NCBI GenBank assembly: GCA_021799275.1 | Contig: JAJZAT010000002.1 | Coordinates: forward strand, 65,293-129,292 | Length of the DNA: 64,000 nucleotides | Source of the DNA: Bacillota bacterium | Lineage (GTDB): Bacteria > Bacillota > Sulfobacillia > JAJZYS01 > JAJYTV01 | Reading direction: 5' to 3' | The notes under the pieces: model-generated | What the model was told of the DNA's origin: nothing | Seen by the model: only the letters and a program-made list of their open reading frames with translations | Databases searched by the model: none | In this document: positions 1 to 64,000 of the stretch, in pieces | Layout of the letters: the number at the start of each line of letters is the position of its first letter | Position numbering within the stretch: position 1 is the stretch's first letter | Program-made: the position numbers and the translations under genes

Positions 1-195
1 AGCCAGGGACAGCTCGAGATCGTTCGCGATCCTGACGGCGTACACATTGCGCCCGCCGCCGGTACGGACCTCATCGCGACCTCGGTGCTTGCGGGCATCG
101 ACGCGACCGAGGGGATCGACCTCTGTCCGCGATCTCCGGACATATGGCGATCCAAGCTGCCCAAGGCCTGCCTGAGCGGTACAGCACCCCGTTGA
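1..195 (+). CDS. Possible C-terminal end of an unknown protein (partial)
   Basis: Frame 1 is open from the window edge to a TGA at 193-195 and gives 64 residues (start SQGQLEIVRD, end LSGTAPR). No family is recognisable and the last third is Trp/Pro/Arg-rich without clear structure, so it could be a real gene end or chance openness in GC-rich DNA. From 196 to 338 I see no gene; the next coding region starts at 339. Confidence 0.3.
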   Translation, partial: SQGQLEIVRDPDGVHIAPAAGTDLIATSVLAGIDATEGIDLCPRSPDIWRSKLPKACLSGTAPR

Positions 196-338
196 CCTTC
201 GCCTCTGCACTCTGCGCCCGGGTCCGGTGCAAGGCACCGCCGGCCCGGGCGGCCTTGACGTGCTGCAAGGCCCTGCAGGCGTGTGCTCGCTCGCTGTAAC
301 GAATCGCACCTTGGCACGCCACTAGCTGTGCGGGAGGG

Positions 339-818
339 ATGGCCGTGGCAGGGCAGGACCTTGAGGCATGGTACGGTGCCGAAGGTCCCAGGGTCCTCCG
401 CTATCTCACGGGGCTCTGCCGTGACCCGGTGCTCGCCGAGGAACTGACGCAGGAGACCTTCCTGCAGGCCCTGATCTCCTGGCGCGGTTACCGCGGTGGC
501 GGCGAGCGGGCCTACCTCTTCGGCATCGCTCGCCGCGTGCTCGCGGGCCACCGGCGGCGCGAACGACGGCGCAGGGAAGCCGAGGCCAGGACCACGCCAC
601 CATCTGACGGGCCCCCCTCACCCTTCGCCCGCGGCGAAGACTGGCTGCCCCAGCTGGCGCCCGACGACGTCGTGCTGCTGCTGGAGCGCGCCCTGTGGCA
701 AAGACCCTACGCCGACATCGCGCAGGAGCTCGGCCGGAGCGAGAATTGGGCGCGTGTGCGCTACTTCCGGCTGCTCGCACGCATCAGGACCGATCTCGAG
801 GGAGGCGGCGAAGGATGA
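339..818 (+). CDS. ECF-type RNA polymerase sigma factor
   Basis: A 159-residue sigma-70 family protein of extracytoplasmic-function type. Region 2 lies in the first 75 residues (AEELTQETFLQAL is the typical core-binding helix) and region 4 in the last 45 residues, with a helix-turn-helix around YADIAQELGRSENWARVRYF. The two are joined by a Pro/Arg-rich linker. The ATG has a GGGAGGG Shine-Dalgarno a few bases upstream. Its TGA overlaps the ATG of the following anti-sigma gene (ATGA), so the two are translationally coupled. It should direct transcription of a stress or envelope regulon, usually including its own operon. The target regulon cannot be read from this window. Confidence 0.88.
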   Translation: MAVAGQDLEAWYGAEGPRVLRYLTGLCRDPVLAEELTQETFLQALISWRGYRGGGERAYLFGIARRVLAGHRRRERRRREAEARTTPPSDGPPSPFARGEDWLPQLAPDDVVLLLERALWQRPYADIAQELGRSENWARVRYFRLLARIRTDLEGGGEG

Positions 819-2317
819 CGCCTGAGCGGGAATGCGCCGTGGTCCAGGATCTTCTCCCTCTCCATCGCGACGGGCTGCTCTCGGCGGAGAGTGTCCGCTT
901 CGTCGAGGAGCACGTCGCCCGCTGTCCCTCCTGCCAGGCTCTGATCGGCCGGGTGCTGGCGACGCAGTCCGCCCTCGAGCAAGGTCGGGACGACCGTGAC
1001 CGACCCGAAGTCCAGACAGAGGGCTTCCTGCGACGCTGGCGGGCCCGCCGACGCCTGCTGGCCCTCCTGGCGCTGGGCTGCGTCGTGCTGGCGGGAGCCT
1101 TCGGCGCCCTGGCGGCGGTCCGCAGCCAGCCAAGCGCCCAAGGGCGCTATCGGACGTTCGTCGACTCCGTGCCGGGCTACGCAACGGCCGTGGCGACGGG
1201 GGCCGTGGTGCCGCTCGCGCAGACGGTGCGCATCGGCGGCGAGACGGTGACCCTCAAGGCCTTCTACGCCACCTATCTGGGCGCGTACCTCGTCTTCACG
1301 GCGGCCACGCCTGGGCGGCCTCCTGCGCTACCGTACCTCGAGGCCCAAGGGCAGGGCGCGCCGGAGAATGCCGGCGTGCCGACGCAATCGACGGCCATCG
1401 CGTCGGACGCGGCCGCCGGCTATTGGTCGCTGCCGGGGCTGCAGGTGCCTACGCCCCTCTCCGGGCGGACAGCCAGAACCACCCCGACCCGCGTCCTGGT
1501 CAAGGTTTCCCTCGGCGAAAGCGACACGGCGCGGCAGGTGGTACTGCGGATCCCCGCGTCCGCCTACCTGCCGCACGGCCAGGTGACGCTGCAGCGCGCC
1601 GCGACGTTCAGCGCGGACGGGCATGAGGTCCGCCTGGACGCACTCGAGATGTCGAGCGCGGGCACCCTCGTGCGCGGCGCGTTCCAGGGCGCAGGCCCCA
1701 CGCCGCAGCTCGACCTCAGGGGTTGCCCGGCGTTCATCGCGGGGCAGGGCTGCGGGACGATGGCGATCTGGACCCTGCCACTCCAGGCAGGCTGGCGGCC
1801 ATTCGTCATGGCGCTCGGATCGCCGACTGCGGAGGCCCTCAAGGCGCGGCAGGCCTCCTTGCCGCTCAAGGATCTGCTCGTCGAACGCACGTTCGCGATC
1901 AGCCGGACCATCCCGTGGCCCGCCAAGGCCTTGCCGGGACCCGGTTTCGCCAAGGGCGGCGTACTTCTGGGACGGACCGACTACGGCGATGTCCGGCTGA
2001 CCGCCGCGAATCCCTACGCGCTCTGGATCGCCACGACCAGCCGCGGCCACGGGCGCAGGATACCACCCCTGCAGTTGCGGACCGTGCAGATTACCTTGCC
2101 CGGCGGGGTAACGGCGCGGGCCGAGGTGGACTCGCTGGCGGAGACGGGCCCCTCGCCTGGTCCGGGCTTGCACCTCTTCGGGTACGAGGCCCAGGCCAGT
2201 TTCGAGAAGCCCGTGGCGCAGGCGCTTTGGCAGCAACCGGGCACGGCGCGCATCGCCTTCAGCATCGGCACCTACGCCGCGCACAACTTTGCCAAAGGCG
2301 CGATCTGGCGACCCTAG
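815..2317 (+). CDS. Membrane anti-sigma factor with zinc-finger and large outer domain
   Basis: 500 residues. The N-terminus carries an anti-sigma zinc-finger signature (EEHVARCPSC, the HxxxCxxC pattern), followed by one membrane segment near residues 85-110 (LLALLALGCVVLAGAFGALA) and about 390 residues predicted outside the cell. By family knowledge the cytoplasmic zinc-binding domain sequesters the ECF sigma factor encoded just upstream, with which it overlaps by four bases. The long outer domain is Gly/Pro/Thr-rich and could sense an envelope signal; it is much larger than the simple membrane tail of many anti-sigma factors. It resembles DUF4179-type anti-sigma proteins only in layout. The stop codon overlaps that of the convergent DoxX-like gene. 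Confidence 0.8.
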   Translation: MTPERECAVVQDLLPLHRDGLLSAESVRFVEEHVARCPSCQALIGRVLATQSALEQGRDDRDRPEVQTEGFLRRWRARRRLLALLALGCVVLAGAFGALAAVRSQPSAQGRYRTFVDSVPGYATAVATGAVVPLAQTVRIGGETVTLKAFYATYLGAYLVFTAATPGRPPALPYLEAQGQGAPENAGVPTQSTAIASDAAAGYWSLPGLQVPTPLSGRTARTTPTRVLVKVSLGESDTARQVVLRIPASAYLPHGQVTLQRAATFSADGHEVRLDALEMSSAGTLVRGAFQGAGPTPQLDLRGCPAFIAGQGCGTMAIWTLPLQAGWRPFVMALGSPTAEALKARQASLPLKDLLVERTFAISRTIPWPAKALPGPGFAKGGVLLGRTDYGDVRLTAANPYALWIATTSRGHGRRIPPLQLRTVQITLPGGVTARAEVDSLAETGPSPGPGLHLFGYEAQASFEKPVAQALWQQPGTARIAFSIGTYAAHNFAKGAIWRP

Positions 2318-2754
2318 CGGCTGGCCCGCAGCCCTGCCTGCCGGGCGACAGGCTGCGGCTTCGGCCGGGCCATGAGGGTGTCAAGTCCGAAACCCGTCTC
2401 GGGCTCGAGTGCCAGCGTGATGGCGAGCGCTGTCAGGCCGAGATCGCGGACGTAGAGGGATGTGCCGCCGCCGTTGATCATCAGCCCGAGCACGATCGAG
2501 GCGAGCATGGCGATGCTGAGCCAAGTCATCGGCCGGGTCCAGGCGCCCAGCAGAAGCATGCCGCCCACCGCGAAAAGTACGTAGCCATGCGCCAGGAGCA
2601 GCGGGATCACCGGCAGGAAGTGGAGCGGCGCGGGGACGTAGCCGGTCCACTGCGAGGGGTTCCAGAGCTCGCCGACACCGAAGTACAGGAGAACGCCCGC
2701 AAGGGCCACGCGAGCGAGCAGCGCACGCCAGGGGGCCAGGGAGTCTCGCATCAT
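2314..2754 (-). CDS. DoxX-family small membrane protein
   Basis: 146 residues with four hydrophobic segments in the DoxX arrangement: an N-terminal helix ending YFGVGELWNP, then helices around HFLPVIPLLLAHG, AVGGMLLLGAWTRPM and SIAMLASIVLGLMI. A GAGGTGG ribosome binding site lies 5 nt before the ATG chosen here; an ATG 33 bases further out is in frame but has no such site. It lies 10 bases downstream of the secreted-protein gene on the same strand, so the two are probably one transcript. Members are inner-membrane proteins of poorly defined role, sometimes linked to thiosulfate oxidation or oxidative stress. No substrate is evident. Confidence 0.7.
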   Translation of the reverse strand: MMRDSLAPWRALLARVALAGVLLYFGVGELWNPSQWTGYVPAPLHFLPVIPLLLAHGYVLFAVGGMLLLGAWTRPMTWLSIAMLASIVLGLMINGGGTSLYVRDLGLTALAITLALEPETGFGLDTLMARPKPQPVARQAGLRASR

Positions 2755-2764
2755 CACATCCACC

Positions 2765-3283
2765 TCACTTCTGCGTGATGTAGCCATGGGCGTCGGTCAG
2801 GACGAAGCCGTCGTCGCCGAGGTTCGCGTCCTGGCCGGGCGCGTCGTCGCCGTAACTCGTCTCGATCCAATACGCGTGGTCGCTCGAGAGGAAGTTCTGC
2901 TGCAAGGCGGTCCCGCCGCCGAGCTGGTTCGAGATCACGACCTTGCGCTCGCTTGGCGATACCTGGTGGATCGCGATCTGGAAGCCCGACTCCGCCTGGC
3001 TGAGCTGGGCAGCCTGGGTCGGATAGATCTCGTAGGTGAAGGGCGCGATTTGGGTCGAGCTCAGGAGGGGTCCGTGGCTCGGCTTCGCGGCGGAGCTCGA
3101 CGGGGCCTTGGTCTTCGCCTGACCAGCCGGCTTCGGCGCGGCGGCCGCCTGCGTTTTGGGCGCTGTCGCTGCGGAAAGCGCCACTCCGGGCACGGTCTTG
3201 GCGGAGGCGCCATGGAGCAGCAGGACCGTACCCGAGGCGAGGACAAGGGCGAGGGCGCCCAGGTGCGCAGCGCGGACGGACAA
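2765..3283 (-). CDS. Secreted or membrane-anchored protein of unknown function
   Basis: 172 residues from a TTG start preceded by GGGAGGA eight bases upstream (an in-frame ATG further upstream has no such site). A signal peptide or anchor is obvious (LGALALVLASGTVLLLHGASA), then a Lys/Ala/Pro-rich linker (residues about 35-75), then a compact domain containing FQIAIHQVSPSERKVVIS and a C-terminal GDDGFVLTDAHGY. No family was recognised. The linker and export signal suggest a wall- or surface-exposed domain. It is followed by the DoxX-like gene, probably in the same operon. Confidence 0.65.
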   Translation of the reverse strand: MSVRAAHLGALALVLASGTVLLLHGASAKTVPGVALSAATAPKTQAAAAPKPAGQAKTKAPSSSAAKPSHGPLLSSTQIAPFTYEIYPTQAAQLSQAESGFQIAIHQVSPSERKVVISNQLGGGTALQQNFLSSDHAYWIETSYGDDAPGQDANLGDDGFVLTDAHGYITQK

Positions 3284-3380
3284 CGTCTCATTCCTCCCTG
3301 GACACTCAGGATTGAGCACAAGCGTAAGGGACGACTATGAGACGAGCGTGAGGGATGGCGATGGCATTTCGCGATTGCTC

Positions 3381-3409
3381 TTGGCAGCCGAGCCAGCAGG
3401 TGCTACACT
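3381..3409 (+). promoter_or_regulatory. Sigma-A-like promoter of the 25-residue peptide gene
   Basis: TTGGCA (3381-3386), a 17-base spacer and TACACT (3404-3409) give four or five matches to each consensus hexamer with ideal spacing. Transcription would start near 3416, 25 bases before the small reading frame. Confidence 0.7.
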
Positions 3410-3440
3410 GCAGCTCACGTGCACCGAAGGAGGGAATGCC

Positions 3441-3518
3441 ATGCGTCGGACGCGCAAGATCGCCGCTGGGGTCGGTCTCTTGCTGTCCTGCGCCTGGTAT
3501 GGCCTAACGCCGCGCTGA
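3441..3518 (+). CDS. 25-residue lipopeptide-like small protein
   Basis: A very short frame, MRRTRKIAAG followed by VGLLLSCAWYGLTPR, with a strong GAAGGAGG ribosome binding site ending about 8 bases before the ATG. It has its own promoter (3381-3409) and a near-perfect terminator (3532-3570), so a dedicated transcript of about 150 nt is likely. The peptide has four basic residues at the N-terminus, a hydrophobic core and LLSC, which fits a lipobox; cleavage would leave a Cys-initiated nonapeptide. Possible roles are a pheromone-like or entericidin-like lipopeptide, a type I toxin, or a leader peptide. Function is unknown; that it is translated is inferred from the signals around it. Confidence 0.6.
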   Translation: MRRTRKIAAGVGLLLSCAWYGLTPR

Positions 3519-3531
3519 ACTTTCCGCGTGC

Positions 3532-3570
3532 GGCCCGGTCGGTCAGGCGATGACCGACCGGGCCCTTTTT
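3532..3570 (+). terminator. Rho-independent terminator after the small peptide gene
   Basis: A 14-base-pair perfect stem (5' arm 3532-3545, 3' arm 3551-3564), a five-base loop GGCGA and a T5 run. It separates the small transcript from the ABC transporter genes that start 33 bases later. Confidence 0.88.
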
Positions 3571-3602
3571 GTGTCCCTCCAGCACTGCGAAGGAGGTTTG
3601 TC

Positions 3603-4400
3603 ATGCTGGCCATCGAGTGCATCGACGTTGCCAAGTCGTTTCGTCCCGAAGGCGATTCGCCGTTTCGGCGCAAGCGGGGGAAGGTCGCCGCGCTCCAGGG
3701 CATCAGTTTCGCGATGCCCGAAGGCGAGTGCTTCGGCATCCTCGGACCCAACGGGTCCGGCAAGAGCACGCTCATCCGCCTGATGTGCACGTTGCTGCTG
3801 CCGGACAGCGGCCAGATGCGCGTCTTCGGCCGCGACGTGGTCACGGCGCCCCAGGAGGTGCGGCGCCTGATCCACCGCGTCTCGGTCGAGGCGTCGTTCT
3901 TCAAGAAGCTCTCGGCGCAGGAGAACCTCGACTACGCCGCCGGCCTCTACGGACTCGACCGCCAGACGGCGCGCCGGCGCGCCCAGGAGATCCTGGACCG
4001 CCTGGGCCTGCCGCGGGCCAAGTACCGGGCGCCACTCGAGGAGATGTCGCGCGGCCAGCAGCAGAAGGTGGCCATCGCCCGCGCGCTCCTCACCTCCCCC
4101 ACGCTGCTTCTGCTCGACGAGCCGACGACCGGTCTCGACCCGCGCTCCCGCCGCGACGTGCAGGCGTTCGTGGAGGACATCCGGCGGGACTACCGGGCCT
4201 CGATCGTGCTCTGCACGCACGACATGCAGGAGGCGCAGCGTCTCTGCGACCGCGTCGCGGTGCTGCGCGACGGCCGCTTCGTCGCCCTGGACACGCCCGA
4301 GGAACTCGCGGCGGCCCACGGTGGCGGCCAGGGACTCGAAGGTGCCTTTCTCGCCCTGACGGGCGAAGACCCGAACGACGAGGGGGAACTGGACGCTTGA
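3603..4400 (+). CDS. ABC transporter ATP-binding protein (ABC-2 export type)
   Basis: 265 residues with Walker A GPNGSGKST (48-56), signature MSRGQQQKV (about 148-156), Walker B LLLLDEPTTGLD (168-179) and switch histidine in CTHD (206). The ATG follows an AAGGAGG site. The sequence resembles NodI/drug-exporter-type ATPases. It hydrolyses ATP to power the permease encoded directly downstream; one ATPase plus one ABC-2 permease would form a homodimeric-type exporter. The exported substrate is unknown. The small peptide gene just upstream is separated by a terminator, so any link to it is speculative. Confidence 0.9.
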   Translation: MLAIECIDVAKSFRPEGDSPFRRKRGKVAALQGISFAMPEGECFGILGPNGSGKSTLIRLMCTLLLPDSGQMRVFGRDVVTAPQEVRRLIHRVSVEASFFKKLSAQENLDYAAGLYGLDRQTARRRAQEILDRLGLPRAKYRAPLEEMSRGQQQKVAIARALLTSPTLLLLDEPTTGLDPRSRRDVQAFVEDIRRDYRASIVLCTHDMQEAQRLCDRVAVLRDGRFVALDTPEELAAAHGGGQGLEGAFLALTGEDPNDEGELDA

Positions 4401-4426
4401 TCTCCCTGCGCAGCGAGGGACGCGCC

Positions 4427-5206
4427 ATGGGCGCGGTCATCTCGCGGAACTTCAGCCTGATTCGACGCTACCTCGGCTGGGAGGTCGTCTTCGCCTTCTA
4501 TAACGCCGTCAACGCCTTGACGATCGCCTTGATCGGTCTGGCGGAGCCAGGTCCCGGCCAAGGCGAGCGCGTGCTCTACCTCGCGATCGGCGCACTTCTC
4601 TGGAACTTCCTCTCGGTGCTCTTCTTCGAAATCTCGAACTCGGTGATGTGGGAGCGCTGGGAAGGCACGATCGAATACAGCTTCATGGCTCCTGTGCGCC
4701 GTATCACCTACCTTCTCGGCGTCTGCGCCTACGCGGTGGTGTACGGACTCGCCCGCACGCTCGTCGTACTGCTCGGCATCTTCCTTCTGTTCCACCTGCC
4801 GCTCGCCCACGCGGACATCGGCGGGGCACTCCTCGTCCTGGCGGCGGCCTCGCTCCCCTTCATCGGACTCGGTCTCCTCGGGGCCATCATGCCGATGCTC
4901 TCGGCGGAGCGGGGCGCGCAGGCGACGCAGGTCATCCAGGGGGTGCTGCTGCTCGTCAGCGGCATCTACTACCCGATCACGGTTCTGCCGCACTGGCTGC
5001 AGACCGTCGCGTGGTTCTCCCCCGCGACCTACACCCTGACCGCGGTGCGCCAGGCCGTGCTGCAAGGCACGGCGCCGGGCGCCCTGCTGACGACGATGCT
5101 CGGCCTGCTCGGCGCGGGTCTGATCCTCGTGCCGATCGGGCTCTGGGCGTTCCACATCGCGGAGCGCTACGCCCTGCGCACAGGCAAGCTGAAGCGCAAC
5201 GGCTAG
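4427..5206 (+). CDS. ABC-2 type transporter permease
   Basis: 259 residues, six predicted membrane segments and the ABC-2 family signature region near PVRRITYLLGVCAYAVVYG and GIYYPITVLPHWLQ. The ATG used here has GAGGGA six bases upstream. An alternative TTG at 4397 would overlap the ATPase stop and add ten residues. It forms the membrane channel for the ATPase encoded immediately upstream. The C-terminus is basic (TGKLKRNG), as expected for the cytoplasmic side. Confidence 0.87.
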   Translation: MGAVISRNFSLIRRYLGWEVVFAFYNAVNALTIALIGLAEPGPGQGERVLYLAIGALLWNFLSVLFFEISNSVMWERWEGTIEYSFMAPVRRITYLLGVCAYAVVYGLARTLVVLLGIFLLFHLPLAHADIGGALLVLAAASLPFIGLGLLGAIMPMLSAERGAQATQVIQGVLLLVSGIYYPITVLPHWLQTVAWFSPATYTLTAVRQAVLQGTAPGALLTTMLGLLGAGLILVPIGLWAFHIAERYALRTGKLKRNG

Positions 5207-5230
5207 GACTAGGCAGGAGGGATACTGCGC

Positions 5231-6001
5231 GTGCGGGATCTTGCGGATCGCGTCGCGATCGTGACCGGGGCCAGCCGCATGGCTGGCATCGGCGCCGCCA
5301 TCTGCCGGGAACTCCTGGGCCGGGGCGCACTGGTCTTCTTCACGCACTTCGAGTCCTACGACCGGGTCGCGGGGCTCCCTAGCGGCGGCGGCCCGCAGGC
5401 GCTGGAGGCCGACCTCCGGCGCCTCGGCCCCGTCGCATCCATGCCGCTCGACCTCAGAGCCGAAGGAGCGGCGGCCGAGTTGCTCGACGCCGTGGAGCGG
5501 GCGTTCGGGACGCCCTCCATCCTCGTCCACAACGCCGCCCACTGGGCGCCAACGAGTTTTCTCGATATCACCCAGGCACAGCTGGACGACCACCTAGGAG
5601 CCAACGCGTGCGGTCCCCTGCTGCTGTCGGCCCTCTTCGCGCGGCACGTCCTGGGAAGTGGCTGGGGCCGCATCGTCAGTCTCGTGTCCGGTCCCGACCA
5701 GAGCGGCGAGGCGGGCAATCTCGCCTACGGGGTGAGCAAGGGCGCGCTGAAGGCCATGACGCGCTACCTTGCCCTCGAACTGGCGCCGCATGGCGTCACG
5801 GTCAACGCCGTGGATCCAGGCCCCACCGACACCTTGTGGATGGATGAGGCCACAAGGCGCGAGGTGCTCGGGCGCTGCCCCTCGGGGCGTCTTGGCCGCC
5901 CCGAGGACGCCGCGCGGCTCGTCGGGTTTCTCGCGAGCGACGCAGCGGGCTGGGTCACGGGGCAGGTTTTAACGTCGGACGGCGGATTCTCCCTGGCCTG
6001 A
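5231..6001 (+). CDS. Short-chain dehydrogenase/reductase (SDR)
   Basis: 256 residues from a GTG start with AGGAGGG nine bases before it. Classical SDR features are all present: cofactor motif TGASRMAGIG (12-21), HNAA (100-103), catalytic Ser153, Tyr166 and Lys170 (YGVSK), PG after the fifth strand (VDPGPTDT) and the C-terminal GQVLTSDGGFSL. It resembles FabG-like 3-oxoacyl reductases, but the loop MAGIG is longer than in FabG proper, so the substrate is uncertain. It follows the ABC permease by 24 bases and may share its transcript. Confidence 0.85.
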   Translation: MRDLADRVAIVTGASRMAGIGAAICRELLGRGALVFFTHFESYDRVAGLPSGGGPQALEADLRRLGPVASMPLDLRAEGAAAELLDAVERAFGTPSILVHNAAHWAPTSFLDITQAQLDDHLGANACGPLLLSALFARHVLGSGWGRIVSLVSGPDQSGEAGNLAYGVSKGALKAMTRYLALELAPHGVTVNAVDPGPTDTLWMDEATRREVLGRCPSGRLGRPEDAARLVGFLASDAAGWVTGQVLTSDGGFSLA

Positions 6002-6004
6002 CCA

Positions 6005-6673
6005 CTAGGAGGGTCGCCCGTCCTGTCCGCTGTCGGCAGGGGTATCTTGGGCCTGCCCGTGCGTGTGCGCGACATCCGGAGAATCGTCTCCTTCCCGCGT
6101 CGCGGCTGCAGACGGCATTGCGCCAGTCTCCACATCCGGGACGCCTGGAACCGCGTGGGCCCGCGGCCCAGAGTGTTCGCGCTGCGCGCCTCGCGTCGGG
6201 GCGCGGCGCCCGACAATGATGATGGCTCCAAGCACCAGGACGAGCAGCAGCGCGGCGGGGATCATCAACGTGGCCATCTGTCCCGCGATGCTGGCGCCAG
6301 TGAGCAGGCCGGAGGCGTTTGGTCGCATCGGCAGGGATAGGCGTATCCTGAGTAGCGCGAAGAGGCCGAGCGCCACTTCGATCACGGCGCCTGCTCCGCC
6401 CAAGGCCGCTGCGAGCCGCACGCGGCGCAGGAGCCCTTCGATCAGCAGCCAGAGACTGCCCAGGAGGCCGGCGATGGCCAGGCTCAGATAGGCGCCTGTG
6501 AGCGCCTCGAGCACACCCGAGAGATGGTAGGCAAGCAGCACGGACTGCGAAAGCGTGAGGCCGATCGCGTGCGAAGCGCTGGGTGGCGGGACGACCTGGA
6601 CGACTCCGGCCCAGAGCAGGATGCTCGCGAGCAACCAGACGGCGGCGACGAGACCGCCAAGCGTGTTGCGCAT
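6005..6673 (-). CDS. Membrane protein of unknown function
   Basis: 222 residues with four hydrophobic segments (about 7-27, 45-75, 85-110, 130-155) and a hydrophilic, Thr/Gly/Asp-rich C-terminal tail of some 65 residues predicted to be cytoplasmic. The ATG has GAGGAGGG immediately upstream. No family was recognised. It is convergent with the SDR gene (three bases between stops) and divergent from the MFS gene. Confidence 0.65.
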   Translation of the reverse strand: MRNTLGGLVAAVWLLASILLWAGVVQVVPPPSASHAIGLTLSQSVLLAYHLSGVLEALTGAYLSLAIAGLLGSLWLLIEGLLRRVRLAAALGGAGAVIEVALGLFALLRIRLSLPMRPNASGLLTGASIAGQMATLMIPAALLLVLVLGAIIIVGRRAPTRGAQREHSGPRAHAVPGVPDVETGAMPSAAATREGDDSPDVAHTHGQAQDTPADSGQDGRPS

Positions 6674-6796
6674 GGCATGCCCTCCTCAAGGGGAATGGCA
6701 GGCATTTCGCCTCTGCTGCCCCTCCCCCTGCTGTTACCCCGATCGGCGGGCGGCTGATACAATTGGGTGGTCCGGTTGCAGGGAGGTCATCGAGCG

Positions 6797-7984
6797 TTGG
6801 CGCAGCACGGCTTTCCACGGGCGGTTCTCGCGACGGCATTCGCCACTATGATCGCTTTCATGGGGATTGGCGTCGTCGATCCCATCCTGGCCGAGATCGG
6901 CCGCGAGATGGGTGCGACCGACGCGCAGGTCGAGATGCTTTTTACGTCTTACATTGCGGTCATGTCCTTGGCCATGCTCATCTCCGGCGTTCTCTCGACG
7001 AGGCTGGGCGGCCGGCGCACCATGCTGCTCGGCCTCGGCGTCGTGGTCGTCTTCGCCACCCTCTCGGGGCTCTCGAACAGCGTCGGCGCCTTGGCGACGG
7101 CCCGCGGCTTCTGGGGGCTCGGCAACGCCCTCTTCACCTCGACCGCCCTCGTCATCATCGTCGGCCTCTCCACGGGCGGCACCGCACGGGCGATCACGCT
7201 CTACGAGGCCGCGCTCGGCCTCGGCATCTCCGCCGGGCCACTGCTCGGCGGCCTGCTCGGCAGCTTCAGCTGGCGCTTCCCCTTTTTCGGCACAGCCACC
7301 CTCATGCTGCTGGCACTGCTCGCGACCTACTTCACCGTGCACGAGCCCGAGCGAAAGGAGAAGCCGCGCACCGCCCGCGACATCTTCCAGGCGCTGGGCC
7401 ATCGGGACGTCCTGACGAACGCGCTCGCGGGGCTAGGCTACTCCTACGCCTTCTTCACGATCCTCACCTACTCGCCGATCTACCTGAGCCTGCCGCCGCT
7501 CGATCTGGGTTTCACCTACTTCGGCTGGGGCATCCTCGTCGCGCTGAGCTCCGTCGTCATCGTCAACTACCTGCGCCCGCGCGTCGGGCCGCTCAGACTC
7601 CTGCAGGTCAACATCCTGATCTTCGCGGTGCTGATGCTCGCCCTCGCGCTGGTGCGCGGCGTGTTGCCGGTCTTGGTGCTGATCGTGGTCTCGGGGCTCT
7701 TTTGCGGGATCGCCAATGCGCTCTTCACGACGATGGCCATCGAGGTCTCGCCGTTCAGCCGCTCGATCTCGTCCGGCACCTACAACTTCCTGCGCTGGGC
7801 GGGCGCCGCCGTGGCGCCGGTACTCTCGGGCTTCCTGGCCCAGACCGTCTCGCCGCAGCTGCCCTTCACCATCGCAGCCGCGATCCTTGTCGCCGCGACG
7901 GTCCTCCTGACGGTGCGCCAGCGTAGCCTGGCACAGGCTCTGGAGGCGGAGGCGGCGGTGTATGAGGGGGCATCGTCCGACTGA
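6797..7984 (+). CDS. MFS transporter
   Basis: 395 residues and about 12 membrane helices. The TTG start is chosen because GGGAGGT lies nine bases upstream; an in-frame GTG at 6767 lies before that site. The loop between helices 2 and 3 has the MFS motif SGVLSTRLGGRRTMLLG. The fold resembles drug/multidrug or sugar-efflux carriers, but substrate cannot be assigned. A TACAAT hexamer at 6758-6763 may be the -10 element. The gene stands alone between a divergent membrane protein and the CPBP protease. Confidence 0.82.
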   Translation: MAQHGFPRAVLATAFATMIAFMGIGVVDPILAEIGREMGATDAQVEMLFTSYIAVMSLAMLISGVLSTRLGGRRTMLLGLGVVVVFATLSGLSNSVGALATARGFWGLGNALFTSTALVIIVGLSTGGTARAITLYEAALGLGISAGPLLGGLLGSFSWRFPFFGTATLMLLALLATYFTVHEPERKEKPRTARDIFQALGHRDVLTNALAGLGYSYAFFTILTYSPIYLSLPPLDLGFTYFGWGILVALSSVVIVNYLRPRVGPLRLLQVNILIFAVLMLALALVRGVLPVLVLIVVSGLFCGIANALFTTMAIEVSPFSRSISSGTYNFLRWAGAAVAPVLSGFLAQTVSPQLPFTIAAAILVAATVLLTVRQRSLAQALEAEAAVYEGASSD

Positions 7985-8088
7985 CCATCGAGAGGACACC
8001 GCACAAGTTTATAAATAAATGGTAATCTAGGCTGTAGTTGTGGGGGCGGCAGGCATGCGCCGCCGTTAAGGAGCCGGGCTACGCCTTG

Positions 8089-8991
8089 ATGACCATCCGC
8101 AGAAGCCCAAGACTGCACCAGTCCGCCGCCCGACGGGCGTGCGCGGCTGCTGGCGTCGCATGCTACGTGGGTGCCGTATACGTTTGCAACCAGACGACAG
8201 GCACTCCTTATGCCCCTGTCTGGCAAGAAGAGCTGTGGAACTACGGCGTCGCTGCGCTGATGATCGGCGTCATCTATTCCCTGACGAAGGGTGTCGCCGC
8301 CCGTGGACGCCCCGAGCTTCCCGCAGATGCAAAAGCGGCCTTGTGGCTGACGGCCATTCTGATCGCGGCCGCGGCCTACGTCGTCTTCGTTTGGTTCGTC
8401 CTTTACCCATGGGCCGGTTCGTCCCACGTCCTGGTGCTGGCGATCGCGATCTATCTCGTGCCGCTCGTGATCTACGCGTTGCCCGCCTATCTTCGCGTGC
8501 GGCCGCACGGCGCCATCGGTTTCTACTTTGGGAAGCAGGATTGGTCCCTCGCCGTAGTGCTGGCGGCCTTTGCCGTGATCGCGTCGTTCGCGAGGAATGC
8601 GACGTTCGGCATCATCGACCCTGTGAGTGCCTACGTGCCTTTAACCCTGGCTGCTGTTCCGTCCTTCCTCGTGCAATCGCTGAACAACGGCATTCCTGAG
8701 GAGACTCTCTTTCGCGGATACCTGCTGCCGCAACTCGCGGCGTTCCTGCGCAGGCCTTGGCTTGCCATGCTGGTCATGATCGTGGTGTTTGGCCTCTTCC
8801 ATTTGCCAACGGAAGTTGCGCAGTCGAACGTGTCCCCGTGGCTGTGGGCCTTGAGGGACGTCTTCCCGCTGGAGCCTTTCGCCTTGGTCGTTGGCTACGC
8901 GTACTGGCGAAGCAGGAGCCTCGTGCCGGGCATCTTCCTGCACACGTACATCACACTGTGGGCAAGCTCGATGTTCTTCAGTTTCAGGTGA
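8089..8991 (+). CDS. CPBP family intramembrane metalloprotease
   Basis: 300 residues with about eight membrane segments. The protease motifs are intact: EETLFR (Glu204-Glu205, Arg209) and FGLFH (His238), followed by a third motif region near the C-terminus (GIFLHTYITL). CPBP/CAAX proteases cleave within membranes and in Firmicutes are linked to peptide maturation or bacteriocin self-immunity. An AAGGAG site lies 12-15 bases upstream, so a TTG at 8086 is an equally good start. Codon use is less GC-biased than in neighbouring genes and the upstream 8008-8030 stretch is AT-rich, which may mean later acquisition. Confidence 0.82.
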   Translation: MTIRRSPRLHQSAARRACAAAGVACYVGAVYVCNQTTGTPYAPVWQEELWNYGVAALMIGVIYSLTKGVAARGRPELPADAKAALWLTAILIAAAAYVVFVWFVLYPWAGSSHVLVLAIAIYLVPLVIYALPAYLRVRPHGAIGFYFGKQDWSLAVVLAAFAVIASFARNATFGIIDPVSAYVPLTLAAVPSFLVQSLNNGIPEETLFRGYLLPQLAAFLRRPWLAMLVMIVVFGLFHLPTEVAQSNVSPWLWALRDVFPLEPFALVVGYAYWRSRSLVPGIFLHTYITLWASSMFFSFR

Positions 8992-9119
8992 CCTGCTAGA
9001 TGGCTCTCCGTTCGTCGGGGCCGGCGGCCGTTCAGCGCCGTGGCGGCGGAGAAGGCCGCATAGGCGGGAACGACGTCGGATCAGCGCAGTCGTACGCGCC
9101 CGATGCCGGCCAACAGGTG

Positions 9120-9149
9120 GAGGTGCCCCTCATTGCGGAGGGGCACCTC
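9120..9149. terminator. Hairpin between convergent genes
   Basis: A 12-base-pair perfect stem (9120-9131 and 9138-9149) with loop ATTGCG lies between the CPBP gene and the convergent acetyltransferase. Neither strand has a good T-run, so it is a weak or factor-assisted bidirectional terminator at best. Confidence 0.5.
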
Positions 9150-9178
9150 GTCCGTCTTGGCGCGTGTGGTCGCGGGCT

Positions 9179-9637
9179 TTAGGCTGGTCGCCGCATCTCG
9201 ATGAACTCCCTGTCGCGCCCGAGCAGTTGGCGGGTCTGCCGCCCAACCTCGCGGAAGCCCCTGCGCGCGTAGACCTTGATGGCTCGCTCGTTGAAGGCGG
9301 CGACGTAGAGCTGGAAGGTACACGGGTGGAAGGTCTCCCGGCCGAAGGCGAGCCCCTCGTCGAGGAACGCGGCGCCAAGCCCCTGCCCTGTGTCCTGCGG
9401 CCTGAGGCCGAGGCCCACCTCGAGCACACCCGCCTGCAGTTTGAACTCGAAGAAGCCGCGCAGGATCGCTTGATCGTCGTGGGCCGCAAAGAGACGGCCT
9501 TGCCGGTACTCCTCGCTCAGCAGGAGCGAGGCGTCTTCGGGATCCGAAGCCGCGTCGTAGAAATCGTAGGGCTCCGGGTACCGCCAGGAGAGGATCGTGC
9601 GGGCGTCGTCGAGCGACAGCGGTCTGAAGCGGAACAT
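9179..9637 (-). CDS. GNAT family N-acetyltransferase
   Basis: 152 residues. The acetyl-CoA-binding motif appears as RPQDTGQGLGAAF, and NERAIKVYARRGF is the usual fourth-strand/helix signature of RimJ/RimL-like enzymes. The ATG used is eight bases after AAGGAG. It is the last gene of a leftward group with UPF0182, DUF2103-like and cyclophilin genes, 27 bases after UPF0182. The acceptor is unknown; protein N-termini, aminoglycosides and small amines are all possible in this family. Confidence 0.8.
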   Translation of the reverse strand: MFRFRPLSLDDARTILSWRYPEPYDFYDAASDPEDASLLLSEEYRQGRLFAAHDDQAILRGFFEFKLQAGVLEVGLGLRPQDTGQGLGAAFLDEGLAFGRETFHPCTFQLYVAAFNERAIKVYARRGFREVGRQTRQLLGRDREFIEMRRPA

Positions 9638-9664
9638 CCGCGGCACTCCTTCTCCGGGCGTCGG

Positions 9665-12391
9665 CTACTTCGCGTAGGTCTTGAGCTTCGCGAGGTCCTG
9701 CTGCAGGGTCTGCTCGTCCTGTCCGAGCTTGGCCCAGTTCCCTGCCTGCATGTCGGCCTGCACCTGGGCGTTCGCCTGCACGATCGACTGGATCAGGGCG
9801 CTGAGGCCGCTCTTCGCCGACGCCTTGCCGCCGGAGGCGGGCGGTGTCGCGCCCGAGGTCTTGGTCGTGAGCTCAGGGAACAGTTGCGCCAGGGCGCCGT
9901 CCAGGGTCGGGTCCATCACCACCTGGTTGTTGTACGCCACGATGACCTCGCGCAGCTCGGGCATCGCATTCGTCGAGGCTTCGAGATAGAGCGGCTCCAC
10001 CGCGAGCATGCCGCCGGCGACGGGCAGCATCAGCAGATCGCCGCGGATGACCTGCGAGCCGTGCTGGTCCCAGAGGGTGATCGACGAGGAGATCTGCGGA
10101 TTCTGGCTGATCTCCGTCTCGACCTGCATCGGCCCCGGAACGAGCGAGCCGCTCGCGAGCTGGTAGAGTACCAGGTGCCCGTAGGCGGCGCCGTCCTCCT
10201 CGGCGGCGAGCCAGCCCACCATGTTCGGACGCGAAGGCGGCACAAAGGGCAGGATGCGCATGTACTGAAGCTGCTGCTGGCCCGGCAGGCGGGCCACGAT
10301 CTGCTCCGACGGCATCGGCTGGGGCGTGCCGGAATTCTGGTAGATCTCCTGCGGCAGCGACCAGTTGTCGTTGCCGGCGTAGAACGTGTCGAGGTTTGAT
10401 ACGTGGTAGCGGGCCAGGACCGCGGCCTGCGCGCGGAAGAGCCCGTCCGGGTACTGCAGGTGGGCGCGGATGTCCTTGGGCATCCGGGAGATCGGCTGGA
10501 TCAGGCCCGGGAAGATCCGGGACCAGGCGTCGCGGATCGGATCCTGGCCGATCGCGTAGAGGTGCACCGCGCCGGTCCCCGCGTCGACCGTCACCTTGAC
10601 CGAGTTGCGCAGGTAGTCGACATTCCCCGCCACCGTCTGGAAGTGCTCCGCCTCCGGCATGGCGGCCGTCGAGGTATACCCGTCGAGCAGCCAGACGAGC
10701 CGGCCGTTCTTGCGGATGACGAGATTCGCCTTGGGATCGAGGGTGAGCCAGGGTGCCACCTTGTGCACCCGCGTGAAGATCTGGCGGTCCATCAGGTAGA
10801 GCGAATTCTTTGTCGTCTGCCCTTGCCACATGTAGCCAAGGCCTTGCGAGAGGGCGATCACGAGGCGCCAGCGGTCGAAGGGGATGCCCGGACCGTGGTA
10901 GTTCGAGAGGGCGCTCGAGCTGCCCGTCGGGTAGTCGAACTCACCGAGCGCGTTCGGCGCGATCACGGGACTGCTGGTCGCCTCGCCGTAGTAGATGCGC
11001 GGCTGCACGATGCGCGTTCCGGGCAGGCGATCCTGCACCGGCATGTTCTCGATCAGGAGTTTCGGCAGGCCCTCCTGGTCGAACTGCGTCACGCCGGCGG
11101 CGATCACGCCGTAGCCGTGCGTGTATTGCAAAAGGCTCTGCTGCGTACCGGCACGCGAGTAGCTCTCGTTCAACTCGCGCGCCCCGAGGATGACCTCCAT
11201 CGGCTGGCCGTGCACATCGTAGCGGTCCACGGTGACGTCGCTGAATGGGAAGGCGAAGTACTGGCGGAAGGTCTGAAGCTGCGATAGCACCTGCTGGAAG
11301 GCATGGGGGTCCGCGAGGCGCACGTTCTGCAGCGTCGCCTCGTCGCGCCTGAGACCCTGTGCGGTGATCGTCGCGTTGCCTGGATACGATACCGCGGACA
11401 CCTTGGCAAGTCCGAACGCCTGTCGGGTCGCCTGGATCGTGGCGGCCATGTACGGGCGCTCCCAGGTCTGCTGCGCGCGGCTGAGGGCGTTGCCGACCGT
11501 CAGGGCGCCGACGCCGTAGGCAAGCACCCAAAGCCCCAGACCCGCGCCCAGCAGGTAGGCGGCGTAGCGTGCGCCCCGCGCTGCGCGGCGGGGCAAAAGG
11601 ACCAGCGTCAGCCCCGCAAGCGCGAGCACGACGGTGAGGAAGGCCTGCAGCGGCAGGACGACATGGACGGCATAGTAGCCGCCGCCCGCGACGATGACCT
11701 GTCCCGTGGACTGGTTGCGGACGGTGTCCTGGGTGAGGAGCGCGTAGCGCCCGAGCCAGACACCCGCCGCCGCGAGCCAGAGGAGGCCCGCGACCGGCCA
11801 GCGCGCCGCCCGGATGTAGTCGTCGAGGGGGAAGCGCCTTGAGGACGCGGCGAGAAGCCTGAGCACGAGGATGAAGAAGAGGATTGTGGCGAGGAGCCCC
11901 GCGAGGGCCTCGAGCGCCGGCAGCCGGAAGACGTAGAAACCTGCGTCGATGTGCATGATCGGGTCCCGCCAGCCGAAGCTGCCGCCGCGCAGGGCGAGCA
12001 GATAGGTGCGCCAGTCGGAGGCGAGCGCATCGCCCGCGACGACCCCGGTAAGGGCGGCGCCGACCCATGCGACGGCCCGCGACAGCAGCCAGGTCGCCTC
12101 GCCGCGCATGCGAAAGAAGCGGTCCAGGGGCGGCTGGAGGTTGAGCCAGGGCTGGCCGCGGCCGATGAGCGCCCGCTGCAGCGGCCGCACGGCGAAGAAC
12201 GTCAGCAGCCCGACGACCACAAAACCGCCGATAAACCCGAGCACGGGCACGCCCGTGAGCACCCAGAAGATCTGCGTCGCGTGCACCGTGCCGTACCAGA
12301 GGAGCTGCAGGCCGAGACCCGCGGCATAGCGCAGCAGGATGTAGAGCGCAATGATCAGGGCGACGAGCCAAAGTCTAAGTCGCAGCGACAA
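9665..12391 (-). CDS. UPF0182 (COG1615) large membrane protein
   Basis: 908 residues from a TTG start with AAGGAGGGG just upstream. The first 300 residues hold seven hydrophobic segments; the rest is a large extracytoplasmic region containing the characteristic WLLDGYTSTAAMP and PRIYYGE segments. The C-terminus has a Gln/Ala-rich helical stretch (QANAQVQADMQAGNWAKLGQ). This family occurs in Actinobacteria, Cyanobacteria and some high-GC Firmicutes; its function has not been established. It sits between the DUF2103-like gene (12 bases upstream) and the acetyltransferase gene in one apparent operon. Confidence 0.92.
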   Translation of the reverse strand: MSLRLRLWLVALIIALYILLRYAAGLGLQLLWYGTVHATQIFWVLTGVPVLGFIGGFVVVGLLTFFAVRPLQRALIGRGQPWLNLQPPLDRFFRMRGEATWLLSRAVAWVGAALTGVVAGDALASDWRTYLLALRGGSFGWRDPIMHIDAGFYVFRLPALEALAGLLATILFFILVLRLLAASSRRFPLDDYIRAARWPVAGLLWLAAAGVWLGRYALLTQDTVRNQSTGQVIVAGGGYYAVHVVLPLQAFLTVVLALAGLTLVLLPRRAARGARYAAYLLGAGLGLWVLAYGVGALTVGNALSRAQQTWERPYMAATIQATRQAFGLAKVSAVSYPGNATITAQGLRRDEATLQNVRLADPHAFQQVLSQLQTFRQYFAFPFSDVTVDRYDVHGQPMEVILGARELNESYSRAGTQQSLLQYTHGYGVIAAGVTQFDQEGLPKLLIENMPVQDRLPGTRIVQPRIYYGEATSSPVIAPNALGEFDYPTGSSSALSNYHGPGIPFDRWRLVIALSQGLGYMWQGQTTKNSLYLMDRQIFTRVHKVAPWLTLDPKANLVIRKNGRLVWLLDGYTSTAAMPEAEHFQTVAGNVDYLRNSVKVTVDAGTGAVHLYAIGQDPIRDAWSRIFPGLIQPISRMPKDIRAHLQYPDGLFRAQAAVLARYHVSNLDTFYAGNDNWSLPQEIYQNSGTPQPMPSEQIVARLPGQQQLQYMRILPFVPPSRPNMVGWLAAEEDGAAYGHLVLYQLASGSLVPGPMQVETEISQNPQISSSITLWDQHGSQVIRGDLLMLPVAGGMLAVEPLYLEASTNAMPELREVIVAYNNQVVMDPTLDGALAQLFPELTTKTSGATPPASGGKASAKSGLSALIQSIVQANAQVQADMQAGNWAKLGQDEQTLQQDLAKLKTYAK

Positions 12392-12403
12392 GCCAGCCCC
12401 TCC

Positions 12404-12697
12404 TTACTCTTGGCGGGGCTTCGGCAGATGCTGCCCGAGCCATGCCTCGGTGGCCTCGGGATCGCTGCAGACGAGAAAGACCTCCTGCACCGATCCCGTG
12501 TGCAGCAGCAGCTTGAATCCGGATTCGGTGCGATACTGCACCGTGCAGTAGAGGCCGCGGGCAGGTCCCCTCCCCGCCTTGATGCGGCCGGGGATGACGC
12601 GGGTCACGCCCGGGGCCTTCGCCATCTCCTCGAGCAGGCCCTTGCCCTGCCCGAGGATGCTGTGCTCCTTCTTGAGCTTCTGCTGCCGGAGACCCAT
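12404..12697 (-). CDS. Conserved small protein, DUF2103-like
   Basis: 97 residues with KLKKEHSILGQGKGLLEE, VTRVIPGRIKAGRG and a beta-rich middle ending VQEVFLVCS. The KLxxEHS start and PGRI motif recall DUF2103, described as a predicted metal-binding protein; I hold this assignment loosely. It starts four bases after the cyclophilin stop and ends 12 bases before UPF0182, so it is co-transcribed with both. Confidence 0.55.
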   Translation of the reverse strand: MGLRQQKLKKEHSILGQGKGLLEEMAKAPGVTRVIPGRIKAGRGPARGLYCTVQYRTESGFKLLLHTGSVQEVFLVCSDPEATEAWLGQHLPKPRQE

Positions 12698-12701
12698 CGC
12701 G

Positions 12702-13259
12702 TCAGCCTTGGCGCGGGAGGCGGCGGATGGAGACCCCCACGATCGACGCGGGCTCGAGCGGATGGCTGCGCTCGCCGGTGGCCGGGTTGACCCCGACCGG
12801 CCCCTGCGCGATCTCCGTCACCACATCCATGCCTCCGCTGACACGACCGAACTGGGTGTAGTTCGGCGTGCGGTCGAGCTGCACGGCCGACGGGCCGGTG
12901 CAGACGAAGAACTGGCTGCCGTTCGTATTCGCCCCCGCATTCGCCATGGCCACGATACCGGGCTCGTAGGAGTACGGCGGCGGCAACTCGTCGGGCCAGC
13001 GGTAGCCGGGACCGCCGGTGCCGCGGTTGGTGGGATCGCCGGTCTGGATCACGAAGGGCGCGATCACGCGGAAGAATTCGTTGCCCGCGAAGTAGCCCTG
13101 CTCGGCGAGGAAGACGAAGTTGTTCACGGCCCGCGGAGACTCCTCCGCAAACAGCTGCACCGTGAACGAACCCATGGTGGTCTCGATGACGGCCTCGTAC
13201 TTGGTGGCGGGATCGAGGGCGTGCTCCGGCGGCGCGCTCCAGCGCATCGGATCGCTCAT
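12702..13259 (-). CDS. Cyclophilin-type peptidyl-prolyl cis-trans isomerase
   Basis: 185 residues, the cyclophilin domain covering about 20-180. Core motifs are FFRVIAPFVIQTGDPTNRGTG, AMANAGANTNGSQFF and YTQFGRVSGGMDVV, with the catalytic Arg in FFRV. There is no signal peptide, so it should act in the cytoplasm as a folding catalyst. The ATG overlaps (ATGA) the stop of a 14-codon upstream frame that has the strong ribosome binding site (see 13256-13300), so initiation may depend on translational coupling. It is the first gene of the leftward operon. Confidence 0.88.
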   Translation of the reverse strand: MSDPMRWSAPPEHALDPATKYEAVIETTMGSFTVQLFAEESPRAVNNFVFLAEQGYFAGNEFFRVIAPFVIQTGDPTNRGTGGPGYRWPDELPPPYSYEPGIVAMANAGANTNGSQFFVCTGPSAVQLDRTPNYTQFGRVSGGMDVVTEIAQGPVGVNPATGERSHPLEPASIVGVSIRRLPRQG

Positions 13260-13300
13260 CGGACCGCTCGCCCGCGGCTCAGGGACTTGCACATGGACAT
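13256..13300 (-). CDS. 14-codon leader reading frame coupled to cyclophilin
   Basis: An ATG seven bases after GGAAGGAGA opens MSMCKSLSRGRAVR and stops with a TGA that overlaps the ATG of the cyclophilin gene. The cyclophilin start itself has no convincing ribosome binding site. This arrangement fits translational coupling through a leader peptide; the peptide itself may have no function. Confidence 0.45.
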   Translation of the reverse strand: MSMCKSLSRGRAVR

Positions 13301-13397
13301 GGGCGATTCTCCTTCCGGGGACCATCGCGATGGGTGGACGTCCCCAGGGTACATCCCGGCGCGGCGGAGGGAAAGTGTGGGGCGCAAAGGACATTGC

Positions 13398-13422
13398 AGG
13401 GGCGAGCCTAGGGCTCGCCCCT
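13398..13422 (-). terminator. Hairpin after the MFS gene
   Basis: An 11-base-pair perfect stem (13398-13408 and 13412-13422) with a three-base loop, 16 bases past the MFS stop. The T-run is poor, so termination strength is uncertain. Confidence 0.55.
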
Positions 13423-13437
13423 CGCGAGGTCTTGCGA

Positions 13438-14748
13438 CTAGTCCGTTTCGCCGGAGGCCGTCGCGATCGACGCGCCCTGGCCGGTTTCACGGCCGTAGAC
13501 GAACCACGCGGCCGCGGCCAAGAGGCCGACGAACCACACGCCGGCGTTGAAGAGGAAGTACTGGCCGGGGTGGTGCGCCTGCATGTTGCCTGTGAGGTAG
13601 ATGGCCGGGATGTAGAGTCCGATCGAGAGGAACCTGGTGACGGCGGTCCAGGTGCCGCGCAGCTCGGTGGGCCAGACCTCCGGCTTGACCGTGTCCTCGG
13701 TGAGGTAGCAGATCGAGTTGGCGATCGCGAGCAGCACGAGGAGGATCCAGAACAGAGGCATGTTGTGCAGCCACGTATTGGTGGTGGCGCCGATGATGAC
13801 GGTGAAGACGAATGTGAAGAGGAAGCTCCAGAACAGCATGTGCCTTCGCGACCAGCGGTCGGCGAAGAGGCCGAGGAAGCCACCGACGAAGCCCACGCCC
13901 TCGAACACCGCCAGGATTGTCGGCTGCAGATGCGGGAAGTAGTAGTAGCCGAACACGTAGGCGACAAGGCCGAAGCCGATGGTGTTGGCGGCAGCTACGA
14001 TGGTCATGATGATGACGCGGAACGGGATCGAGGTCTGCCGTACGGCGGCCAGGGACTTTGGCGGCTCTGGCTCGGGCGCCACGGCGGCCTGCCAGTCGTC
14101 GCCCCAGTACGCCTTGATCTGCTGCATCGCCTTCTCGTGCTGGCCGCGCTTCTCGAGCCAGAGCACGGACTCCGGCATGGAGGCTCGGGCGAACACGAGG
14201 ATGATGACGACGATCACGACGGCGACCGCGACGACGCCGCGCTGGAAGGCGATGGCCGACGCCGCGCTAGAGAAGGCGAGCACGGCGAGGATGAACCCGC
14301 CCAGGTTGATGGCGTTGATCTCCATCATCATCGCCTTGCCGCGGTGGCGCCGCGGCATCAGCTCGTGGCTCGCGACCATGATCGAGTTCATCTCGCCGCC
14401 GCCCGCCATCAGCATGAGGGCCAGCGAGATCAGGAGCAGCACGTAGGATGAGCTGAAGTAGAGCAGGATGCCGCCCACGGCGTAGAAGGCCAAGGTGATG
14501 TAGAGCGTGACCTTGCGGCCGAGCCGGTCGGAGACCGGGCCGGCGATGGCGATGCCGACGATCAGCCAGATCGGCGCCCACGCCAGCAGCAGTTCGCCAA
14601 GGGACTTCGGGATGGTCACCCAGTAGATCGCGATCGAGGCCAGCGAGAACACGTACGACTCGAGCAGCAGCCCGAGCGCGAACGAAATGAACATCCAGGT
14701 CGTGCGCCCGGTCCATCGCGCTTCTCCGACCCGTGAAACGTTGACCAA
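13438..14748 (-). CDS. MFS transporter (metabolite/sugar carrier type)
   Basis: 436 residues and 12 membrane helices. The TTG start lies six bases after GGGAGGG. The conserved loop between helices 2 and 3 is AGPVSDRLGRKVTLYITL, and RRHRGKAMMMEINAINLGG after helix 4 resembles the sugar/metabolite:H+ symporter group. A hydrophilic stretch of about 50 residues (MPESVLWLEKRGQHEKAMQQ onward) forms the central loop between helices 6 and 7, as in that group. Substrate is unknown. It reads as a single-gene unit with a 290-base upstream region containing direct repeats. Confidence 0.83.
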   Translation of the reverse strand: MVNVSRVGEARWTGRTTWMFISFALGLLLESYVFSLASIAIYWVTIPKSLGELLLAWAPIWLIVGIAIAGPVSDRLGRKVTLYITLAFYAVGGILLYFSSSYVLLLISLALMLMAGGGEMNSIMVASHELMPRRHRGKAMMMEINAINLGGFILAVLAFSSAASAIAFQRGVVAVAVVIVVIILVFARASMPESVLWLEKRGQHEKAMQQIKAYWGDDWQAAVAPEPEPPKSLAAVRQTSIPFRVIIMTIVAAANTIGFGLVAYVFGYYYFPHLQPTILAVFEGVGFVGGFLGLFADRWSRRHMLFWSFLFTFVFTVIIGATTNTWLHNMPLFWILLVLLAIANSICYLTEDTVKPEVWPTELRGTWTAVTRFLSIGLYIPAIYLTGNMQAHHPGQYFLFNAGVWFVGLLAAAAWFVYGRETGQGASIATASGETD

Positions 14749-15041
14749 ATCGCACCCTCCCTTCGGGATGACGGTCGCGGGCCTATCTATCGCCGGCACA
14801 TCCCCCCTAGCCTTCCCTAGCGGTGACCATCGCCCGCATCGCCGCGTCGGTGGCCGCGACAACGCCCGTGCGCGTACGTGCCCGAAAGTTCGGCGCCAGG
14901 GGCCAAAGTCGGAAAAGCAGTTCGAGCATTGGGCCAAAGTCCCTGCCAAGACACCGGTCATGCTACCCGGGGCCAGACGAATGTCGGTGGCCATGGAGCC
15001 CAAGGCGAGGCTCAACTCCATCCATGCCTCGCGTACCACGC
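14749..15041. other. Intergenic region with an 11-base direct repeat
   Basis: No gene seen. GGGCCAAAGTC occurs at 14900-14910 and 14931-14941, 31 bases apart (about three helical turns, same DNA face), with a partly related palindrome-like GCCCGAAAGTTCGGC just upstream (14880-14894). This lies some 150-190 bases before the MFS start and could be an operator pair for that gene. No clear promoter hexamers were found. Confidence 0.4.
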
Positions 15042-15074
15042 AAAAGGCGCCCGCCGAACGGATCGGCGGGCGCC
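15042..15074 (-). terminator. Rho-independent terminator of the superoxide dismutase gene
   Basis: On the minus strand a 12-base-pair GC-rich stem (arms 15063-15074 and 15046-15057) with a five-base loop is followed by T4 (15042-15045), 13 bases past the stop codon. Confidence 0.85.
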
Positions 15075-15087
15075 CGACGCTTGCGCT

Positions 15088-15684
15088 CTAGCGCTTGGCC
15101 GCGGCCAGGCGCTTGCCGACGTCGTCCCAGTTGATGACGTTCCAGAAGGCGTCCACATAGGCCGCGCGCTTGTTCTGGTACTTGAGGTAGTAGGCGTGCT
15201 CCCAGACATCGAGGACGAGCAGAGGCACGACGCCCCACTGCGTCAGATTCTGGTGCTTCTCGGCGGTCAGGATCTCGAGCTGGCCGGCCGAAGGCTCCCA
15301 GACGAGCATGGCCCAGCCGGAACCTTCCACGGCGACGGCCGCGGCGGAGAACTGCTTCTTCATGGCCTCGAAGGAGCCAAAGTCCTTCTCGATCTGCTGG
15401 CGCAACGCGCCCTGCGGCTCGCCGCCCTTGCCCGGGCCCATGTTCTCCCAGAAGATGCTGTGCAGGAAGTGGCCGGAACCATGGAACGCGGCTTCGCGCG
15501 CCCAGTGCTTGACGAGGCCGTAGTCGCCACTCTGGCGCGCGGCGTCGAGCATGTCGAGCGCCTTGTTGAGCCCATCGACGTACCCCTTGTGGTGCAGGTC
15601 GTGATGCAGGTGCATCGTCTGCTCGTCGATGTACGGCTCCAGGGCGTCGTAGGCGTACGGCAGCGGCGGAAGTTCGTAACGCAA
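15088..15684 (-). CDS. sodA: Fe/Mn superoxide dismutase
   Basis: 198 residues, normal length. Metal ligands are His27 (LHHDLHHKGYV), His75 (HFLHSIFW), Asp159 and His163 (DVWEHAYYL). The TTG start is six bases after AGGAGGAG. No signal peptide, so it is a cytoplasmic enzyme converting superoxide to oxygen and hydrogen peroxide. Metal choice (Mn or Fe) cannot be settled from sequence here; GSGWAMLVW is common to both. A TATACAAT stretch (15730-15737, minus strand) could hold the -10 box. Monocistronic, with its own terminator. Confidence 0.95.
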   Translation of the reverse strand: MRYELPPLPYAYDALEPYIDEQTMHLHHDLHHKGYVDGLNKALDMLDAARQSGDYGLVKHWAREAAFHGSGHFLHSIFWENMGPGKGGEPQGALRQQIEKDFGSFEAMKKQFSAAAVAVEGSGWAMLVWEPSAGQLEILTAEKHQNLTQWGVVPLLVLDVWEHAYYLKYQNKRAAYVDAFWNVINWDDVGKRLAAAKR

Positions 15685-15809
15685 CGGTACTCCTCCTCTT
15701 GGTGATCAGGTAGGGACTGGACGAGATCTATTGTATACTGGCCAACTCAGGAAAGGAAAGGTCCCGCGACCACAGCCGCGCGGTGCGATGTCCCGGCCTC
15801 CTTCCGTGC

Positions 15810-15840
15810 AGACTAGCCCCTGTTGACCCGGAGCTAGTCT
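15810..15840. repeat. Inverted repeat in the glycosyltransferase leader
   Basis: AGACTAGC (15810-15817) and GCTAGTCT (15833-15840) form an exact inverted repeat separated by 15 bases, 22 bases before the glycosyltransferase start. It may be an operator or a leader hairpin close to the AAAGGTGG ribosome binding site. Confidence 0.45.
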
Positions 15841-15861
15841 GACGAAAGGTGGCCCCCATCG

Positions 15862-17004
15862 ATGCGCATCGCCATGCTGCACTGGGCATTTCCGCCCGTG
15901 GTGGGCGGAGTCGAGACGCACCTCGAGGAGCTCGGTGCGGCGCTCGTGCGGCGCGGACACCCCGTCTTCGCACTGGTCGGCGACGAAGCGGCAAACCAGC
16001 GAAACCACCGCGGCATCGCGGTGCAGGGCGATCCCCTGATGCAGCCGCGCCAGGACGCCGACGGCGGCAAGCTCTACGAACTGCTCTGCCGCTTCGTGGA
16101 CCAGGCGCGTCCCGACGTGCTGCACGCGCACAACATGCACTACTTCTCGACGACGCACGCCGAGGCGCTCAGGCGGCTCAAGGCGCGCTACCGCCTGCCG
16201 CTCGTGCTCACGGCCCACAACGCGTGGCATGACCGCCTCGGCGCCGAGCTCCTGCGCTACCTCGATCTCTGGGACCGCGTCATCGCGGTCAGCCGCTATC
16301 TCGCGTCAACGCTGGCCGCGCAGGGCTACCTCGCGGATCGCATCGACGTCGTGCACCACGGCATCGATCCCGAGCGCTGGGCCAACGTCGGCTATCCTCC
16401 GGCCGCCCCGCCCACCGTCTTCCACCCGGCCCGCCTCAGTCTCGACAAGGGCAGCCTCACGCTGGTGCGCGCCCTGCATCGCATCCGCCATCATCTCCCG
16501 GAGGCCAGGCTGATGCTCGCGGGCACCGGCACCATCGTCGACTTCGCCTCGCGCCAGGCGCGCGAGGTGTCGCTCGTGCGGCGCGAGATCCGGCGCCTCG
16601 GACTCGAGGACGCCGTCACCCTCGAAGCCATCCCCTGGGCCGAGATGCCCGCCGCGTTCGGCCGTGCGCAGGTCGTGACCTATCCCTCGCGCTTCGACGA
16701 GCCGTTCGGCATCGCCGCGCTTGAAGGCATGGCGGCGGGCCGGCCGGTCGTCGTGACGCGCGTCGGCGGCATGCCGGAATTCGTGCGCGACGGCGTCGAC
16801 GGATTCGTCGTGGAGCCGGGCGACGAGGAGGAACTCTCCGAGCGACTGCTCTATCTCCTCTCCCACCCGGTCCTGGCCCGGCGCATGGGCGCGGCTGCCC
16901 GCGAGCGCGCCATGCGGCACTTCCACCTGCGCGAGATGCTGGAGACCACGATGGCCGTCTACGAGCGCGCGTTCAGCCCTCGTCGCCTTCCCGCGAGGGT
17001 CTGA
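15862..17004 (+). CDS. GT4-family glycosyltransferase
   Basis: 380 residues with the GT-B fold. N-terminal domain: FPPVVGGVETHLEELG, a glycine-rich acceptor loop. C-terminal domain: FHPARLSLDKGSLTLVRAL (phosphate-binding Lys), PSRFDEPFGIAALEGMAAGRP (the E-x7-E motif that binds the nucleotide sugar) and GGMPEFVRDGVDGFVV. It transfers a sugar from a nucleotide donor; the acceptor is unknown. Its 3' end overlaps the convergent glycogen-debranching-like gene by 32 bases. That pairing recurs in bacteria and suggests a role in storage or surface glucan metabolism, which is inference. Confidence 0.88.
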   Translation: MRIAMLHWAFPPVVGGVETHLEELGAALVRRGHPVFALVGDEAANQRNHRGIAVQGDPLMQPRQDADGGKLYELLCRFVDQARPDVLHAHNMHYFSTTHAEALRRLKARYRLPLVLTAHNAWHDRLGAELLRYLDLWDRVIAVSRYLASTLAAQGYLADRIDVVHHGIDPERWANVGYPPAAPPTVFHPARLSLDKGSLTLVRALHRIRHHLPEARLMLAGTGTIVDFASRQAREVSLVRREIRRLGLEDAVTLEAIPWAEMPAAFGRAQVVTYPSRFDEPFGIAALEGMAAGRPVVVTRVGGMPEFVRDGVDGFVVEPGDEEELSERLLYLLSHPVLARRMGAAARERAMRHFHLREMLETTMAVYERAFSPRRLPARV

Positions 17005-19096
17005 CGCCACGCAGGACCCGCACCGGCAGCCGGGCGTCGCCTCCCACCTCGCAGCGCAGACCGCCGCGCCGATCCCGCGCCACGTGCACGTCGAGCCTGC
17101 CGCCCGCCACCCAGAGACCGTCGACGTCGAGGCGGTCGAGGCCGGGCGGCAGGCTCGGCCGCAGCCGCACTTCCTTCGCCGCGACGACGAGGCCGAGCAG
17201 CAGGGTGACGATGTGGGGCACGCTGGCGGCGGACCACGCCTGCACGGGGCAAGCCGACGGGTAACGCACAGGCTCCCTGCTCTCGTCCTTGCCGAACCCC
17301 GAGAAGAGTTCCGGCAGCCGGCGTTCGGGGCGTCCGCGCGCCACGCGCAGCATCGCCTCGACGACCGCCATGGCCTGGCGGGGGTGTCCCGTGCGCCTGA
17401 GGCCCTCGGCGATCAGGATGTTGTCGTGCGGCCAGATGGAGCCGTTGTGGTAGGAGACCGGGTTGTAGCGCCCCTCGCCCGCCGCGAGGGTGCGGACGCC
17501 CCTGCCGCTCCAGAGCGGCGACGCGAGAAGATCCTTCGCGAGGCGCGCGGCGCGGCCGCGGCGAGCGATCCCGGACCAGAGCACGTGCAGGCTGTTGGAG
17601 GTGAGGGCGTCGATCGGGCGGCCCTCGCCGTCGAGGCCGAGGGCGTAGCATCCGCGCTCGAGCCAGAAGTCCCGATCGAAGCTGCGGCGCAGGGTGGCGG
17701 CGAGGCCCTCCTGGCGCCTGGCCTCGGGTTCGTCGCCGAGTTCCCGCAGGAGCCTCGCCCCAAGGATGCGGGCCCGGTAGAGGTAGCCCTGCACCTCCAC
17801 GAGCGCGATCGGTCCCTCGGCAAGGCGGCCGTCCTGGAAGTGGACCGCGTCCCACGAATCCTTCCATCCCTGATTGACGAGTCCCTCGCCGCCCTGGCGC
17901 TGGTAGCGCAGATACCCCCGCTGGTCCACGGAAGCGTCGATCCAGCGCAGGGCCTGGCGGAAGTTCTGCTCGAGGTCGCGCAGCAGTTCGCCCCGCCCGC
18001 TCGCGCGGATGTGCTCCTCGAGGGCGATGATGAAGAGGAGGGTTGCGTCTACGGAGCCGTAGTAGGGAAAGCGCGGAATGAGTGTCGGCACGTCCGGGCC
18101 GGGCGGCGGGCGGAACTCGTGCAGGATCTTGCCCGGTGCCTCGTCCGTCTCGGGATCGCGCCGCGTGCCTTGCATGCTCGCGAGAGCCGTCAGGGATCCC
18201 TCCCCCTGCCGGGGCAGACAGAAGACGCTCATGCGGCTCGCGATGAGGGCGTCCCGACCGAAGAGGGCGATGTACCAGGGGATGCCGGCCGCGTAGGCGA
18301 CGTTCGGGTCGCTGCTGGCGAGTCCGATGGCGCCGCCGCGGATCGAGAGCGCTTCGAGATCCTGCATGCTGCGGCGGAAGGCCTGCACGAGCACGGGCCC
18401 GAGCTGGCCGCCCGCGTCGAGTTCCGGGTGAGGCGGGATGCTGCGGCAAGGCGCGCTCCGCGCGGGCTCCGGCGCCGGGTCGAGGCCCGCGGTGAGCCCG
18501 AGTTCGGCCTGCCCGTGCGCCGGTATGGTCAGCTGGAAGGTCAGAGGCGCGCCATCGCCCAGGTCCTGGTCGGCCGGCAGCGAGAGGCGCAGGCGCACCG
18601 TCATGCCGCCCTGTTCAGGAGGCGCCCGAAAGACATAGGTCCTGTCGCCCTCTTGCGCACCCTGCACGGGCTTCGTGCCGGACGTGCCGCCGTCGCCCAG
18701 GGCGTTGCGCTTGACGTGGAAGACATGGGCGAAGTCCGAGGCGAACTCCAGCTGCAGCCGGATGCGCCGATCGTGTCCACCGTAGTTGCGCAGGCGCAGC
18801 GTATCGCGGAATGCGCCATCGAGCAGCGCGACACGGCGTTCAAGCACGAGCTCGGCACGCCCGTCGTGGGCGTAGGCGGGTGGCACGAGAAAGAACTGCG
18901 CTTCGCCCGCGCCGAGCGCACGACCGCTCAGGAGCAGCGAGCGGCGCCGCGCGATGCGCCATGCGTAGCGGCTGCAGATCCGCCGGTCTCCGGCGTAGAG
19001 TCCCTGCTCGCCGACGGCCATTTCCCCGGCGGCGTCAAGGATCATGAACGTCTGCCCTCGGCTCAGAACAACCGCGCTGAGACTGCGATCGTCCAT
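16973..19096 (-). CDS. Glycogen debranching enzyme-like (GDE N-terminal plus amylo-alpha-1,6-glucosidase fold)
   Basis: 707 residues from MDDRSLSA; an ATG at 19111 is also possible. The first 230 residues are the bacterial GDE N-terminal beta domain (VVLSRGQTFMILDAAGEMA, GLYAGDRRI). The rest is an (alpha/alpha)6 barrel with GIPWYIALFGRDALIASRM, FPYYGSVDATLLFI, GWKDSWDAVHF and YNPVSYHNGSIWPHDNILIA, which are conserved in this family. It lacks the glucanotransferase half of eukaryotic debranching enzymes. The likely action is hydrolysis of alpha-glucosidic linkages in glycogen-like or related polysaccharides. It is convergent with the GT4 gene. Confidence 0.8.
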   Translation of the reverse strand: MDDRSLSAVVLSRGQTFMILDAAGEMAVGEQGLYAGDRRICSRYAWRIARRRSLLLSGRALGAGEAQFFLVPPAYAHDGRAELVLERRVALLDGAFRDTLRLRNYGGHDRRIRLQLEFASDFAHVFHVKRNALGDGGTSGTKPVQGAQEGDRTYVFRAPPEQGGMTVRLRLSLPADQDLGDGAPLTFQLTIPAHGQAELGLTAGLDPAPEPARSAPCRSIPPHPELDAGGQLGPVLVQAFRRSMQDLEALSIRGGAIGLASSDPNVAYAAGIPWYIALFGRDALIASRMSVFCLPRQGEGSLTALASMQGTRRDPETDEAPGKILHEFRPPPGPDVPTLIPRFPYYGSVDATLLFIIALEEHIRASGRGELLRDLEQNFRQALRWIDASVDQRGYLRYQRQGGEGLVNQGWKDSWDAVHFQDGRLAEGPIALVEVQGYLYRARILGARLLRELGDEPEARRQEGLAATLRRSFDRDFWLERGCYALGLDGEGRPIDALTSNSLHVLWSGIARRGRAARLAKDLLASPLWSGRGVRTLAAGEGRYNPVSYHNGSIWPHDNILIAEGLRRTGHPRQAMAVVEAMLRVARGRPERRLPELFSGFGKDESREPVRYPSACPVQAWSAASVPHIVTLLLGLVVAAKEVRLRPSLPPGLDRLDVDGLWVAGGRLDVHVARDRRGGLRCEVGGDARLPVRVLRGVRPSREGDEG

Positions 19097-19356
19097 CGCA
19101 TCGGCCCCCATCGGCGCCCTGGCCTGCGGATCGGCCGCTGCGGCGCCCACCGAGGTAGAGGTTGCCCGCCCGGGACCCGGGCCAACACGATCTCCGGACA
19201 AATGGCGGGGTGGTTTTGGCAAGTGGGACAGATACCCTTTTCGTATCACCTGATCGGATGGTTTGTGTACAATGGTCCATGTGGCATGCTTGGCAAGACC
19301 TTTCGACCACCAGGCGGCCCGTTCTCTGGAATAGAGCTATGAAGGAGCGTGGCGCG

Positions 19357-20928
19357 TTGCTCGAGATGCACCCGAGGAACACAGGCGGTGAGGCCGCGAC
19401 CGTCATCCACCTGGACCTGAGCGTCGCCGAACTGGTGGAACACGCGCTGGCGCGCGGCGAGGCGGTCCTCGCGGCGAATGGCGCGTTGCGCGCCACGACC
19501 GGCAAATACACCGGACGTTCCCCCCGCGACAAGTTCATCGTGCGCCATCCCGACAATCCTCTGGACGTCGACTGGGGCAAGGTGAACCAGCCGCTCGACC
19601 CGAGCCACTTCGCGCAGCTGCATCGCAAGGTGGAGCACTACCTCGCGCAGCGCAGCCACTACGTCACGGACGGCTTCGCGGGCGCCGATCCGCGCCACCG
19701 CATCGGGGTGCGCGTCGTCAGCGAGTTCGCCTGGCACAGCCTCTTCATCCGCCAGCTGCTGCTGCGTCCGTCGGCGTCGGGCGATCCCACGGGCACCAAG
19801 CCCTTCACCATCCTGGTGGCGCCCGGTGTCCACGCGGATCCGGCCGTCGACGGCACCAACTCCGACACCTTCATCGCCCTCGACTTCAAGCAGAGGATCG
19901 CTCTGATCGGCGGCACCGAGTACGCGGGCGAGATGAAGAAGAGCGTCTTCACCATCCTCAACGGCGAGCTGCCCGGTCGGGGGGTGCTGCCCATGCACTG
20001 CTCGGCCAACGTTGGCGAGCAGGGCGACGTCGCCCTTTTTTTCGGGCTCTCGGGCACTGGCAAGACGACGCTTTCCGCCGACCCTTCCCGCCGCCTGATC
20101 GGCGACGACGAGCACGGCTGGTCCGACGAAGGCGTATTCAACTTCGAAGGCGGCTGCTACGCCAAGTGCATCGGCCTCGATCGCGAGCGCGAGCCGCAGA
20201 TCTGGGATGCGGTCCGCTTCGGCAGCGTGCTCGAGAACGTGGTGCTCGACGACGCGACGCGCCGGCCCGACTACACCGCTCAGACCCTCACGGAGAACAC
20301 CCGCGCCGCCTACCCCGTCGATTTCATTCCCGGCGCGGTGCAGGAGGGCATGGGTGGCCATCCCGCCACCATCCTCTTCCTCACCGCGGACGCCACCGGC
20401 GTCCTGCCGCCCGTGAGCCGCCTCACGGAGGCGCAGGCGATGTACCACTTCCTCGCCGGCTACACGTCCAAGCTCGCCGGCACCGAGCGCGGCGTGGAGG
20501 AGCCGCAGCCGACCTTCTCGACCTGTTTCGGGGAGCCGTTCCTGCCGCTCTCCCCCATGACCTACGCCCGCATGCTCGGTGAGCGCATCCGGCGTCATGA
20601 GGCGCGCGTCTACCTCGTCAACACAGGCTGGTCCGGCGGCCCTTACGGCGAGGGCAGCCGCATCGCTCTTCGCCACACCCGGGCCATCGTCCAGGCGGCC
20701 ATCGATGGCAGCCTCGAGCGGCAGACCTTCGCGACCCACCCCGTCTTCGGCCTCGCGATGCCGACCGCCTGTCCCGGCGTGCCGCCGGAGATCCTGGATC
20801 CCCGCGGCACCTGGCGGGACCCTCTTCGCTACGACGAGATGGCGAGGCGGCTCGCAGGGCAGTTCGTCGAGAACCAGAGCCGCTTCGATCTCGATCCCGA
20901 GGTCCTGGCCGCGGCGCCGAAGGCCTAG
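19357..20928 (+). CDS. pckA: Phosphoenolpyruvate carboxykinase (ATP)
   Basis: 523 residues from a TTG nine bases after AAGGAG. Hallmarks: P-loop GLSGTGKTTLS (about 230-240) followed by the metal-binding segment LIGDDEHGWSDEGVFNFEGG, the upstream MHCSANVG, and TGRSPRDKFIV near the N-terminus. It converts oxaloacetate and ATP to phosphoenolpyruvate, CO2 and ADP, the entry step of gluconeogenesis. The gene stands alone with a strong terminator. The 260-base upstream region holds TTGGCAAG twice (19216-19223 and 19290-19297) and a TACAAT at 19268-19273; I could not settle on a full promoter. Confidence 0.96.
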   Translation: MLEMHPRNTGGEAATVIHLDLSVAELVEHALARGEAVLAANGALRATTGKYTGRSPRDKFIVRHPDNPLDVDWGKVNQPLDPSHFAQLHRKVEHYLAQRSHYVTDGFAGADPRHRIGVRVVSEFAWHSLFIRQLLLRPSASGDPTGTKPFTILVAPGVHADPAVDGTNSDTFIALDFKQRIALIGGTEYAGEMKKSVFTILNGELPGRGVLPMHCSANVGEQGDVALFFGLSGTGKTTLSADPSRRLIGDDEHGWSDEGVFNFEGGCYAKCIGLDREREPQIWDAVRFGSVLENVVLDDATRRPDYTAQTLTENTRAAYPVDFIPGAVQEGMGGHPATILFLTADATGVLPPVSRLTEAQAMYHFLAGYTSKLAGTERGVEEPQPTFSTCFGEPFLPLSPMTYARMLGERIRRHEARVYLVNTGWSGGPYGEGSRIALRHTRAIVQAAIDGSLERQTFATHPVFGLAMPTACPGVPPEILDPRGTWRDPLRYDEMARRLAGQFVENQSRFDLDPEVLAAAPKA

Positions 20929-20939
20929 GAACGCACACA

Positions 20940-20977
20940 AGCGAACGAGGCGGGCCTTTGGGCCCGCCTCGTTCGCT
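20940..20977. terminator. Bidirectional terminator between pckA and the NifX-like gene
   Basis: A 17-base-pair perfect stem (20940-20956 and 20961-20977) with loop TTTG, placed 12 bases after each of the two convergent stop codons. No long T-run on either side, but stem strength and position are convincing. Confidence 0.8.
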
Positions 20978-20988
20978 GCCTTCCGGGG

Positions 20989-21327
20989 CTATTCGGTCTT
21001 GCCGGCCTCCGCTGCCGCGGCGTCCAGGACGTCCTGCAAGGGGCCGTCGCCGGAGAACACCTTGATCTTCATACTGTCGAGCATGCGCACCATGTGGTCG
21101 CCCATGTGGCCGGTGACGACGACATCGACGCGCTGCTCCTTGAGAAAGCGGGCGATCTGGGCGTGGTGCAACCCGTCGGCCATCTGGTCGTGCTGCAGGT
21201 CCCAGCGCACGTCGTGCTGCGCGACCTGCCAGCTGCCGCCGTCCGACGTCGCGATCGCCACCCGCTGCGCCTTGCCGAACCCACCTCCGACCGTCTCCGG
21301 GCCGACCATCGTCAGGCAAATCACCAT
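20989..21327 (-). CDS. NifX/NifB-like (dinitrogenase iron-molybdenum cofactor family) protein
   Basis: 112 residues of the COG1433 fold: RVAIATSDG near the N-terminus, HHAQIARFLKEQRVDVVVTGHMGDHM in the middle and a helix at the C-terminus. The typical GxGxxA-type loop reads GHMGDHMVRML. Such stand-alone proteins bind Fe-S or metal clusters; no nitrogenase genes are in the window, so a nitrogen-fixation role is not supported. The ATG is nine bases after GGAGG. Convergent with pckA. Confidence 0.75.
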   Translation of the reverse strand: MVICLTMVGPETVGGGFGKAQRVAIATSDGGSWQVAQHDVRWDLQHDQMADGLHHAQIARFLKEQRVDVVVTGHMGDHMVRMLDSMKIKVFSGDGPLQDVLDAAAAEAGKTE

Positions 21328-21461
21328 CGTGCGGTTCCTCCGTTCCGGACACCTCGTGCCGAGGCTCCGTGGCCAGACTATAGCACAAGCCCCCTGCCCG
21401 CGTTGCCAGGCGGGCCCAGAGACCGTAGGCTGGAGGAAAGCCTCTGGGGGGAGCGCTTTTC

Positions 21462-22238
21462 ATGCCGGAGTACGTGGTGCCGGACGGCGTGCGTATCGGG
21501 CACGTCCACCTGAGCGTATCGGATCTGGAGCGCGCGGAGCGCTTCTACTGCGGGGTCCTGGGATTTGAGGTCATGCAGCGCTGGGGCGACGAGGCCCTGT
21601 TCGCCGCGGCCGGCGGCTATCACCACCACATCGGCCTCAACATCTGGGCGGGGCGCGGCGCATCGCCGGCGCCGCCCGGGCACACGGGCCTCTACCACGT
21701 CGCCATCCTCTACCCGAGCCGCAGAGCCTTGGCCCAGGCCTACCTAAGGCTGCGCGCCGTCCGCTACCCGATCGACGGCGCCGCCGACCACGGCGTCAGC
21801 GAGGCGATCTACCTGCAGGACCCGGATCAGAACGGCATCGAAATCTACAGGGACAGGCCCGCATCCGAGTGGCCGCGCAAGGATGGCGGCATCGCCATGG
21901 GCACGCGTCGTCTCGACCTCGAAGGGCTGCTCGCAGCAGCGAGCTACCAAGGCGACGCCTTGCGCGGCGAAGACGTCCTGACGGCCCTCGCCAGGCTGCC
22001 GCACTTCCGTGGCGACGAGAACGCGATCCGGGCCGAGATCGCCTGGCCAAGCTTCGCGGCGGCCGTGGGATTCGTGGACGAGGTTGCGCGGCTGGCGGAA
22101 CGGCAAAATCACCATCCCGACGTCGACCTCCGCTACCGGCAGGTGCGTCTCGCGCTGAGGAGCCACGACGTCGACGGCGTAAGCCGCCGCGACATCGAGC
22201 TCGCCCAGGCGGTGGAGGATCTGCTGGGCGAGGTCTAG
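21462..22238 (+). CDS. Fusion of a VOC/glyoxalase-like domain and pterin-4a-carbinolamine dehydratase
   Basis: 258 residues in two parts. Residues 1-135 are a VOC-superfamily unit (GHVHLSVSDLERAERFYCGVLGF, then IYLQDPDQNGIEIY), the repeat found in glyoxalases and extradiol dioxygenases; candidate metal ligands are His15, His72-ish and Glu near 129. Residues about 165-255 match pterin-4a-carbinolamine dehydratase (RAEIAWPSFAAAVGFVDEVA, AERQNHHPDVDLRYRQV, LRSHDVDGVSRRDIELA), including the HHPD catalytic motif. A GGGGGAG site precedes the ATG. The dehydratase regenerates quinonoid dihydropterin for aromatic hydroxylases; the VOC partner could be the linked dioxygenase-like activity. The stop overlaps the convergent thrB stop. 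Confidence 0.85.
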   Translation: MPEYVVPDGVRIGHVHLSVSDLERAERFYCGVLGFEVMQRWGDEALFAAAGGYHHHIGLNIWAGRGASPAPPGHTGLYHVAILYPSRRALAQAYLRLRAVRYPIDGAADHGVSEAIYLQDPDQNGIEIYRDRPASEWPRKDGGIAMGTRRLDLEGLLAAASYQGDALRGEDVLTALARLPHFRGDENAIRAEIAWPSFAAAVGFVDEVARLAERQNHHPDVDLRYRQVRLALRSHDVDGVSRRDIELAQAVEDLLGEV

Positions 22239-23116
22239 AGTGCTTCGAGGCGAGCCGAGCGATCGGTGAAGGCGAGGTCGAGCACAAACGCCTCCGGCCG
22301 TCCCGTCGCGAAGGGCTCGAGGACCTGACGGACCGCACTTGCCGCCTGAGGCTCCGCTAGGGCCAACATGGTCGGACCAGATCCGGAAACGGGCATCGCC
22401 AGGGCTCCCGCCGCGTAGGCCGCCTCGCGGGCCGCGGTGCACCAGTCGCAGCCGCCGATGCGCTGCTCCTCGTGCAGCCGGTCCTCGGTGGCGGCCCGCA
22501 AAAGCCCGTAGTCCCCCTGCAGGAGGGCGTAGACAAGAAGCGCCGTGCGCCCGATGTTGTGGACGGCATCCTGCCGAGGCACGGAGGCGGGCATGCGCGC
22601 GCGTGCGCGGGGGGTCGACGTCGAGCCGCCCGGATAGAGGGCGATGGCGCGCAGGTTGGGCGCGGGCAGCCGCCGCACCAGCGTCTCCTTGGCGCTGCTT
22701 GCGATCGTGACGCCCCCGTAGAGGCAGGCCGCGACGTTGTCGGGATGACCCTCCAGCCCAACGGCGATGCGCAAGGTCTCCCGATCGTCGAGCGGCCGGT
22801 CCAGAAAGGCGTCCGCCGCGCGCAGGCCGGCACAGATCGCGGCAGCCGAGCTGCCCAGGCCCGAGCGCAGAGGCAGGAGCCGCGTCACTTCGACCGAGAC
22901 TTCGGGAACCCTCAGGCCGCGACTTTGGAAGGCCAGCGCGAAGGCCTCCAGAAAGAGATTCGGCTCACCGGGATCGTCCATGCCCTCGGGCCAGACGAAA
23001 GAACTCGGGCCCTCGCGCACCGCGAAGGCGGCTTCGAGATCCAGGGCGGCTCCGAGCACGTCGAAGCCCGGGCCGAGGTTCGCTGTCGTCGCAGGCGCTG
23101 CGACCAGCGCGATCAT
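22235..23116 (-). CDS. thrB: Homoserine kinase
   Basis: 293 residues of the GHMP kinase family: substrate-side PATTANLGPGFDVLG (8-22), ATP-binding LLPLRSGLGSSAAA (80-93) and C-terminal MPVSGSGPTMLAL. It phosphorylates L-homoserine with ATP. Its ATG overlaps the stop of thrC (ATGA), giving the adjacent last two steps of threonine synthesis coupled translation. Confidence 0.93.
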   Translation of the reverse strand: MIALVAAPATTANLGPGFDVLGAALDLEAAFAVREGPSSFVWPEGMDDPGEPNLFLEAFALAFQSRGLRVPEVSVEVTRLLPLRSGLGSSAAAICAGLRAADAFLDRPLDDRETLRIAVGLEGHPDNVAACLYGGVTIASSAKETLVRRLPAPNLRAIALYPGGSTSTPRARARMPASVPRQDAVHNIGRTALLVYALLQGDYGLLRAATEDRLHEEQRIGGCDWCTAAREAAYAAGALAMPVSGSGPTMLALAEPQAASAVRQVLEPFATGRPEAFVLDLAFTDRSARLEAL

Positions 23117-24159
23117 CGTCCCAGCGCTCGGCGCAGCGCCGCGAGTTCAGCCGGGATCTCCCGGATGGCCCCCGCGCCGGCGCTGCGCAGAGCCGTGTCG
23201 GGATCCTTGAGCCCGTTGCCGGTGAGGACGGCCACGGCCGTACGCCCGGGCAGGGGCGTTCCTTGGGCTTTGAGCTTCAGAAGGCCCGCCACCGAGGCCG
23301 CGGAGGCGGGCTCGCAAAAGACGCCAGCCGACTTGGCGATCAGGGACTGGGCCGCCAGGATTTCCTCGTCGGTAACCGCGAAGAATCCCCCGCCGCTCTC
23401 CTCCACCGCCGCCACCGCGGCCTGCCAGCTCGCGGGGCGGCCGATGCGGATGGCGCTCGCCACCGTCTCGGGCACCGCGACCGGCGCACCGAGCACGATC
23501 GGTGCCGCCCCGGCGGCCTGGAAGCCGAAGAGCTGCGGGCGGCGGCTGGCCCTGCGCGTTTCGGCCCGGCGGCGAAAGCCCCTGTTCCAGGCGGTGATGT
23601 TGCCCGCGTTGCCGACGGGGATGGCCAGCAGGTCCGGGGCGTCACCGAGCTCGTCCACCACCTCGAACGCCCCTGTCTGCTGCCCCTCGATGCGGTAGGG
23701 GTTGAGCGAGTTGACAAGCGTGAAGGGCTCCTTGGCGGCAATCTCGCGCACCATGCGCAGGGCGTCGTCGAAGTTGCCGTCGATCGCCAGCACCTCGGCT
23801 CCGTACATGACCGCCTGCGCCAGCTTGCCGAGCGCGATGTTGCCCCGGGGCACCACGACGACCGCCCTGAGACCGGCCTGCGCCGCATAGGCGGCGGCCG
23901 AGGCCGACGTGTTGCCCGTTGACGCGCAGATGACCGCCCTGCTGCCCTCCTCGATCGCCTTCGCGACGGCGAGCACCATGCCGCGGTCCTTGAACGAACC
24001 GGTAGGGTTCTGTCCCTCGAACTTGAGGTAGAGCTGCAGCCCCAGCCTGTCCGAGATCGCCGCGGCAGGCACCAGTGGCGTCTGGCCCTCGCCCAGGCTT
24101 ATGAGGGGCGTGCGATCGGAGACCGGCAGATCGTCGCGGTAGCGCTCGAGGAGTTTCAT
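23113..24159 (-). CDS. thrC: Threonine synthase
   Basis: 348 residues, the short PLP-fold-type-II class. The PLP lysine is Lys57 in GSFKDRGM; the phosphate-binding glycine loop is SVGNAGN-like, here PVGNAGNITA. It converts O-phosphohomoserine to threonine. The ATG is seven bases after CAGGAGGT. It lies 25 bases downstream of an MFS gene on the same strand and overlaps thrB, so an MFS-thrC-thrB transcript is plausible and the MFS protein might move threonine or related amino acids (inference only). No threonine attenuator or T-box is apparent. Confidence 0.94.
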   Translation of the reverse strand: MKLLERYRDDLPVSDRTPLISLGEGQTPLVPAAAISDRLGLQLYLKFEGQNPTGSFKDRGMVLAVAKAIEEGSRAVICASTGNTSASAAAYAAQAGLRAVVVVPRGNIALGKLAQAVMYGAEVLAIDGNFDDALRMVREIAAKEPFTLVNSLNPYRIEGQQTGAFEVVDELGDAPDLLAIPVGNAGNITAWNRGFRRRAETRRASRRPQLFGFQAAGAAPIVLGAPVAVPETVASAIRIGRPASWQAAVAAVEESGGGFFAVTDEEILAAQSLIAKSAGVFCEPASAASVAGLLKLKAQGTPLPGRTAVAVLTGNGLKDPDTALRSAGAGAIREIPAELAALRRALGR

Positions 24160-24184
24160 CGCCAGGACCTCCTGCAGGGAATGT

Positions 24185-25447
24185 TCAAGGCTTCGGCATC
24201 GGGCCCCGCGTTCCCGCCGCCGTCTGGACTTGCGTCGACCGGTCGACCGTCCAGTGCTGCTGCCCGCGCTGCGCGAGCACGGCCGCGGCCAAGAGCAGGA
24301 TGCCCGTAACCCAGAAGATGCTGTGGATGCCGAAGAGTCCGCTGAGAACGCCGCCGAGGAGCGGCCCCAGCATGGTGCCGAGCTGCCCCGCGGACTGGTT
24401 GAGACCGAACGCCCTGCCGCGAAAGTCTTCGGGAGTCGTCTGCACCACTAGCCCGTTGATCGCCGGGTACACCGCGCAGAAGAAGGCGCCGTAGGCGAAG
24501 CGCACCAGGGAGAACGGCAGCAGCGTGTGGAACGGCAGCTGCAGGAGGTTCCCCAGCCCGCCGCCGATCAGACCCCAGCCCAGGACGCGCCCGAAGCCGA
24601 TGCGGTCCGTGGCGCGGCCCCAGCGCGGCGCGAACAGCACGCTCGCGATGCCCACGAGCGAGAAGATGATGCCGGAGATCAGCGACGCGTTCTTCAGCGA
24701 CTCCCCGAGCTGCACGACATAGAGCGGCAGGATCGGCTCGATCGTCATGATCGAGAAGTTCACGAGCAAGGTGAGGCCCAGCAGCGCCAGGAATGGCGGG
24801 TTCTGGAACGCCCGGCTGAGGTCCTGGAGCACGGAGCTCTGCTTGCGCGTCGGCTCGAAGCCGATCTCGCGCACGAAGAAAAGCGCGAGCAGCGCCGCGC
24901 CCAAGACCAGCACGCCCGCGGCGGCGAACGAGATGCGCGTGCCGAAGATGTGCGAGACGCCGCCGCCAAGGAGTGGTCCGACGATGCTGCCGGTCGCGGA
25001 GGCGGTCGCCATCATCGAAAGGTTGTAGCCCACCTTGCGCGGTGGCGAACTGGTGCCGACGAGCGTGATGGCGGCCGGGATGTAGCCCGAGAGCAGTCCC
25101 TGGATCGCCCGCAGCACCAGAAGCTGAATCGGCGTCTGGACGAGCGCCGTGGCGACGTAGGCCGCGAACAGCGAAAAGCCCGAGCGCAAGAGCATCGGCC
25201 GGCGGCCGTAACGGTCCGAGAGCGCGCCCCAATAGGGCGAGATGATGGCGCTCATCAGGAAAGTGCTGCTGAACATCAGACCGGACCAGATCGAGACATC
25301 CTTGTGCACACCGATCTCGAGCAGGAAGATCGGCAGGAATGGCACGACCATGGAGTAGCTGGCGGACGTTATGAATACCCCGACCCAGAGCACGGCAAGA
25401 TTGCGCTGCCAGGGCTCCAGATCGGAGAAACGCGATAGGAAGGCCAT
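24185..25447 (-). CDS. MFS transporter, probably leaderless transcript
   Basis: 420 residues, 12 membrane helices, with PYWGALSDRYGRRPMLL after helix 2 (multidrug-type motif) and GQLGTMLGPLLGGVLSGLFG near helix 11. The MAFLSRF start is used because a consensus promoter (25455-25482) would begin transcription within a base or two of this ATG. An ATG nine bases upstream lies inside the -10 box and has a GGCGGGG close by, so it is the alternative if transcription starts further upstream. Similar in layout to TetA/MdtG-like exporters. Followed by thrC. Confidence 0.82.
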   Translation of the reverse strand: MAFLSRFSDLEPWQRNLAVLWVGVFITSASYSMVVPFLPIFLLEIGVHKDVSIWSGLMFSSTFLMSAIISPYWGALSDRYGRRPMLLRSGFSLFAAYVATALVQTPIQLLVLRAIQGLLSGYIPAAITLVGTSSPPRKVGYNLSMMATASATGSIVGPLLGGGVSHIFGTRISFAAAGVLVLGAALLALFFVREIGFEPTRKQSSVLQDLSRAFQNPPFLALLGLTLLVNFSIMTIEPILPLYVVQLGESLKNASLISGIIFSLVGIASVLFAPRWGRATDRIGFGRVLGWGLIGGGLGNLLQLPFHTLLPFSLVRFAYGAFFCAVYPAINGLVVQTTPEDFRGRAFGLNQSAGQLGTMLGPLLGGVLSGLFGIHSIFWVTGILLLAAAVLAQRGQQHWTVDRSTQVQTAAGTRGPMPKP

Positions 25448-25454
25448 GCCGAAC

Positions 25455-25482
25455 ATTGTACCCCGCCCTGTGGGACGTGCAA
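25455..25482 (-). promoter_or_regulatory. Sigma-A-like promoter of the MFS-thrC-thrB unit
   Basis: On the minus strand TTGCAC (25482-25477), a 16-base spacer and TACAAT (25460-25455). The predicted start is about seven bases after the -10 box, at or next to the ATG at 25447. Confidence 0.65.
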
Positions 25483-25768
25483 GTATCCGCTGCGGACATT
25501 GCCGCTTGGCGTAGGCTCAATCCGGCAGATCGCTGCAGGCCGGGGAGATCGTTCGGGCCCGAGCCCGGCGGCCCACCCGGTGGGATACCCTCTGACGTAC
25601 GGCGCCGTCCTGGGCTCGATGGCTACGGTGGTCGCGATCGTGGTCGGAGCGACGGTCGTGATCGAGGTGGTGCTCTACCTCGCCCTGCGGCAGCGGTCGC
25701 GCGGCGGCAAGGCGCGATCCTGGGGATCGCAGCGGCGCGGCGACGGCGGGGCCGGAAGCCGTCGCAGG

Positions 25769-25797
25769 TTGGCCGTCCGCGGCCCATCGTGTATATT
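25769..25797 (+). promoter_or_regulatory. Promoter of the candidate selenoprotein gene
   Basis: TTGGCC (25769-25774), exactly 17 bases, then TATATT (25792-25797). Transcription would begin near 25804, leaving a 25-base leader with the GAGG site before the ATG at 25829. It also shows that the open frame upstream of 25829 is not part of the gene. Confidence 0.7.
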
Positions 25798-25828
25798 GCG
25801 CGTACATGCCCTACTGAGGATGAATGAG

Positions 25829-26464
25829 ATGCTTGCTGCGAGAAGAGCGATGCTCGGTGAAGCGCTGCAGGAGATGGACGCGCCCGTGACCGTATGGGTC
25901 CAGGGTGCCGAGGGAGCACGTGAGGCTGCGGACCTCGTGACCCTTCAGGGTCTTCAGCCGCTTCTCGCCGTCCGCCGGGCGAATCCCGTCCCCCACGCAT
26001 GGCTGCCCATCGAGCGCTATCCCGTCTACCGCGTCGGCACGCCCGAATCGCCGCAAACCGCGCGCGCCGGCTTTGTCGGCTTCCCGGAAGGCTTCATGCT
26101 CGACGCCTTCTGCGACCTCGCCGTCGCCGTCTCCCGCGGCGACGCGCCAGCGTCGCCCTTGGCGCGGGATACCTTGCGGCAGATGCGGGATCCCGTGGAG
26201 ATCACGATCCTGACGTCTCCCGGCTGAGGGCGCTGCTGGCAGACCGTGCGTCTATGCCATGCCTGGGCCCTCGCGAGTTCCCTCGTGACGGCGGACGCCG
26301 TCGAGCTCTCGCAGTTTCCCGAACTCGCCGACCGCTTCCAGGTCGGCGCCGTGCCCACGGTGCTCATGCGCAGCCCGAGCCGCGAGGCCACCTTGGCGGG
26401 GGCCTTGCCGGAACCGATGCTGCTTGGGCGCCTGCTGCGGCTGTCCCTCGGCGATCAGGACTGA
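25829..26464 (+). CDS. Candidate selenoprotein: PDO/glutaredoxin-like protein with in-frame TGA (Sec133) in a UxxC motif
   Basis: One continuous frame of 212 codons is interrupted only by TGA at 26225-26227. Upstream residues 1-132 form a thioredoxin-like fold without cysteines at its active loop, then DPVEITILTSPG; downstream the same frame gives GRCWQTVRLCHAWALAS and FQVGAVPTVLM with the cis-Pro (Pro176) of thioredoxin folds, ending at 26464. By family knowledge protein disulfide oxidoreductases and AhpF N-terminal domains are two tandem folds with TPxCPxC in the second; the TGA falls exactly on the first Cys, giving U133-G-R-C136. A SECIS-like hairpin follows at once. Own promoter upstream; GAGG nine bases before the ATG. 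Alternatives are a nonsense mutation or a base error. Role: thiol-disulfide exchange or peroxide reduction. Confidence 0.75.
26228..26272 (+). promoter_or_regulatory. SECIS-like hairpin just after the in-frame TGA
   Basis: Starting 9 bases after the TGA, TGGCAGAC (26237-26244) pairs with GTCT (26250-26253), a bulged A, and TGCCA (26255-26259), leaving the apical loop CGTGC (26245-26249). The loop lies 18 bases after the TGA, as in the E. coli fdhF bacterial SECIS, and contains a G-U pair of bases of the kind SelB needs. An outer GAGGGC (26226-26231) can also pair with GCCCTC (26267-26272). The bases also code for protein, as in all bacterial SECIS elements. Confidence 0.6.
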
Positions 26465-27159
26465 GGGCCGAGGAGCTCGGCTGTCAACCGCTCTTCCCGC
26501 ACAGCGCCGGTCCCCGGCGACACGCGGTAGGCCGCCGCGCCTTCGCGGGCGCTGACGATGCGCAGGAGTTCGCCGTCCCTGAAGTGCAGCGCCACGTCGT
26601 CGTCCGCCGCGAGACCGGCAGGGATCTCGCCCTCCTGCAGGAGCTCGTGGAAGCGCGATCTCCGGCCCGGCTCGCCGTCGAAGTGGGGCGAAAAGCTGCC
26701 CGGCAGGAAACCGAGCGCCTGGACCGCGGTGAACCCGCCCGGCCGCGAGTCTGAGAGGCCCTGCTCGAACCAGCAGATCGCGCCGGCGCTGATGCCGGCC
26801 AGCACGACGCCCTCATCGAGCGCCTCCTGCAGAATGGCTGGGAGATCCCACGCCCGCCAGAGCGCGATCATGTTGAGCGTGTTGCCGCCGCCGACGTAGA
26901 TCACGTCCTGACCGAGCAGGCGTGCCCTGATGTCCCGGGGCGTGTCCTGGTAGAGGGTAAGGTCGGAAGGCTTGGCGCCGAGCCGCGTGAAGGCGCGGTA
27001 GAACTTCAGGGCGTACTCCACGGACTCCGCGCTCGCCTGCCCGAGAAAGCAGACTCTGGGGCGGGCGGCCTGGCATTGATCGAGGATGTAGCGGTCGAGC
27101 GCGAGGTTCTCCGGGGTCATCGAGAAGCCGCCGCCGCCGAGCGCGATGATCTGCCGCAT
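26455..27159 (-). CDS. Peptidase S51 (peptidase E/cyanophycinase-like)
   Basis: 234 residues of the class I glutamine amidotransferase-like fold. The nucleophile elbow is GISAGAICW with Ser124, VIYVGGGNTLNMI is the glycine-rich oxyanion region and SPHFDGEPGRRSRF the C-terminal conserved block. Members hydrolyse alpha-aspartyl dipeptides or cyanophycin; it looks closer to the YgaJ-like branch of Firmicutes than to secreted cyanophycinase and has no signal peptide. It starts four bases after msrA and is convergent with the candidate selenoprotein, overlapping its last 10 bases. Confidence 0.82.
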   Translation of the reverse strand: MRQIIALGGGGFSMTPENLALDRYILDQCQAARPRVCFLGQASAESVEYALKFYRAFTRLGAKPSDLTLYQDTPRDIRARLLGQDVIYVGGGNTLNMIALWRAWDLPAILQEALDEGVVLAGISAGAICWFEQGLSDSRPGGFTAVQALGFLPGSFSPHFDGEPGRRSRFHELLQEGEIPAGLAADDDVALHFRDGELLRIVSAREGAAAYRVSPGTGAVREERLTAELLGPQS

Positions 27160-27163
27160 GGCT

Positions 27164-27697
27164 CTACACCCCGAGCCGGCCGGAGAAGCGCTTTTGGAAC
27201 TTCTGCAGCTTCGGCGCGATCACGACGCGGCAGTAGCCCTGCTGGGGATTGCGGTGGAAATAGTCGCGGTGGTACTGCTCCGCGGGATAGAAGTCCTGGA
27301 AGGGCTCGATCGCGGTGACGATCTCCCTCCCCTGCCACGCGGGGTCGTGGGGCAGCCGCCCGACGAAGGAGCGTGCCGCCTCTTCCTGTTCTTTCGTCCT
27401 GACGAAGATCACCGAGCGGTACTGGTGCCCGATGTCGGCGCCCTGGCGGTTCAGGGTGGTCGGATCGTGGATCGCGAAGAAAACTTCGAGCAGGTCTTCA
27501 TAGCGGATCCCGGCGGGATCGAAGACCACGTCCACCACCTCGGCGTGCCCGGTGCGACCCGTGCATACGTCTTCGTAGCTCGGACTTGGCACGTGACCGC
27601 CCGCGTAGCCCACCACCACCTCGGAGACGCCACGCAGGCCCTGGAATACGGGCTCGAGGCACCAGAAACATCCTCCGCCGAAGGTTGCGTGCTCCAC
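27164..27697 (-). CDS. msrA: Peptide methionine (S)-sulfoxide reductase
   Basis: 177 residues from a GTG nine bases after GGAGG. The active site is GGGCFWCLEPVFQ with catalytic Cys10; the family also shows GYAGG and GHAEVV (here TGRTGHAEVVDVVFDP), and a resolving Cys near the C-terminus (QQGYC). It reduces methionine-S-sulfoxide in proteins using thioredoxin-like donors. The PDO-like candidate selenoprotein encoded on the other strand just beyond the S51 gene would be a possible donor, which is inference. First gene of the msrA-S51 pair. Confidence 0.95.
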   Translation of the reverse strand: MEHATFGGGCFWCLEPVFQGLRGVSEVVVGYAGGHVPSPSYEDVCTGRTGHAEVVDVVFDPAGIRYEDLLEVFFAIHDPTTLNRQGADIGHQYRSVIFVRTKEQEEAARSFVGRLPHDPAWQGREIVTAIEPFQDFYPAEQYHRDYFHRNPQQGYCRVVIAPKLQKFQKRFSGRLGV

Positions 27698-27890
27698 TTG
27701 GCTCCCCCTCCAACCGGCCGGGCCCGGGTCCGGAATCCTGTACCCTACCATGATAGCCGACAGGCTCCGCCCCCGCCGGGTCGGCAGGCAAACGGGCAAG
27801 TCCGCCAAGGGAAGAGGCAACCACCGTCTGTCCGTCTGCCATGTGCGAGACGCCCGGCAGGCGAAGCTGACGTATCGCGTCATCGTAACG

Positions 27891-27923
27891 GTAGAAGACG
27901 CAGGACTTCCCTGCGTCTTCTAC
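27891..27923 (-). terminator. Hairpin after the tRNA-Leu pair
   Basis: A 14-base-pair perfect stem (27891-27904 and 27910-27923) with a five-base loop lies 8 bases past the tRNA-Leu(GAG) 3' end. Little T-run follows, but position and stability fit a terminator for the tRNA unit. Confidence 0.72.
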
Positions 27924-27930
27924 TCAAGGC

Positions 27931-28015
27931 TGGTGTCGGGAGGGGGACTTGAACCCCCACGGGTTACCCCATACGCCCCTCAAACGTACGCGTCTACCAA
28001 TTCCGCCATCCCGAC
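27931..28015 (-). tRNA. tRNA-Leu (anticodon GAG)
   Basis: Class II cloverleaf of 85 bases with CCA encoded (27931-27933). Acceptor GTCGGGA pairs with TCCCGAC; anticodon loop TTGAGGG on stem TACGT/GCGTA; long variable arm; T-arm GGGGGTTCAAGTCCCCC. Reads CUC and CUU codons. Lies five bases after tRNA-Leu(CAG). Confidence 0.95.
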
Positions 28016-28020
28016 AAGAC

Positions 28021-28108
28021 TGGTGCCGAAGGTGGGATTTGAACCCACACGAGCGTAAAGCTCACGGCGCCCTGAACACCGCGTGTCTGCCTATTCCACC
28101 ACTTCGGC
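28021..28108 (-). tRNA. tRNA-Leu (anticodon CAG)
   Basis: Class II cloverleaf of 88 bases, CCA encoded. Acceptor GCCGAAG/CTTCGGC; anticodon loop TTCAGGG on stem CGGTG/CGCCG; variable arm; T-arm GTGGGTTCAAATCCCAC. Reads CUG, the favoured leucine codon of this GC-rich genome. Confidence 0.95.
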
Positions 28109-28118
28109 GACAGCGATG

Positions 28119-28148
28119 ATCTTAGCACACGAGCGGCTTATGCTACAA
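28119..28148 (-). promoter_or_regulatory. Promoter of the tRNA-Leu pair
   Basis: On the minus strand TTGTAG (28148-28143), 18 bases, TAAGAT (28124-28119). Transcription would start a few bases before the 5' end of tRNA-Leu(CAG), as is common for tRNA genes. Confidence 0.6.
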
Positions 28149-28208
28149 GCGACAGGGACAATTTCTCGGACAGTTTGGCCGCGGCGCGAGCCAGGCGGCC
28201 GCGATGCG

Positions 28209-28781
28209 CTAGCGCTGCGACGCGTCAGCACCGCCGCTAGCGTCATGACCCGGGTAGAGATAGGCGTACCACCTGCTGGTCCACTCGACGCGTGCGACGA
28301 AATCGCGCGTCTCCGGGTACGGAATGCGCGAAAGCGGCTGGCCCGGCCGCCAGGTGCCGCTCGCGATCCAGCGCTGCACATTGGCTTCGCCGCCGTTGTA
28401 CGCGGCAAGGGCCGCGGTCTCCGACGAGAATTCCGCCATGAGTTCGCGCAGGTAGCGCGCGCCGATCTCGACGCTGTCGCCTGGTCGGCGCAAGACGGGC
28501 GTCGCCTGCCCGGATCGTGTGTGGGCGACATACTGCCCTGTACGCGGCATCACCTGCATCATGCCGATGGCGCCGCGGCGGGATGTGGCGTACGGATCGA
28601 AGCGGCTCTCGCTCCGTGCCACCGCCGCGAGGAGATAGGGCGACAGCCGGTAGCGGCTCGCGGCCGTCAGGAAGATCTGCTGGTACGGCCAGGGATAGTA
28701 GACCTCTCCGAGCCATGGCAGCAGGACGGCCACAAGAGCCATGAGGGCCAGGAGGGCACGGCGGCGCCAGACGCCGTTCAC
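28209..28781 (-). CDS. Lytic transglycosylase (SLT domain)
   Basis: 190 residues: an N-terminal membrane anchor (LLALMALVAVLLPWLG), then a Slt-type domain. Catalytic Glu is in ARSESRFDP; GAIGMMQVMPRTG and ALAAYNGGEANV are the classical further motifs. It cleaves peptidoglycan non-hydrolytically outside the membrane; in spore formers related SleB/YjbJ-like proteins act in wall remodelling. The GTG start overlaps the coaE stop (GTGA), so it is coupled to the coaE-mutM-polA group. Confidence 0.9.
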   Translation of the reverse strand: MNGVWRRRALLALMALVAVLLPWLGEVYYPWPYQQIFLTAASRYRLSPYLLAAVARSESRFDPYATSRRGAIGMMQVMPRTGQYVAHTRSGQATPVLRRPGDSVEIGARYLRELMAEFSSETAALAAYNGGEANVQRWIASGTWRPGQPLSRIPYPETRDFVARVEWTSRWYAYLYPGHDASGGADASQR

Positions 28782-29374
28782 GACGCCGATAGCGCCTTGC
28801 AGAGCGCCTCCACCTGGGTTTCGAGCGCCCCGACATCACGGGAATTGTCGATCACGACGTCCGCGAGCCTGCGCTTCTCCTCGATCGGCATCTGCGCCCG
28901 GATGCGAAGCTCCGCCTGAACGCGGCTGAGTCCGTTGCGCGCCATCAGGCGCTCGATCTGCAGCGGCTCCGGCGCGTAGACGAGCCAGACGGCGTCGACG
29001 TCGTACGCCGCGCGGGATTCGAGGAGCAGGGGCACGTCGAGCACGACCACCTGCACTCCGGCTGCATGGAGTTCCTCGACGCGTTCGGCCATGAGGGCGC
29101 GCACCCTGGGGTGTACGATGGCGTTCAGGCGCTCGAGCAGAGCATGGTCCGCAAATACCCGCTCGGCCAGGCGCGGCCGGTCCAGTTCGCCATCCGGCCG
29201 CACGAACTGCGGGCCCAGGTCGGCGGCGATGGCCGCGACGGAGGGGCTGCCCGCTGCCGTCACCTCGTGCGCCAGGGCGTCCGCGTCGATCACGGGGACG
29301 CCCAGCCTCCTGAGAATCTGCGCCACGGTGCTCTTGCCCGTGGCGATGCCGCCCGTCAGGCCGATGAGACGCAT
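28778..29374 (-). CDS. coaE: Dephospho-CoA kinase
   Basis: 198 residues with P-loop GLTGGIATGKST (5-16), DADALAHEV, the lid region and VWLVYAPEPLQIERLMARN. It catalyses the last step of coenzyme A synthesis, ATP-dependent phosphorylation of the ribose 3' hydroxyl. The polA-mutM-coaE order is common in Firmicutes and supports the call. It lies 22 bases after the small conserved gene and overlaps the transglycosylase. Confidence 0.95.
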   Translation of the reverse strand: MRLIGLTGGIATGKSTVAQILRRLGVPVIDADALAHEVTAAGSPSVAAIAADLGPQFVRPDGELDRPRLAERVFADHALLERLNAIVHPRVRALMAERVEELHAAGVQVVVLDVPLLLESRAAYDVDAVWLVYAPEPLQIERLMARNGLSRVQAELRIRAQMPIEEKRRLADVVIDNSRDVGALETQVEALCKALSAS

Positions 29375-29396
29375 GCGCCCAGAACTCCTCCCGCTG

Positions 29397-29588
29397 CTAT
29401 AGGCGCTCGCCGCTCAGGCGGCTGAAGAATGCGTCGCCCAGATCGCGCTCGGAGCCGATCTCCAGGAACCAGCGGCCCTCGTGGCGGCGCAGGGAGATCT
29501 CGCCGGTGGTGTGGCTCTTGTTGGCAACGCGGTCGTAGTCCTCGCGGGCCTTCTGCTCGTCGTCGTAGGCAAGGGTGCAATACTGCAA
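29397..29588 (-). CDS. Small conserved-looking protein between mutM and coaE
   Basis: 63 residues from a TTG eight bases after the GGGGGG run that ends mutM. It begins MQYCTLAYDDEQ, is charged (KAREDYDRVANKS, RRHEGRWFLEIGSERD) and ends FFSRLSGERL. No signal peptide or membrane segment. Spacing and frame (five bases after mutM stop) and codon use suggest a real gene. Function unknown. Confidence 0.6.
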   Translation of the reverse strand: MQYCTLAYDDEQKAREDYDRVANKSHTTGEISLRRHEGRWFLEIGSERDLGDAFFSRLSGERL

Positions 29589-29593
29589 GTGCC

Positions 29594-30424
29594 CTACCCC
29601 CCTTCTGGCTGGCAAAGTGGACAAAAATGGGTGCCGCGTCCAGCGATGCGGCTCTTGGCGATCGGTGCGCCACAGCGCCGGCAGGGCAGTCCCTCGCGCC
29701 GGTAGACGTCCAGGAACTCCTGGAAGGCGCCAGGCTCGCCGCTCCCGTCCCTGAAATCGAGGAACGTGGTGCCGCGGTGGCTCAAGGCGTCGCGCAACAC
29801 AGCGCGCATGGCGCGGCGAATGGCCCTTTGCTCCTGCTTCGAGAGACTACCACATGTGCGTGCGGGGTGCACTCTTGCGCGATGCAGCGCCTCATCCGCG
29901 TAGATGTTGCCGAGTCCGGCGACGAAGGTCTGGTCGAGCAGCAGCGCCTTGACCGGGCTGCGGGTGTGCCGAAGGCAGCCGGCTGCGAACTCGTCCCCGG
30001 TGAGATCGGTCGGCTCGGGTCCGAGGCGTTCCAGGAGATCTGGGGCCATGCTCCCGTCCGGCTCGAGCAAGGTGAAGCCACCGAACCGGCGCACATCGCG
30101 AAAGCGCAGTTCCCGCCCGTCCGAAAGGTCGAACACGACGTGCGTGTGGCTGAGCTCCGGCTCCTCCGGCCGGCTAAGCCAGAGCCGGCCCGTCATGCGC
30201 AGGTGGCAGGCCAGGGTGCGCTTACCGACGTCGATCAGGAGGAACTTGCCACGCCGGCCGATCCCCTCGATGCGGCGCCCGGCCAGTTCGAGGCGGAAGC
30301 GCTGCGGATCGGGCCAGTGCACCGCGTCCGGATGGGCAACCCGCACACCGGTGATCACGAGGCCCTGCAGCCCGCCCTCGAGCAAGGTGAGGCGGACGGT
30401 CTCCACCTCCGGCAGTTCAGGCAT
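29594..30424 (-). CDS. mutM: Formamidopyrimidine-DNA glycosylase
   Basis: 276 residues beginning MPELPEVETV; Pro2 is the Schiff-base nucleophile and Glu3 the catalytic acid. The C-terminal zinc finger CRRC and CPLC is complete, with the lysine of the H2TH domain present (NIYADEALHRARVHP). It removes 8-oxoguanine and ring-opened purines and cuts at the abasic site. The ATG overlaps the last 8 bases of polA, a typical arrangement. Confidence 0.96.
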   Translation of the reverse strand: MPELPEVETVRLTLLEGGLQGLVITGVRVAHPDAVHWPDPQRFRLELAGRRIEGIGRRGKFLLIDVGKRTLACHLRMTGRLWLSRPEEPELSHTHVVFDLSDGRELRFRDVRRFGGFTLLEPDGSMAPDLLERLGPEPTDLTGDEFAAGCLRHTRSPVKALLLDQTFVAGLGNIYADEALHRARVHPARTCGSLSKQEQRAIRRAMRAVLRDALSHRGTTFLDFRDGSGEPGAFQEFLDVYRREGLPCRRCGAPIAKSRIAGRGTHFCPLCQPEGG

Positions 30425-32948
30425 CGCGCATCGGCTCGAGGTCATACCAGTTGGGGCCGCGTTTCAAGTCGACGACCAGAGGCACCAGTAGATCGGCCGC
30501 GCCCTCCATCGCCCGCCGCACCTTGACGGCCAGATCCCTCAGGCGGTCCTCGGCTGCCTCGAGGATCAGTTCGTCGTGCACCTGCAGCAGGAGGGCGATG
30601 TCCGGTTCTGCCGCGATCTCGCGGGCCAGGGCTACCATCGCCCGCTTGATCAGGTCGGCCGCCGTACCCTGGATCGGGGTGTTCATGGCGGTACGCTCGG
30701 CGAAACTGCGCTGCTGGTGGTTGCGGCTGCGGATCTCGGGCAGGTAGCGCCGCCGGCCGTACATCGTCATGACGTATCCCTTCTGCCGTGCGGACTCGAC
30801 GACCGCGTCGAGGTACTCCTTCACCTGGGCGTAGCGGTGGAAGTAGCGGCGGATGAACTCCGCGGCCTCCGCCCTGGTGGAACCGGTGTCCCGCGCGAGA
30901 CCGAAGTCCGAGATGCCATAGACGATGCCGAAGTTGACGGCCTTCGCCTGACGCCGCTGCTCCGACGTCACGTCGTCCAAGGCGACGCCGAAGACCTCGG
31001 CGGCGGTCCGCCGGTGGATGTCGTCGCCGCTTTGGAACGCGTCGACCATCGCGGGATCGCCGCTCAAATGCGCCAGGATCCTGAGCTCGATCTGGGAATA
31101 GTCGGCGGCCAGGAACGAAAGGCGCTGCCCGGACGGCACGAAGGCCCGGCGCAAGCGGCGCCCAAGCTCGAACCGCACGGGAATGTTCTGAAGGTTCGGC
31201 GCTTCGCTCGAGAGCCTGCCCGTGGCGGTGAGGGTCTGCTGGAAGGTCGTGTGGACGCGCCCGTCCGGGCCGACCAGCGGCGTCAGGCCGTCGACGTACG
31301 TCGAAAGGAGCTTCTGCACCTGGCGGTGGTCAAGGATCTTCTGCACGATCGGATGCTGGGGCGCCAACTGCTCCAGGACCTCGGCGTCGGTCGACGGGCC
31401 TGTCTTGGTGCGCTTCAGGATCGGCAGCTGCAGTTCGCCGAACAGGAGGTCCCGCAGCTGCGGCGTCGAGTTGACGTTGAAGCTGTGGCCCGCGAGGGAC
31501 TCGAGTTCCTGGGCAATTTCGGCGAGCGCCGCGCGGAGCTCCGCGCCGTAACGGTCGAGCTCGCCCTTGTCCACCTGCACGCCGTGGCTTTCCATCTCAT
31601 AGAGCACCCGGGCCAGAGGGGCCTCCATGTCGCGGTAGAGTGCCTCGACGCCCTGCTCGCGCACGGCATCAGGCAGACGGGCGGCAAGACGCCAGGTGGC
31701 CTCGGCGGCTACCGCGAGAGGGTCACCGTCGGCCGGGGACTGGCCGAAGAGCCCTTGCAGCACCTGCGCCGCGCTCTGCACGCCGAACTGCGGGTTGACG
31801 AGGTAGGCCGCGAGCTGGGTGTCGTACCACCGGGTGGGCTCAGGCAGGCCGCGCTGGGCGAGTTCGTGCAAAAGGCGCTTGACGCCGTGTACGGCCACCT
31901 CGTCTTCTCCCTCGAGGACCGTGCGGAGCCTCGGGTCTTCCCAGGCGAGCCGCAGGGCGTGTCCGTCGAGGTCGCTGAGCGCGATCCCGTCCTGCCCGGC
32001 CGCCAGGGCCACGGGGCCGCCGCCCGTGAAGCCCTCCGCCAGCGCCTCGGCCGCGGGCGCCTCCTCGAGGGGTGCGGCGACTTCATCGCCGGCCGGCAGG
32101 CGGGCCGCCAAATTCTTGAGTCCTAGGTCCGCCAGGCGCCGGCGTACCTCCATGGCGACATCCGCTGGAGACCACCGCAGCTCTTCGAGTTCCCGGCCGA
32201 GCGGCACGTCGCGCACGATCGTGGCGAGGCGCTTCGAGAAGAGTGCCTGCTCGCGGTGGGTCTCCAGAAGATCGCGGATGCGGGGCGGCGTGACGTGCGA
32301 GGTGTCCCCGAGGAGTTCCTCGAGCGTAGGCGCGATCTGCAGAAGGCGCACGGCCGTCTTCTCGCCGATGCCGGGAACGCCGGGGATGCCGTCCGAGGCG
32401 TCACCCATGAGACCCTTCCAGTCCGGAACCTGCGCAGGCGTGATGCCGTAGTCCTGCTGGACGGTATCGGGATCGTAGCGCTTCGTCCTGTCGAGGGCAC
32501 GCATCAGGACGATCTCGCAGCGGCCGCCGACCAATTGCAGCAGATCGCGGTCTCCTGAGATCACCGTGACGGGAAGTTCGGCGGCGAAGCGCTCCGTGAT
32601 CGTTCCAAGCACGTCGTCGGCCTCGAAGCCGGGGATGCCGATGACCTTGATGCCCATCTCGCCCAAAAGCTCCTCGGCGAGGGGAAACTGGCGGATGAGT
32701 GCGGGATCCGCTTCCTTGCGATGGGCCTTGTAGCGTTCGAACTGCTGGTGGCGGAACGTGCCGCCCGGGCGGTCGAACGCGATCGCGACGTGCGTCGGCT
32801 TGTAGGCGTCGTACCACTTCATGAAGGTGAGGAAAAAGCCGTGGATGGCGCCGGTCGGCGTGCCGTCGGGCGCCGTGAGCGGCGGCAGCGCGTGGAAGGC
32901 GCGGTTCAGCAGGCTCATGCCGTCGATCGCGAGAAGGCGCTCGCTCAC
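30417..32948 (-). CDS. polA: DNA polymerase I
   Basis: 843 residues from a GTG after AAAGGGG. Residues 1-290 are the 5' nuclease (FDRPGGTFRHQQF, VISGDRDLLQLV, DASDGIPGVPGIGEKTA); about 300-470 is the 3'-5' exonuclease fold but the DxE motif is absent (QDGIALSDLDG), so proofreading is probably lost, as in Bacillus and Thermus enzymes. The polymerase domain follows: DYSQIELRILAHLSGD (about 610), KAVNFGIVYG and LLQVHDELILEA. It removes primers and fills gaps in replication and repair. Followed by mutM. Upstream lies the terminator of a tRNA-Leu gene. Confidence 0.96.
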   Translation of the reverse strand: MSERLLAIDGMSLLNRAFHALPPLTAPDGTPTGAIHGFFLTFMKWYDAYKPTHVAIAFDRPGGTFRHQQFERYKAHRKEADPALIRQFPLAEELLGEMGIKVIGIPGFEADDVLGTITERFAAELPVTVISGDRDLLQLVGGRCEIVLMRALDRTKRYDPDTVQQDYGITPAQVPDWKGLMGDASDGIPGVPGIGEKTAVRLLQIAPTLEELLGDTSHVTPPRIRDLLETHREQALFSKRLATIVRDVPLGRELEELRWSPADVAMEVRRRLADLGLKNLAARLPAGDEVAAPLEEAPAAEALAEGFTGGGPVALAAGQDGIALSDLDGHALRLAWEDPRLRTVLEGEDEVAVHGVKRLLHELAQRGLPEPTRWYDTQLAAYLVNPQFGVQSAAQVLQGLFGQSPADGDPLAVAAEATWRLAARLPDAVREQGVEALYRDMEAPLARVLYEMESHGVQVDKGELDRYGAELRAALAEIAQELESLAGHSFNVNSTPQLRDLLFGELQLPILKRTKTGPSTDAEVLEQLAPQHPIVQKILDHRQVQKLLSTYVDGLTPLVGPDGRVHTTFQQTLTATGRLSSEAPNLQNIPVRFELGRRLRRAFVPSGQRLSFLAADYSQIELRILAHLSGDPAMVDAFQSGDDIHRRTAAEVFGVALDDVTSEQRRQAKAVNFGIVYGISDFGLARDTGSTRAEAAEFIRRYFHRYAQVKEYLDAVVESARQKGYVMTMYGRRRYLPEIRSRNHQQRSFAERTAMNTPIQGTAADLIKRAMVALAREIAAEPDIALLLQVHDELILEAAEDRLRDLAVKVRRAMEGAADLLVPLVVDLKRGPNWYDLEPMRDA

Positions 32949-33016
32949 AAGTCGGTCCCCTTTCTGCTCGCGCTCCGAACTGACATTCGCGTTTCGGCCA
33001 TATGGCCCCTGCCGCA

Positions 33017-33045
33017 AAAGGAGGCGGAGGCAGCCGCCTCCGCCT
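33017..33045 (-). terminator. Rho-independent terminator after tRNA-Leu(CAA)
   Basis: On the minus strand a 10-base-pair stem (33036-33045 with 33022-33031) and four-base loop, followed by CCTTTT. It ends the tRNA transcript about 70 bases before polA. Confidence 0.8.
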
Positions 33046-33053
33046 TCGCAAAC

Positions 33054-33138
33054 TGGTGCCGAAGGTGGGACTCGAACCCACACGGGGATTGCCCACCGCA
33101 TTTTGAGTGCGGCGCGTCTGCCATTCCGCCACTTCGGC
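33054..33138 (-). tRNA. tRNA-Leu (anticodon CAA)
   Basis: Class II cloverleaf of 85 bases, CCA encoded (33054-33056). Acceptor GCCGAAG/CTTCGGC; anticodon loop CTCAAAA on stem CCGCA/TGCGG; long variable arm; T-arm GTGGGTTCGAGTCCCAC. Reads UUG, a codon used here mainly as a start codon. Confidence 0.95.
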
Positions 33139-33259
33139 TCGCCGTACATGATAGCACGGCGCGGGCCGCGGCTCCATCCCTCGCGGCCGGGCGGTTTGCC
33201 AGAGCATCCGTACTTCGCTATGCTAGCGGCATGCCTGCCCAGCGAGGTGCTAGTTTCTC

Positions 33260-33958
33260 TTGTCGATGCATGCTTTGACCGTTGCCAGCGCACGCGGATC
33301 CGCGCCGTGGGGGTTTCTGCGTCCGCCAGGCGGCGACAAGCCCGGTCTCGCTCTCTTCGCGCAAGTGGACATGCTCGTGCGCGTCACGCCATCGGCCGGG
33401 ATGCCTGGCGCCTTCGCCGCGCAGGGTTCGCGGGAAGCCGCCGCCGGCGCCGCTTACATGCTGCGCCTCCTCGGCATCGACATGCCGCTGAGGGCGGCCT
33501 TGCACTGCCCAGAGCCCAGGCGGCTCTACGCATCGCGCGGCGCCGCCCTGCTCGGCGCCTTGGCCACGGCCCGCAGCGCGGGTCTCGAGCCCGCCCGCCG
33601 CGACCTCCAGCTCTGGTCCGAGGCGATGGAGCTCGGCTGGTCCCCGGCGGAGCCGCCCGGCCAGCTGTTCGGTGCCTGGCTCGGTCATGCGGCGCCGCAA
33701 CCCGACGCGATCTGGCCCGGCCCCGCGGATCCGCGCCTCGCGGTCGCGGCGGCGGAGGTCAAGGACGGTCTCCTGGCCGCGGTGCCGGGACTCCGCGATC
33801 TCTGGGCGGCCGCGGAGACGCAGGGTGCCCTGGGACTCGCCTTCGACCCGCAGTTCGGCCAGGTGGCGGCGATCTTCAGTGCGGGCAATGCCCCGCCGCC
33901 GCCGGACGGCCAGGACATCGTGCCCGGCCGAGTGGGCCTCGGCTACGCCTGGGCCTGA
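33260..33958 (+). CDS. Uncharacterised protein, possibly a degenerate GHMP-like fold
   Basis: 232 residues; TTG start used (GAGGTG 11 bases before), with an ATG two codons in as alternative. No membrane segment. The order of segments, LALFAQVDMLVRVTP, then ALHCPEPRRLYASRGAALLGALATA, then PQPDAIWPGP, is reminiscent of the PduX/threonine-kinase branch of GHMP kinases, but the glycine/serine ATP loop is replaced by RLYASRGAA, so kinase activity is doubtful. I cannot name it with confidence. A strong terminator follows within two bases of the stop. Confidence 0.5.
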   Translation: MSMHALTVASARGSAPWGFLRPPGGDKPGLALFAQVDMLVRVTPSAGMPGAFAAQGSREAAAGAAYMLRLLGIDMPLRAALHCPEPRRLYASRGAALLGALATARSAGLEPARRDLQLWSEAMELGWSPAEPPGQLFGAWLGHAAPQPDAIWPGPADPRLAVAAAEVKDGLLAAVPGLRDLWAAAETQGALGLAFDPQFGQVAAIFSAGNAPPPPDGQDIVPGRVGLGYAWA

Positions 33959-33959
33959 A

Positions 33960-34002
33960 GACACAAGGAGGGCGGTCGCCGTGCGACCGCCCTCCTTGTG
34001 TC
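33960..34002. terminator. Bidirectional terminator
   Basis: A 20-base-pair perfect stem (33960-33979 and 33983-34002) with a three-base loop CGT, directly between two convergent stop codons (33958 and 34003). Very stable though without a T-run. Confidence 0.82.
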
Positions 34003-34170
34003 CTAAACCCGGTGGATGACCTCCTGCGCGTCACTTGCCTCGGCCTCGGGCACCACGACCTCGTAGACGCTCTCGCCACGCACCTCCGCAAGAAACCCCT
34101 CGCGGTCGAGCATGGTTCGGATGCGTTCGGCCTCGGCCCTGCGTCCCGTGACGTACACGACGATCCACAC
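34003..34170 (-). CDS. 55-residue conserved protein (DUF2007-like/signal-transducing type)
   Basis: A short gene from a GTG after GAGGAGG: starts MWIVVYVTGRRAEAERIRTM, then LDREGFLAEVRGESVYEVVVPE and ends AQEVIHRV. The pattern WVVVY...A..L...L..EGFL....YEV.VPxxE.xEA..vl is that of the small Firmicutes proteins often mislabelled glutamate decarboxylase and found near dnaE and accD. The fold is ferredoxin-like and the function unknown. Last gene of the leftward dnaE group, 45 bases after the preceding gene. Confidence 0.72.
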   Translation of the reverse strand: MWIVVYVTGRRAEAERIRTMLDREGFLAEVRGESVYEVVVPEAEASDAQEVIHRV

Positions 34171-34215
34171 GGTTTGAGGTGCCTCCTCATTAGTCGGTAT
34201 GCCGATGGGCTGTCC

Positions 34216-34857
34216 TCAGCCGACCTGCAGGACACTGACGGCCGCGTGGCAGGGCGCGGACGTGGCCACCAGGAAGCGTCCTCCCTTCCCTACCCTGCGC
34301 CTTGCGCCCCGCAGGCGCAAGACGGAGACCGACTCGAGTCCGCTCGCGGGCCCGCGCGGCGCGAACACAATGGCCCCCATGCCCTGTTCCCTCGCCCACG
34401 CCCTGAGGAGCGACGGCAGGTGCCAGGTGCGCTCGAAGGCGATCCGCGGGCAGATCTGCGGCGCCATGCACGAGACGGGGCACATCCAGGCCGCGGCGGA
34501 GAGGTAGAGCACATCGTCCTGGCCTCGCGCGAAGGGGAGCGCGAAGCGGCTGGCCAGTGCGGTCAGCCGGCCGCCACAGCCGTCGGCCAGGACGCGGGCG
34601 AAGATGTGCCGCCCGATCGGAGGCGGGATGACCCGGCAGTCTCCAGGAAGGTCGTCGACGGCTGCAGCAAGGAAACGATCGGCCGGTTCGTCCACGAGCG
34701 TCACGCCATCGGCCGCAGGGTCGCCGGCCAAGGTCGCGGCTCGCTCCCCTGCCACCAGGATGCGCTGCTCGGCGATCTCTGCACGGCGCATGGCCAGGCG
34801 GATCTGGCGCAGCTGCAGACGGCCGAAGCCGCTGTCGCCGAGCAGCAGTAGGATCAC
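34216..34857 (-). CDS. Uncharacterised protein with a Cys-Pro-rich cluster
   Basis: 213 residues; GTG start four bases after the M42 peptidase stop, no obvious ribosome binding site, so probably coupled. Residues near 128-140 read CPVSCMAPQICP (CPxxCxxPxxCP), a plausible Fe-S or metal site; another Cys pair flanks it (CRVIPP, CGGR). N-terminus is MILLLLGDSGFGRLQ without an export signal. No family recognised. Its position between M42 and the 55-residue gene in the dnaE operon suggests a cytoplasmic housekeeping role, but nothing specific. Confidence 0.6.
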   Translation of the reverse strand: MILLLLGDSGFGRLQLRQIRLAMRRAEIAEQRILVAGERAATLAGDPAADGVTLVDEPADRFLAAAVDDLPGDCRVIPPPIGRHIFARVLADGCGGRLTALASRFALPFARGQDDVLYLSAAAWMCPVSCMAPQICPRIAFERTWHLPSLLRAWAREQGMGAIVFAPRGPASGLESVSVLRLRGARRRVGKGGRFLVATSAPCHAAVSVLQVG

Positions 34858-34861
34858 GGCG

Positions 34862-35932
34862 TCAGCGCGTGAGCCCAGCGACGGTCTCGCGATCGAGGCG
34901 ACGCACGAGGGCGGACACGAGGCGGACGGCGTTGCGATAGTCCTCGAGGCTGAAGACCGACGCGGCGCTGTGGATGTAGCGCGTCGGCACGCTGATCACG
35001 AGGCTGGGCACGCCGCTGCCGGTCAGGTGGATCTGTCCGGCGTCGGTGCCGCCGGCGTGGACCATGTCCTGCTGCACCGGGATCCCCTCGCTCTTCGCCA
35101 CTTCGAGCGCCAGCCTGCGCAGAGGCTGGTTCGGAATCATGGATCCGTCGTAGAGGAGGATGGCGGGACCCTTCCCGAGCGCCGCCTCCGCCTCGTAGGG
35201 CTCCACTCCCGGCGTGTCGCCGGCGATGCCCACGTCGAGCGAGAACGCCACGTCAGGCATGATCGTCTGGGCCGCGGTGCGAGCGCCGCGCAGCCCGACC
35301 TCCTCCTGGGCCGTCGCGACGCCGTAGACGATGTTCGGATGCGACTGCCCCTTGAGGCCCCGCATCACTTCCGTGACCACGGCGCAGCCATAGCGGTCGT
35401 CCCAGGCCTTGGCGAGCACACGGTCGGGGTTGCCCAGACGCTCGGTCGGGCAGAGCGGCGCGATCGGGTCGCCGGGGGCGATGCCGATCGCCTCGGCCTC
35501 CTCGCGACTTGTGACGCCGACGTCGATGAACATCTTGCGCCGGTCGACGATCTTCTTGCGCTCCTCGGCATCGAGCACGTGCGGCGGCTTGCTGCCGACG
35601 ACACCGTGCACCATGCCGCGCGACGTGCGAATCTCGACGCGCTGCGCGAGCATGATCTGCTCCCACCAGCCGCCGATGGTCTGGAAGTAGACGAAGCCGT
35701 GCTCATCGATGCGCGACACCATCATGCCGATCTCGTCCAGGTGACCTGCGAGCATGATCTTGGGCCCGGACTCGTCTCCGGCCTTGCGGACGATCAGGGA
35801 CCCGAGCCGGTCCTGGGAGATCTCGCCGCAGCCTTCGAGCCAGCGCCGCATCACGACCCGCACCGGTTCCTCGTAGCCCGAGGGACCGTGTGCCTCGCAG
35901 AGCTCGGTTACAAGCCGCATGTCGTCATCCAA
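34862..35932 (-). CDS. M42 family metallopeptidase (glutamyl/deblocking aminopeptidase type)
   Basis: 356 residues from a TTG nine bases after AAGGAGG. Metal-site motifs: AGHLDEIG (first His-Asp), KAWDDRYG (bridging Asp), TAQEEVGLRGA (catalytic Glu pair), SLDVGIAGD and the last ligand in TRYIHSAASV. M42 enzymes form dodecameric tetrahedral shells in the cytoplasm and trim peptides; some act as endoglucanases in name only. Located between dnaE and the Cys-rich gene in one operon. Confidence 0.9.
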   Translation of the reverse strand: MDDDMRLVTELCEAHGPSGYEEPVRVVMRRWLEGCGEISQDRLGSLIVRKAGDESGPKIMLAGHLDEIGMMVSRIDEHGFVYFQTIGGWWEQIMLAQRVEIRTSRGMVHGVVGSKPPHVLDAEERKKIVDRRKMFIDVGVTSREEAEAIGIAPGDPIAPLCPTERLGNPDRVLAKAWDDRYGCAVVTEVMRGLKGQSHPNIVYGVATAQEEVGLRGARTAAQTIMPDVAFSLDVGIAGDTPGVEPYEAEAALGKGPAILLYDGSMIPNQPLRRLALEVAKSEGIPVQQDMVHAGGTDAGQIHLTGSGVPSLVISVPTRYIHSAASVFSLEDYRNAVRLVSALVRRLDRETVAGLTR

Positions 35933-36001
35933 ATGAGGTGGCCTCCTTGTCTCCGGCACCGATGCCTCCATGCTACCCATCCAAGGCTTTGGCGGCAAAT
36001 C

Positions 36002-39000
36002 CTAGTCGCCCGGCCTCACGACGACGCTGCCGTCGCCAAGGAACCGAAGCGACGGGAGCAGCTCGTCCGGGGCCGCAACCGAGATGCCTGTCGGTCGCGC
36101 CCGCGTGGCCCCGGGAGCGAAGCGGTAGACGGGGCACGGCCCGGGATGGAGCTCGAGCTCCCGCCGCGCCCTCTGCCAGGCGTCCTCATCCGGGATGCGC
36201 AGGAACAGCGCCGGCGGGCGCCTCAGCGGTTCGATCTCCTGCGCCACGAGGCGCGCCCCCGCCTCGTCCGCCTCGATGCGGCCGCGCAGGAGCATGGGCT
36301 CGAGGCTCTCCGCCGCCTGCTCGACCGCCGGCAGGAGCTTCGGGAACACGACCGCCTCGCAGCCGCCCGTGCCATCCATGATGCGGGCGAAGCCCATGCG
36401 GTCGCCGCGGCGGGTCGTGACGACCCGCACCGATTCCACGACGGCCGCCACCGTGGCCTCCCCGCCCTGTGCGATGGCCTCGCGCAGTTCCGTCGCCCCG
36501 CGCGCGCGCGCCAGTTCCCGGTGCTGCTCGAGCGGATGGCCGGTCACGTAGCAGCCGAGCGACTCCCGCTCGCGCCTGAGGCGCTCGGCGGGGGGCCAGT
36601 CCGGCAGGTCCGGCAGGATCGGCCTCGGCGCCTCGGCCGCTCCGAAGAGGTCGAGCTGATCCTCGGGCCCCTTTCTGTCCATGCGCAGGGCGTCGTCGAT
36701 CGCGGCGAAGAGGGCCGCGCGGCTTTCGGAGAAGCCGTCGCAGGCCCCTGCCTGGACAAGCGCCTCGAGCGTGCGCCGGTTGAGCTTGCCCGAGAGGCGC
36801 GACGTGAAGTCGAAGAAGTCGCGGTAGGGCCCCGCGGCGCGCGCCTCGACGATCTCCTGCGCCGTCGTCGTGCCGAGTCCCTTGATGGCGCTCAGACCGA
36901 AGCGGATCGCCTGGTCCTCGACGGAGAAATCGGCCTCGGCGTGGCGCACATCGGGAGCGAGGACGGCGATGCCGCGCCGGCGCACGTCCTCGAGATACTC
37001 CGCTACCTTGTCCGAGTTGTCCGCGACGGAACTCAGCAGGGCCGCCGCGTACGCCACGGGGTGGTGCGCCTTGAGGTAGGCCGTCTCGTAGGCGAGCACG
37101 CCGTACGCCGCCCCGTGCGCCTTGTTGAAGCCGTAGTTCGCGAAGCGGAGGATGAGGTCGAAGAGCTCCTGGCCGAGTTCCCTCGTGTAGCCCTTGCGCA
37201 GGCAGCCCGCGACGAAGCGGTCCTGTTCGGCCTCGAGGATCTCCCTCTTCTTCTTGCCCATCGCGCGGCGCATCAGATCGGCCTCGCCGAGCGTGTATCC
37301 CGCCATCACGGCTGCCACCTGCATCACCTGCTCCTGGTAGACGATCACCCCGTAGGTGTCGCGCAGGATCGGCTCGAGGTCGGGGTGCAGGTAGGTCGGC
37401 GTGCCGGCGTGCTTGGACGAGATGAAGAGCGGGATGTTCTCCATGGGACCGGGCCGGTAGAGGCTGACCGCCGCGATGATGTCCTCGACATGGGAGGGGC
37501 GCAGGTCGCGCAGCATGTCCTGCATACCGCTCGATTCGAGCTGGAAGACGCCCCAGGTGTCGGCGGCCTGCAGCATGCGGAAGGTCGTGGGGTCGTCGTC
37601 AGGCAGCTGCGCCAGCGGTGGCGGCGCCTCTCCCTGGCCCGCGGCGAGGCGCCTCGCCTGCTCGACCACCGTCAGGGTGCGCAGGCCGAGGAAGTCCATC
37701 TTCAGTAGCCCCAGGTGCTCGAGCGTCGTCATGGGGAACTGCGTCACGACGCTGCCATCCGGCATCTTCTGCAGCGGCACGAGCTCCGAGACGGGCTGCG
37801 GCGCAATCACCACCCCCGCCGCGTGCACCGAGGCGTGGCGGGGCAGGCCTTCGAGCTGCCGGGCGAAGTCGAGAAGGCCGCGCGCCCGCTCGTCGCTCCG
37901 GTAAACCGCCCCCAACTCGGACCCTTCAAGCGCGCGGTCGAGCGTGATGCCGATCTCGGCCGGCACCAGCTTCGCCAGACGATCCACATCGGCGTAGGGC
38001 CACTGCAGTACCCTGCCGACATCGCGGATCGCGGCGCGGGCCGCCATCGTGCCGAACGTGATGATCTGCGCCACGTGGTCCTGGCCGTAGCGGCGCTGGA
38101 CGTACTCGATCACCTCGTGGCGCCGGCGGTAGTCGAAGTCGATGTCCATGTCGGGCATCGTCACGCGCTCGGGGTTCAGAAAGCGCTCAAACAGAAGATG
38201 GTAGCGAAGCGGATCGACGTCGGTGATGCCGAGCGCGTAGGCCACGAGGGAGCCGGCGGCCGAGCCGCGGCCGGGTCCGACGGCGATGCCGGCGCCCCGG
38301 GCGAAGTCGACGAAGTCCGCGACGATCAGGAAGTAGCTCTGGTAGCCCATGCGCGCGATCACGTCGAGCTCGTAGCGCATGCGCTCGCGCACCTCGGCCG
38401 AGGGACTTGGGTAGCGCCGGGGCAGGCGTTCCTCGCAAAGGCGCCTCAGGTAGTGGTCCGGGTCTTCCCCGCCCGGCACCTCGTAGCGCGGCAGGAGGAT
38501 CTTGCCCTCGCCGAGCTTGACGTCGCAGGCGTCCCGCACCCAGAGCGTGTTGCTGAGGGCTTCGGGCAGCTCGTGGAAGAGGGCCGCCATCTCGGCCGGG
38601 GACTTCACGTAGAACTCGTCGTTCGGGTAGCGCAGCCGCCCGGGGTCGTCCAGCGTCTTGCCCGTCTGGATCGCCAGGAGGACGTCGTGCGCCTCGGCGT
38701 CCTCGCGCCTCAGGTAATGGGCGTCCTGCGTCGCCACGACCCTGAGGCCGAACTCCTTCGCGAGAGCCAGCAGCTGCCGCACCACGGGCCGCTGCTCGGG
38801 CATGCCGTGGTCCCAGATCTCCACGACGTAGCGCTCGCGGCCGAAAATGTCGATGTAGTCCGCGATGGCTCTGCGCGCCTCGTCCACCCGCCCGAGGCGC
38901 AGGAGGCTCGGCACCTCGCCCTGCAGGCAGCCGGTGGAGCCGATGAGGCCTTCATTCAGTTGCCGCAGCACTTCCTTGTCGATGCGCGGGCGACGGTAGA

Positions 39001-39346
39001 AGCCCTCGAGCGACGCGATGCTCATCAGGCGGACGAGGTTGTGCCAGCCGACGTCGTTCATGGCGAGAAGCAGCATGTGGTAGCTGCTGCGCTCGCCCGC
39101 CCCGCCGCCTTGATCGAAGCGGCTGCCCGGGGCCATGTAGGCCTCGACGCCAAGGATGGGCCGCACCTCCTGCTGGCGGCAGGCCGCGTCGAAGTCGATC
39201 AGGCCGTAGAGCACGCCGTGGTCCGTCAGGGCACAGGCGTCCATGCCGAGCTCGCGGATGCGCCCGGGGATCTCCGAGACGCGGCTCATGCCATCGAGGA
39301 GGCTCATCTCGGAGTGGAGGTGCAGATGGACAAATTCCGCCGCCAT
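36002..39346 (-). CDS. dnaE: DNA polymerase III alpha subunit
   Basis: 1114 residues. N-terminal PHP domain (HLHLHSEMSLLDG, DHGVLYG), palm with catalytic aspartates in PDMDIDFDYRRR (about 398), GRGSAAGSLVAYALGITD, finger and beta-binding regions, helix-hairpin-helix (IKGLGTTTAQEI) and a C-terminal OB fold. The PHP motif HLHLHSE is intact, suggesting possible metal binding. It is of DnaE length, without an inserted exonuclease, so it is not PolC. The ATG overlaps the stop of the upstream fRMsr gene (TGATG). It is the main replicative or lagging-strand polymerase; a PolC may exist elsewhere. Confidence 0.97.
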   Translation of the reverse strand: MAAEFVHLHLHSEMSLLDGMSRVSEIPGRIRELGMDACALTDHGVLYGLIDFDAACRQQEVRPILGVEAYMAPGSRFDQGGGAGERSSYHMLLLAMNDVGWHNLVRLMSIASLEGFYRRPRIDKEVLRQLNEGLIGSTGCLQGEVPSLLRLGRVDEARRAIADYIDIFGRERYVVEIWDHGMPEQRPVVRQLLALAKEFGLRVVATQDAHYLRREDAEAHDVLLAIQTGKTLDDPGRLRYPNDEFYVKSPAEMAALFHELPEALSNTLWVRDACDVKLGEGKILLPRYEVPGGEDPDHYLRRLCEERLPRRYPSPSAEVRERMRYELDVIARMGYQSYFLIVADFVDFARGAGIAVGPGRGSAAGSLVAYALGITDVDPLRYHLLFERFLNPERVTMPDMDIDFDYRRRHEVIEYVQRRYGQDHVAQIITFGTMAARAAIRDVGRVLQWPYADVDRLAKLVPAEIGITLDRALEGSELGAVYRSDERARGLLDFARQLEGLPRHASVHAAGVVIAPQPVSELVPLQKMPDGSVVTQFPMTTLEHLGLLKMDFLGLRTLTVVEQARRLAAGQGEAPPPLAQLPDDDPTTFRMLQAADTWGVFQLESSGMQDMLRDLRPSHVEDIIAAVSLYRPGPMENIPLFISSKHAGTPTYLHPDLEPILRDTYGVIVYQEQVMQVAAVMAGYTLGEADLMRRAMGKKKREILEAEQDRFVAGCLRKGYTRELGQELFDLILRFANYGFNKAHGAAYGVLAYETAYLKAHHPVAYAAALLSSVADNSDKVAEYLEDVRRRGIAVLAPDVRHAEADFSVEDQAIRFGLSAIKGLGTTTAQEIVEARAAGPYRDFFDFTSRLSGKLNRRTLEALVQAGACDGFSESRAALFAAIDDALRMDRKGPEDQLDLFGAAEAPRPILPDLPDWPPAERLRRERESLGCYVTGHPLEQHRELARARGATELREAIAQGGEATVAAVVESVRVVTTRRGDRMGFARIMDGTGGCEAVVFPKLLPAVEQAAESLEPMLLRGRIEADEAGARLVAQEIEPLRRPPALFLRIPDEDAWQRARRELELHPGPCPVYRFAPGATRARPTGISVAAPDELLPSLRFLGDGSVVVRPGD

Positions 39347-39834
39347 CAGGGCGTCGCTGCTGCCCGCGTCAGGTGGGCGCCGATCACCGCCGCGGCCTGT
39401 TCGAGCAGATCCCGTTCACCCTGGCCGAACCGCCGCACCTCGGGGGCGTCGCAGTCGAGGACGCCCACGAGGCGTCCGCCCACCTTGAGCGGCACGACCA
39501 CTTCCGAGCGTGACGCGGGGTCGCAGGCGATGTGGCCCGGGAACTCGGCCACGTCGTCCACCAGCAGCGTCTCGTCGCGCTCGAAGGCGGTGCCGCAGAC
39601 GCCGCGTCCGATCGCGATACGCGTGCACGCCGGCTTGCCCTGGAACGGGCCCAGCACCAGCTCGCCACCCTGCAGCAGGTAGAAGCCGAGCCAATTGATC
39701 TCCTCAAGGTGCAGAAAGAGGAGCGCGGACGCGTTCGCGAGCGTCGCGACAGCGTCCCTCTCGCCCTCGAGGAGGCCAGAAAGCTCCTGCAGGATGTCGT
39801 CGGGCGTCAGGGGGCCCGTCTTCTCGTGGTACAT
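39346..39834 (-). CDS. msrC: Free methionine-(R)-sulfoxide reductase (GAF domain)
   Basis: 162 residues, a single GAF domain. Cys70, Cys80 and Cys104 (GKPAC, RGVCGTAF, GHIACDPASRSEVVVP) have exactly the 10 and 24 residue spacing of the three catalytic/resolving cysteines of E. coli fRMsr. It reduces free methionine-R-sulfoxide. The ATG is nine bases after GGAGG. The S-box methionine operon begins just upstream on the other strand, so methionine salvage and synthesis are adjacent. It is translationally coupled to dnaE. Confidence 0.92.
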   Translation of the reverse strand: MYHEKTGPLTPDDILQELSGLLEGERDAVATLANASALLFLHLEEINWLGFYLLQGGELVLGPFQGKPACTRIAIGRGVCGTAFERDETLLVDDVAEFPGHIACDPASRSEVVVPLKVGGRLVGVLDCDAPEVRRFGQGERDLLEQAAAVIGAHLTRAAATP

Positions 39835-39938
39835 GCGATCCCAGCCTCCATGGAGCGTGGTCCTTCGGACGAGCCTTCGCGCAGCCCGCCGGGATCCCCT
39901 GCCTGAGCCCGAGGATGGCAGAGCGGCCCAGAATCGAC

Positions 39939-39967
39939 TTGACGCGCCGGGGCGACGCCTGCATAAT
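39939..39967 (+). promoter_or_regulatory. Sigma-A promoter of the S-box metY-metX operon
   Basis: TTGACG (39939-39944), 17 bases, CATAAT (39962-39967). Near-consensus; transcription would start close to 39974. Confidence 0.8.
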
Positions 39968-40024
39968 GGCGTCAATCTCGTGCAAGGGGAGGCAGGCCGC
40001 GCGAGCCCGGACAATTCAATATGT

Positions 40025-40140
40025 CACCTGTTATCGCGAGAGGTGGAGGGACTGGCCCTATGAAACCCGGCAACCGGGCGCACTGCGCCGTCGGTGCCAA
40101 TTCCTGCAATCCGGGCAGCCGGATTGAGAGATAAGAGGGT
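40025..40140 (+). promoter_or_regulatory. SAM-I (S-box) riboswitch
   Basis: The invariant core GAGGTGGAGGGACTGGCCC then TATGAAACCCGGCAACC is present, followed by CGGTGCCAATTCCTGC and a closing GATAA that pairs with TTATC at 40031-40035 (P1). When S-adenosylmethionine is bound the P1 helix forms and the downstream terminator is free to fold, shutting off metY-metX; with low SAM the operon is on. Confidence 0.96.
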
Positions 40141-40152
40141 CCGCGAACAGCA

Positions 40153-40174
40153 TGCGCCCTCGGGCGCGTTTTTT
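40153..40174 (+). terminator. Riboswitch-controlled terminator
   Basis: Stem GCGCC/GGCGC with loop CTCG, a flanking T-G pair and a T6 run at 40169-40174, 30 bases before the metY start. The expression platform of the S-box. Confidence 0.85.
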
Positions 40175-40204
40175 GTTCCGCAGGCAGCGAAAGGAGACGG
40201 ACCG

Positions 40205-41482
40205 TTGACGAAGAGATTCTCGACCCTGGCGATCCACGCGGGGCAGAAGCCCGATCCGGCCACCGGCGCCCTTGCCGTGCCCATCTACCGCACCACGGCG
40301 TACGCCTTCCAGGACGCCGCGCATGCGGCGCGCCTCTTCGCCCTCGAAGAGCCAGGCAACATCTACACCCGCATCATGAACCCCACGACGGCCGTGTTCG
40401 AGGAGCGCATCGCGGCGCTCGAAGGCGGTGTCGGTGCTCTCGCGACGTCGTCCGGCCAGGCGGCGATCACAATCGCCCTGCTGAATCTCGCCAAGGTCGG
40501 CGACAACATCGTGGCGGCGCCGAACCTCTACGGTGGCACCCACAACCTCCTGCGCACCACCTTCCAGCGCCTCGGCGTCGAGGTCCGACTGGCGGCGGAC
40601 GGGTCGCCCCAGTCCATCGCCGACGTGATCGACGAGGGCACCCGCGCCGTCTACGTGGAGACGATCGGCAACCCCCGCCTGGACGTCGCCGACCTCGCGG
40701 CGATCGCCGCGCTGAGCCATGACCACGGCGTGCCGCTGGTCGTGGACAACACCTTCGCCACCCCCTACCTTTGCCGACCGTTCGAGCACGGCGCGGACAT
40801 CGTCATCCACTCCGCGACGAAGTACATCGGCGGGCACGGCCAGGTCATCGCCGGCGTGATCGTGGACAGCGGCCGCTTCGACTGGACCCAGGGCAAGTTT
40901 CCCGAGTTCACCGAGCCCGACAAGAGCTACCACGGCGTGCGCTACGTCGACACCTTCGGCAGCCTCGCCTACATCGTCAAGGCACGCGTGCAGCTTTTGC
41001 GCGATCTCGGCTCCTGCCTGAGCCCGTCCGACGCGCATCTCCTGCTGCTCGGCCTGGAGACGCTGCCGCTGCGCATGCAGCGGATCTCGGAGAGCGCCCT
41101 CGCGATCGCGCGGTGGCTCGAAGGTCACCCGCAGGTGGCCTGGGTCAGCTACCCGGGGCTCGAGAGCCATCCCTCCCACGCGCTCGCCAGCCGCTACCTG
41201 CCCGAGGGCTCTTCGGGCATCCTCACCTTCGGCCTCAAGGGCGGCGTCGCCACGGGGCCGCGCTTCATCGACGCCCTCGGCCTGTTCAGCCACGTCGCCA
41301 ACGTCGGCGACACGCGCTCCCTCGTCATCCACCCTGCCACCACGACCCACCAGCAGCTCACGAGCGAGGAGCGCCTGAAGGCGGGCGTGCCCGACGACCT
41401 CGTGCGCCTCTCGATTGGCCTCGAGGACCCCGCGGACCTCATCGAGGATCTCGAGACGGCCCTCGCCACGAGCCACGCCTGA
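40205..41482 (+). CDS. metY: O-acetylhomoserine sulfhydrylase
   Basis: 425 residues, PLP-dependent Cys/Met metabolism family. PLP lysine is Lys206 in [10 protein letters not shown]; the substrate-side motif is [23 protein letters not shown]. It makes homocysteine directly from O-acetylhomoserine and sulfide. TTG start eight bases after AAGGAG. Its stop overlaps the metX start (TGATG). Controlled by the S-box upstream. Confidence 0.94.
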
Positions 41483-42528
41483 TGCCCCGCATCACGGTCG
41501 GCGACCTGACGCTTTCGGGCGGCGGGTCGCTGAAGGGTGTCGAGATCGCCTACGAGACGTGGGGCGCGCACGCGCCTGACGCCGTCCTGATCTGTCACGC
41601 CCTCACGGGTGACCAGAGACCGGCCGACCTGGGCCACCAGCAGGGCTGGTGGCGCGGCATCGTCGGTCCGGGCAAGGTGCTCGATCCCGCCCGCCACTTC
41701 ATCGTCGCGAGCAACGTCATCGGCAGCTGCTATGGCAGCACGGGGCCGGACGCCGCGGGATGCCTGCCTGGCGGCGGCCCGTTCCCCGAGCTCTCGGTCG
41801 CCGACATGGTGGCGGCCCAGACGCGCCTGCTGACCCTTCTGGGCGTCAAGCGGCTGAGCCTCGTGATCGGCGGTTCCCTTGGCGGGCTGCAAGCCCTGGT
41901 CTGGAGCGGACAGAAGACCTTGCCGGTCGACCACGTGGTTGCGATCGGCGCGGCCGACCGCCTGCCGGCCCTGCAGGTGGCGCTGTGCCACGCGCAGCAT
42001 GTGGCCCTCGAACTCGGACTTGCCCACGGCGACGCCGCCGGGGCTCTCAGGGCCGCCAGGGCGATCGCCATGACGACCTACCGCTCCGATCCGCACTTCG
42101 AGATGCGCTTCGGCCGGAGCCCGGCGCCGCGTGGGCGTAGGCGCCTCGCCGTCGAGAGCTACCTAGACCACCACGGGGAACGTCTCGCCGAACGTTTCTC
42201 GGCCTGGAGCTACCTGGTCCTCAGCCGCGCCATGGAGCATTTCGCCTGGGATCTCGAGGTGCGCGAGGGGACGCGCGTCGATCTCGTCTCGATCCAGCAC
42301 GACTGGCTCTTTCCCGAGTCGGCCGTAGAATCGCTGCACAGGCGCCTTCGCCTGCAGGGCGTCGCGGGCAGTCTGCAGCGGCTGACGACCGAGATGGGTC
42401 ATGACGCGTTCCTCGCGGAACAGGAGCGCCTCGCCGACATCCTGCGCACGCTTGAAGACGGTGCGGCGGCCCCGCCGCCGGGCGGAGCCGCCGCACCGCG
42501 CAGCGCGAGCCGCGCCGCCGCCCGCTAG
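41482..42528 (+). CDS. metX: Homoserine O-acetyltransferase
   Basis: 348 residues, alpha/beta hydrolase fold. Nucleophile Ser132 in IGGSLGGLQAL, catalytic His in MGHDAFL, plus SNVIGSCYGSTGP and GPGKVLDPARHFIVASN, which are typical of MetX. It acetylates homoserine, feeding MetY. The C-terminus carries a low-complexity Ala/Pro/Arg tail. By family knowledge some MetX enzymes use succinyl-CoA; which is used here cannot be told. Convergent with the DUF1540 gene, overlapping it by four bases. Confidence 0.93.
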   Translation: MPRITVGDLTLSGGGSLKGVEIAYETWGAHAPDAVLICHALTGDQRPADLGHQQGWWRGIVGPGKVLDPARHFIVASNVIGSCYGSTGPDAAGCLPGGGPFPELSVADMVAAQTRLLTLLGVKRLSLVIGGSLGGLQALVWSGQKTLPVDHVVAIGAADRLPALQVALCHAQHVALELGLAHGDAAGALRAARAIAMTTYRSDPHFEMRFGRSPAPRGRRRLAVESYLDHHGERLAERFSAWSYLVLSRAMEHFAWDLEVREGTRVDLVSIQHDWLFPESAVESLHRRLRLQGVAGSLQRLTTEMGHDAFLAEQERLADILRTLEDGAAAPPPGGAAAPRSASRAAAR

Positions 42529-42749
42529 GACCTCGCGCGGAACGTCTTGCAGCAGGTCTCCTCGCATTTGCCGGCCGGTGTCTCGCCGACCTCCTCAAGA
42601 ATGGCCGAAAGCTGCTGCGTATCGACATGGTCCGGGTATTTGGCTCCCACCTGGTCGCTCGTCACGAGAATCTCGCGCGCGTCGCAGACATTGCCGCGCC
42701 CCCAGTAGTGGCAGTTCTCCACCGTGCAGCGCACCGTCACCTGATCCAA
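42525..42749 (-). CDS. DUF1540 small cysteine-rich protein
   Basis: 74 residues; TTG start seven bases after GGAGGG. Cys motif CTVENCHYWGRGNVCDAREILV is the DUF1540 signature; a second C-terminal cluster CEETCCKTF follows. The cysteines could bind a metal. DUF1540 proteins are common in spore-forming Firmicutes, of unknown role. Convergent with metX; the divergent upstream region carries a structured leader for the ROK gene. Confidence 0.85.
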   Translation of the reverse strand: MDQVTVRCTVENCHYWGRGNVCDAREILVTSDQVGAKYPDHVDTQQLSAILEEVGETPAGKCEETCCKTFRARS

Positions 42750-42981
42750 GCCGCATCCCTCCGCAAGTAGCTTGTCCCTGCGCGGGACAAGGTATAGCGG
42801 CAGGGATAGGCCGCAAGGACGCGAAGGCCTGGGATACAGCATGGCCACCCGACTCGCATCGCGCGTTCCTCCCCGACTCCCTCCCTCGCGGGAGACTCCA
42901 AGCCGAAAGGAGCGAAGCCTGGCTCGGGGAGGGCGGTCCCTGCCAGCACCCCAGGGGCGGGGATCTTGGCCAGGCGCACGC
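42750..42981 (+). promoter_or_regulatory. Structured leader upstream of the ROK kinase
   Basis: From about 42795 to 42855 the plus strand has GCGGC-8nt-GCCGC, then AAGGACGCGAAGGCC, GGGATACAGC and ATGGCCACC. GGGATA occurs twice and the end resembles the last part of the GEMM aptamer seen at 51495-51598 (CAGCCTGGCCACC). The 5' part lacks the GGCAAACC core. It may be a divergent c-di-GMP aptamer or another structured RNA. Further on, GAAAGGAGCG at 42906-42915 is a spare ribosome binding site-like stretch. No promoter was identified. Confidence 0.4.
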
Positions 42982-43881
42982 ATGGAATTCGCCATCGACG
43001 TGGGCGGCACGAAGATCGCCTACGCGCTTGTCGACAAGAACCGCATCCTCGCGAGTGATCGCGTGGAGACCCGCCAGGAACCGCCCGAGCAGCAGCTGCG
43101 GGAGGTCGGCCAGCGCCTGCGCGCCATGGCCAGGGACCAGAAGGCCAGCCCCAAGACGGTGGGCCTCTCCTTGCCCGGCCCGATCGCGCGCGACACCCTC
43201 CTGCAGGCGCCGAACCTGCCCAAAGGCTGGGTGGGCCAGCGTATCCAGGACTACGCCGCGATGCTTGAGCTGGATCTCCCTCTCTTCGCCCAACGCGACG
43301 CCCTGATGGGCGGCCTCGGCGAGTATGCGGCCGGAGCCGGTCGCGGCCTGCAGTCCTTCTTCTACATCACCCTGGGTACCGGCATCGGCGGCGGCCTGAT
43401 TCTCGACGGACAGCCCGTGCTCGGCGCCGACGGCGCCGCTGGCGAGGTGGGCCACTTCCAGGTCGAGCCGCGCGGGCCGGTCTGCGGCTGCGGCCGCCGC
43501 GGCTGCGTCGAGGCCATCGCCGCGGGCCGCGCCATCGAGCACGCCTACGAGATGCGCACGGGGCAGAAGCTGAGCGGCAAGGAGATCGCCGACCGGGCCC
43601 GTGCAGGCGACGCCGTGGCGCTTTCGGTGTACCGCCGGGCCGGACGCGCGCTCGGCGTCGCCTGCGCCGTGGTGGCCCAGGTGGCGAACCCGCATGCGGT
43701 GATCGCCGGCGGCTCGCTGGCGGAGAGCCTGGACCTCCTGCAGCCGTCGCTCCTGCAGAGCCTGCGCCAGCGTGCCTGGTCCGCGAACCTGCCCCTGCCG
43801 ATTCTTCCGGCGCAACTGGGCGGCCCGGCGCCGCTCATCGGCGCCGCCTACTGGGCCCGTCGCGGCCTCGGGCAAGCCTAG
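42982..43881 (+). CDS. ROK family sugar kinase (glucokinase-like)
   Basis: 299 residues. ATP-binding DVGGTKIAYALVD at the N-terminus, FYITLGTGIGGGLILDG, the substrate motif GEVGHFQVEPRGPVC and the zinc motif CGCGRRGCVE that defines ROK kinases. No DNA-binding domain, so it is a kinase and not a ROK repressor. Likely phosphorylates glucose or an N-acetylhexosamine. The ribosome binding site is weak. Its leader is structured and might control it. Confidence 0.9.
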   Translation: MEFAIDVGGTKIAYALVDKNRILASDRVETRQEPPEQQLREVGQRLRAMARDQKASPKTVGLSLPGPIARDTLLQAPNLPKGWVGQRIQDYAAMLELDLPLFAQRDALMGGLGEYAAGAGRGLQSFFYITLGTGIGGGLILDGQPVLGADGAAGEVGHFQVEPRGPVCGCGRRGCVEAIAAGRAIEHAYEMRTGQKLSGKEIADRARAGDAVALSVYRRAGRALGVACAVVAQVANPHAVIAGGSLAESLDLLQPSLLQSLRQRAWSANLPLPILPAQLGGPAPLIGAAYWARRGLGQA

Positions 43882-43915
43882 AGTCCCTGTCCGCCATCAG
43901 GGCCAGGACCCTCAG

Positions 43916-43943
43916 GCCGGCGCCGTCGCAACGCGGCGCCGGC
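43916..43943. terminator. Terminator between the ROK and S41 genes
   Basis: A 10-base-pair perfect GC-rich stem (43916-43925 and 43934-43943) with loop TCGCAACG, between two convergent stops. A short TTT follows on the plus strand. Confidence 0.65.
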
Positions 43944-43984
43944 TCGCGTTTCCCCGTCGCCGCACGGGCGACCTACTTGCGCCG

Positions 43985-45331
43985 TCAGGTCTTGACGCGC
44001 GGCGTCGCGAGATCCGAGAGCCAGTTCGCAACCGGGTCGACGCCCTGCTGGATGTCCCGGACCGTCACTGGCAGAGCGACTTCCGGTTCGAGGCTCGCCG
44101 CCTGTACGCCGTTGACCGGACGCAAGAACGTCGTGGAAACCTGATAGGCCACGCGCCGATCCGGTGTCACGAAGGTTTTCGCACCGACGAAGGCGCCCGT
44201 CGCCATGCCCGCCGGCTGACCGACGAGCTCCGCCTCGCCCCACTCGCTCAGCATTTCCGCCGTGTAGACGGCGGCGCTCATCGAGCCGCCGTCGATCAGG
44301 ACGTAGACCTTGCCGTGAAAGACCTCGGCCGGGCTCTGCGTCCGCACCGCGGCAGGCACGTCGGCCTGCATCGCGGGTCGCAGCGGCAGGTGCCTCAGCA
44401 GCGGATCGGCGATGGTCGCGTAGCCGCCCGGATTCTCTGCGAGGTCGATCACCACGTAGTAGACGCCCGCCGTGCGCACCGCCTGGAAGAACCTCTCGAC
44501 CGCCTTCCTGTAGCCGGCGGTGTCGAGGCTCGAGGTCAGCCAGAAGACGCCGTAGTCCGGCGTCAGGCGCCATGCGTAGAAGCGCTGTCCCTGCGGCTCC
44601 GCCATGCCCTGGGGAGCGAGATAGCGCGCGACGAAGGCGGAGCGTCCCTGGGTGTAGGCGTCGTCCGCGGCAAGGCTCTGCGGCACGAGAGGCACGGCGA
44701 GCGTGTAGCGCGTGCCGGATGGCCGCTCGAGCTCGAGACGCACCGTACCGCCCTGCACGAGACCGAACCAGCGCAGGGTGTTGCCGAGCGGCAGTTCCTC
44801 GCCGGCGAGCGTTTTGAGCCAGGGCAGATTGCCGGAGAAGTAGCGGCGCATGCGGCGAAGGAGGCCCCGCGCGCCCAGACCGCCTATGGAGATGACCCGG
44901 TCCCCCGTCTGGAGCGCGGCCGGGCTGCCGTCCACGCGGTACACCACGAGGCCGTCCGCGGCCCAGTAGAACCCAACCGGCAGCAGGTCCGGGTTCGAGT
45001 CGGGCAGCCAAAGCTCCGTCAGCACGGAATGCGGATCGCGCAGGCGGCGCAGCAGGAGGTCCTCGGTCTCAAGGAGGCCTGTGTACGTCACGGGAGCCCT
45101 GAGGCCGGCAGCCAGATGACGCGCGTAGGCAAGATAGCCCTGGCGCCGCGCCAGATTGCCGAGGCTGCCGGTGAATTCCGGATGTGTCACCGCCACCTGG
45201 GCGGCGGTGCTCAGGACGTCGCGCCTCGCCTGCGGCAGTGGAATCAGGTTCTCGCCCTGCTGGAACTCCGGCAGCACCGAAAGCGCCGCCGCGATGAGCA
45301 GCAATGCCGCAAGCCAGGCCCTAAAACGCAA
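43985..45331 (-). CDS. S41-like peptidase (C-terminal processing family)
   Basis: 448 residues from a TTG nine bases after GGGAG. A signal peptide (AWLAALLLIAAALSVLP) precedes a PDZ-like region (DRVISIGGLGARG, about 145-160) and the S41 core: DLAENPGG (variant of DxRxNxGG) and IDGGSMSAAVYTAE, where the Ser of SMS would be the nucleophile. The usual catalytic Lys is not obvious, so activity is uncertain. It should act outside the membrane on unfolded or tagged proteins. Confidence 0.78.
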   Translation of the reverse strand: MRFRAWLAALLLIAAALSVLPEFQQGENLIPLPQARRDVLSTAAQVAVTHPEFTGSLGNLARRQGYLAYARHLAAGLRAPVTYTGLLETEDLLLRRLRDPHSVLTELWLPDSNPDLLPVGFYWAADGLVVYRVDGSPAALQTGDRVISIGGLGARGLLRRMRRYFSGNLPWLKTLAGEELPLGNTLRWFGLVQGGTVRLELERPSGTRYTLAVPLVPQSLAADDAYTQGRSAFVARYLAPQGMAEPQGQRFYAWRLTPDYGVFWLTSSLDTAGYRKAVERFFQAVRTAGVYYVVIDLAENPGGYATIADPLLRHLPLRPAMQADVPAAVRTQSPAEVFHGKVYVLIDGGSMSAAVYTAEMLSEWGEAELVGQPAGMATGAFVGAKTFVTPDRRVAYQVSTTFLRPVNGVQAASLEPEVALPVTVRDIQQGVDPVANWLSDLATPRVKT

Positions 45332-45498
45332 ATCTCGTCACTCCCGGGCGAAGGCGAGGCACGATCCGACGGGAGTGTACGCGACGCAGCCAGTCCCTGC
45401 CAACGGCCGTTGGAGCCCAGTTCCGGGCGGAGCCGGTTTGGCGGCCGGGAGCGGCGGATCACGGGTCAAGGGCCGTGGACGCCGCGTCTATGCGGCGG

Positions 45499-46023
45499 TC
45501 AGTGCCCGAACTGTTCGACGGCGGCTTGCAAGGCGGGCGATTTCTCGGGCGTGACGATGAGATAGTAGAGCCCTCCGTGCCGGAAAAGGGCGAAGTCGCG
45601 TCGCACCCCGCGCAACGTGGCTCTGCCGGTCGCGACGCCGACGCCGCCGATGCTGGTCTTTCTGCCCGGGGTTCCGAGCGAGAGGGGCTGCTGGGATTCC
45701 GACACATCCACGAAGTCGTGCGGCATGCGACCATACAGCATCTCGACGAACGCGATCCCGCGCGCGCCTTCCGGGTGCACCACGGCGCCGCCGTAGGCGA
45801 GCCCGGCGACGCTCCTGGGCAGGCGCAGCCACGAGGCGGTCTGCGTGAGTTCCAACGTCTCGTTCGCCTTGAGAACATAGCCGACCGAGTAGAGGCTCCA
45901 GGCCCTGGAGATGGTCTGGTGCTGGTTGAGCCGGAGGAAGAGCAGCACGACGGCGGCGACGACGATGAGGCCGACGGTTGTCCAGCGCCCGCGTCGCATC
46001 CGGGTCCAGTCGTTCGACGTCAT
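45499..46023 (-). CDS. Uncharacterised membrane-anchored protein
   Basis: 174 residues; one membrane helix (VGLIVVAAVVLLFLRL, about 17-32) and a C-terminal extracytoplasmic domain with GVGVATGRATLRGVRRDFALF and LIVTPEKSPALQAAV. AAGGGGAA lies 11 bases before the ATG. It is divergent from the response regulator gene 122 bases away, so it may be part of the regulated set, which is inference. No family recognised. Confidence 0.6.
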   Translation of the reverse strand: MTSNDWTRMRRGRWTTVGLIVVAAVVLLFLRLNQHQTISRAWSLYSVGYVLKANETLELTQTASWLRLPRSVAGLAYGGAVVHPEGARGIAFVEMLYGRMPHDFVDVSESQQPLSLGTPGRKTSIGGVGVATGRATLRGVRRDFALFRHGGLYYLIVTPEKSPALQAAVEQFGH

Positions 46024-46145
46024 ATTGGTGGTATTCCCCTTCGCTGCCGAGATCGCCTGCCGCGCCGACGCAGGGAGTGCGAGCGTCCACCGCGAACCGT
46101 ACTTCGGGCTGCCTTAGCTCGGCGACCTACGGGAGTGACGAACAC

Positions 46146-46877
46146 ATGACGCAGGCAGAGCCGCATCTGCTCCTGATCGAGGACGACCCGGCCGTTTCGC
46201 GCCTCGTCGGCATCGAACTGCGCCACGCGGGCTTCGCGGTCGACCAGAAGGACACCGGCCGCGACGGCCTCGCCGAGGCGGCGCAGGGCTCGTACGACGC
46301 CGTCATCCTCGACCTCACCTTGCCCGATATCGACGGGCTTGAAGTATGCAGGGCTCTCAGGGCCCTGTCGGATATCCCGATCCTGATGCTCACCGCGCGC
46401 GGCAGCCTGCCCGAGCGTGTGGAGGGACTGGACGCCGGCGCCGACGACTACCTCGTGAAGCCGTTCGCGCCGGCGGAGCTGGTCGCCAGGCTGCGCGCCC
46501 TGCTGCGCCGCACGAACCATCAGGGCGAGCACGAGCGCACCCAGGCGGTCCTGGACGTCGGCGACCTCCACGTCGACACCCTGCGCTGGGAGGTCAGCTT
46601 CCAGGGACAGCCGCTCAACCTGACGCGACGCGAGTTCGAGCTTCTGCGCTGCCTTGCGCTGAACCAGGAGACCGTGCTCACGCGCGACATGCTGCTTGAA
46701 CGCGTGTGGGGCTTCCACTACGGCGGACAGAGCAACATCGTGGACGTCTACATCGGCTACCTGCGGCAGAAGCTGACCGCCGTGGGCGCGCCGAAGCTGA
46801 TCGAGACGGTGCGCGGCGTGGGCTACAGGCTGCGCGCCCAGGACGGCCAGGGCCTGTCCGAAGCCCAGGTCGAGTGA
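46146..46877 (+). CDS. OmpR/PhoB-type response regulator
   Basis: 243 residues. Receiver domain with acidic pocket EDD (12-14), phosphoacceptor Asp56 (VILDLTLPD), Thr in LMLTARG and Lys in LVKPF. Winged-helix DNA-binding domain from about 140 (LNLTRREFELLRCLALN, SNIVDVYIGYLRQKL, IETVRGVGYRL). Its TGA overlaps the GTG of the sensor kinase gene (GTGA). The target genes are unknown. Confidence 0.93.
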   Translation: MTQAEPHLLLIEDDPAVSRLVGIELRHAGFAVDQKDTGRDGLAEAAQGSYDAVILDLTLPDIDGLEVCRALRALSDIPILMLTARGSLPERVEGLDAGADDYLVKPFAPAELVARLRALLRRTNHQGEHERTQAVLDVGDLHVDTLRWEVSFQGQPLNLTRREFELLRCLALNQETVLTRDMLLERVWGFHYGGQSNIVDVYIGYLRQKLTAVGAPKLIETVRGVGYRLRAQDGQGLSEAQVE

Positions 46878-48232
46878 GCACCGAGGCCGCGCCCGCTACC
46901 TCCTACCGCGAGCAGCGTCTGGGCAGCCTGAGTCGGCGCCTTGCGACGCAGGCTGGCCTGGCCACCGCGGGCATGGTCATCGGCGCGACGTTGCTGGTCT
47001 CGATCTTCACCGCCGTCCACCAGTACACAAGCGTGATCTCCACCGCCAACAGCACGGCGCAGTTCGTGCTCGACACGCTGGGCCCCGGCGGACCGACCGG
47101 CACGACGCAGAAGACCGTCTTCGACGACCGCCTGCGCACCGATCCTCAGGTCTGGATCTACCGCAACGGGCAGGTCGTCCTGCAGTCCCCGAACACCGGC
47201 TCCAGCGTGCCGACCGGTTCGCGCAGCGGCACATCCCTGGGCGGGCCGTTTCCCTATGTCCGCGTCCAAGTGGCGCACCAGAATCTCGCCGTGGTCCTCG
47301 ACTATCCCCTGGCGCCGGCGTTGACGCTGATCGAGGACCTCATCCTCGGCGTGGCGACGATCGGACTCGCGGCCGCCATAGGCGGCGGCGCCTTCGGCTA
47401 TGTCGCGGCGCGTCGCATGCTGAGGCCAGTGCAGGCGTTGACGCAGGCCGCCATGGATCTCAGGCGGGCTCCCGCGGAGGCGCGCCTGCCGGAACTTTCG
47501 GACCCGCAGGACGAGATCGGCCGTCTCGGCCGGGTGCTCAACGACCTCATTTCCGACCTCGACCAGCAGCGTCAACGAGATCGCATGCTGCTCGCGGAGG
47601 CGGCGCACCAGTTGCGCACGCCGCTGCAGATCGTACAGGGCAATGCCGCGCTGCTTGCGGAGGGCACGCTGAGCCCAGCGGAGGCCCAGGAATCCTTGAG
47701 CGCGATGCAGCAGGCGCTGACCGGCATGACCACCTTGACCAACGACCTCCTTACGCTCGAGTCCGCACGCACGCGGCGGCCGGAGCCGCAACCGCTCGAA
47801 CTCGGGCCTTGGCTCGAGGGACTGTGCGAGGATGCGCAGGCCCTGGCGCCCGAGCTCGACGTGCGCGTCATGGCGCCATCCGCGCAGACGGTCGAGGTGG
47901 ACGCGCAGATCCTGACACGCGCCTACTGGGCCATCCTGGAGAACGCCCTTCACTACACGCCGGCGGGCGGCCGCGTCACCCTCGGCGCCTCGCTCCTGCC
48001 TGAAAGCGTCGAGGTCTACGTCCGGGATTCCGGGCCCGGTATCGACAAGGACGAGCTTCCCTTCGTCACGGAGCGCTTCTTCCGCGGACGCCAGGGCAAG
48101 GGCAAGCGCGGCACGGGTCTCGGGCTTCCGATCGCCAAGGCGCTCGCGGAGTCGCTCGACGCCGAGCTCGTGCTGCGCTCGGCCCCTGGCGCCGGCACGA
48201 CCGCGACGATCCGCCTGCCGCGCGAAGGCTGA
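46874..48232 (+). CDS. Sensor histidine kinase
   Basis: 452 residues: two membrane segments (about 28-50 and 150-180) flank a small outer sensor of about 100 residues, then HAMP-like region, DHp helix with phosphoacceptor His245 (AEAAHQLRTPLQ), and ATPase domain (ENALHYTPAGG, RDSGPGIDKDEL, GTGLGLPIAKALAE). It pairs with the response regulator it overlaps. The signal is unknown. Confidence 0.93.
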   Translation: MSTEAAPATSYREQRLGSLSRRLATQAGLATAGMVIGATLLVSIFTAVHQYTSVISTANSTAQFVLDTLGPGGPTGTTQKTVFDDRLRTDPQVWIYRNGQVVLQSPNTGSSVPTGSRSGTSLGGPFPYVRVQVAHQNLAVVLDYPLAPALTLIEDLILGVATIGLAAAIGGGAFGYVAARRMLRPVQALTQAAMDLRRAPAEARLPELSDPQDEIGRLGRVLNDLISDLDQQRQRDRMLLAEAAHQLRTPLQIVQGNAALLAEGTLSPAEAQESLSAMQQALTGMTTLTNDLLTLESARTRRPEPQPLELGPWLEGLCEDAQALAPELDVRVMAPSAQTVEVDAQILTRAYWAILENALHYTPAGGRVTLGASLLPESVEVYVRDSGPGIDKDELPFVTERFFRGRQGKGKRGTGLGLPIAKALAESLDAELVLRSAPGAGTTATIRLPREG

Positions 48233-48256
48233 CGCAAGCACCAGGCGCCCCGACGC

Positions 48257-49069
48257 TCAGACCGCGCTCTCCACCCCGAGCAGAGCGCGCAGCGTGCTGG
48301 GACTGGCCCCCGCCCGGCGCATCAGACGGCGCGCCGTGGCCCGCAGAGCCTGGGCGGACACCCGCCCGCCCAGGCGTGCCCGACGCGACGCCCGCTGGCA
48401 GACATACTGCACGCCGCGAGGCGAGAGGCGGTCGCCGCGCCTGTTGCACCAGAGCGGCCCGGGCCCCTGGCACGCGAGATGCCGGGCGAGCAGCTGTGCG
48501 GTCGCGAGCGAGACGGGAACGCTCCTCGCCCGGCCGCGCCGGCCGCGCACCGTGATGCGGCACTGCCCGACATCGACGTCGCGGCTTTCGAGTCGCACCA
48601 GTTCCGCGAGGCTGAGGCCATTGGCCAGCATCAGGACGAGCATGAGGGCGTCGCGCAAGGGCGTGCGGCTGTCCATGGCGGCAGCGCGGACCAAGGAACG
48701 TGCGCTGTGCAGATCGAGCGCCCGCACGCTGCGCCGGGTGCCGAGCGGGTAGCGGACGGCCGCGGCCGGGTTCGTGCCGAGACCCGCCTCCCGCCACGTG
48801 GTCGCGTAGAGGGCCCTCAGGGACGCGAGGCGCCGGGCCAGCGTCGCGGGCGCGTTGCGCCGAACCTCCTGCAGCTCTTGAAGGTACGCCTCGACGCCCA
48901 GCGCCGCGCAGTCCTCGAGCAGGATGTCTTCCGGGGCCAGATGCAGGCGCCTTGCGACAAACCTGCCGTAGAGCATGAGGTCCGCGCGGTACGCGGCGAT
49001 CGTTTGGCTGCCGCGGCCGTTTGCCGCAAGTCGCGCAAGGCACCGTTCGAGCGCGTCCAGGAACAACAT
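48257..49069 (-). CDS. Tyrosine recombinase (XerC/D) homolog lacking catalytic residues
   Basis: 270 residues. Residues 1-90 are a SAM-like core-binding domain (AYRADLMLYGRFVA, ATLARRLASLRALY) and the rest follows the catalytic fold. The expected first Arg (GLRxxEL) is Ser (GLSLAEL), the beta-hairpin Lys is Arg/absent (RRGRARSVPV), box II HxLRH reads AQALRA so only one Arg is kept, the next His is missing and the protein ends LRALLGVESAV before any tyrosine nucleophile. It therefore cannot recombine by the normal chemistry and may bind DNA only. The ATG lies in a hairpin (49066-49104) and it follows typA on the same strand. Confidence 0.75.
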   Translation of the reverse strand: MLFLDALERCLARLAANGRGSQTIAAYRADLMLYGRFVARRLHLAPEDILLEDCAALGVEAYLQELQEVRRNAPATLARRLASLRALYATTWREAGLGTNPAAAVRYPLGTRRSVRALDLHSARSLVRAAAMDSRTPLRDALMLVLMLANGLSLAELVRLESRDVDVGQCRITVRGRRGRARSVPVSLATAQLLARHLACQGPGPLWCNRRGDRLSPRGVQYVCQRASRRARLGGRVSAQALRATARRLMRRAGASPSTLRALLGVESAV

Positions 49070-49104
49070 AGGCTACCACCCCTCGAAGGGATTGTAGCCT
49101 ATGT
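49066..49104 (-). repeat. Long inverted repeat covering the recombinase-like start codon
   Basis: ACATAGGCTAC (49104-49094 on the minus strand) and GTAGCCTATGT (49076-49066) are exact reverse complements 17 bases apart; CCC and GGG inside add three more pairs. In RNA this makes a hairpin with the start codon in its 3' arm and the GAGGGGTGG ribosome binding site in the loop region. It lies 17 bases after the typA stop, so it could be typA's terminator, a translation lock, or a DNA-binding or recombination-like site. Confidence 0.7.
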
Positions 49105-49120
49105 GACCAGATATTGGAAG

Positions 49121-50992
49121 TTAGCCTTGGTTCTCCGCGGCCTTGTGCCTGGCCTTGACCTGCTTGTGGCGCTCCTCGGCGTCGAGCGTCGCCTTGCGCA
49201 GCCTGAGGTTCTGCGGCGTCACCTCGAGCAGCTCGTCGTCCGCCAGGAACTCGAGGGCGTCCTCGAGGCTCAGGATCCGCGCGGGCTGCAGGCGGATCGC
49301 CTCCTCGGCCGTCGCGTTGCGGACATTGGTCACATGCTTGCGTTTGCAGACGTTGAGGTCCAGGTCCTTCTCGCGGGTGTGCTCCCCCACCACCTGGCCG
49401 CGGTAGACCGACGTCTGCGGTGTAATGAAGAAGGCGCCGCGGTCTGCGAGCTGGTCGAGGGCGTAGGACGTGGCATCACCGGTCTCGGACGCGACGAGGC
49501 TCCCTCGGCTGCGCCGGGGCGGCGGCGCCCCCGCCGGGCCATAGCCCAGCAGCACGTGGTGCATCGTGCCGTAGCCCTTGGTGGAGGTGAGGAACTCTCC
49601 ACGGTAGCCGATCAGGCCGCGCGAAGGGATGCGGAACACGAGCCTGCGGCCCTCGCCCGCCATCGGAGTCATGTCGACGAGCTCGCCGCGACGCCTGCCG
49701 ACGCCTTCCATCACGGCGCCGACGTACGCCTCCGGCACGTCCACGACCAGCTCCTCGTAGGGCTCCTCGACGCCGTCGCCGGATCCTCGCAGGATGACCT
49801 CCGGGCGCGACACCGCGAGTTCGTAGCCCTCGCGCCGCATCGTCTCGATCAGGATCGAGAGGTGCAGCTCGCCGCGTCCGGCGACGACGAAGGCGTCCGG
49901 TGAATCCGTCTCCTCCACGCGAAGCGCGACGTTGCGCTCGAGCTCGCGCCAGAGTCGGTCCCGAAGATGGCGCGACGTGACGTAGCGCCCCTCCCGCCCG
50001 GAAAACGGCGAGTCGTTGACGCGGAAGGTCATGGTCAGGGTGGGCTCGTCGACGACCAGGCCCGGTAGCGCCTCCGGTTCGAGAGGGTCCGCGATCGTCT
50101 CGCCGACGAAGACATTCGAAAGGCCGCTGAGGGCCACGATCTGCCCCGCCTCCGCGCGTTCGACCGCCACACGCTCGAGCCCGCGGAAGACGAAGAGCTT
50201 CGCGATCTTGCCCTGAGACTGGCTCTGGTCGCGGTGCAACACGGTCACCGTCTGTCCGGGCTGCAGTTCACCGCGGTGGATGCGGCCAAGCGCGATGCGC
50301 CCCAGGTAGTCGTCGTAGTCGAGTGAGGAGACGAGCATCTGCAAGGGACCCGACATCGCGATCGGACCGGGCACCGCCTCCAGGATGGTCTCGAAGAGCG
50401 GCCTCAGGTCCTGGCCGGGAGCATGCGCGTCGAGCGACGCGGTCCCGGCTCGTCCGGAACCGTAGAGGACCGGGAACTCGAGCTGGTCCTCGCCGGCGCC
50501 GAGGGCTATGAACAGGTCGATGACGCCGTCCAAGGCCGCGGCGGGATCCGCCTCGGCGCGGTCGATCTTGTTGATGAAGACGATGGGACGCAGGTGCTGC
50601 TCGAGCGCCTTGCGCAGGACATAGCGCGTCTGGGGCATCGGCCCCTCGGCGGCATCCACGACGAGCAGCGCGCCGTCGACCATGCTGAGAATACGTTCGA
50701 CCTCGCCGCTGAAGTCGGCGTGCCCTGGGGTGTCCACGATGTTGATCGTGTGCTCCCGGTACACGACGGCGGTGTTCTTGGCCAGAATCGTGATGCCGCG
50801 CTCGCGCTCGAGCTCGTTGCGGTCCATGACACGTTCCGACACCTGCTGATTCTCACGGAAGACGCCGCTCTGGCGCAGCATGGCGTCGACCAAGGTCGTC
50901 TTGCCGTGGTCGACGTGCGCGATGATGGCGATGTTGCGGATGTCCGCGCGACGCTCTTGGCCGTCCGTGGACGCGAAACGCTGCAGGTTCAG
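49121..50992 (-). CDS. typA: Ribosome-associated GTPase BipA/TypA, probable CTG start
   Basis: 623 residues. GTPase motifs [15 protein letters not shown] (25-39), [21 protein letters not shown] and NKIDR; then domains 2, 3, the BipA-specific domain ([32 protein letters not shown]) and C-terminal TRQ-like region. It binds ribosomes and helps 50S assembly under stress or cold. No ATG, GTG or TTG lies between the AGGAGG at the front and the first motif; CTG seven bases after AGGAGG is the best start. The alternative is a long unsupported extension. Confidence 0.92.
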
Positions 50993-51494
50993 AGAAGATC
51001 CTCCTATGCCGGACCCGGAAAAGTCAGCGGGCGGACCTTCCGGCCGCCTTGCCCACGCTAGTGTACCAATGCGCCGCAAGTCGTGCCACTGCTCGGTCAA
51101 GACGCGCCTGCGCGGACGACCGGAGAGGCCCGGACGGCCGGGCGCCCCGGGTCATGGGCCCGCAAGGTACAAGACGGTTACGTGCACGCGTGTGAAGTGG
51201 GCTTGAACGCCGCTACCGGCCGATCCGAGCGGCCTGGGCGGGGGCCGCGCAAGCTGTGCCCGCCCAGGATGGACGCCTCGCCCGCACGCTGAGGAGGGGC
51301 GATGCGCCCTGCCACAGCGCAGGCCCGCGGCATGAAACCTGAGTGCGCCGCTCTGTAACCACCCTGTGGGTACAGGCGATATGCAGTTGAAGACGCGGAT
51401 GCTAGCCTGGGATCGAGAGTCCCCGTGCACTGATCATTATGGACCCGCGGCGTTTGTTGCTAGGTAGAAGGAGGTGCGAGTTCCCTCCATCCAC
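50993..51494. other. Intergenic region between typA and the GEMM-controlled operon
   Basis: No convincing gene. A 10-base-pair hairpin (51233-51242 with 51259-51268) and a mini-frame at 51302-51358 (18 codons, AGGAGG four bases before ATG) are seen. TACACT on the minus strand near 51059 may be a typA -10. CATTAT at 51436-51441 is the best candidate -10 for the downstream riboswitch transcript but has no good -35. A stray AAGGAGGTG lies at 51467-51475. Confidence 0.35.
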
Positions 51495-51598
51495 TCGCTG
51501 GTCCACCCTGCTCATGGCAAACCCGGCGAAAGCCGGCGACGCAAAGCCATAGGGTCTTCGTCCCTCGAGGCGGGACAAGACAGCCTGGCCACCAGGGC
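51495..51598 (+). promoter_or_regulatory. Cyclic di-GMP-I (GEMM) riboswitch
   Basis: GGCAAACC (51516-51523), a CGGC-GAAA-GCCG hairpin with the conserved tetraloop, then GACGCAAAGCC, GGGTCT, a variable stem-loop (GTCCC/GGGAC) and AAGACAGCCTGGCCACC. The closing P1 helix pairs CTGGT (51498-51502) with ACCAG (51591-51595). These match the conserved core of RF01051. It binds cyclic di-GMP, a second messenger linked to motility, biofilm and development. It lies 96 bases upstream of the small membrane protein gene. Confidence 0.93.
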
Positions 51599-51640
51599 AA
51601 AGGAAAGCCTGGATTCCCGTCGCGGCCCTCAGGGTCCGCA

Positions 51641-51685
51641 CCTTTCCCGTCCTGGCGCGTAACCGGCCCCCAGGAAGCGGAAGGG
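51641..51685 (+). promoter_or_regulatory. RBS-sequestering hairpin (expression platform)
   Basis: CCTTTCC (51641-51647) and CCTGG (51651-51655) can pair with CCAGG (51670-51674) and GGAAGGG (51679-51685), the last being the ribosome binding site of the gene at 51694. CCAGG at the aptamer's end (51592-51596) could alternatively pair with CCTGG elements, giving a switch. This suggests translational control by cyclic di-GMP; whether ligand turns it on or off cannot be read directly. Confidence 0.55.
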
Positions 51686-51693
51686 GATGCGGC

Positions 51694-51975
51694 ATGTTTC
51701 AAGCTCATGACCTGCTGACGCTGGCTGGCGCCTCCACGGTGACTTCCGCCATCTACTTCGTCCTGCACCAGCTGCGCGCGACCCTGCCCAGGGCGCCCGT
51801 GATCCTGGCCATCTCCCAGATCGTCGTCTGGTCCGGCGGGCTGCTTGAGGCCGATGTGACCGTGCAGAGCGCGGTCCTCATGGTGCTGAACGGCTTCGTC
51901 GTCGCCGCGGCGTCGCTCGCGGGCGTCTATGGCGTCGTCGACCGGTTTCTCGGACGCAAGGGCTCCTCGGCATGA
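51694..51975 (+). CDS. Small multi-spanning membrane protein (holin-like)
   Basis: 93 residues with three hydrophobic segments (about 9-26, 35-50, 58-83) and a basic C-terminus (DRFLGRKGSSA), the size and layout of holin-like proteins. ATG seven bases after GGAAGGGG. Overlaps the next gene (ATGA). I could not place it in a named family, so holin-like is a description only. Its expression is expected to be set by the c-di-GMP riboswitch. Confidence 0.72.
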   Translation: MFQAHDLLTLAGASTVTSAIYFVLHQLRATLPRAPVILAISQIVVWSGGLLEADVTVQSAVLMVLNGFVVAAASLAGVYGVVDRFLGRKGSSA

Positions 51976-52343
51976 AGCAGGAGGATCTCGCCGCCCTGCG
52001 CTGGATCGAGGTGACGATCCGCCGCGCCGGTCGTAGGGCCGCCGCGGACTACGCCCGTTACGCGCACGAACTCCTGACGGGGTCCATGGCTATCGATGCG
52101 CTGGAACCGGATCCGGCCGCGCTCTCCGACGAGGACCAGGCCATGGTGATGGACGTGCGCCGCGCCTTTCGGACGCTCCCCGTGGAGCAGCGCCAGGTCC
52201 TCTTCCTCAACATCGTCGCCGACTGGCCCCAGCGGCGCATCGCAGCCGCCATGCACCTGTCGCAGACGCGGGTCAGCCAGCTGAGGCGCCAGGCGCTCTC
52301 GCGCCTGCGCGAACTCCTTGCGGAAGGGCCGAGACAACCATGA
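51972..52343 (+). CDS. Sigma-70 region-4-type protein (SigO-like half of a split sigma factor)
   Basis: 123 residues. The C-terminal half is sigma region 4: FRTLPVEQRQVLFLNIVADW and the helix-turn-helix RRIAAAMHLSQTRVSQLRRQA. The N-terminal half is helical but carries no recognisable region 2 motif. Its stop overlaps the start of the 79-residue gene that does look like region 2 (ATGA). Together they resemble SigO and RsoA of Bacillus subtilis, a sigma factor made of two proteins. By analogy it would recognise the -35 element. Confidence 0.75.
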   Translation: MKQEDLAALRWIEVTIRRAGRRAAADYARYAHELLTGSMAIDALEPDPAALSDEDQAMVMDVRRAFRTLPVEQRQVLFLNIVADWPQRRIAAAMHLSQTRVSQLRRQALSRLRELLAEGPRQP

Positions 52344-52579
52344 TCAACTGGCCGGAAGGCGATCTCGAGCCGTCATGCGCCGTCGAGGCCGCCGCTCTGG
52401 GCGACGAGGCAGCCCTGCGCCTGATCCTGGGCCGCTTCGCGCCGCTCGTGCGACGGATGGCGTCGCTGGCCCCGCAAGCCTACCGCGAAGACGTCGAAGA
52501 GGACATCCGCGTTCACCTGCTCAAGGCCGCGTCGTCCTTCAAACCCATCACGGAGCGGACAGGCCACGGTCCGATCTGA
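52340..52579 (+). CDS. Sigma region-2-like protein (RsoA-like half)
   Basis: 79 residues: DEAALRLILGRFAPLVRRMASLA and EDVEEDIRVHLLKAASSFKP follow the pattern of sigma region 2 / the HTH_16-type domain of conjugative elements, which binds core polymerase and the -10 region. It overlaps the region 4 protein, of almost the same size as RsoA (79 residues). The two small proteins should function as one factor. A hairpin follows the stop. Confidence 0.68.
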   Translation: MINWPEGDLEPSCAVEAAALGDEAALRLILGRFAPLVRRMASLAPQAYREDVEEDIRVHLLKAASSFKPITERTGHGPI

Positions 52580-52583
52580 CCCC

Positions 52584-52611
52584 CGGGCGCGGGTAGGCCC
52601 GGGAGCGCCCG
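52584..52611. terminator. Hairpin between split sigma operon and murD
   Basis: CGGGCGC (52584-52590) pairs with GCGCCCG (52605-52611), with further G/C pairing in the loop, between two convergent stops. No T-run. Confidence 0.5.
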
Positions 52612-52618
52612 CGGGTGC

Positions 52619-53943
52619 TCAGTTGGCGGCAAGGCCATCCTGGACGAGCTTGCGGAAGGCCTCGCCGCGCTGTTCGAAGTCCCTGAAGGCGTCGTACGAT
52701 GCGGCGCCAGGCGAAAGCAGCACCGTGTCGCCGGGCTGTGCGGCTCGCATGGCGGCAGCGACGGCCGCGGCGAAGTCCGGGTAGAGCTCGGCCGGCACCC
52801 CCTGGTCCCGGCAGACCGGCAGCAGCAGCCGACCGACGGGGCCGAAGAGGAAGGCCCGGCGCACGTCACCAAGGTGGCCCCTCATGACACCGTAGTCGAG
52901 GTGCTTGTCGTAGCCGCCGCCGAGCCAGAGCAGCGGGCCCTGGATCGCCCCGAACGCCGCCAAGGTACGGTCCGGGGCCGTTGCGATCGAGTCGTTGATG
53001 AAGCGCACGCCCCCGGCGTCGGCGACCAGTTCGAGACGGTGCGGAACGCCGGAAAAGTTCCTGAGCTCCTCGCGGATGTCCTCGGGTCTGGCTCCGCCGG
53101 CCTGCGCCAGGAGAGCTGCGGCAAGCGCGTTTTCGAGGTTGTGCCGGCCGGGCAGCCGCACGTCCCGCGCTGCCATCAGCGGCTCGCCGTACAGCGTGAG
53201 CTGACCATCCCTGAACGTGGCGTCGGCCTCTTCCGTCAGGCTGAAGGTCGCGCGGCCGCCCTCGCCCTGTGCGTCCGCCAGGAGCTCCGGCGGCAGCACG
53301 AGGAGATCCTCGGGCCCCTGGTAGCGGGCGATGCGCCACTTGCTCTGGGCGTAGTCCGTGAAGCTCGGATGGATGTCGAGATGGTTTGGCCGGATGTTGA
53401 GGACCGCGGCGATCTCCGGGCTCTCCTCGACCAGCTGGAGCTGGAACGAGGAGAGTTCCGCGACATAGATGTCCGTGCGCCCTTCGTCGCGCAGGGCATC
53501 CGCGAACGCGCGGCCGATGTTGCCGCAGGCGGTGGCGGCGACGCCGCTGCGCGCGAGCATGCGCGCGACGAGCGTCGTGGTCGTCGTCTTGCCCGCCGAA
53601 CCTGTGATGCCGAGAACCGGGGCCTTGCGGCGCGCGAGGAAGTATCCGGCCTCCGCCGCCAGCTGGCAGCCGCCCTCCACGAGGGCCCGCACCTCCGGCA
53701 GGTCCTTGCGCATGCCGGGGGTCAGGAAGCAGAAATCCAGGCGCGCGCCCAGGGCGGCGCCCAGGTAGCCGTCCCCGCAGGTCCCGGCGATGCCAAGCTC
53801 GCGGAGCACGTCGTCCTTGCCCTGTTCGCGGTCAAAGGCCAGCACCTCGGCCCCCTCCGCCTTCAGCGCGAGGGCGAGCGCCTTGTGCGCCCGGCCGAGG
53901 CCGAGCAGGGCGACGCGCCTGCCCGCGAAGGAATCAGGCAGGA

Positions 53944-53947
<4 letters not shown>
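52619..53947 (-). CDS. murD: UDP-N-acetylmuramoylalanine-D-glutamate ligase
   Basis: 442 residues, three domains: N-terminal Rossmann (VALLGLGRAHKALALAL), central ATPase with GITGSAGKTTTT and RPNHLDIHPSFTDYAQSKWRI, and C-terminal with FINDSIATAPDRT and LLSPGAASYDAFRDFEQRG. It adds D-glutamate to UDP-MurNAc-L-alanine, a cytoplasmic step of peptidoglycan synthesis. Unusually it is not in a division-cell wall cluster but at the end of an aminotransferase/glutaredoxin/spore-protein operon; its ATG overlaps the aminotransferase stop. Confidence 0.9.
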
Positions 53948-55120
<1,173 letters not shown>

Positions 55121-55134
<14 letters not shown>

Positions 55135-55381
55135 CGGGGTAACCCCTTTCCTTGAGCCAGTTGCGCAGCCTGAACTCCGACACCTTGCCCGCCTGCGCCT
55201 CGACGCCGCCGATCTCGACGATCGGGACCCTAGCCGCCAGCGGACTGTCTTCGTCCACCTGATCCACTTCGAGGTCGAGCGGCACGTCGCGCGCGATCCG
55301 TCGCAGAACGCCCTCCGCCTTGTGGCAGAGGCTGCAGTTCTCCTTCGTGCGCAGCACCGCCCTGATCGCTTGCAACGCCAA
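55121..55381 (-). CDS. Glutaredoxin-like (thioredoxin-fold) protein
   Basis: 86 residues, CSLC redox motif (Cys16, Cys19) near the N-terminus in TKENCSLCHKAEGVL, then VPIVEIGG with the cis-Pro and a C-terminal helix ending LRNWLKERGYPDAAR. The DUF836/glutaredoxin-like class. TTG start with GGGAGGAG close by; a second TTG two codons in is equally possible. It starts inside the frame of the upstream spore-protein gene. Confidence 0.8.
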
Positions 55382-55601
55382 TCGACTCCTCCCGTATCCT
55401 ACGCGCCACGATGCCCCCGACCCGGCCGCTTTCCTTGGCGCTGAGGTTGCCCCAACCCGCCTCCACGACCTTGTCCCACAGGCCGAGATCCTTCGCGACG
55501 GCCTCCTTGAGCTGCCGCAAGGCGGCCTCCTCTGGCGTTTCCTGCTTCGCGGCCCGCCGCCGCTCTCCCTGCGTCGCTGGCAGGACGATCACTCCTTCCA
55601 T
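55230..55601 (-). CDS. Small acid-soluble spore protein, alpha/beta type (SspF-like) with long overlapping tail
   Basis: Residues about 24-70 are the family signature: EAALRQLKEAVAKDLG, GWGNLSAKESGRVGGIVARR. It coats DNA in spores and protects it from UV and heat, and is degraded at germination, so it shows that the organism forms endospores. The frame has no stop where the family usually ends (about residue 73) and runs to 55230, 152 bases into the glutaredoxin gene; this tail is probably non-functional. The ATG at 55601 has no clear ribosome binding site; a GAAGGAG just inside would fit a CTG at about 55583. The glycosylase frame covers it. Confidence 0.8.
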   Translation of the reverse strand: MEGVIVLPATQGERRRAAKQETPEEAALRQLKEAVAKDLGLWDKVVEAGWGNLSAKESGRVGGIVARRIREESIGVASDQGGAAHEGELQPLPQGGGRSATDRARRAARPRSGSGGRRQSAGG

Positions 55602-56259
55602 CGACAGGATACCCAAGGAGTTTCGGGCAGAACGCCTCGAGGGGACAGCTCGCGCAGAGCGGCTCCGGCCGGCAGTGCAGCCGCCCAAGCTCGACAATTC
55701 CCGCGTGCAGCAGCCTCGCGCGCTCGGGCCGACCCGCGATCGCACCCGCCATAGCCGCCCCCGCGGCGGAGCGCGGTGGCCGGGGCGCCAGCGCGCCGAC
55801 GCGCGGCAGGATGCGCATGGCATAGGCGTCCACCACCGCCGCGGCTTCCCCGAGCGCGTAGACCATGATCGCGGCGGCGGTCTCCCGGCCCACGCCCGGC
55901 AAGGCCAGCAGCATGCTCTCCTGCTCCGCGAGCGGATACCGGCAGAGGCTCCTGAGGTCGCCTGCGAGGTCGCGCTCGGTGAACTGCGCGAAGCGGATGA
56001 GGTAGCGCGCCTTCTGCTGGTGGAAGAGCGCCGGGCGGATCGCCGAGGCGACGTCCTCGTGCCTGGCCGCAGCCAGCGCATGCGGCTGCAGGAGACCCCG
56101 CACCGCAAGCGCCTTCACCGCCTGCGCCGCCTGGCGCCACGTGACGGCCTGCACCAGCAGCGCGCCGACGGCTACCTCAAAAGGGCTCTCGGCCGGCCAC
56201 CAGGTCCCGAGATCGCCGAAGGCCTGTCTGAGGGCACGGAGCAGTTCGGCCGCCGTCAT
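55399..56259 (-). CDS. HhH-GPD DNA glycosylase, endonuclease III-like (MagIII type)
   Basis: 286 residues, of which the first 218 are the enzyme. Helix-hairpin-helix LLALPGVGRETAAAIMVYAL; where endonuclease III has its Lys, this has Glu126; Asp144 is kept in VVDAYAMRIL. The 4Fe-4S cysteines are Cys196, 202, 205 and 211 (CRPEPLCASCPLEAFC). Loss of Lys and the VVDxY pattern match 3-methyladenine DNA glycosylase MagIII, so it is probably monofunctional base excision. From about residue 220 the frame is only the shadow of the spore-protein gene, because no stop occurs until 55399. Its ATG overlaps the MFS stop (ATGA). Confidence 0.82.
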   Translation of the reverse strand: MTAAELLRALRQAFGDLGTWWPAESPFEVAVGALLVQAVTWRQAAQAVKALAVRGLLQPHALAAARHEDVASAIRPALFHQQKARYLIRFAQFTERDLAGDLRSLCRYPLAEQESMLLALPGVGRETAAAIMVYALGEAAAVVDAYAMRILPRVGALAPRPPRSAAGAAMAGAIAGRPERARLLHAGIVELGRLHCRPEPLCASCPLEAFCPKLLGYPVDGRSDRPASDAGRAAAGREAGNARGGRLAAAQGGRREGSRPVGQGRGGGLGQPQRQGKRPGRGHRGA

Positions 56260-57443
56260 GCCGCAGGCAGGCGCCGCAGCGCCAGGAGGGTCCAACCCCC
56301 CATGGCCCCGGCGAGCAGGAACGCTCCAACGGGCCCGATGACGCTCGCGAAGGCGCCGCCCAGGATCGGCCCGGCCGCGGAGACGACGCCGGCCACCGTT
56401 CCCATGGCGCCGAGCGCGGCCGCCGCGTTCTCCTGTCCCACCTGTTCCATGCGCAGGGTGCCCCACGCGATCACGGCCAGCTGATAGAAGAGGAAAGACG
56501 CCGCAAGCGCCGCCATCATCGGAAGCTCGCCGCGCAGGAGGAGCCAGAGCCCGAGGATGCCGAGATGCCCGGTGACGCCGATCGCGAGCGCGCGGGCCGA
56601 GCCGAACGCCTCGATGCGGCGGCCGAGCCAGAACGACAGAACCACCGCGGGCAGCCACCCGACCGAGAACAGAAGGTTCACGGCGGCGGACGCCAGGTGC
56701 CCCTCGTTGTGGGCGTAGAGCGCGATGAACGGACCGCTCACCGTCAGCGAGGCCACCGCCATGAACGCCGTCGACGCCATCGTGAGAGGGCGGAGCCTGC
56801 CGCTGAACGCGTCACGAATGCGGATCTTGTGGGCGGACACTTCCCGGCGGGTGTCCTTGAGCATGGTGATCCGCACCGCCCCGGCCACGAGCGACGCCAG
56901 GGCCGTCATGCCCATCAAGGGGCGTGCGCCGAGGCTCGGCAGCAGCAGGGCGCCGATGGCGGGTCCCGCCAGCGTCGCGAGCCCCGAGGCGAACTGGAAC
57001 ATCGAGAAGGCGTGGGCGCGCTGCCTCGACGGCACCGACTCGGCGGTCATGGCGGTGAACGAGGGGTTCTGCAGCGCGCCCGTGACGTTCATGACGATGA
57101 GCGCGATCGCGAGCACCGGCCAGTTCGAGGACCACCAGACGACCCCATAGAGGATGGCCGCCACGAAGGTCGGCAGGGCGATCAGGAGCCGCCGGCCGAA
57201 GCGTTCGGCGAGGATGCCGCCCTGAAGCTGCAAAAGGGCCGCGGCCAGGGAGATCAGCGTGTAGACCATCGACACCTCGAAGTTCGAGGCGCCGCGGTGC
57301 TGGAACACCACCGGCAGGACCGGGTACCAGGTGTAGAGGGTGACCACGATCAGCGCGGTCGTCACCGACAGCACGGTGACGTTGGCAGGACGATGGATCG
57401 GGGCGGCTTCGCGCTTGCCTGCGCCTACCGGGGTCGAGAGCAC
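56256..57443 (-). CDS. MFS transporter
   Basis: 395 residues, 12 membrane helices; GTG start eight bases after AGGAG (an upstream in-frame ATG-like start is unsupported). Loop motif GGILAERFGRRLLIALP and AGPAIGALLLPSLGARPLMG after helix 5 are typical of drug-efflux or sugar-efflux MFS. Overlaps the MagIII-like gene. Substrate unknown. Confidence 0.8.
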   Translation of the reverse strand: MLSTPVGAGKREAAPIHRPANVTVLSVTTALIVVTLYTWYPVLPVVFQHRGASNFEVSMVYTLISLAAALLQLQGGILAERFGRRLLIALPTFVAAILYGVVWWSSNWPVLAIALIVMNVTGALQNPSFTAMTAESVPSRQRAHAFSMFQFASGLATLAGPAIGALLLPSLGARPLMGMTALASLVAGAVRITMLKDTRREVSAHKIRIRDAFSGRLRPLTMASTAFMAVASLTVSGPFIALYAHNEGHLASAAVNLLFSVGWLPAVVLSFWLGRRIEAFGSARALAIGVTGHLGILGLWLLLRGELPMMAALAASFLFYQLAVIAWGTLRMEQVGQENAAAALGAMGTVAGVVSAAGPILGGAFASVIGPVGAFLLAGAMGGWTLLALRRLPAA

Positions 57444-57528
57444 TGGCGATGCTCCTAACGCGCAGAACTGCGGCCACGGGGCCTGTTGAGGCACATCGTA
57501 GCACAGCCGCGCCCAGGGCAGGGCGCCG

Positions 57529-58041
57529 CTACTCGGCTCTCAGGAGATCCTCACCGAGCAGTCGACGGCGCTCTTGCGGCGTGCGCTCCCAGACATCGCG
57601 GCCGCGCTCGCGCAGAACCTCCGCGACGGCCCGGCGGTCCGCCTCCCCGAGTTCACCCAGTTCCACAAGCCCCGCGATCGCATCCGACATGCAGTTCACC
57701 GAGCGCGGAATGTCGCGATAGCCCCTGCGGGCGTCGCGATCGATCCAGAGCGGCGCGGCGCTGGCGCCGTGGTAGATCAGGCCCTCGGGGCCCTTCTTCA
57801 TCGCGACGAACACAACGCTCCAGCGCTCGTCGGGTACCAGAGCCTGCGCATCGCCCGAAAAGCGGATGCCGCGCTCGACATCGCTGCGGCCATGCAGAAC
57901 CGCGTCGTCCACCCTGGCCTGACCATCCCGCACAAGGATGCCGACCATGGTGGCGCCGAGCAGCGGGTCTTCAGGACGCGCGAAGGCCAGTGGCAGTGTC
58001 TGCCTTAGGTTTTCCTTGATCTCGCGGTTGAACCTTGGCAT
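57529..58041 (-). CDS. Uncharacterised cytoplasmic protein
   Basis: 170 residues; ATG after GGAGGGGGAG. Starts MPRFNREIKENLRQTLPLAF; later a conserved-looking RSDVERGIRFSGDAQALV and SVVFVAMKKGPEGLIYHG and an acidic C-terminal region ERTPQERRRLLGEDL. No membrane segment or family recognised. It is 86 bases upstream of the MFS gene and divergent from the aldolase. Confidence 0.6.
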   Translation of the reverse strand: MPRFNREIKENLRQTLPLAFARPEDPLLGATMVGILVRDGQARVDDAVLHGRSDVERGIRFSGDAQALVPDERWSVVFVAMKKGPEGLIYHGASAAPLWIDRDARRGYRDIPRSVNCMSDAIAGLVELGELGEADRRAVAEVLRERGRDVWERTPQERRRLLGEDLLRAE

Positions 58042-58099
58042 GTGAGCTCCCCCTCCTGCCTGCACCAATTCTAGCATGGCAAGCCGTCCCTCCTATGCT

Positions 58100-58127
58100 T
58101 TGAAAGGTGCGCCCGGTCCACTATAGT
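58100..58127 (+). promoter_or_regulatory. Promoter of the class I aldolase gene
   Basis: TTGAAA (58100-58105), 16 bases, TATAGT (58122-58127). Near-consensus; start near 58134, 26 bases before the TTG. Confidence 0.75.
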
Positions 58128-58159
58128 GAAGGAAGAAACGAGCGAAGGAGCGATCCACG

Positions 58160-59056
58160 TTGGCCATCGGCCTCAAGGACCTCAGCCTTCCGACCGGCAA
58201 GCGGGCACGGCTGCAGCGGCTGTGCTACGGTTCCGGACCGGCGAACGGCACCCTCCTGCTCCTGCCGATCGACCAGGGCCTCGAGCACGGGCCCCGTGAC
58301 TTCTTCCCCAACCCGCCCGCATCCGACATCGAATTCCAGCTCAAGATCGCCGCCGCGGGCGGCTACTCGGGCATCGCCATGCAGATCGGTACGGCGGAGA
58401 AGTTCATGCCGCCCTACGCTGGCCGGGTGCCGCTCGTTCTCAAGTTGAACGGCAAGACCGAGATCCCCAGCGATGACGCTCCGATCTCTCCCCTCAACGC
58501 CACGGTGGAGGACGCGGTTCGCCTCGGGGCGGATGCGGTGGGCTACACGCTCTATGTGGGCAGCTCGCGCCAGGACGAGGACTTCCGCCAGTTCTCCGAG
58601 GTGCGCCAGGATGCCGAACGCTACGGCATGCCGATCATCGTCTGGTCCTACCCGCGGGGCGCGGCCGTCGAGGCACGCGGCGGCAAGGACTCGTACTACG
58701 CCGTGGACTACGCGGCCCGCGTGGCGCAGGAACTCGGCGCGGACGTCGTCAAGCTCAACGTGCCGAAGTTCGATCAGGAGAAGATCAAGCGCGCGCCTGG
58801 GCCTTACAACGCGATGACATCGGTCGAGACGGGCGAGATGCTGCGCGAGATCGTCCGTTCGGCGGGGCGCACGCTGGTGATTTTCGCCGGCGGCGAGAAG
58901 GGAAGCGCCGACGAGGTGGTCGAAAAGGCGCATCAGGTGCTCGACGCCGGGGCCACCGGGCTGATCTTCGGCCGCAACATCTGGCAGCGCCCCTACGAGG
59001 AAGCGGTTGCGGTCTCGCAGCGCATCCGCGACCTCCTGCTCCAGCACCCTCGCTGA
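58160..59056 (+). CDS. Fructose-bisphosphate aldolase, class I (archaeal/DhnA type)
   Basis: 298 residues. TTG start nine bases after GAAGGAG. Core motifs LPIDQGLEHGPRDFFPNP, the Schiff-base Lys198 in ADVVKLNVPKF, and GGEKGSADEVVEKA and GLIFGRNIWQRP in the phosphate-binding end. It cleaves fructose 1,6-bisphosphate without a metal; this DhnA-type is common in archaea and found in several thermophilic bacteria. With pckA it fits a gluconeogenic route. Stands alone. Confidence 0.92.
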   Translation: MAIGLKDLSLPTGKRARLQRLCYGSGPANGTLLLLPIDQGLEHGPRDFFPNPPASDIEFQLKIAAAGGYSGIAMQIGTAEKFMPPYAGRVPLVLKLNGKTEIPSDDAPISPLNATVEDAVRLGADAVGYTLYVGSSRQDEDFRQFSEVRQDAERYGMPIIVWSYPRGAAVEARGGKDSYYAVDYAARVAQELGADVVKLNVPKFDQEKIKRAPGPYNAMTSVETGEMLREIVRSAGRTLVIFAGGEKGSADEVVEKAHQVLDAGATGLIFGRNIWQRPYEEAVAVSQRIRDLLLQHPR

Positions 59057-59095
59057 TCGGTACGGGGAATCGGAACCCAGGTCGAAAGAGACAAG

Positions 59096-59121
59096 AGGGC
59101 TCGCCGCGCGCGGCGAGCCCT
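59096..59121. terminator. Terminator between aldolase and the glutaredoxin-like gene
   Basis: An 11-base-pair stem AGGGCTCGCCG/CGGCGAGCCCT with loop CGCG, between convergent stops; a weak T-run (TGCTGCGTT). Confidence 0.72.
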
Positions 59122-59137
59122 GCTGCGTTCGCTCCTC

Positions 59138-59617
59138 CTAAAGATCCTGAAGCTGATTGGCCGCCCAGCCGCGCGCCAGCCCGACGTGTCCAGCGGCCGC
59201 CGTCAGCACGCTGGCCCGGTCGACATCCCCTGCCGCGGCCGCGCCCTGCGCGAGCTCCCTGATCTGCTCGCCAAGGTCCTCGAGATTCTCGACGGCGGAC
59301 CTGAGCGCCCGTCCGTCCGCCTCGCCCCAGGGCTCCGTCTCCTCCAGCTCGGGACGCTTGCCGTAGCGCTCGTCGAGGTAACGCAGGATGTCGTTCTCGT
59401 CGGCAAGCACGTCATCGGGCTGGCCCTCGCGCGAAATCACGAGCACGGGCACGGTCGGCTGGCCCGACACCGCCATGACCTCCTTGCGGTCCGGGCGGCT
59501 GCGCGGCTGCTCGCGGAGGGTGTAGCTGAGGCCGAGTTCTCCCAGGCGCAGGCGCACAAGTGCGCAGTACGGGCAGCCGTGCAGGTTGTAAAGGGTCAGC
59601 TTGTCCTGCTCTGGCAT
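59138..59617 (-). CDS. Glutathione S-transferase-like N-terminal / glutaredoxin domain protein
   Basis: 159 residues. CPYC motif (Cys15, Cys18) in YNLHGCPYCALVRLRL, VPVLVIS with the cis-Pro, and DENDILRYLDERYG, the typical end of a GST N-terminal domain. A helical C-terminal half of 70 residues is shorter than in full GSTs. It likely transfers reducing equivalents, with bacillithiol or other low-molecular thiols. ATG nine bases after GGGGGA. It is downstream of the HAD gene by 50 bases, on the same strand. Confidence 0.78.
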   Translation of the reverse strand: MPEQDKLTLYNLHGCPYCALVRLRLGELGLSYTLREQPRSRPDRKEVMAVSGQPTVPVLVISREGQPDDVLADENDILRYLDERYGKRPELEETEPWGEADGRALRSAVENLEDLGEQIRELAQGAAAAGDVDRASVLTAAAGHVGLARGWAANQLQDL

Positions 59618-59667
59618 TGGTGGCAGTCCCCCTTCAGGTCCATCATAGGACAGGCGGCCGCGAACTG

Positions 59668-60300
59668 TCAGGTCTCGGCAGGTTCGCTCTCCAGGGGCCG
59701 CAGCAGGTCTTCTGGATGGATCGCGATGAAGTCCCAACCCTCCGCGGGATCGGCAGGCCTGCTCCAGGCGGCAGCCCAGCCGGCCACGCCGGCCGCCTTG
59801 GCTGCCCGCAGGTCGCTCGGCATGTCGCCGACGTAGACAGCCTCCTCGCGCGTGGCGCCGAGGCGCGCAAGGGCCAGGCGGATGCCTTCAGGCGATGGCT
59901 TGGGGGCCACCTCGTCGCCGTCCACCACGGCTCGGAAGAAGCGGCGCAGGTCGAACTCCTCGAGCGTGATCATGGTGGAGCGATGGCCCTTGTTGGTGAC
60001 GAGGGCGAGGCGAAAGCCCCGTGACAGCAGTGTCGAAAGCATCGGGCGCACGCCCGGGAAGACCTTGGCATCCCGCTCGTGGTGCCGGCGATAGTACGTG
60101 TAGAACCGCTCGATGGCCTTCGGATCGGAGGAGGCCTGAGCAGCGATCAGTTGGCCCTCCGGAGGGCCGAACAGGCGACGGATCTCCTCCGGGGTGCGCG
60201 GCGCGCCCCAGATCGGCGTCAAGGCGGCGTTGATCGACGAGATCACGAGCGGCAGGGTGTCCGTCAGGGTGCCGTCAAGATCGAAGATTACGGCGTTCAC
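59668..60300 (-). CDS. HAD-superfamily phosphatase (phosphoglycolate/pyrophosphatase PpaX-like)
   Basis: 210 residues, with Asp7/Asp9 (VIFDLDGTLTDT), Thr in LALVTNKGH, Lys in APKPSPEG and the final acidic motif VYVGDMPSDLRAAKAAG. The cap is alpha-helical (C1 type). Substrate may be phosphoglycolate or pyrophosphate. The GTG start overlaps the nrdR stop (GTGA), so the two are coupled. Confidence 0.86.
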   Translation of the reverse strand: MNAVIFDLDGTLTDTLPLVISSINAALTPIWGAPRTPEEIRRLFGPPEGQLIAAQASSDPKAIERFYTYYRRHHERDAKVFPGVRPMLSTLLSRGFRLALVTNKGHRSTMITLEEFDLRRFFRAVVDGDEVAPKPSPEGIRLALARLGATREEAVYVGDMPSDLRAAKAAGVAGWAAAWSRPADPAEGWDFIAIHPEDLLRPLESEPAET

Positions 60301-60755
60301 GGCTCGCGGCGCGTCAGCCGCTCGACTTCCTCACGGAAGCGCTCGGCATCGGCAAACGCCCGGTAGACCGAGGCAAAACGGACATACGCCACCTCGTCGA
60401 CCTCCTTGAGGCGCTGCATCACCTGCTCGCCGATCCAGCGGCTCGGCACCTCGCCGTCGCTCTCGTCGTGGGCCGCACGCGCCACCTCGTCCGCGATCGC
60501 CATCAGCTTGGCCATCGGCACCGGACGCTTCTCGCAGGCCGTCATCAGGCCGTGCAGGATCTTCTGACGGTCGAATCCCTCCCGGCGCCCATCCTGCTTG
60601 ACGACCAGGAGAGGCGCCTCCTCGATCCGCTCGTACGTCGTGAAGCGGCGCAGGCACTTCGGACACTCGCGCCTCCGGCGAATGGCGAGCCCATCCTGCG
60701 TCGGACGGGAATCGAGCACCCGAGAGTCCGCGTAACCGCATGCGGGGCAGCGCAT
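60297..60755 (-). CDS. nrdR: Transcriptional repressor NrdR
   Basis: 152 residues. Zinc ribbon CPAC (Cys3, Cys6) and CPKC (Cys31, Cys34), then an ATP-cone (VVKQDGRREGFDRQKILHGL). It represses ribonucleotide reductase genes when dATP is high. GGGAGG about 10 bases upstream. It is the first of an nrdR-HAD-glutaredoxin-like group. Confidence 0.95.
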   Translation of the reverse strand: MRCPACGYADSRVLDSRPTQDGLAIRRRRECPKCLRRFTTYERIEEAPLLVVKQDGRREGFDRQKILHGLMTACEKRPVPMAKLMAIADEVARAAHDESDGEVPSRWIGEQVMQRLKEVDEVAYVRFASVYRAFADAERFREEVERLTRREP

Positions 60756-60841
60756 GCCCCCACTACCTCCCATCGGCAGGTGTTCTCGACTAGCGTGCCA
60801 AAGTCTCGATGCGAATCGACTATGTCAAAGGAGCCTCGGTC

Positions 60842-62008
60842 ATGCGCCTGTATTACGACGACTCCTACCTCAGTGCCTTCAAGAGCCGCGTCATCGACGA
60901 GCGGGAGGATGCGCAGGGCGTGTGGGTGGAGCTTCAGGACACCGCCTTCTACCCTGAGTCCGGCGGTCAGCCGTGCGATCGCGGGACGCTCGCGGGCGTC
61001 GCGGTGCTCGACGTCCAGGCGGACGGCGACGGCCGTGTCTGGCATCTCGTTTCGCGGCGCGTCGCAGGGGATGTCCTGGGCGAGATCGACTTCGCGCGCC
61101 GCCAGGATCACATGGAGCAGCATGCCGGCCAGCACATCGCGTCCGGCGCCTTCCTCGAGGTGTCCGGACGGGACACGATCTCGTTCCACATGGGCCAGGA
61201 AGTCTCGACGTTCGACATAGCGGGCCGCACACCGCCAACCGCGGAGGAGATCCGCCGGGCCGAGGACCGCGCGAACGAGATCATCCGCGAGAACCGGCCG
61301 ATCAGCGTGCGCTGGGCTCAGGCGGACGAACTCGACTCGCTCGGATTGCGCAAGCCGCCGCAGGTGGCACCGCCCTACCGCATCGTTGAAGTCCAGGACT
61401 TCGACCGTTCCGCCTGTGGCGGCACGCATCCCCGCAGCACGGCGGAGGTCGGGCTCGTGAAGCTCTACCCCGCCGAGGCGGTGCACGATGGCTTCCGTAT
61501 CCGCTTCTACGCTGGCCAGCGTGCGCGCCTCGACTACCAGCGCAGGGCCGCGGAGCTCGATCGGATCGCGGCGCGCACCGGGGTGGCTACGCTGGAGTCC
61601 GCGGCCACGGTGGAGATGAGGCTCGCGGAACTCGAGCGCCTGCGCAATCTGGCGACGCGCCAGCGCCGTCAACTCCTCGATGAGGAGGCAGACCGACTGG
61701 CCGCGAGCGGGGAGAACGTCTTCCTAGCCTTCCCTGACCGCGGCCCGGACGATCTCCGCGAACTCGCCGCCCGCCTGGCAACGCGCGGGGTTCCCCTTGC
61801 GGTGCTCACCGGCACCAAGGAGGAGCTCGGCGCGATCGTCCTGCAACGGCCCGCAGGCGACGGGCCGCACCTCGGTGGGGCCTTGAAGGCCTTTACCGCC
61901 GCCCTCGGTGGCCGCGGCGGCGGCAATGCCGTCCAGGCGCAGGGCGCGGTGCCCCTGCCCGCCGCCGCCCTATTGGAGGAGGCGATCAAGAGGCTGCGCA
62001 GCTTGTAG
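60842..62008 (+). CDS. Alanyl-tRNA editing protein AlaX (long type)
   Basis: 388 residues from an ATG eight bases after AAAGGAG. Zinc site: His90, His94 (HMEQHAGQH) and Cys192, His196 (ACGGTH), as in AlaRS editing domains. The C-terminal 150 residues are DHHA1-like with a coiled coil (LAELERLRNLATRQRR) and a glycine run GGRGGG. It deacylates Ser- or Gly-tRNA(Ala) that escaped AlaRS. Stands alone, divergent from nrdR. Confidence 0.93.
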   Translation: MRLYYDDSYLSAFKSRVIDEREDAQGVWVELQDTAFYPESGGQPCDRGTLAGVAVLDVQADGDGRVWHLVSRRVAGDVLGEIDFARRQDHMEQHAGQHIASGAFLEVSGRDTISFHMGQEVSTFDIAGRTPPTAEEIRRAEDRANEIIRENRPISVRWAQADELDSLGLRKPPQVAPPYRIVEVQDFDRSACGGTHPRSTAEVGLVKLYPAEAVHDGFRIRFYAGQRARLDYQRRAAELDRIAARTGVATLESAATVEMRLAELERLRNLATRQRRQLLDEEADRLAASGENVFLAFPDRGPDDLRELAARLATRGVPLAVLTGTKEELGAIVLQRPAGDGPHLGGALKAFTAALGGRGGGNAVQAQGAVPLPAAALLEEAIKRLRSL

Positions 62009-62234
62009 GAGATCACCCGCACCTACGGTTCGTCAGGTGATCATCCTGGCGGGCGTGCGGCGATCGCCGTCAGGCGCAGGGACGGGACCAGCCCGTACAT
62101 TGATGTCGGGCGCCTGAACCAAGGGATCGGTCGTGATGTCCTACGTGGCGCGCGCTTCTTCGCGCGCATGGTCCCCTATCCTGGGACGGACGCAGCGATC
62201 GCGCCAACGCGCACGCTCAAGCAGGTTGTTGTCC

Positions 62235-62262
62235 TTGCCACACGGGGATGTTAGTGTACACT
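62235..62262 (+). promoter_or_regulatory. Promoter and palindromic operator of the toxin-antitoxin pair
   Basis: TTGCCA (62235-62240), 16 bases, TACACT (62257-62262). AGTGTACACT (62253-62262) is a perfect palindrome containing TGTACA, the core of the YefM/Phd operator, so autoregulation is likely. The predicted start falls inside the GGAGGG site, so leader length is uncertain. From 62009 to 62234 I see no gene. Confidence 0.55.
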
Positions 62263-62275
62263 TGGAGGGATCTCT

Positions 62276-62530
62276 GTGGACGAAGTGGCCATCAAGCAGC
62301 TGCGGGACAGCTTGGCGTCCTATCTCCGCCGGGTGCGCGAGGGGCAGGCGCTCCTCATCACCGATCGAGGGACCCCGGTCGCTCGCCTGTCCCCCGTCGA
62401 CGGCAGCCTGGCTTCGCTGGAAGCAGAGGGCTTGGTGGTGTGGAGCCGCGGCAAGCCGCATGGATCGAGTCATCCACCCATCGCGCGCGGCGGGACCGTC
62501 GCGGATCTCGTCGCTGCGCAAAGGCGATGA
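62276..62530 (+). CDS. Antitoxin of the Phd/YefM type
   Basis: 84 residues from a GTG after TTGGAGGG. Phd motifs: VAIKQLRDSLASYLRRVREG and ALLITDRGTPVARLSP. The second half is less conserved and ends GGTVADLVAAQRR, the toxin-binding tail. It represses its own promoter and neutralises the PIN toxin encoded next (ATGA overlap). Confidence 0.87.
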   Translation: MDEVAIKQLRDSLASYLRRVREGQALLITDRGTPVARLSPVDGSLASLEAEGLVVWSRGKPHGSSHPPIARGGTVADLVAAQRR

Positions 62531-62973
62531 TCCTGTACCTTGACACGAGCGCCATCGTCAAGCTGTACGTGACGGAGGAAGGATCGGCGCGGGTGCGTGA
62601 AGCCGTAGACGCGTCGGACCTGGTGGCGACCTCTCGGGTCGCGTACGCCGAGGCGCGGGCCGCCCTGGCGATGGCGGCGCGGCTGGGCCGCATCTCGGAG
62701 GACGAGCGAGCGCTGGCGGCGGCCGCCTTCCGGTCCGAGTGGCACACATTCTCCGTGGTCAACGTGACGCAGCCCATCGTAGAGTTGGCCGCAGACCTCG
62801 CGGAGACCCGATCCTTGCGGGGCTTCGATGCCATCCACCTGGCGTCTTCGCTCCTCGTCCGTCAACGGACCGACGCCCCCGTGCGGTTCATGGCCTGGGA
62901 CAAGGCCCTGGTGAGAGCCGCGTCCGACACCGGCCTGGAGACGGAAAGCTTTGGCCCGCCCCTTCCCGAGTAG
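62527..62973 (+). CDS. PIN-domain toxin (VapC-like ribonuclease)
   Basis: 148 residues, with the acidic catalytic set Asp6 (YLDTSAIVKLY), Glu42, Asp101 (RGFDAIHLA) and Asp124 (MAWDKALV). VapC toxins cut tRNA or rRNA and stop translation. It overlaps its antitoxin by four bases. Convergent with the phosphoesterase gene. Whether it is a dormancy or a genome-maintenance module is not known. Confidence 0.9.
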   Translation: MILYLDTSAIVKLYVTEEGSARVREAVDASDLVATSRVAYAEARAALAMAARLGRISEDERALAAAAFRSEWHTFSVVNVTQPIVELAADLAETRSLRGFDAIHLASSLLVRQRTDAPVRFMAWDKALVRAASDTGLETESFGPPLPE

Positions 62974-63044
62974 GGCCCCTCGATCCCGCGCAGTGCAGCC
63001 ATCGGTCAGTTGCCGCAACGAACGCGGACGTCAGGCCGTGGGCC

Positions 63045-63533
63045 CTAGACGCGTTGCAGGCCCTCGGGATCGGCGCGCCACCAGGTCAGGCGTCCCTCTG
63101 CCGACTCCACGACCACGGCGGACGCCCGCCCGTCCTTTGGGCGTGTCGGCGACCCAGGATTAAGAAGCCACGTGCTTCCCCTCCGCTCGAGGAGGTAGCG
63201 GTGGCTGTGCCCGAACACGATCACGTCCGGCCGCGGCAGGAAGGTTTGCCAGGCACGCTCGGGCGTCTCTCCACCCGGTCCCTGATGCCCGTGCACGACC
63301 CCGATGGAGATGCCGGGAAGGTTCAGCCATAGCCGCTCCGGCAGGTGGAGGCCCATGTCCCGGTTGCCTTGCACCGCGTAGACCGGCGCTACGCTGGCCA
63401 GTTCGCTGAGGGTCGCGAGGTCGCACAGGTCGCCCGCGTGCACGATGAAGTCGGCTCTGCCGGCCTCCTCGAGAAGCCACGAAGGCAGGCGGTGACGGGG
63501 CCCGTGGGTGTCGGCGGTCAGAAGGATGCGCAT
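63045..63533 (-). CDS. Calcineurin-like phosphoesterase (YfcE/MJ0936 type)
   Basis: 162 residues. Metal motifs ADTHG (Asp8, His10), HAGDLCD, GNRD and VVHGHQ, VFGHSH at the end. A Mn/Ni-dependent phosphodiesterase of small soluble type. Overlaps the trmL stop region by spacing of one base, so they are coupled. Exact substrate is unknown. Confidence 0.87.
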   Translation of the reverse strand: MRILLTADTHGPRHRLPSWLLEEAGRADFIVHAGDLCDLATLSELASVAPVYAVQGNRDMGLHLPERLWLNLPGISIGVVHGHQGPGGETPERAWQTFLPRPDVIVFGHSHRYLLERRGSTWLLNPGSPTRPKDGRASAVVVESAEGRLTWWRADPEGLQRV

Positions 63534-63534
63534 C

Positions 63535-63996
63535 TCAGCCCTCGCTGAGCGCAAGTCCCGGGTAGCCATGCTGGCGGAGCACCTCGTAGGCGGCTACGGC
63601 CACGGCGTTGCCGACATTGAGCGACCGGACACCGGCCCGCATCGGCAGGCGCAGGATGCGCCCAGGATGCGCTGCGACGATCTCCGGCTCGAGCCCTTTG
63701 CTCTCGCGGCCGAAGAAGAGCCATGGATCCGGGCCGAACGCGGCGTCCACGAACGGGCGGCCGTGGGCCGAGAAGAGCCAGTACTCCTCGGGCCCCGGCA
63801 GTACCTCCTCCAAGCTTTCGTGCACGTGCAGCCGCACCTGCGGCCAATAGTCGAGACCGGCCCGCTTCAGGTAGCGGTCCTCGAGCGAGAAGCCGAGCGG
63901 CTTGACGAGGTGGAGATCCGCGCCGATCGCGACGGTGGTCCGCGCGATGTTGCCGGTGTTCTGGTGGATCTCGGGATGGACGAGCACGATGTGCAA
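63535..63996 (-). CDS. trmL: tRNA (cytidine(34)-2'-O)-methyltransferase
   Basis: 153 residues, SPOUT/SpoU fold: MHIVLVHPEIHQNTGNIART, KPLGFSLEDRYLKRAGLDYW, FFGRESKGLE and LRLPMRAGVRSLNVGNAVAVAAYE. It methylates the wobble ribose of tRNA-Leu isoacceptors. TTG start four bases from the window edge, so upstream sequence could not be checked; length is normal for TrmL. Followed by the phosphoesterase. Confidence 0.92.
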   Translation of the reverse strand: MHIVLVHPEIHQNTGNIARTTVAIGADLHLVKPLGFSLEDRYLKRAGLDYWPQVRLHVHESLEEVLPGPEEYWLFSAHGRPFVDAAFGPDPWLFFGRESKGLEPEIVAAHPGRILRLPMRAGVRSLNVGNAVAVAAYEVLRQHGYPGLALSEG

Positions 63997-64000
63997 CTTT

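Follow-up and report, generated by a model that had tools for sequence, protein, structure and literature searches.

Within the window, that is, the whole stretch of 64,000 nucleotides analysed here, the gene at 25829-26464 (forward strand) very probably encodes a real selenoprotein equipped with a bacterial SECIS element. We have little doubt that its product would be a two-domain, thioredoxin-fold oxidoreductase of the PDO/AhpF-N-terminal-like type, in which the UGA at 26225 is predicted to be read as selenocysteine via a downstream hairpin. Read with the ordinary code, the same gene gives an apparent truncated protein. The frame, the homology, the alternation of U and C among homologs, the selection acting both on the hairpin and on the codons beyond the UGA, and a complete Sec machinery were all obtained by computation.

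Reading frame and domain features

A single frame runs from the ATG at 25829 to the terminal TGA at 26462-26464 and holds one internal TGA at 26225-26227; besides these two, no TAA, TAG or further TGA occurs in it. Rereading this frame agrees with the first-pass annotation, which had described one in-frame TGA between ITILTSPG and VGAVPTV. The read-through product has 211 residues, is related to protein disulfide oxidoreductase (PDO) and contains U133-G-R-C136. It has two thioredoxin-like units, and in the second the TGA takes the place of the residue that opens a CxxC-like motif. This C-terminal fold, with the motif ITILTSPG-U-GRCWQTVRLCHAWAL followed by VGAVPTV, thereby contains both the UxxC site (UGRC) and the cis-Pro motif. 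The TGC codon of C136, the putative resolving partner of U133, lies at 26234-26236 on the same strand, and Cys is found there in 70/70 aligned sequences. Reassignment of the whole code, already dismissed in the annotation, was discarded, since the gene itself ends on a TGA stop.

Directly upstream, where a promoter had also been proposed, the search returned a single match in the region, a sigma-70-like TTGGCC-17-TATATT at 25769-25797 (forward strand), against 0.0 expected in shuffles. Similar -10 elements are present in three congeners, as TATATT in G004 and as TACATT/TACAGT in the two others. In front of this promoter, at 25550-25760 of the window, a DUF1648 membrane-protein gene is shorter by about 770 bases than in G004 (L105 3242-4156); what is left of it, about 40 codons from its start, joins the selenoprotein gene in frame (ORF 25499-26227).

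The N-terminal fold had been described as free of cysteines. It indeed contains no CxxC, but C95 (FCDLA), which is kept in four congeners and not in the sister genus, likely sits in the last helix of this fold, which is therefore probably not cysteine-free. The structure prediction from a four-sequence alignment (pLDDT 37) was used only for a rough placing of helices. Many members of the family lack an N-terminal CxxC, the orthodox copy of the same genome among them, so that this absence does not distinguish the window gene.

Conservation of the site among homologs

Besides the window's own genome, the homolog search covered 100 relatives, and 53 of these 101 genomes gave matches, most with one in-frame TGA. 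From these, 70 homologous genes including the window gene were extracted and aligned. At the site in question 53 of the 70 carry U (TGA) and 17 carry C, and no other residue occurs there, in line with the first-pass annotation, which had proposed to look for Cys or Sec at this codon. On the tree, this U/C label switches at least 10 times (starred branches). TPTUPYCPRAVRLAH, or a close variant of it, is the sequence of most orthodox members. The window gene together with its orthologs, which come from seven genomes belonging to a single GTDB family, reads SPGU[GST][RT]CxQ, with TPGU in one of them; this seven-member clade is supported at 99% SH-aLRT. In family f10 (L026, L036, L077, L094), further diverged PDO paralogs with a TGA (PTUPRC, PGUPRC, PSUPKC) form a second set, which is perhaps, on a weakly supported node (70%), sister to the window clade. 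A search of plasmids for the gene returned two distant matches and nothing else. A 657-aa frame in L041 was considered as a reductase-PDO fusion and rejected, as Pfam matches only its thioredoxin part.

The idea that a Cys codon (TGC/TGT) was turned into TGA by an error in sequencing or assembly could draw on the draft state of the window's genome, which comprises 61 contigs (3.14 Mb, 97.5% complete). However, the identical TGA recurs in separate assemblies, three from the same genus (G001, G002, G004) and three from the sister genus; this refutes a base error, whose probability we regard as practically nil.

Downstream of the TGA, indels among the seven orthologs are confined to the C-terminal tail; within the genus, dN/dS ranges from 0.10 to 0.48, the highest value belonging to the closest pair and resting on few changes. 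The codons downstream of the TGA are under purifying selection. These data bear on the notion that the TGA is a true stop, which would leave a truncated N-terminal domain followed by a decaying or separately started remnant, i.e. a pseudogene. TGA is a normal stop in this DNA, the gene's own end included, and a GTG-started 72-aa frame does exist downstream of the internal TGA. Nevertheless, a true stop is hard to reconcile with a TGA at one exact Cys position in seven orthologs, followed by sequence that is selected and without internal indels, and we consider it very improbable.

The probable SECIS hairpin

Selection at the codon level, present in TGA genes and not in Cys homologs, also supports the SECIS-like hairpin that had been proposed to follow the TGA. 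The hairpin, TGGCAGAC-CGTGC-GTC-TA-TGCCA, occupies 26237-26259 (forward strand); in its core, 26241-26244 pair with 26250-26253 (AGAC/GTCT) around the loop CGTGC at 26245-26249. It begins 9 nt after the TGA, as previously noted, and its loop begins 17 nt after it. The bacterial SECIS model asks for a loop of 3-9 nt, an upper stem of 4-16 bp, a G in the first two loop positions, a distance of 16-37 nt from the UGA and a minimum free energy of at most -7.5 (PMC13188914). The window hairpin agrees with this model in its loop with G at position 2, its 17 nt spacing and a stem that is under selection. As for the energy, the hairpin is the minimum-energy fold of the 23-mer 26237-26259 with -7.1 kcal/mol, which narrowly misses the limit, and the 51-mer starting at the TGA lies within it (-26 kcal/mol, z -2.1). 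In a 38-nt window from the TGA a different fold wins over the hairpin and the single-sequence fold is unremarkable. Folding of a single sequence is weak support for the hairpin on its own; it is the comparative test that lifts it above chance.

In this synonymous-codon test, the same peptide was re-encoded with codons drawn from each gene's own usage, and Cys homologs and other registers served as controls. For the six-pair stem in 43 distinct TGA genes, 228 of 258 pairs were observed against 171 expected (z about 9.6; related sequences are counted as separate, so that z-scores of this test overstate the number of independent events), and this stem was the best of 175 registers. At the same place in the 17 Cys genes, 57/102 pairs were observed against 60 expected (z -0.9). 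Besides, the choice of Arg codon follows that of the partner codon, being CGT in 6/6 ACN genes and CGC in 40/46 GCN genes. Together, the excess over synonymous codons and this covariation point to selection on the RNA and not on the protein, which again argues against a true stop. Taken alone, the window's clade of seven reaches z 3.4 and two other registers score slightly higher; within this clade the case for a SECIS element leans on the wider family.

Sec machinery

The first-pass annotation had named selA, selB, selC and selD as the genes to look for, and the set of tRNA-Sec, SelA, SelB and SelD is complete in the window's genome. It comprises a tRNA-Sec with anticodon TCA, selA (523 bits, cut-off 268), selB (306 bits, cut-off 242) and two selD genes, each with its own in-frame TGA in a GUGCK context (G000:C45:7269-8192, L106, and G000:C59:11824-12750, L107). 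Across genomes, selA exceeds the cut-off in 40 of 42 that have a TGA-bearing homolog, compared to 6 of the 11 whose homologs are all of the Cys type (Fisher p 0.003). In the same-genus genome G002, which is 78% complete, the search gave no selA match, and in G005 selA is only a fragment at a contig end.

A complete machinery is a further point against a true stop. It also speaks against a reading of the UGA outside the Sec system, where Trp or Cys would be inserted by a suppressor tRNA or by near-cognate read-through; since, moreover, the selected hairpin is confined to TGA-bearing genes, we rate such a decoding as exceedingly unlikely, less so only than a base error. Insertion of selenocysteine is the reading that we follow below.

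Relation to known protein families

The gene product is matched by Pfam Thioredoxin_3 at the gathering score. The NCBIfam model TIGR02187 (PDO_seleno_TRX) aligns with profile positions 7-207 of 209 to residues 8-203, so that the homology spans both thioredoxin folds, with 85.1 bits; the orthologs reach 81-94 bits, and in some of them the best stretch is mainly the C-terminal part. Because this score is below the curated cut-off of 185 bits, we class the window gene as a diverged relative rather than as an equivalog. The same genome encodes an orthodox Sec-PDO at G000:C52:57882, which passes the cut-off with 196 bits and of which the window gene is a diverged paralog.

The architecture had been thought to be undescribed, which does not hold. 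Selenoproteins with UxxC have been known since 2006 from Carboxydothermus hydrogenoformans and Symbiobacterium thermophilum as the family "Homolog of AhpF N-terminal domain (Grx-like domain protein)" (PMC1794560), of which ABB15282.1 is an example; reviews of 2022 and 2026 map this family to TIGR02187 (PMC9312934, PMC13188914). With this family the window gene shares a model that covers both folds and a Sec in first position of the CxxC motif. In contrast, it differs in its score (85 versus 185 bits), in SPGU[GST][RT]C instead of TPTUPYCP, in being a paralog of the orthodox copy, and in that its type has so far turned up in no more than one GTDB family. Among solved structures, those of archaeal PDOs of the P. 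furiosus type come closest (E about 1e-13), with the fold region of 1A8L and 1J08 aligned to residues 80-204 of the window gene. These archaeal enzymes rely on Cys and are recognised as a type by a CxxC in each of the two folds, whereas the window gene has only the C-terminal site, and this with Sec. The N-terminal domain of AhpF (TIGR03140, TIGR03143) gives a weak profile match and has a similar two-fold architecture with an active C-terminal fold, but the window gene lacks the fused flavoprotein.

Whether the seven SPGUxxC members form a distinct selenoprotein subfamily, not separately described, appears to us evenly balanced; they would represent a duplicate of Sec-PDO that has lost the TPxxP context and taken on a specialised role in a single lineage, possibly as the reductant of one partner.

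Genomic neighbourhood and proposed mechanism

The gene stands by itself, flanked by an MFS gene in divergent and a peptidase S51 gene in convergent orientation. All seven genomes carry the window-type gene beside the conserved MFS transporter gene, and the synteny, which includes thrB-thrC-MFS and peptidase S51, holds throughout the family. An operon partner deduced from synteny was rejected, as these neighbours point to no redox partner. Two genes downstream, at 27164-27883, lies a Cys-type MsrA, which is kept in the genus (three genomes) and was not found near the sister-genus orthologs. In Clostridium, a selenoprotein glutaredoxin serves a selenoprotein MsrA (Kim et al., 2011, as cited in PMC13188914). 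By analogy, MsrA could be a partner of the window protein, and this is only a lead because the neighbour is seen in just three genomes of the genus. Elsewhere in the window, at 21462-22238, one frame fuses a Glyoxalase/VOC domain to a pterin-4a-carbinolamine dehydratase domain; nearly its whole length aligns in G008 with 62% identity.

For the mechanism, we propose that the hairpin starting 9 nt past the UGA would recruit SelB together with Sec-tRNA(Sec), leading to insertion of Sec at UGA 26225. Judged by the chemistry of CxxC/UxxC oxidoreductases, the U133 selenolate would then attack substrate disulfides, and the mixed selenosulfide would be resolved by the C136 thiol. Re-reduction may be provided by the thioredoxin reductase of the genome (G000:C1:20328; 379 bits, cut-off 343) or by an AhpF-like flavoprotein. 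The window gene probably has a substrate set that is separate from that of the orthodox Sec-PDO.

With this gene, a known selenoprotein family gains a branch that is diverged and specific to one lineage; the general picture stays unchanged. Besides, the stem that is kept in Sec genes by synonymous-codon selection and lost in Cys homologs makes the family a useful data set for SECIS prediction, and at least ten switches between Sec and Cys in one class are informative on the cost and benefit of selenocysteine.
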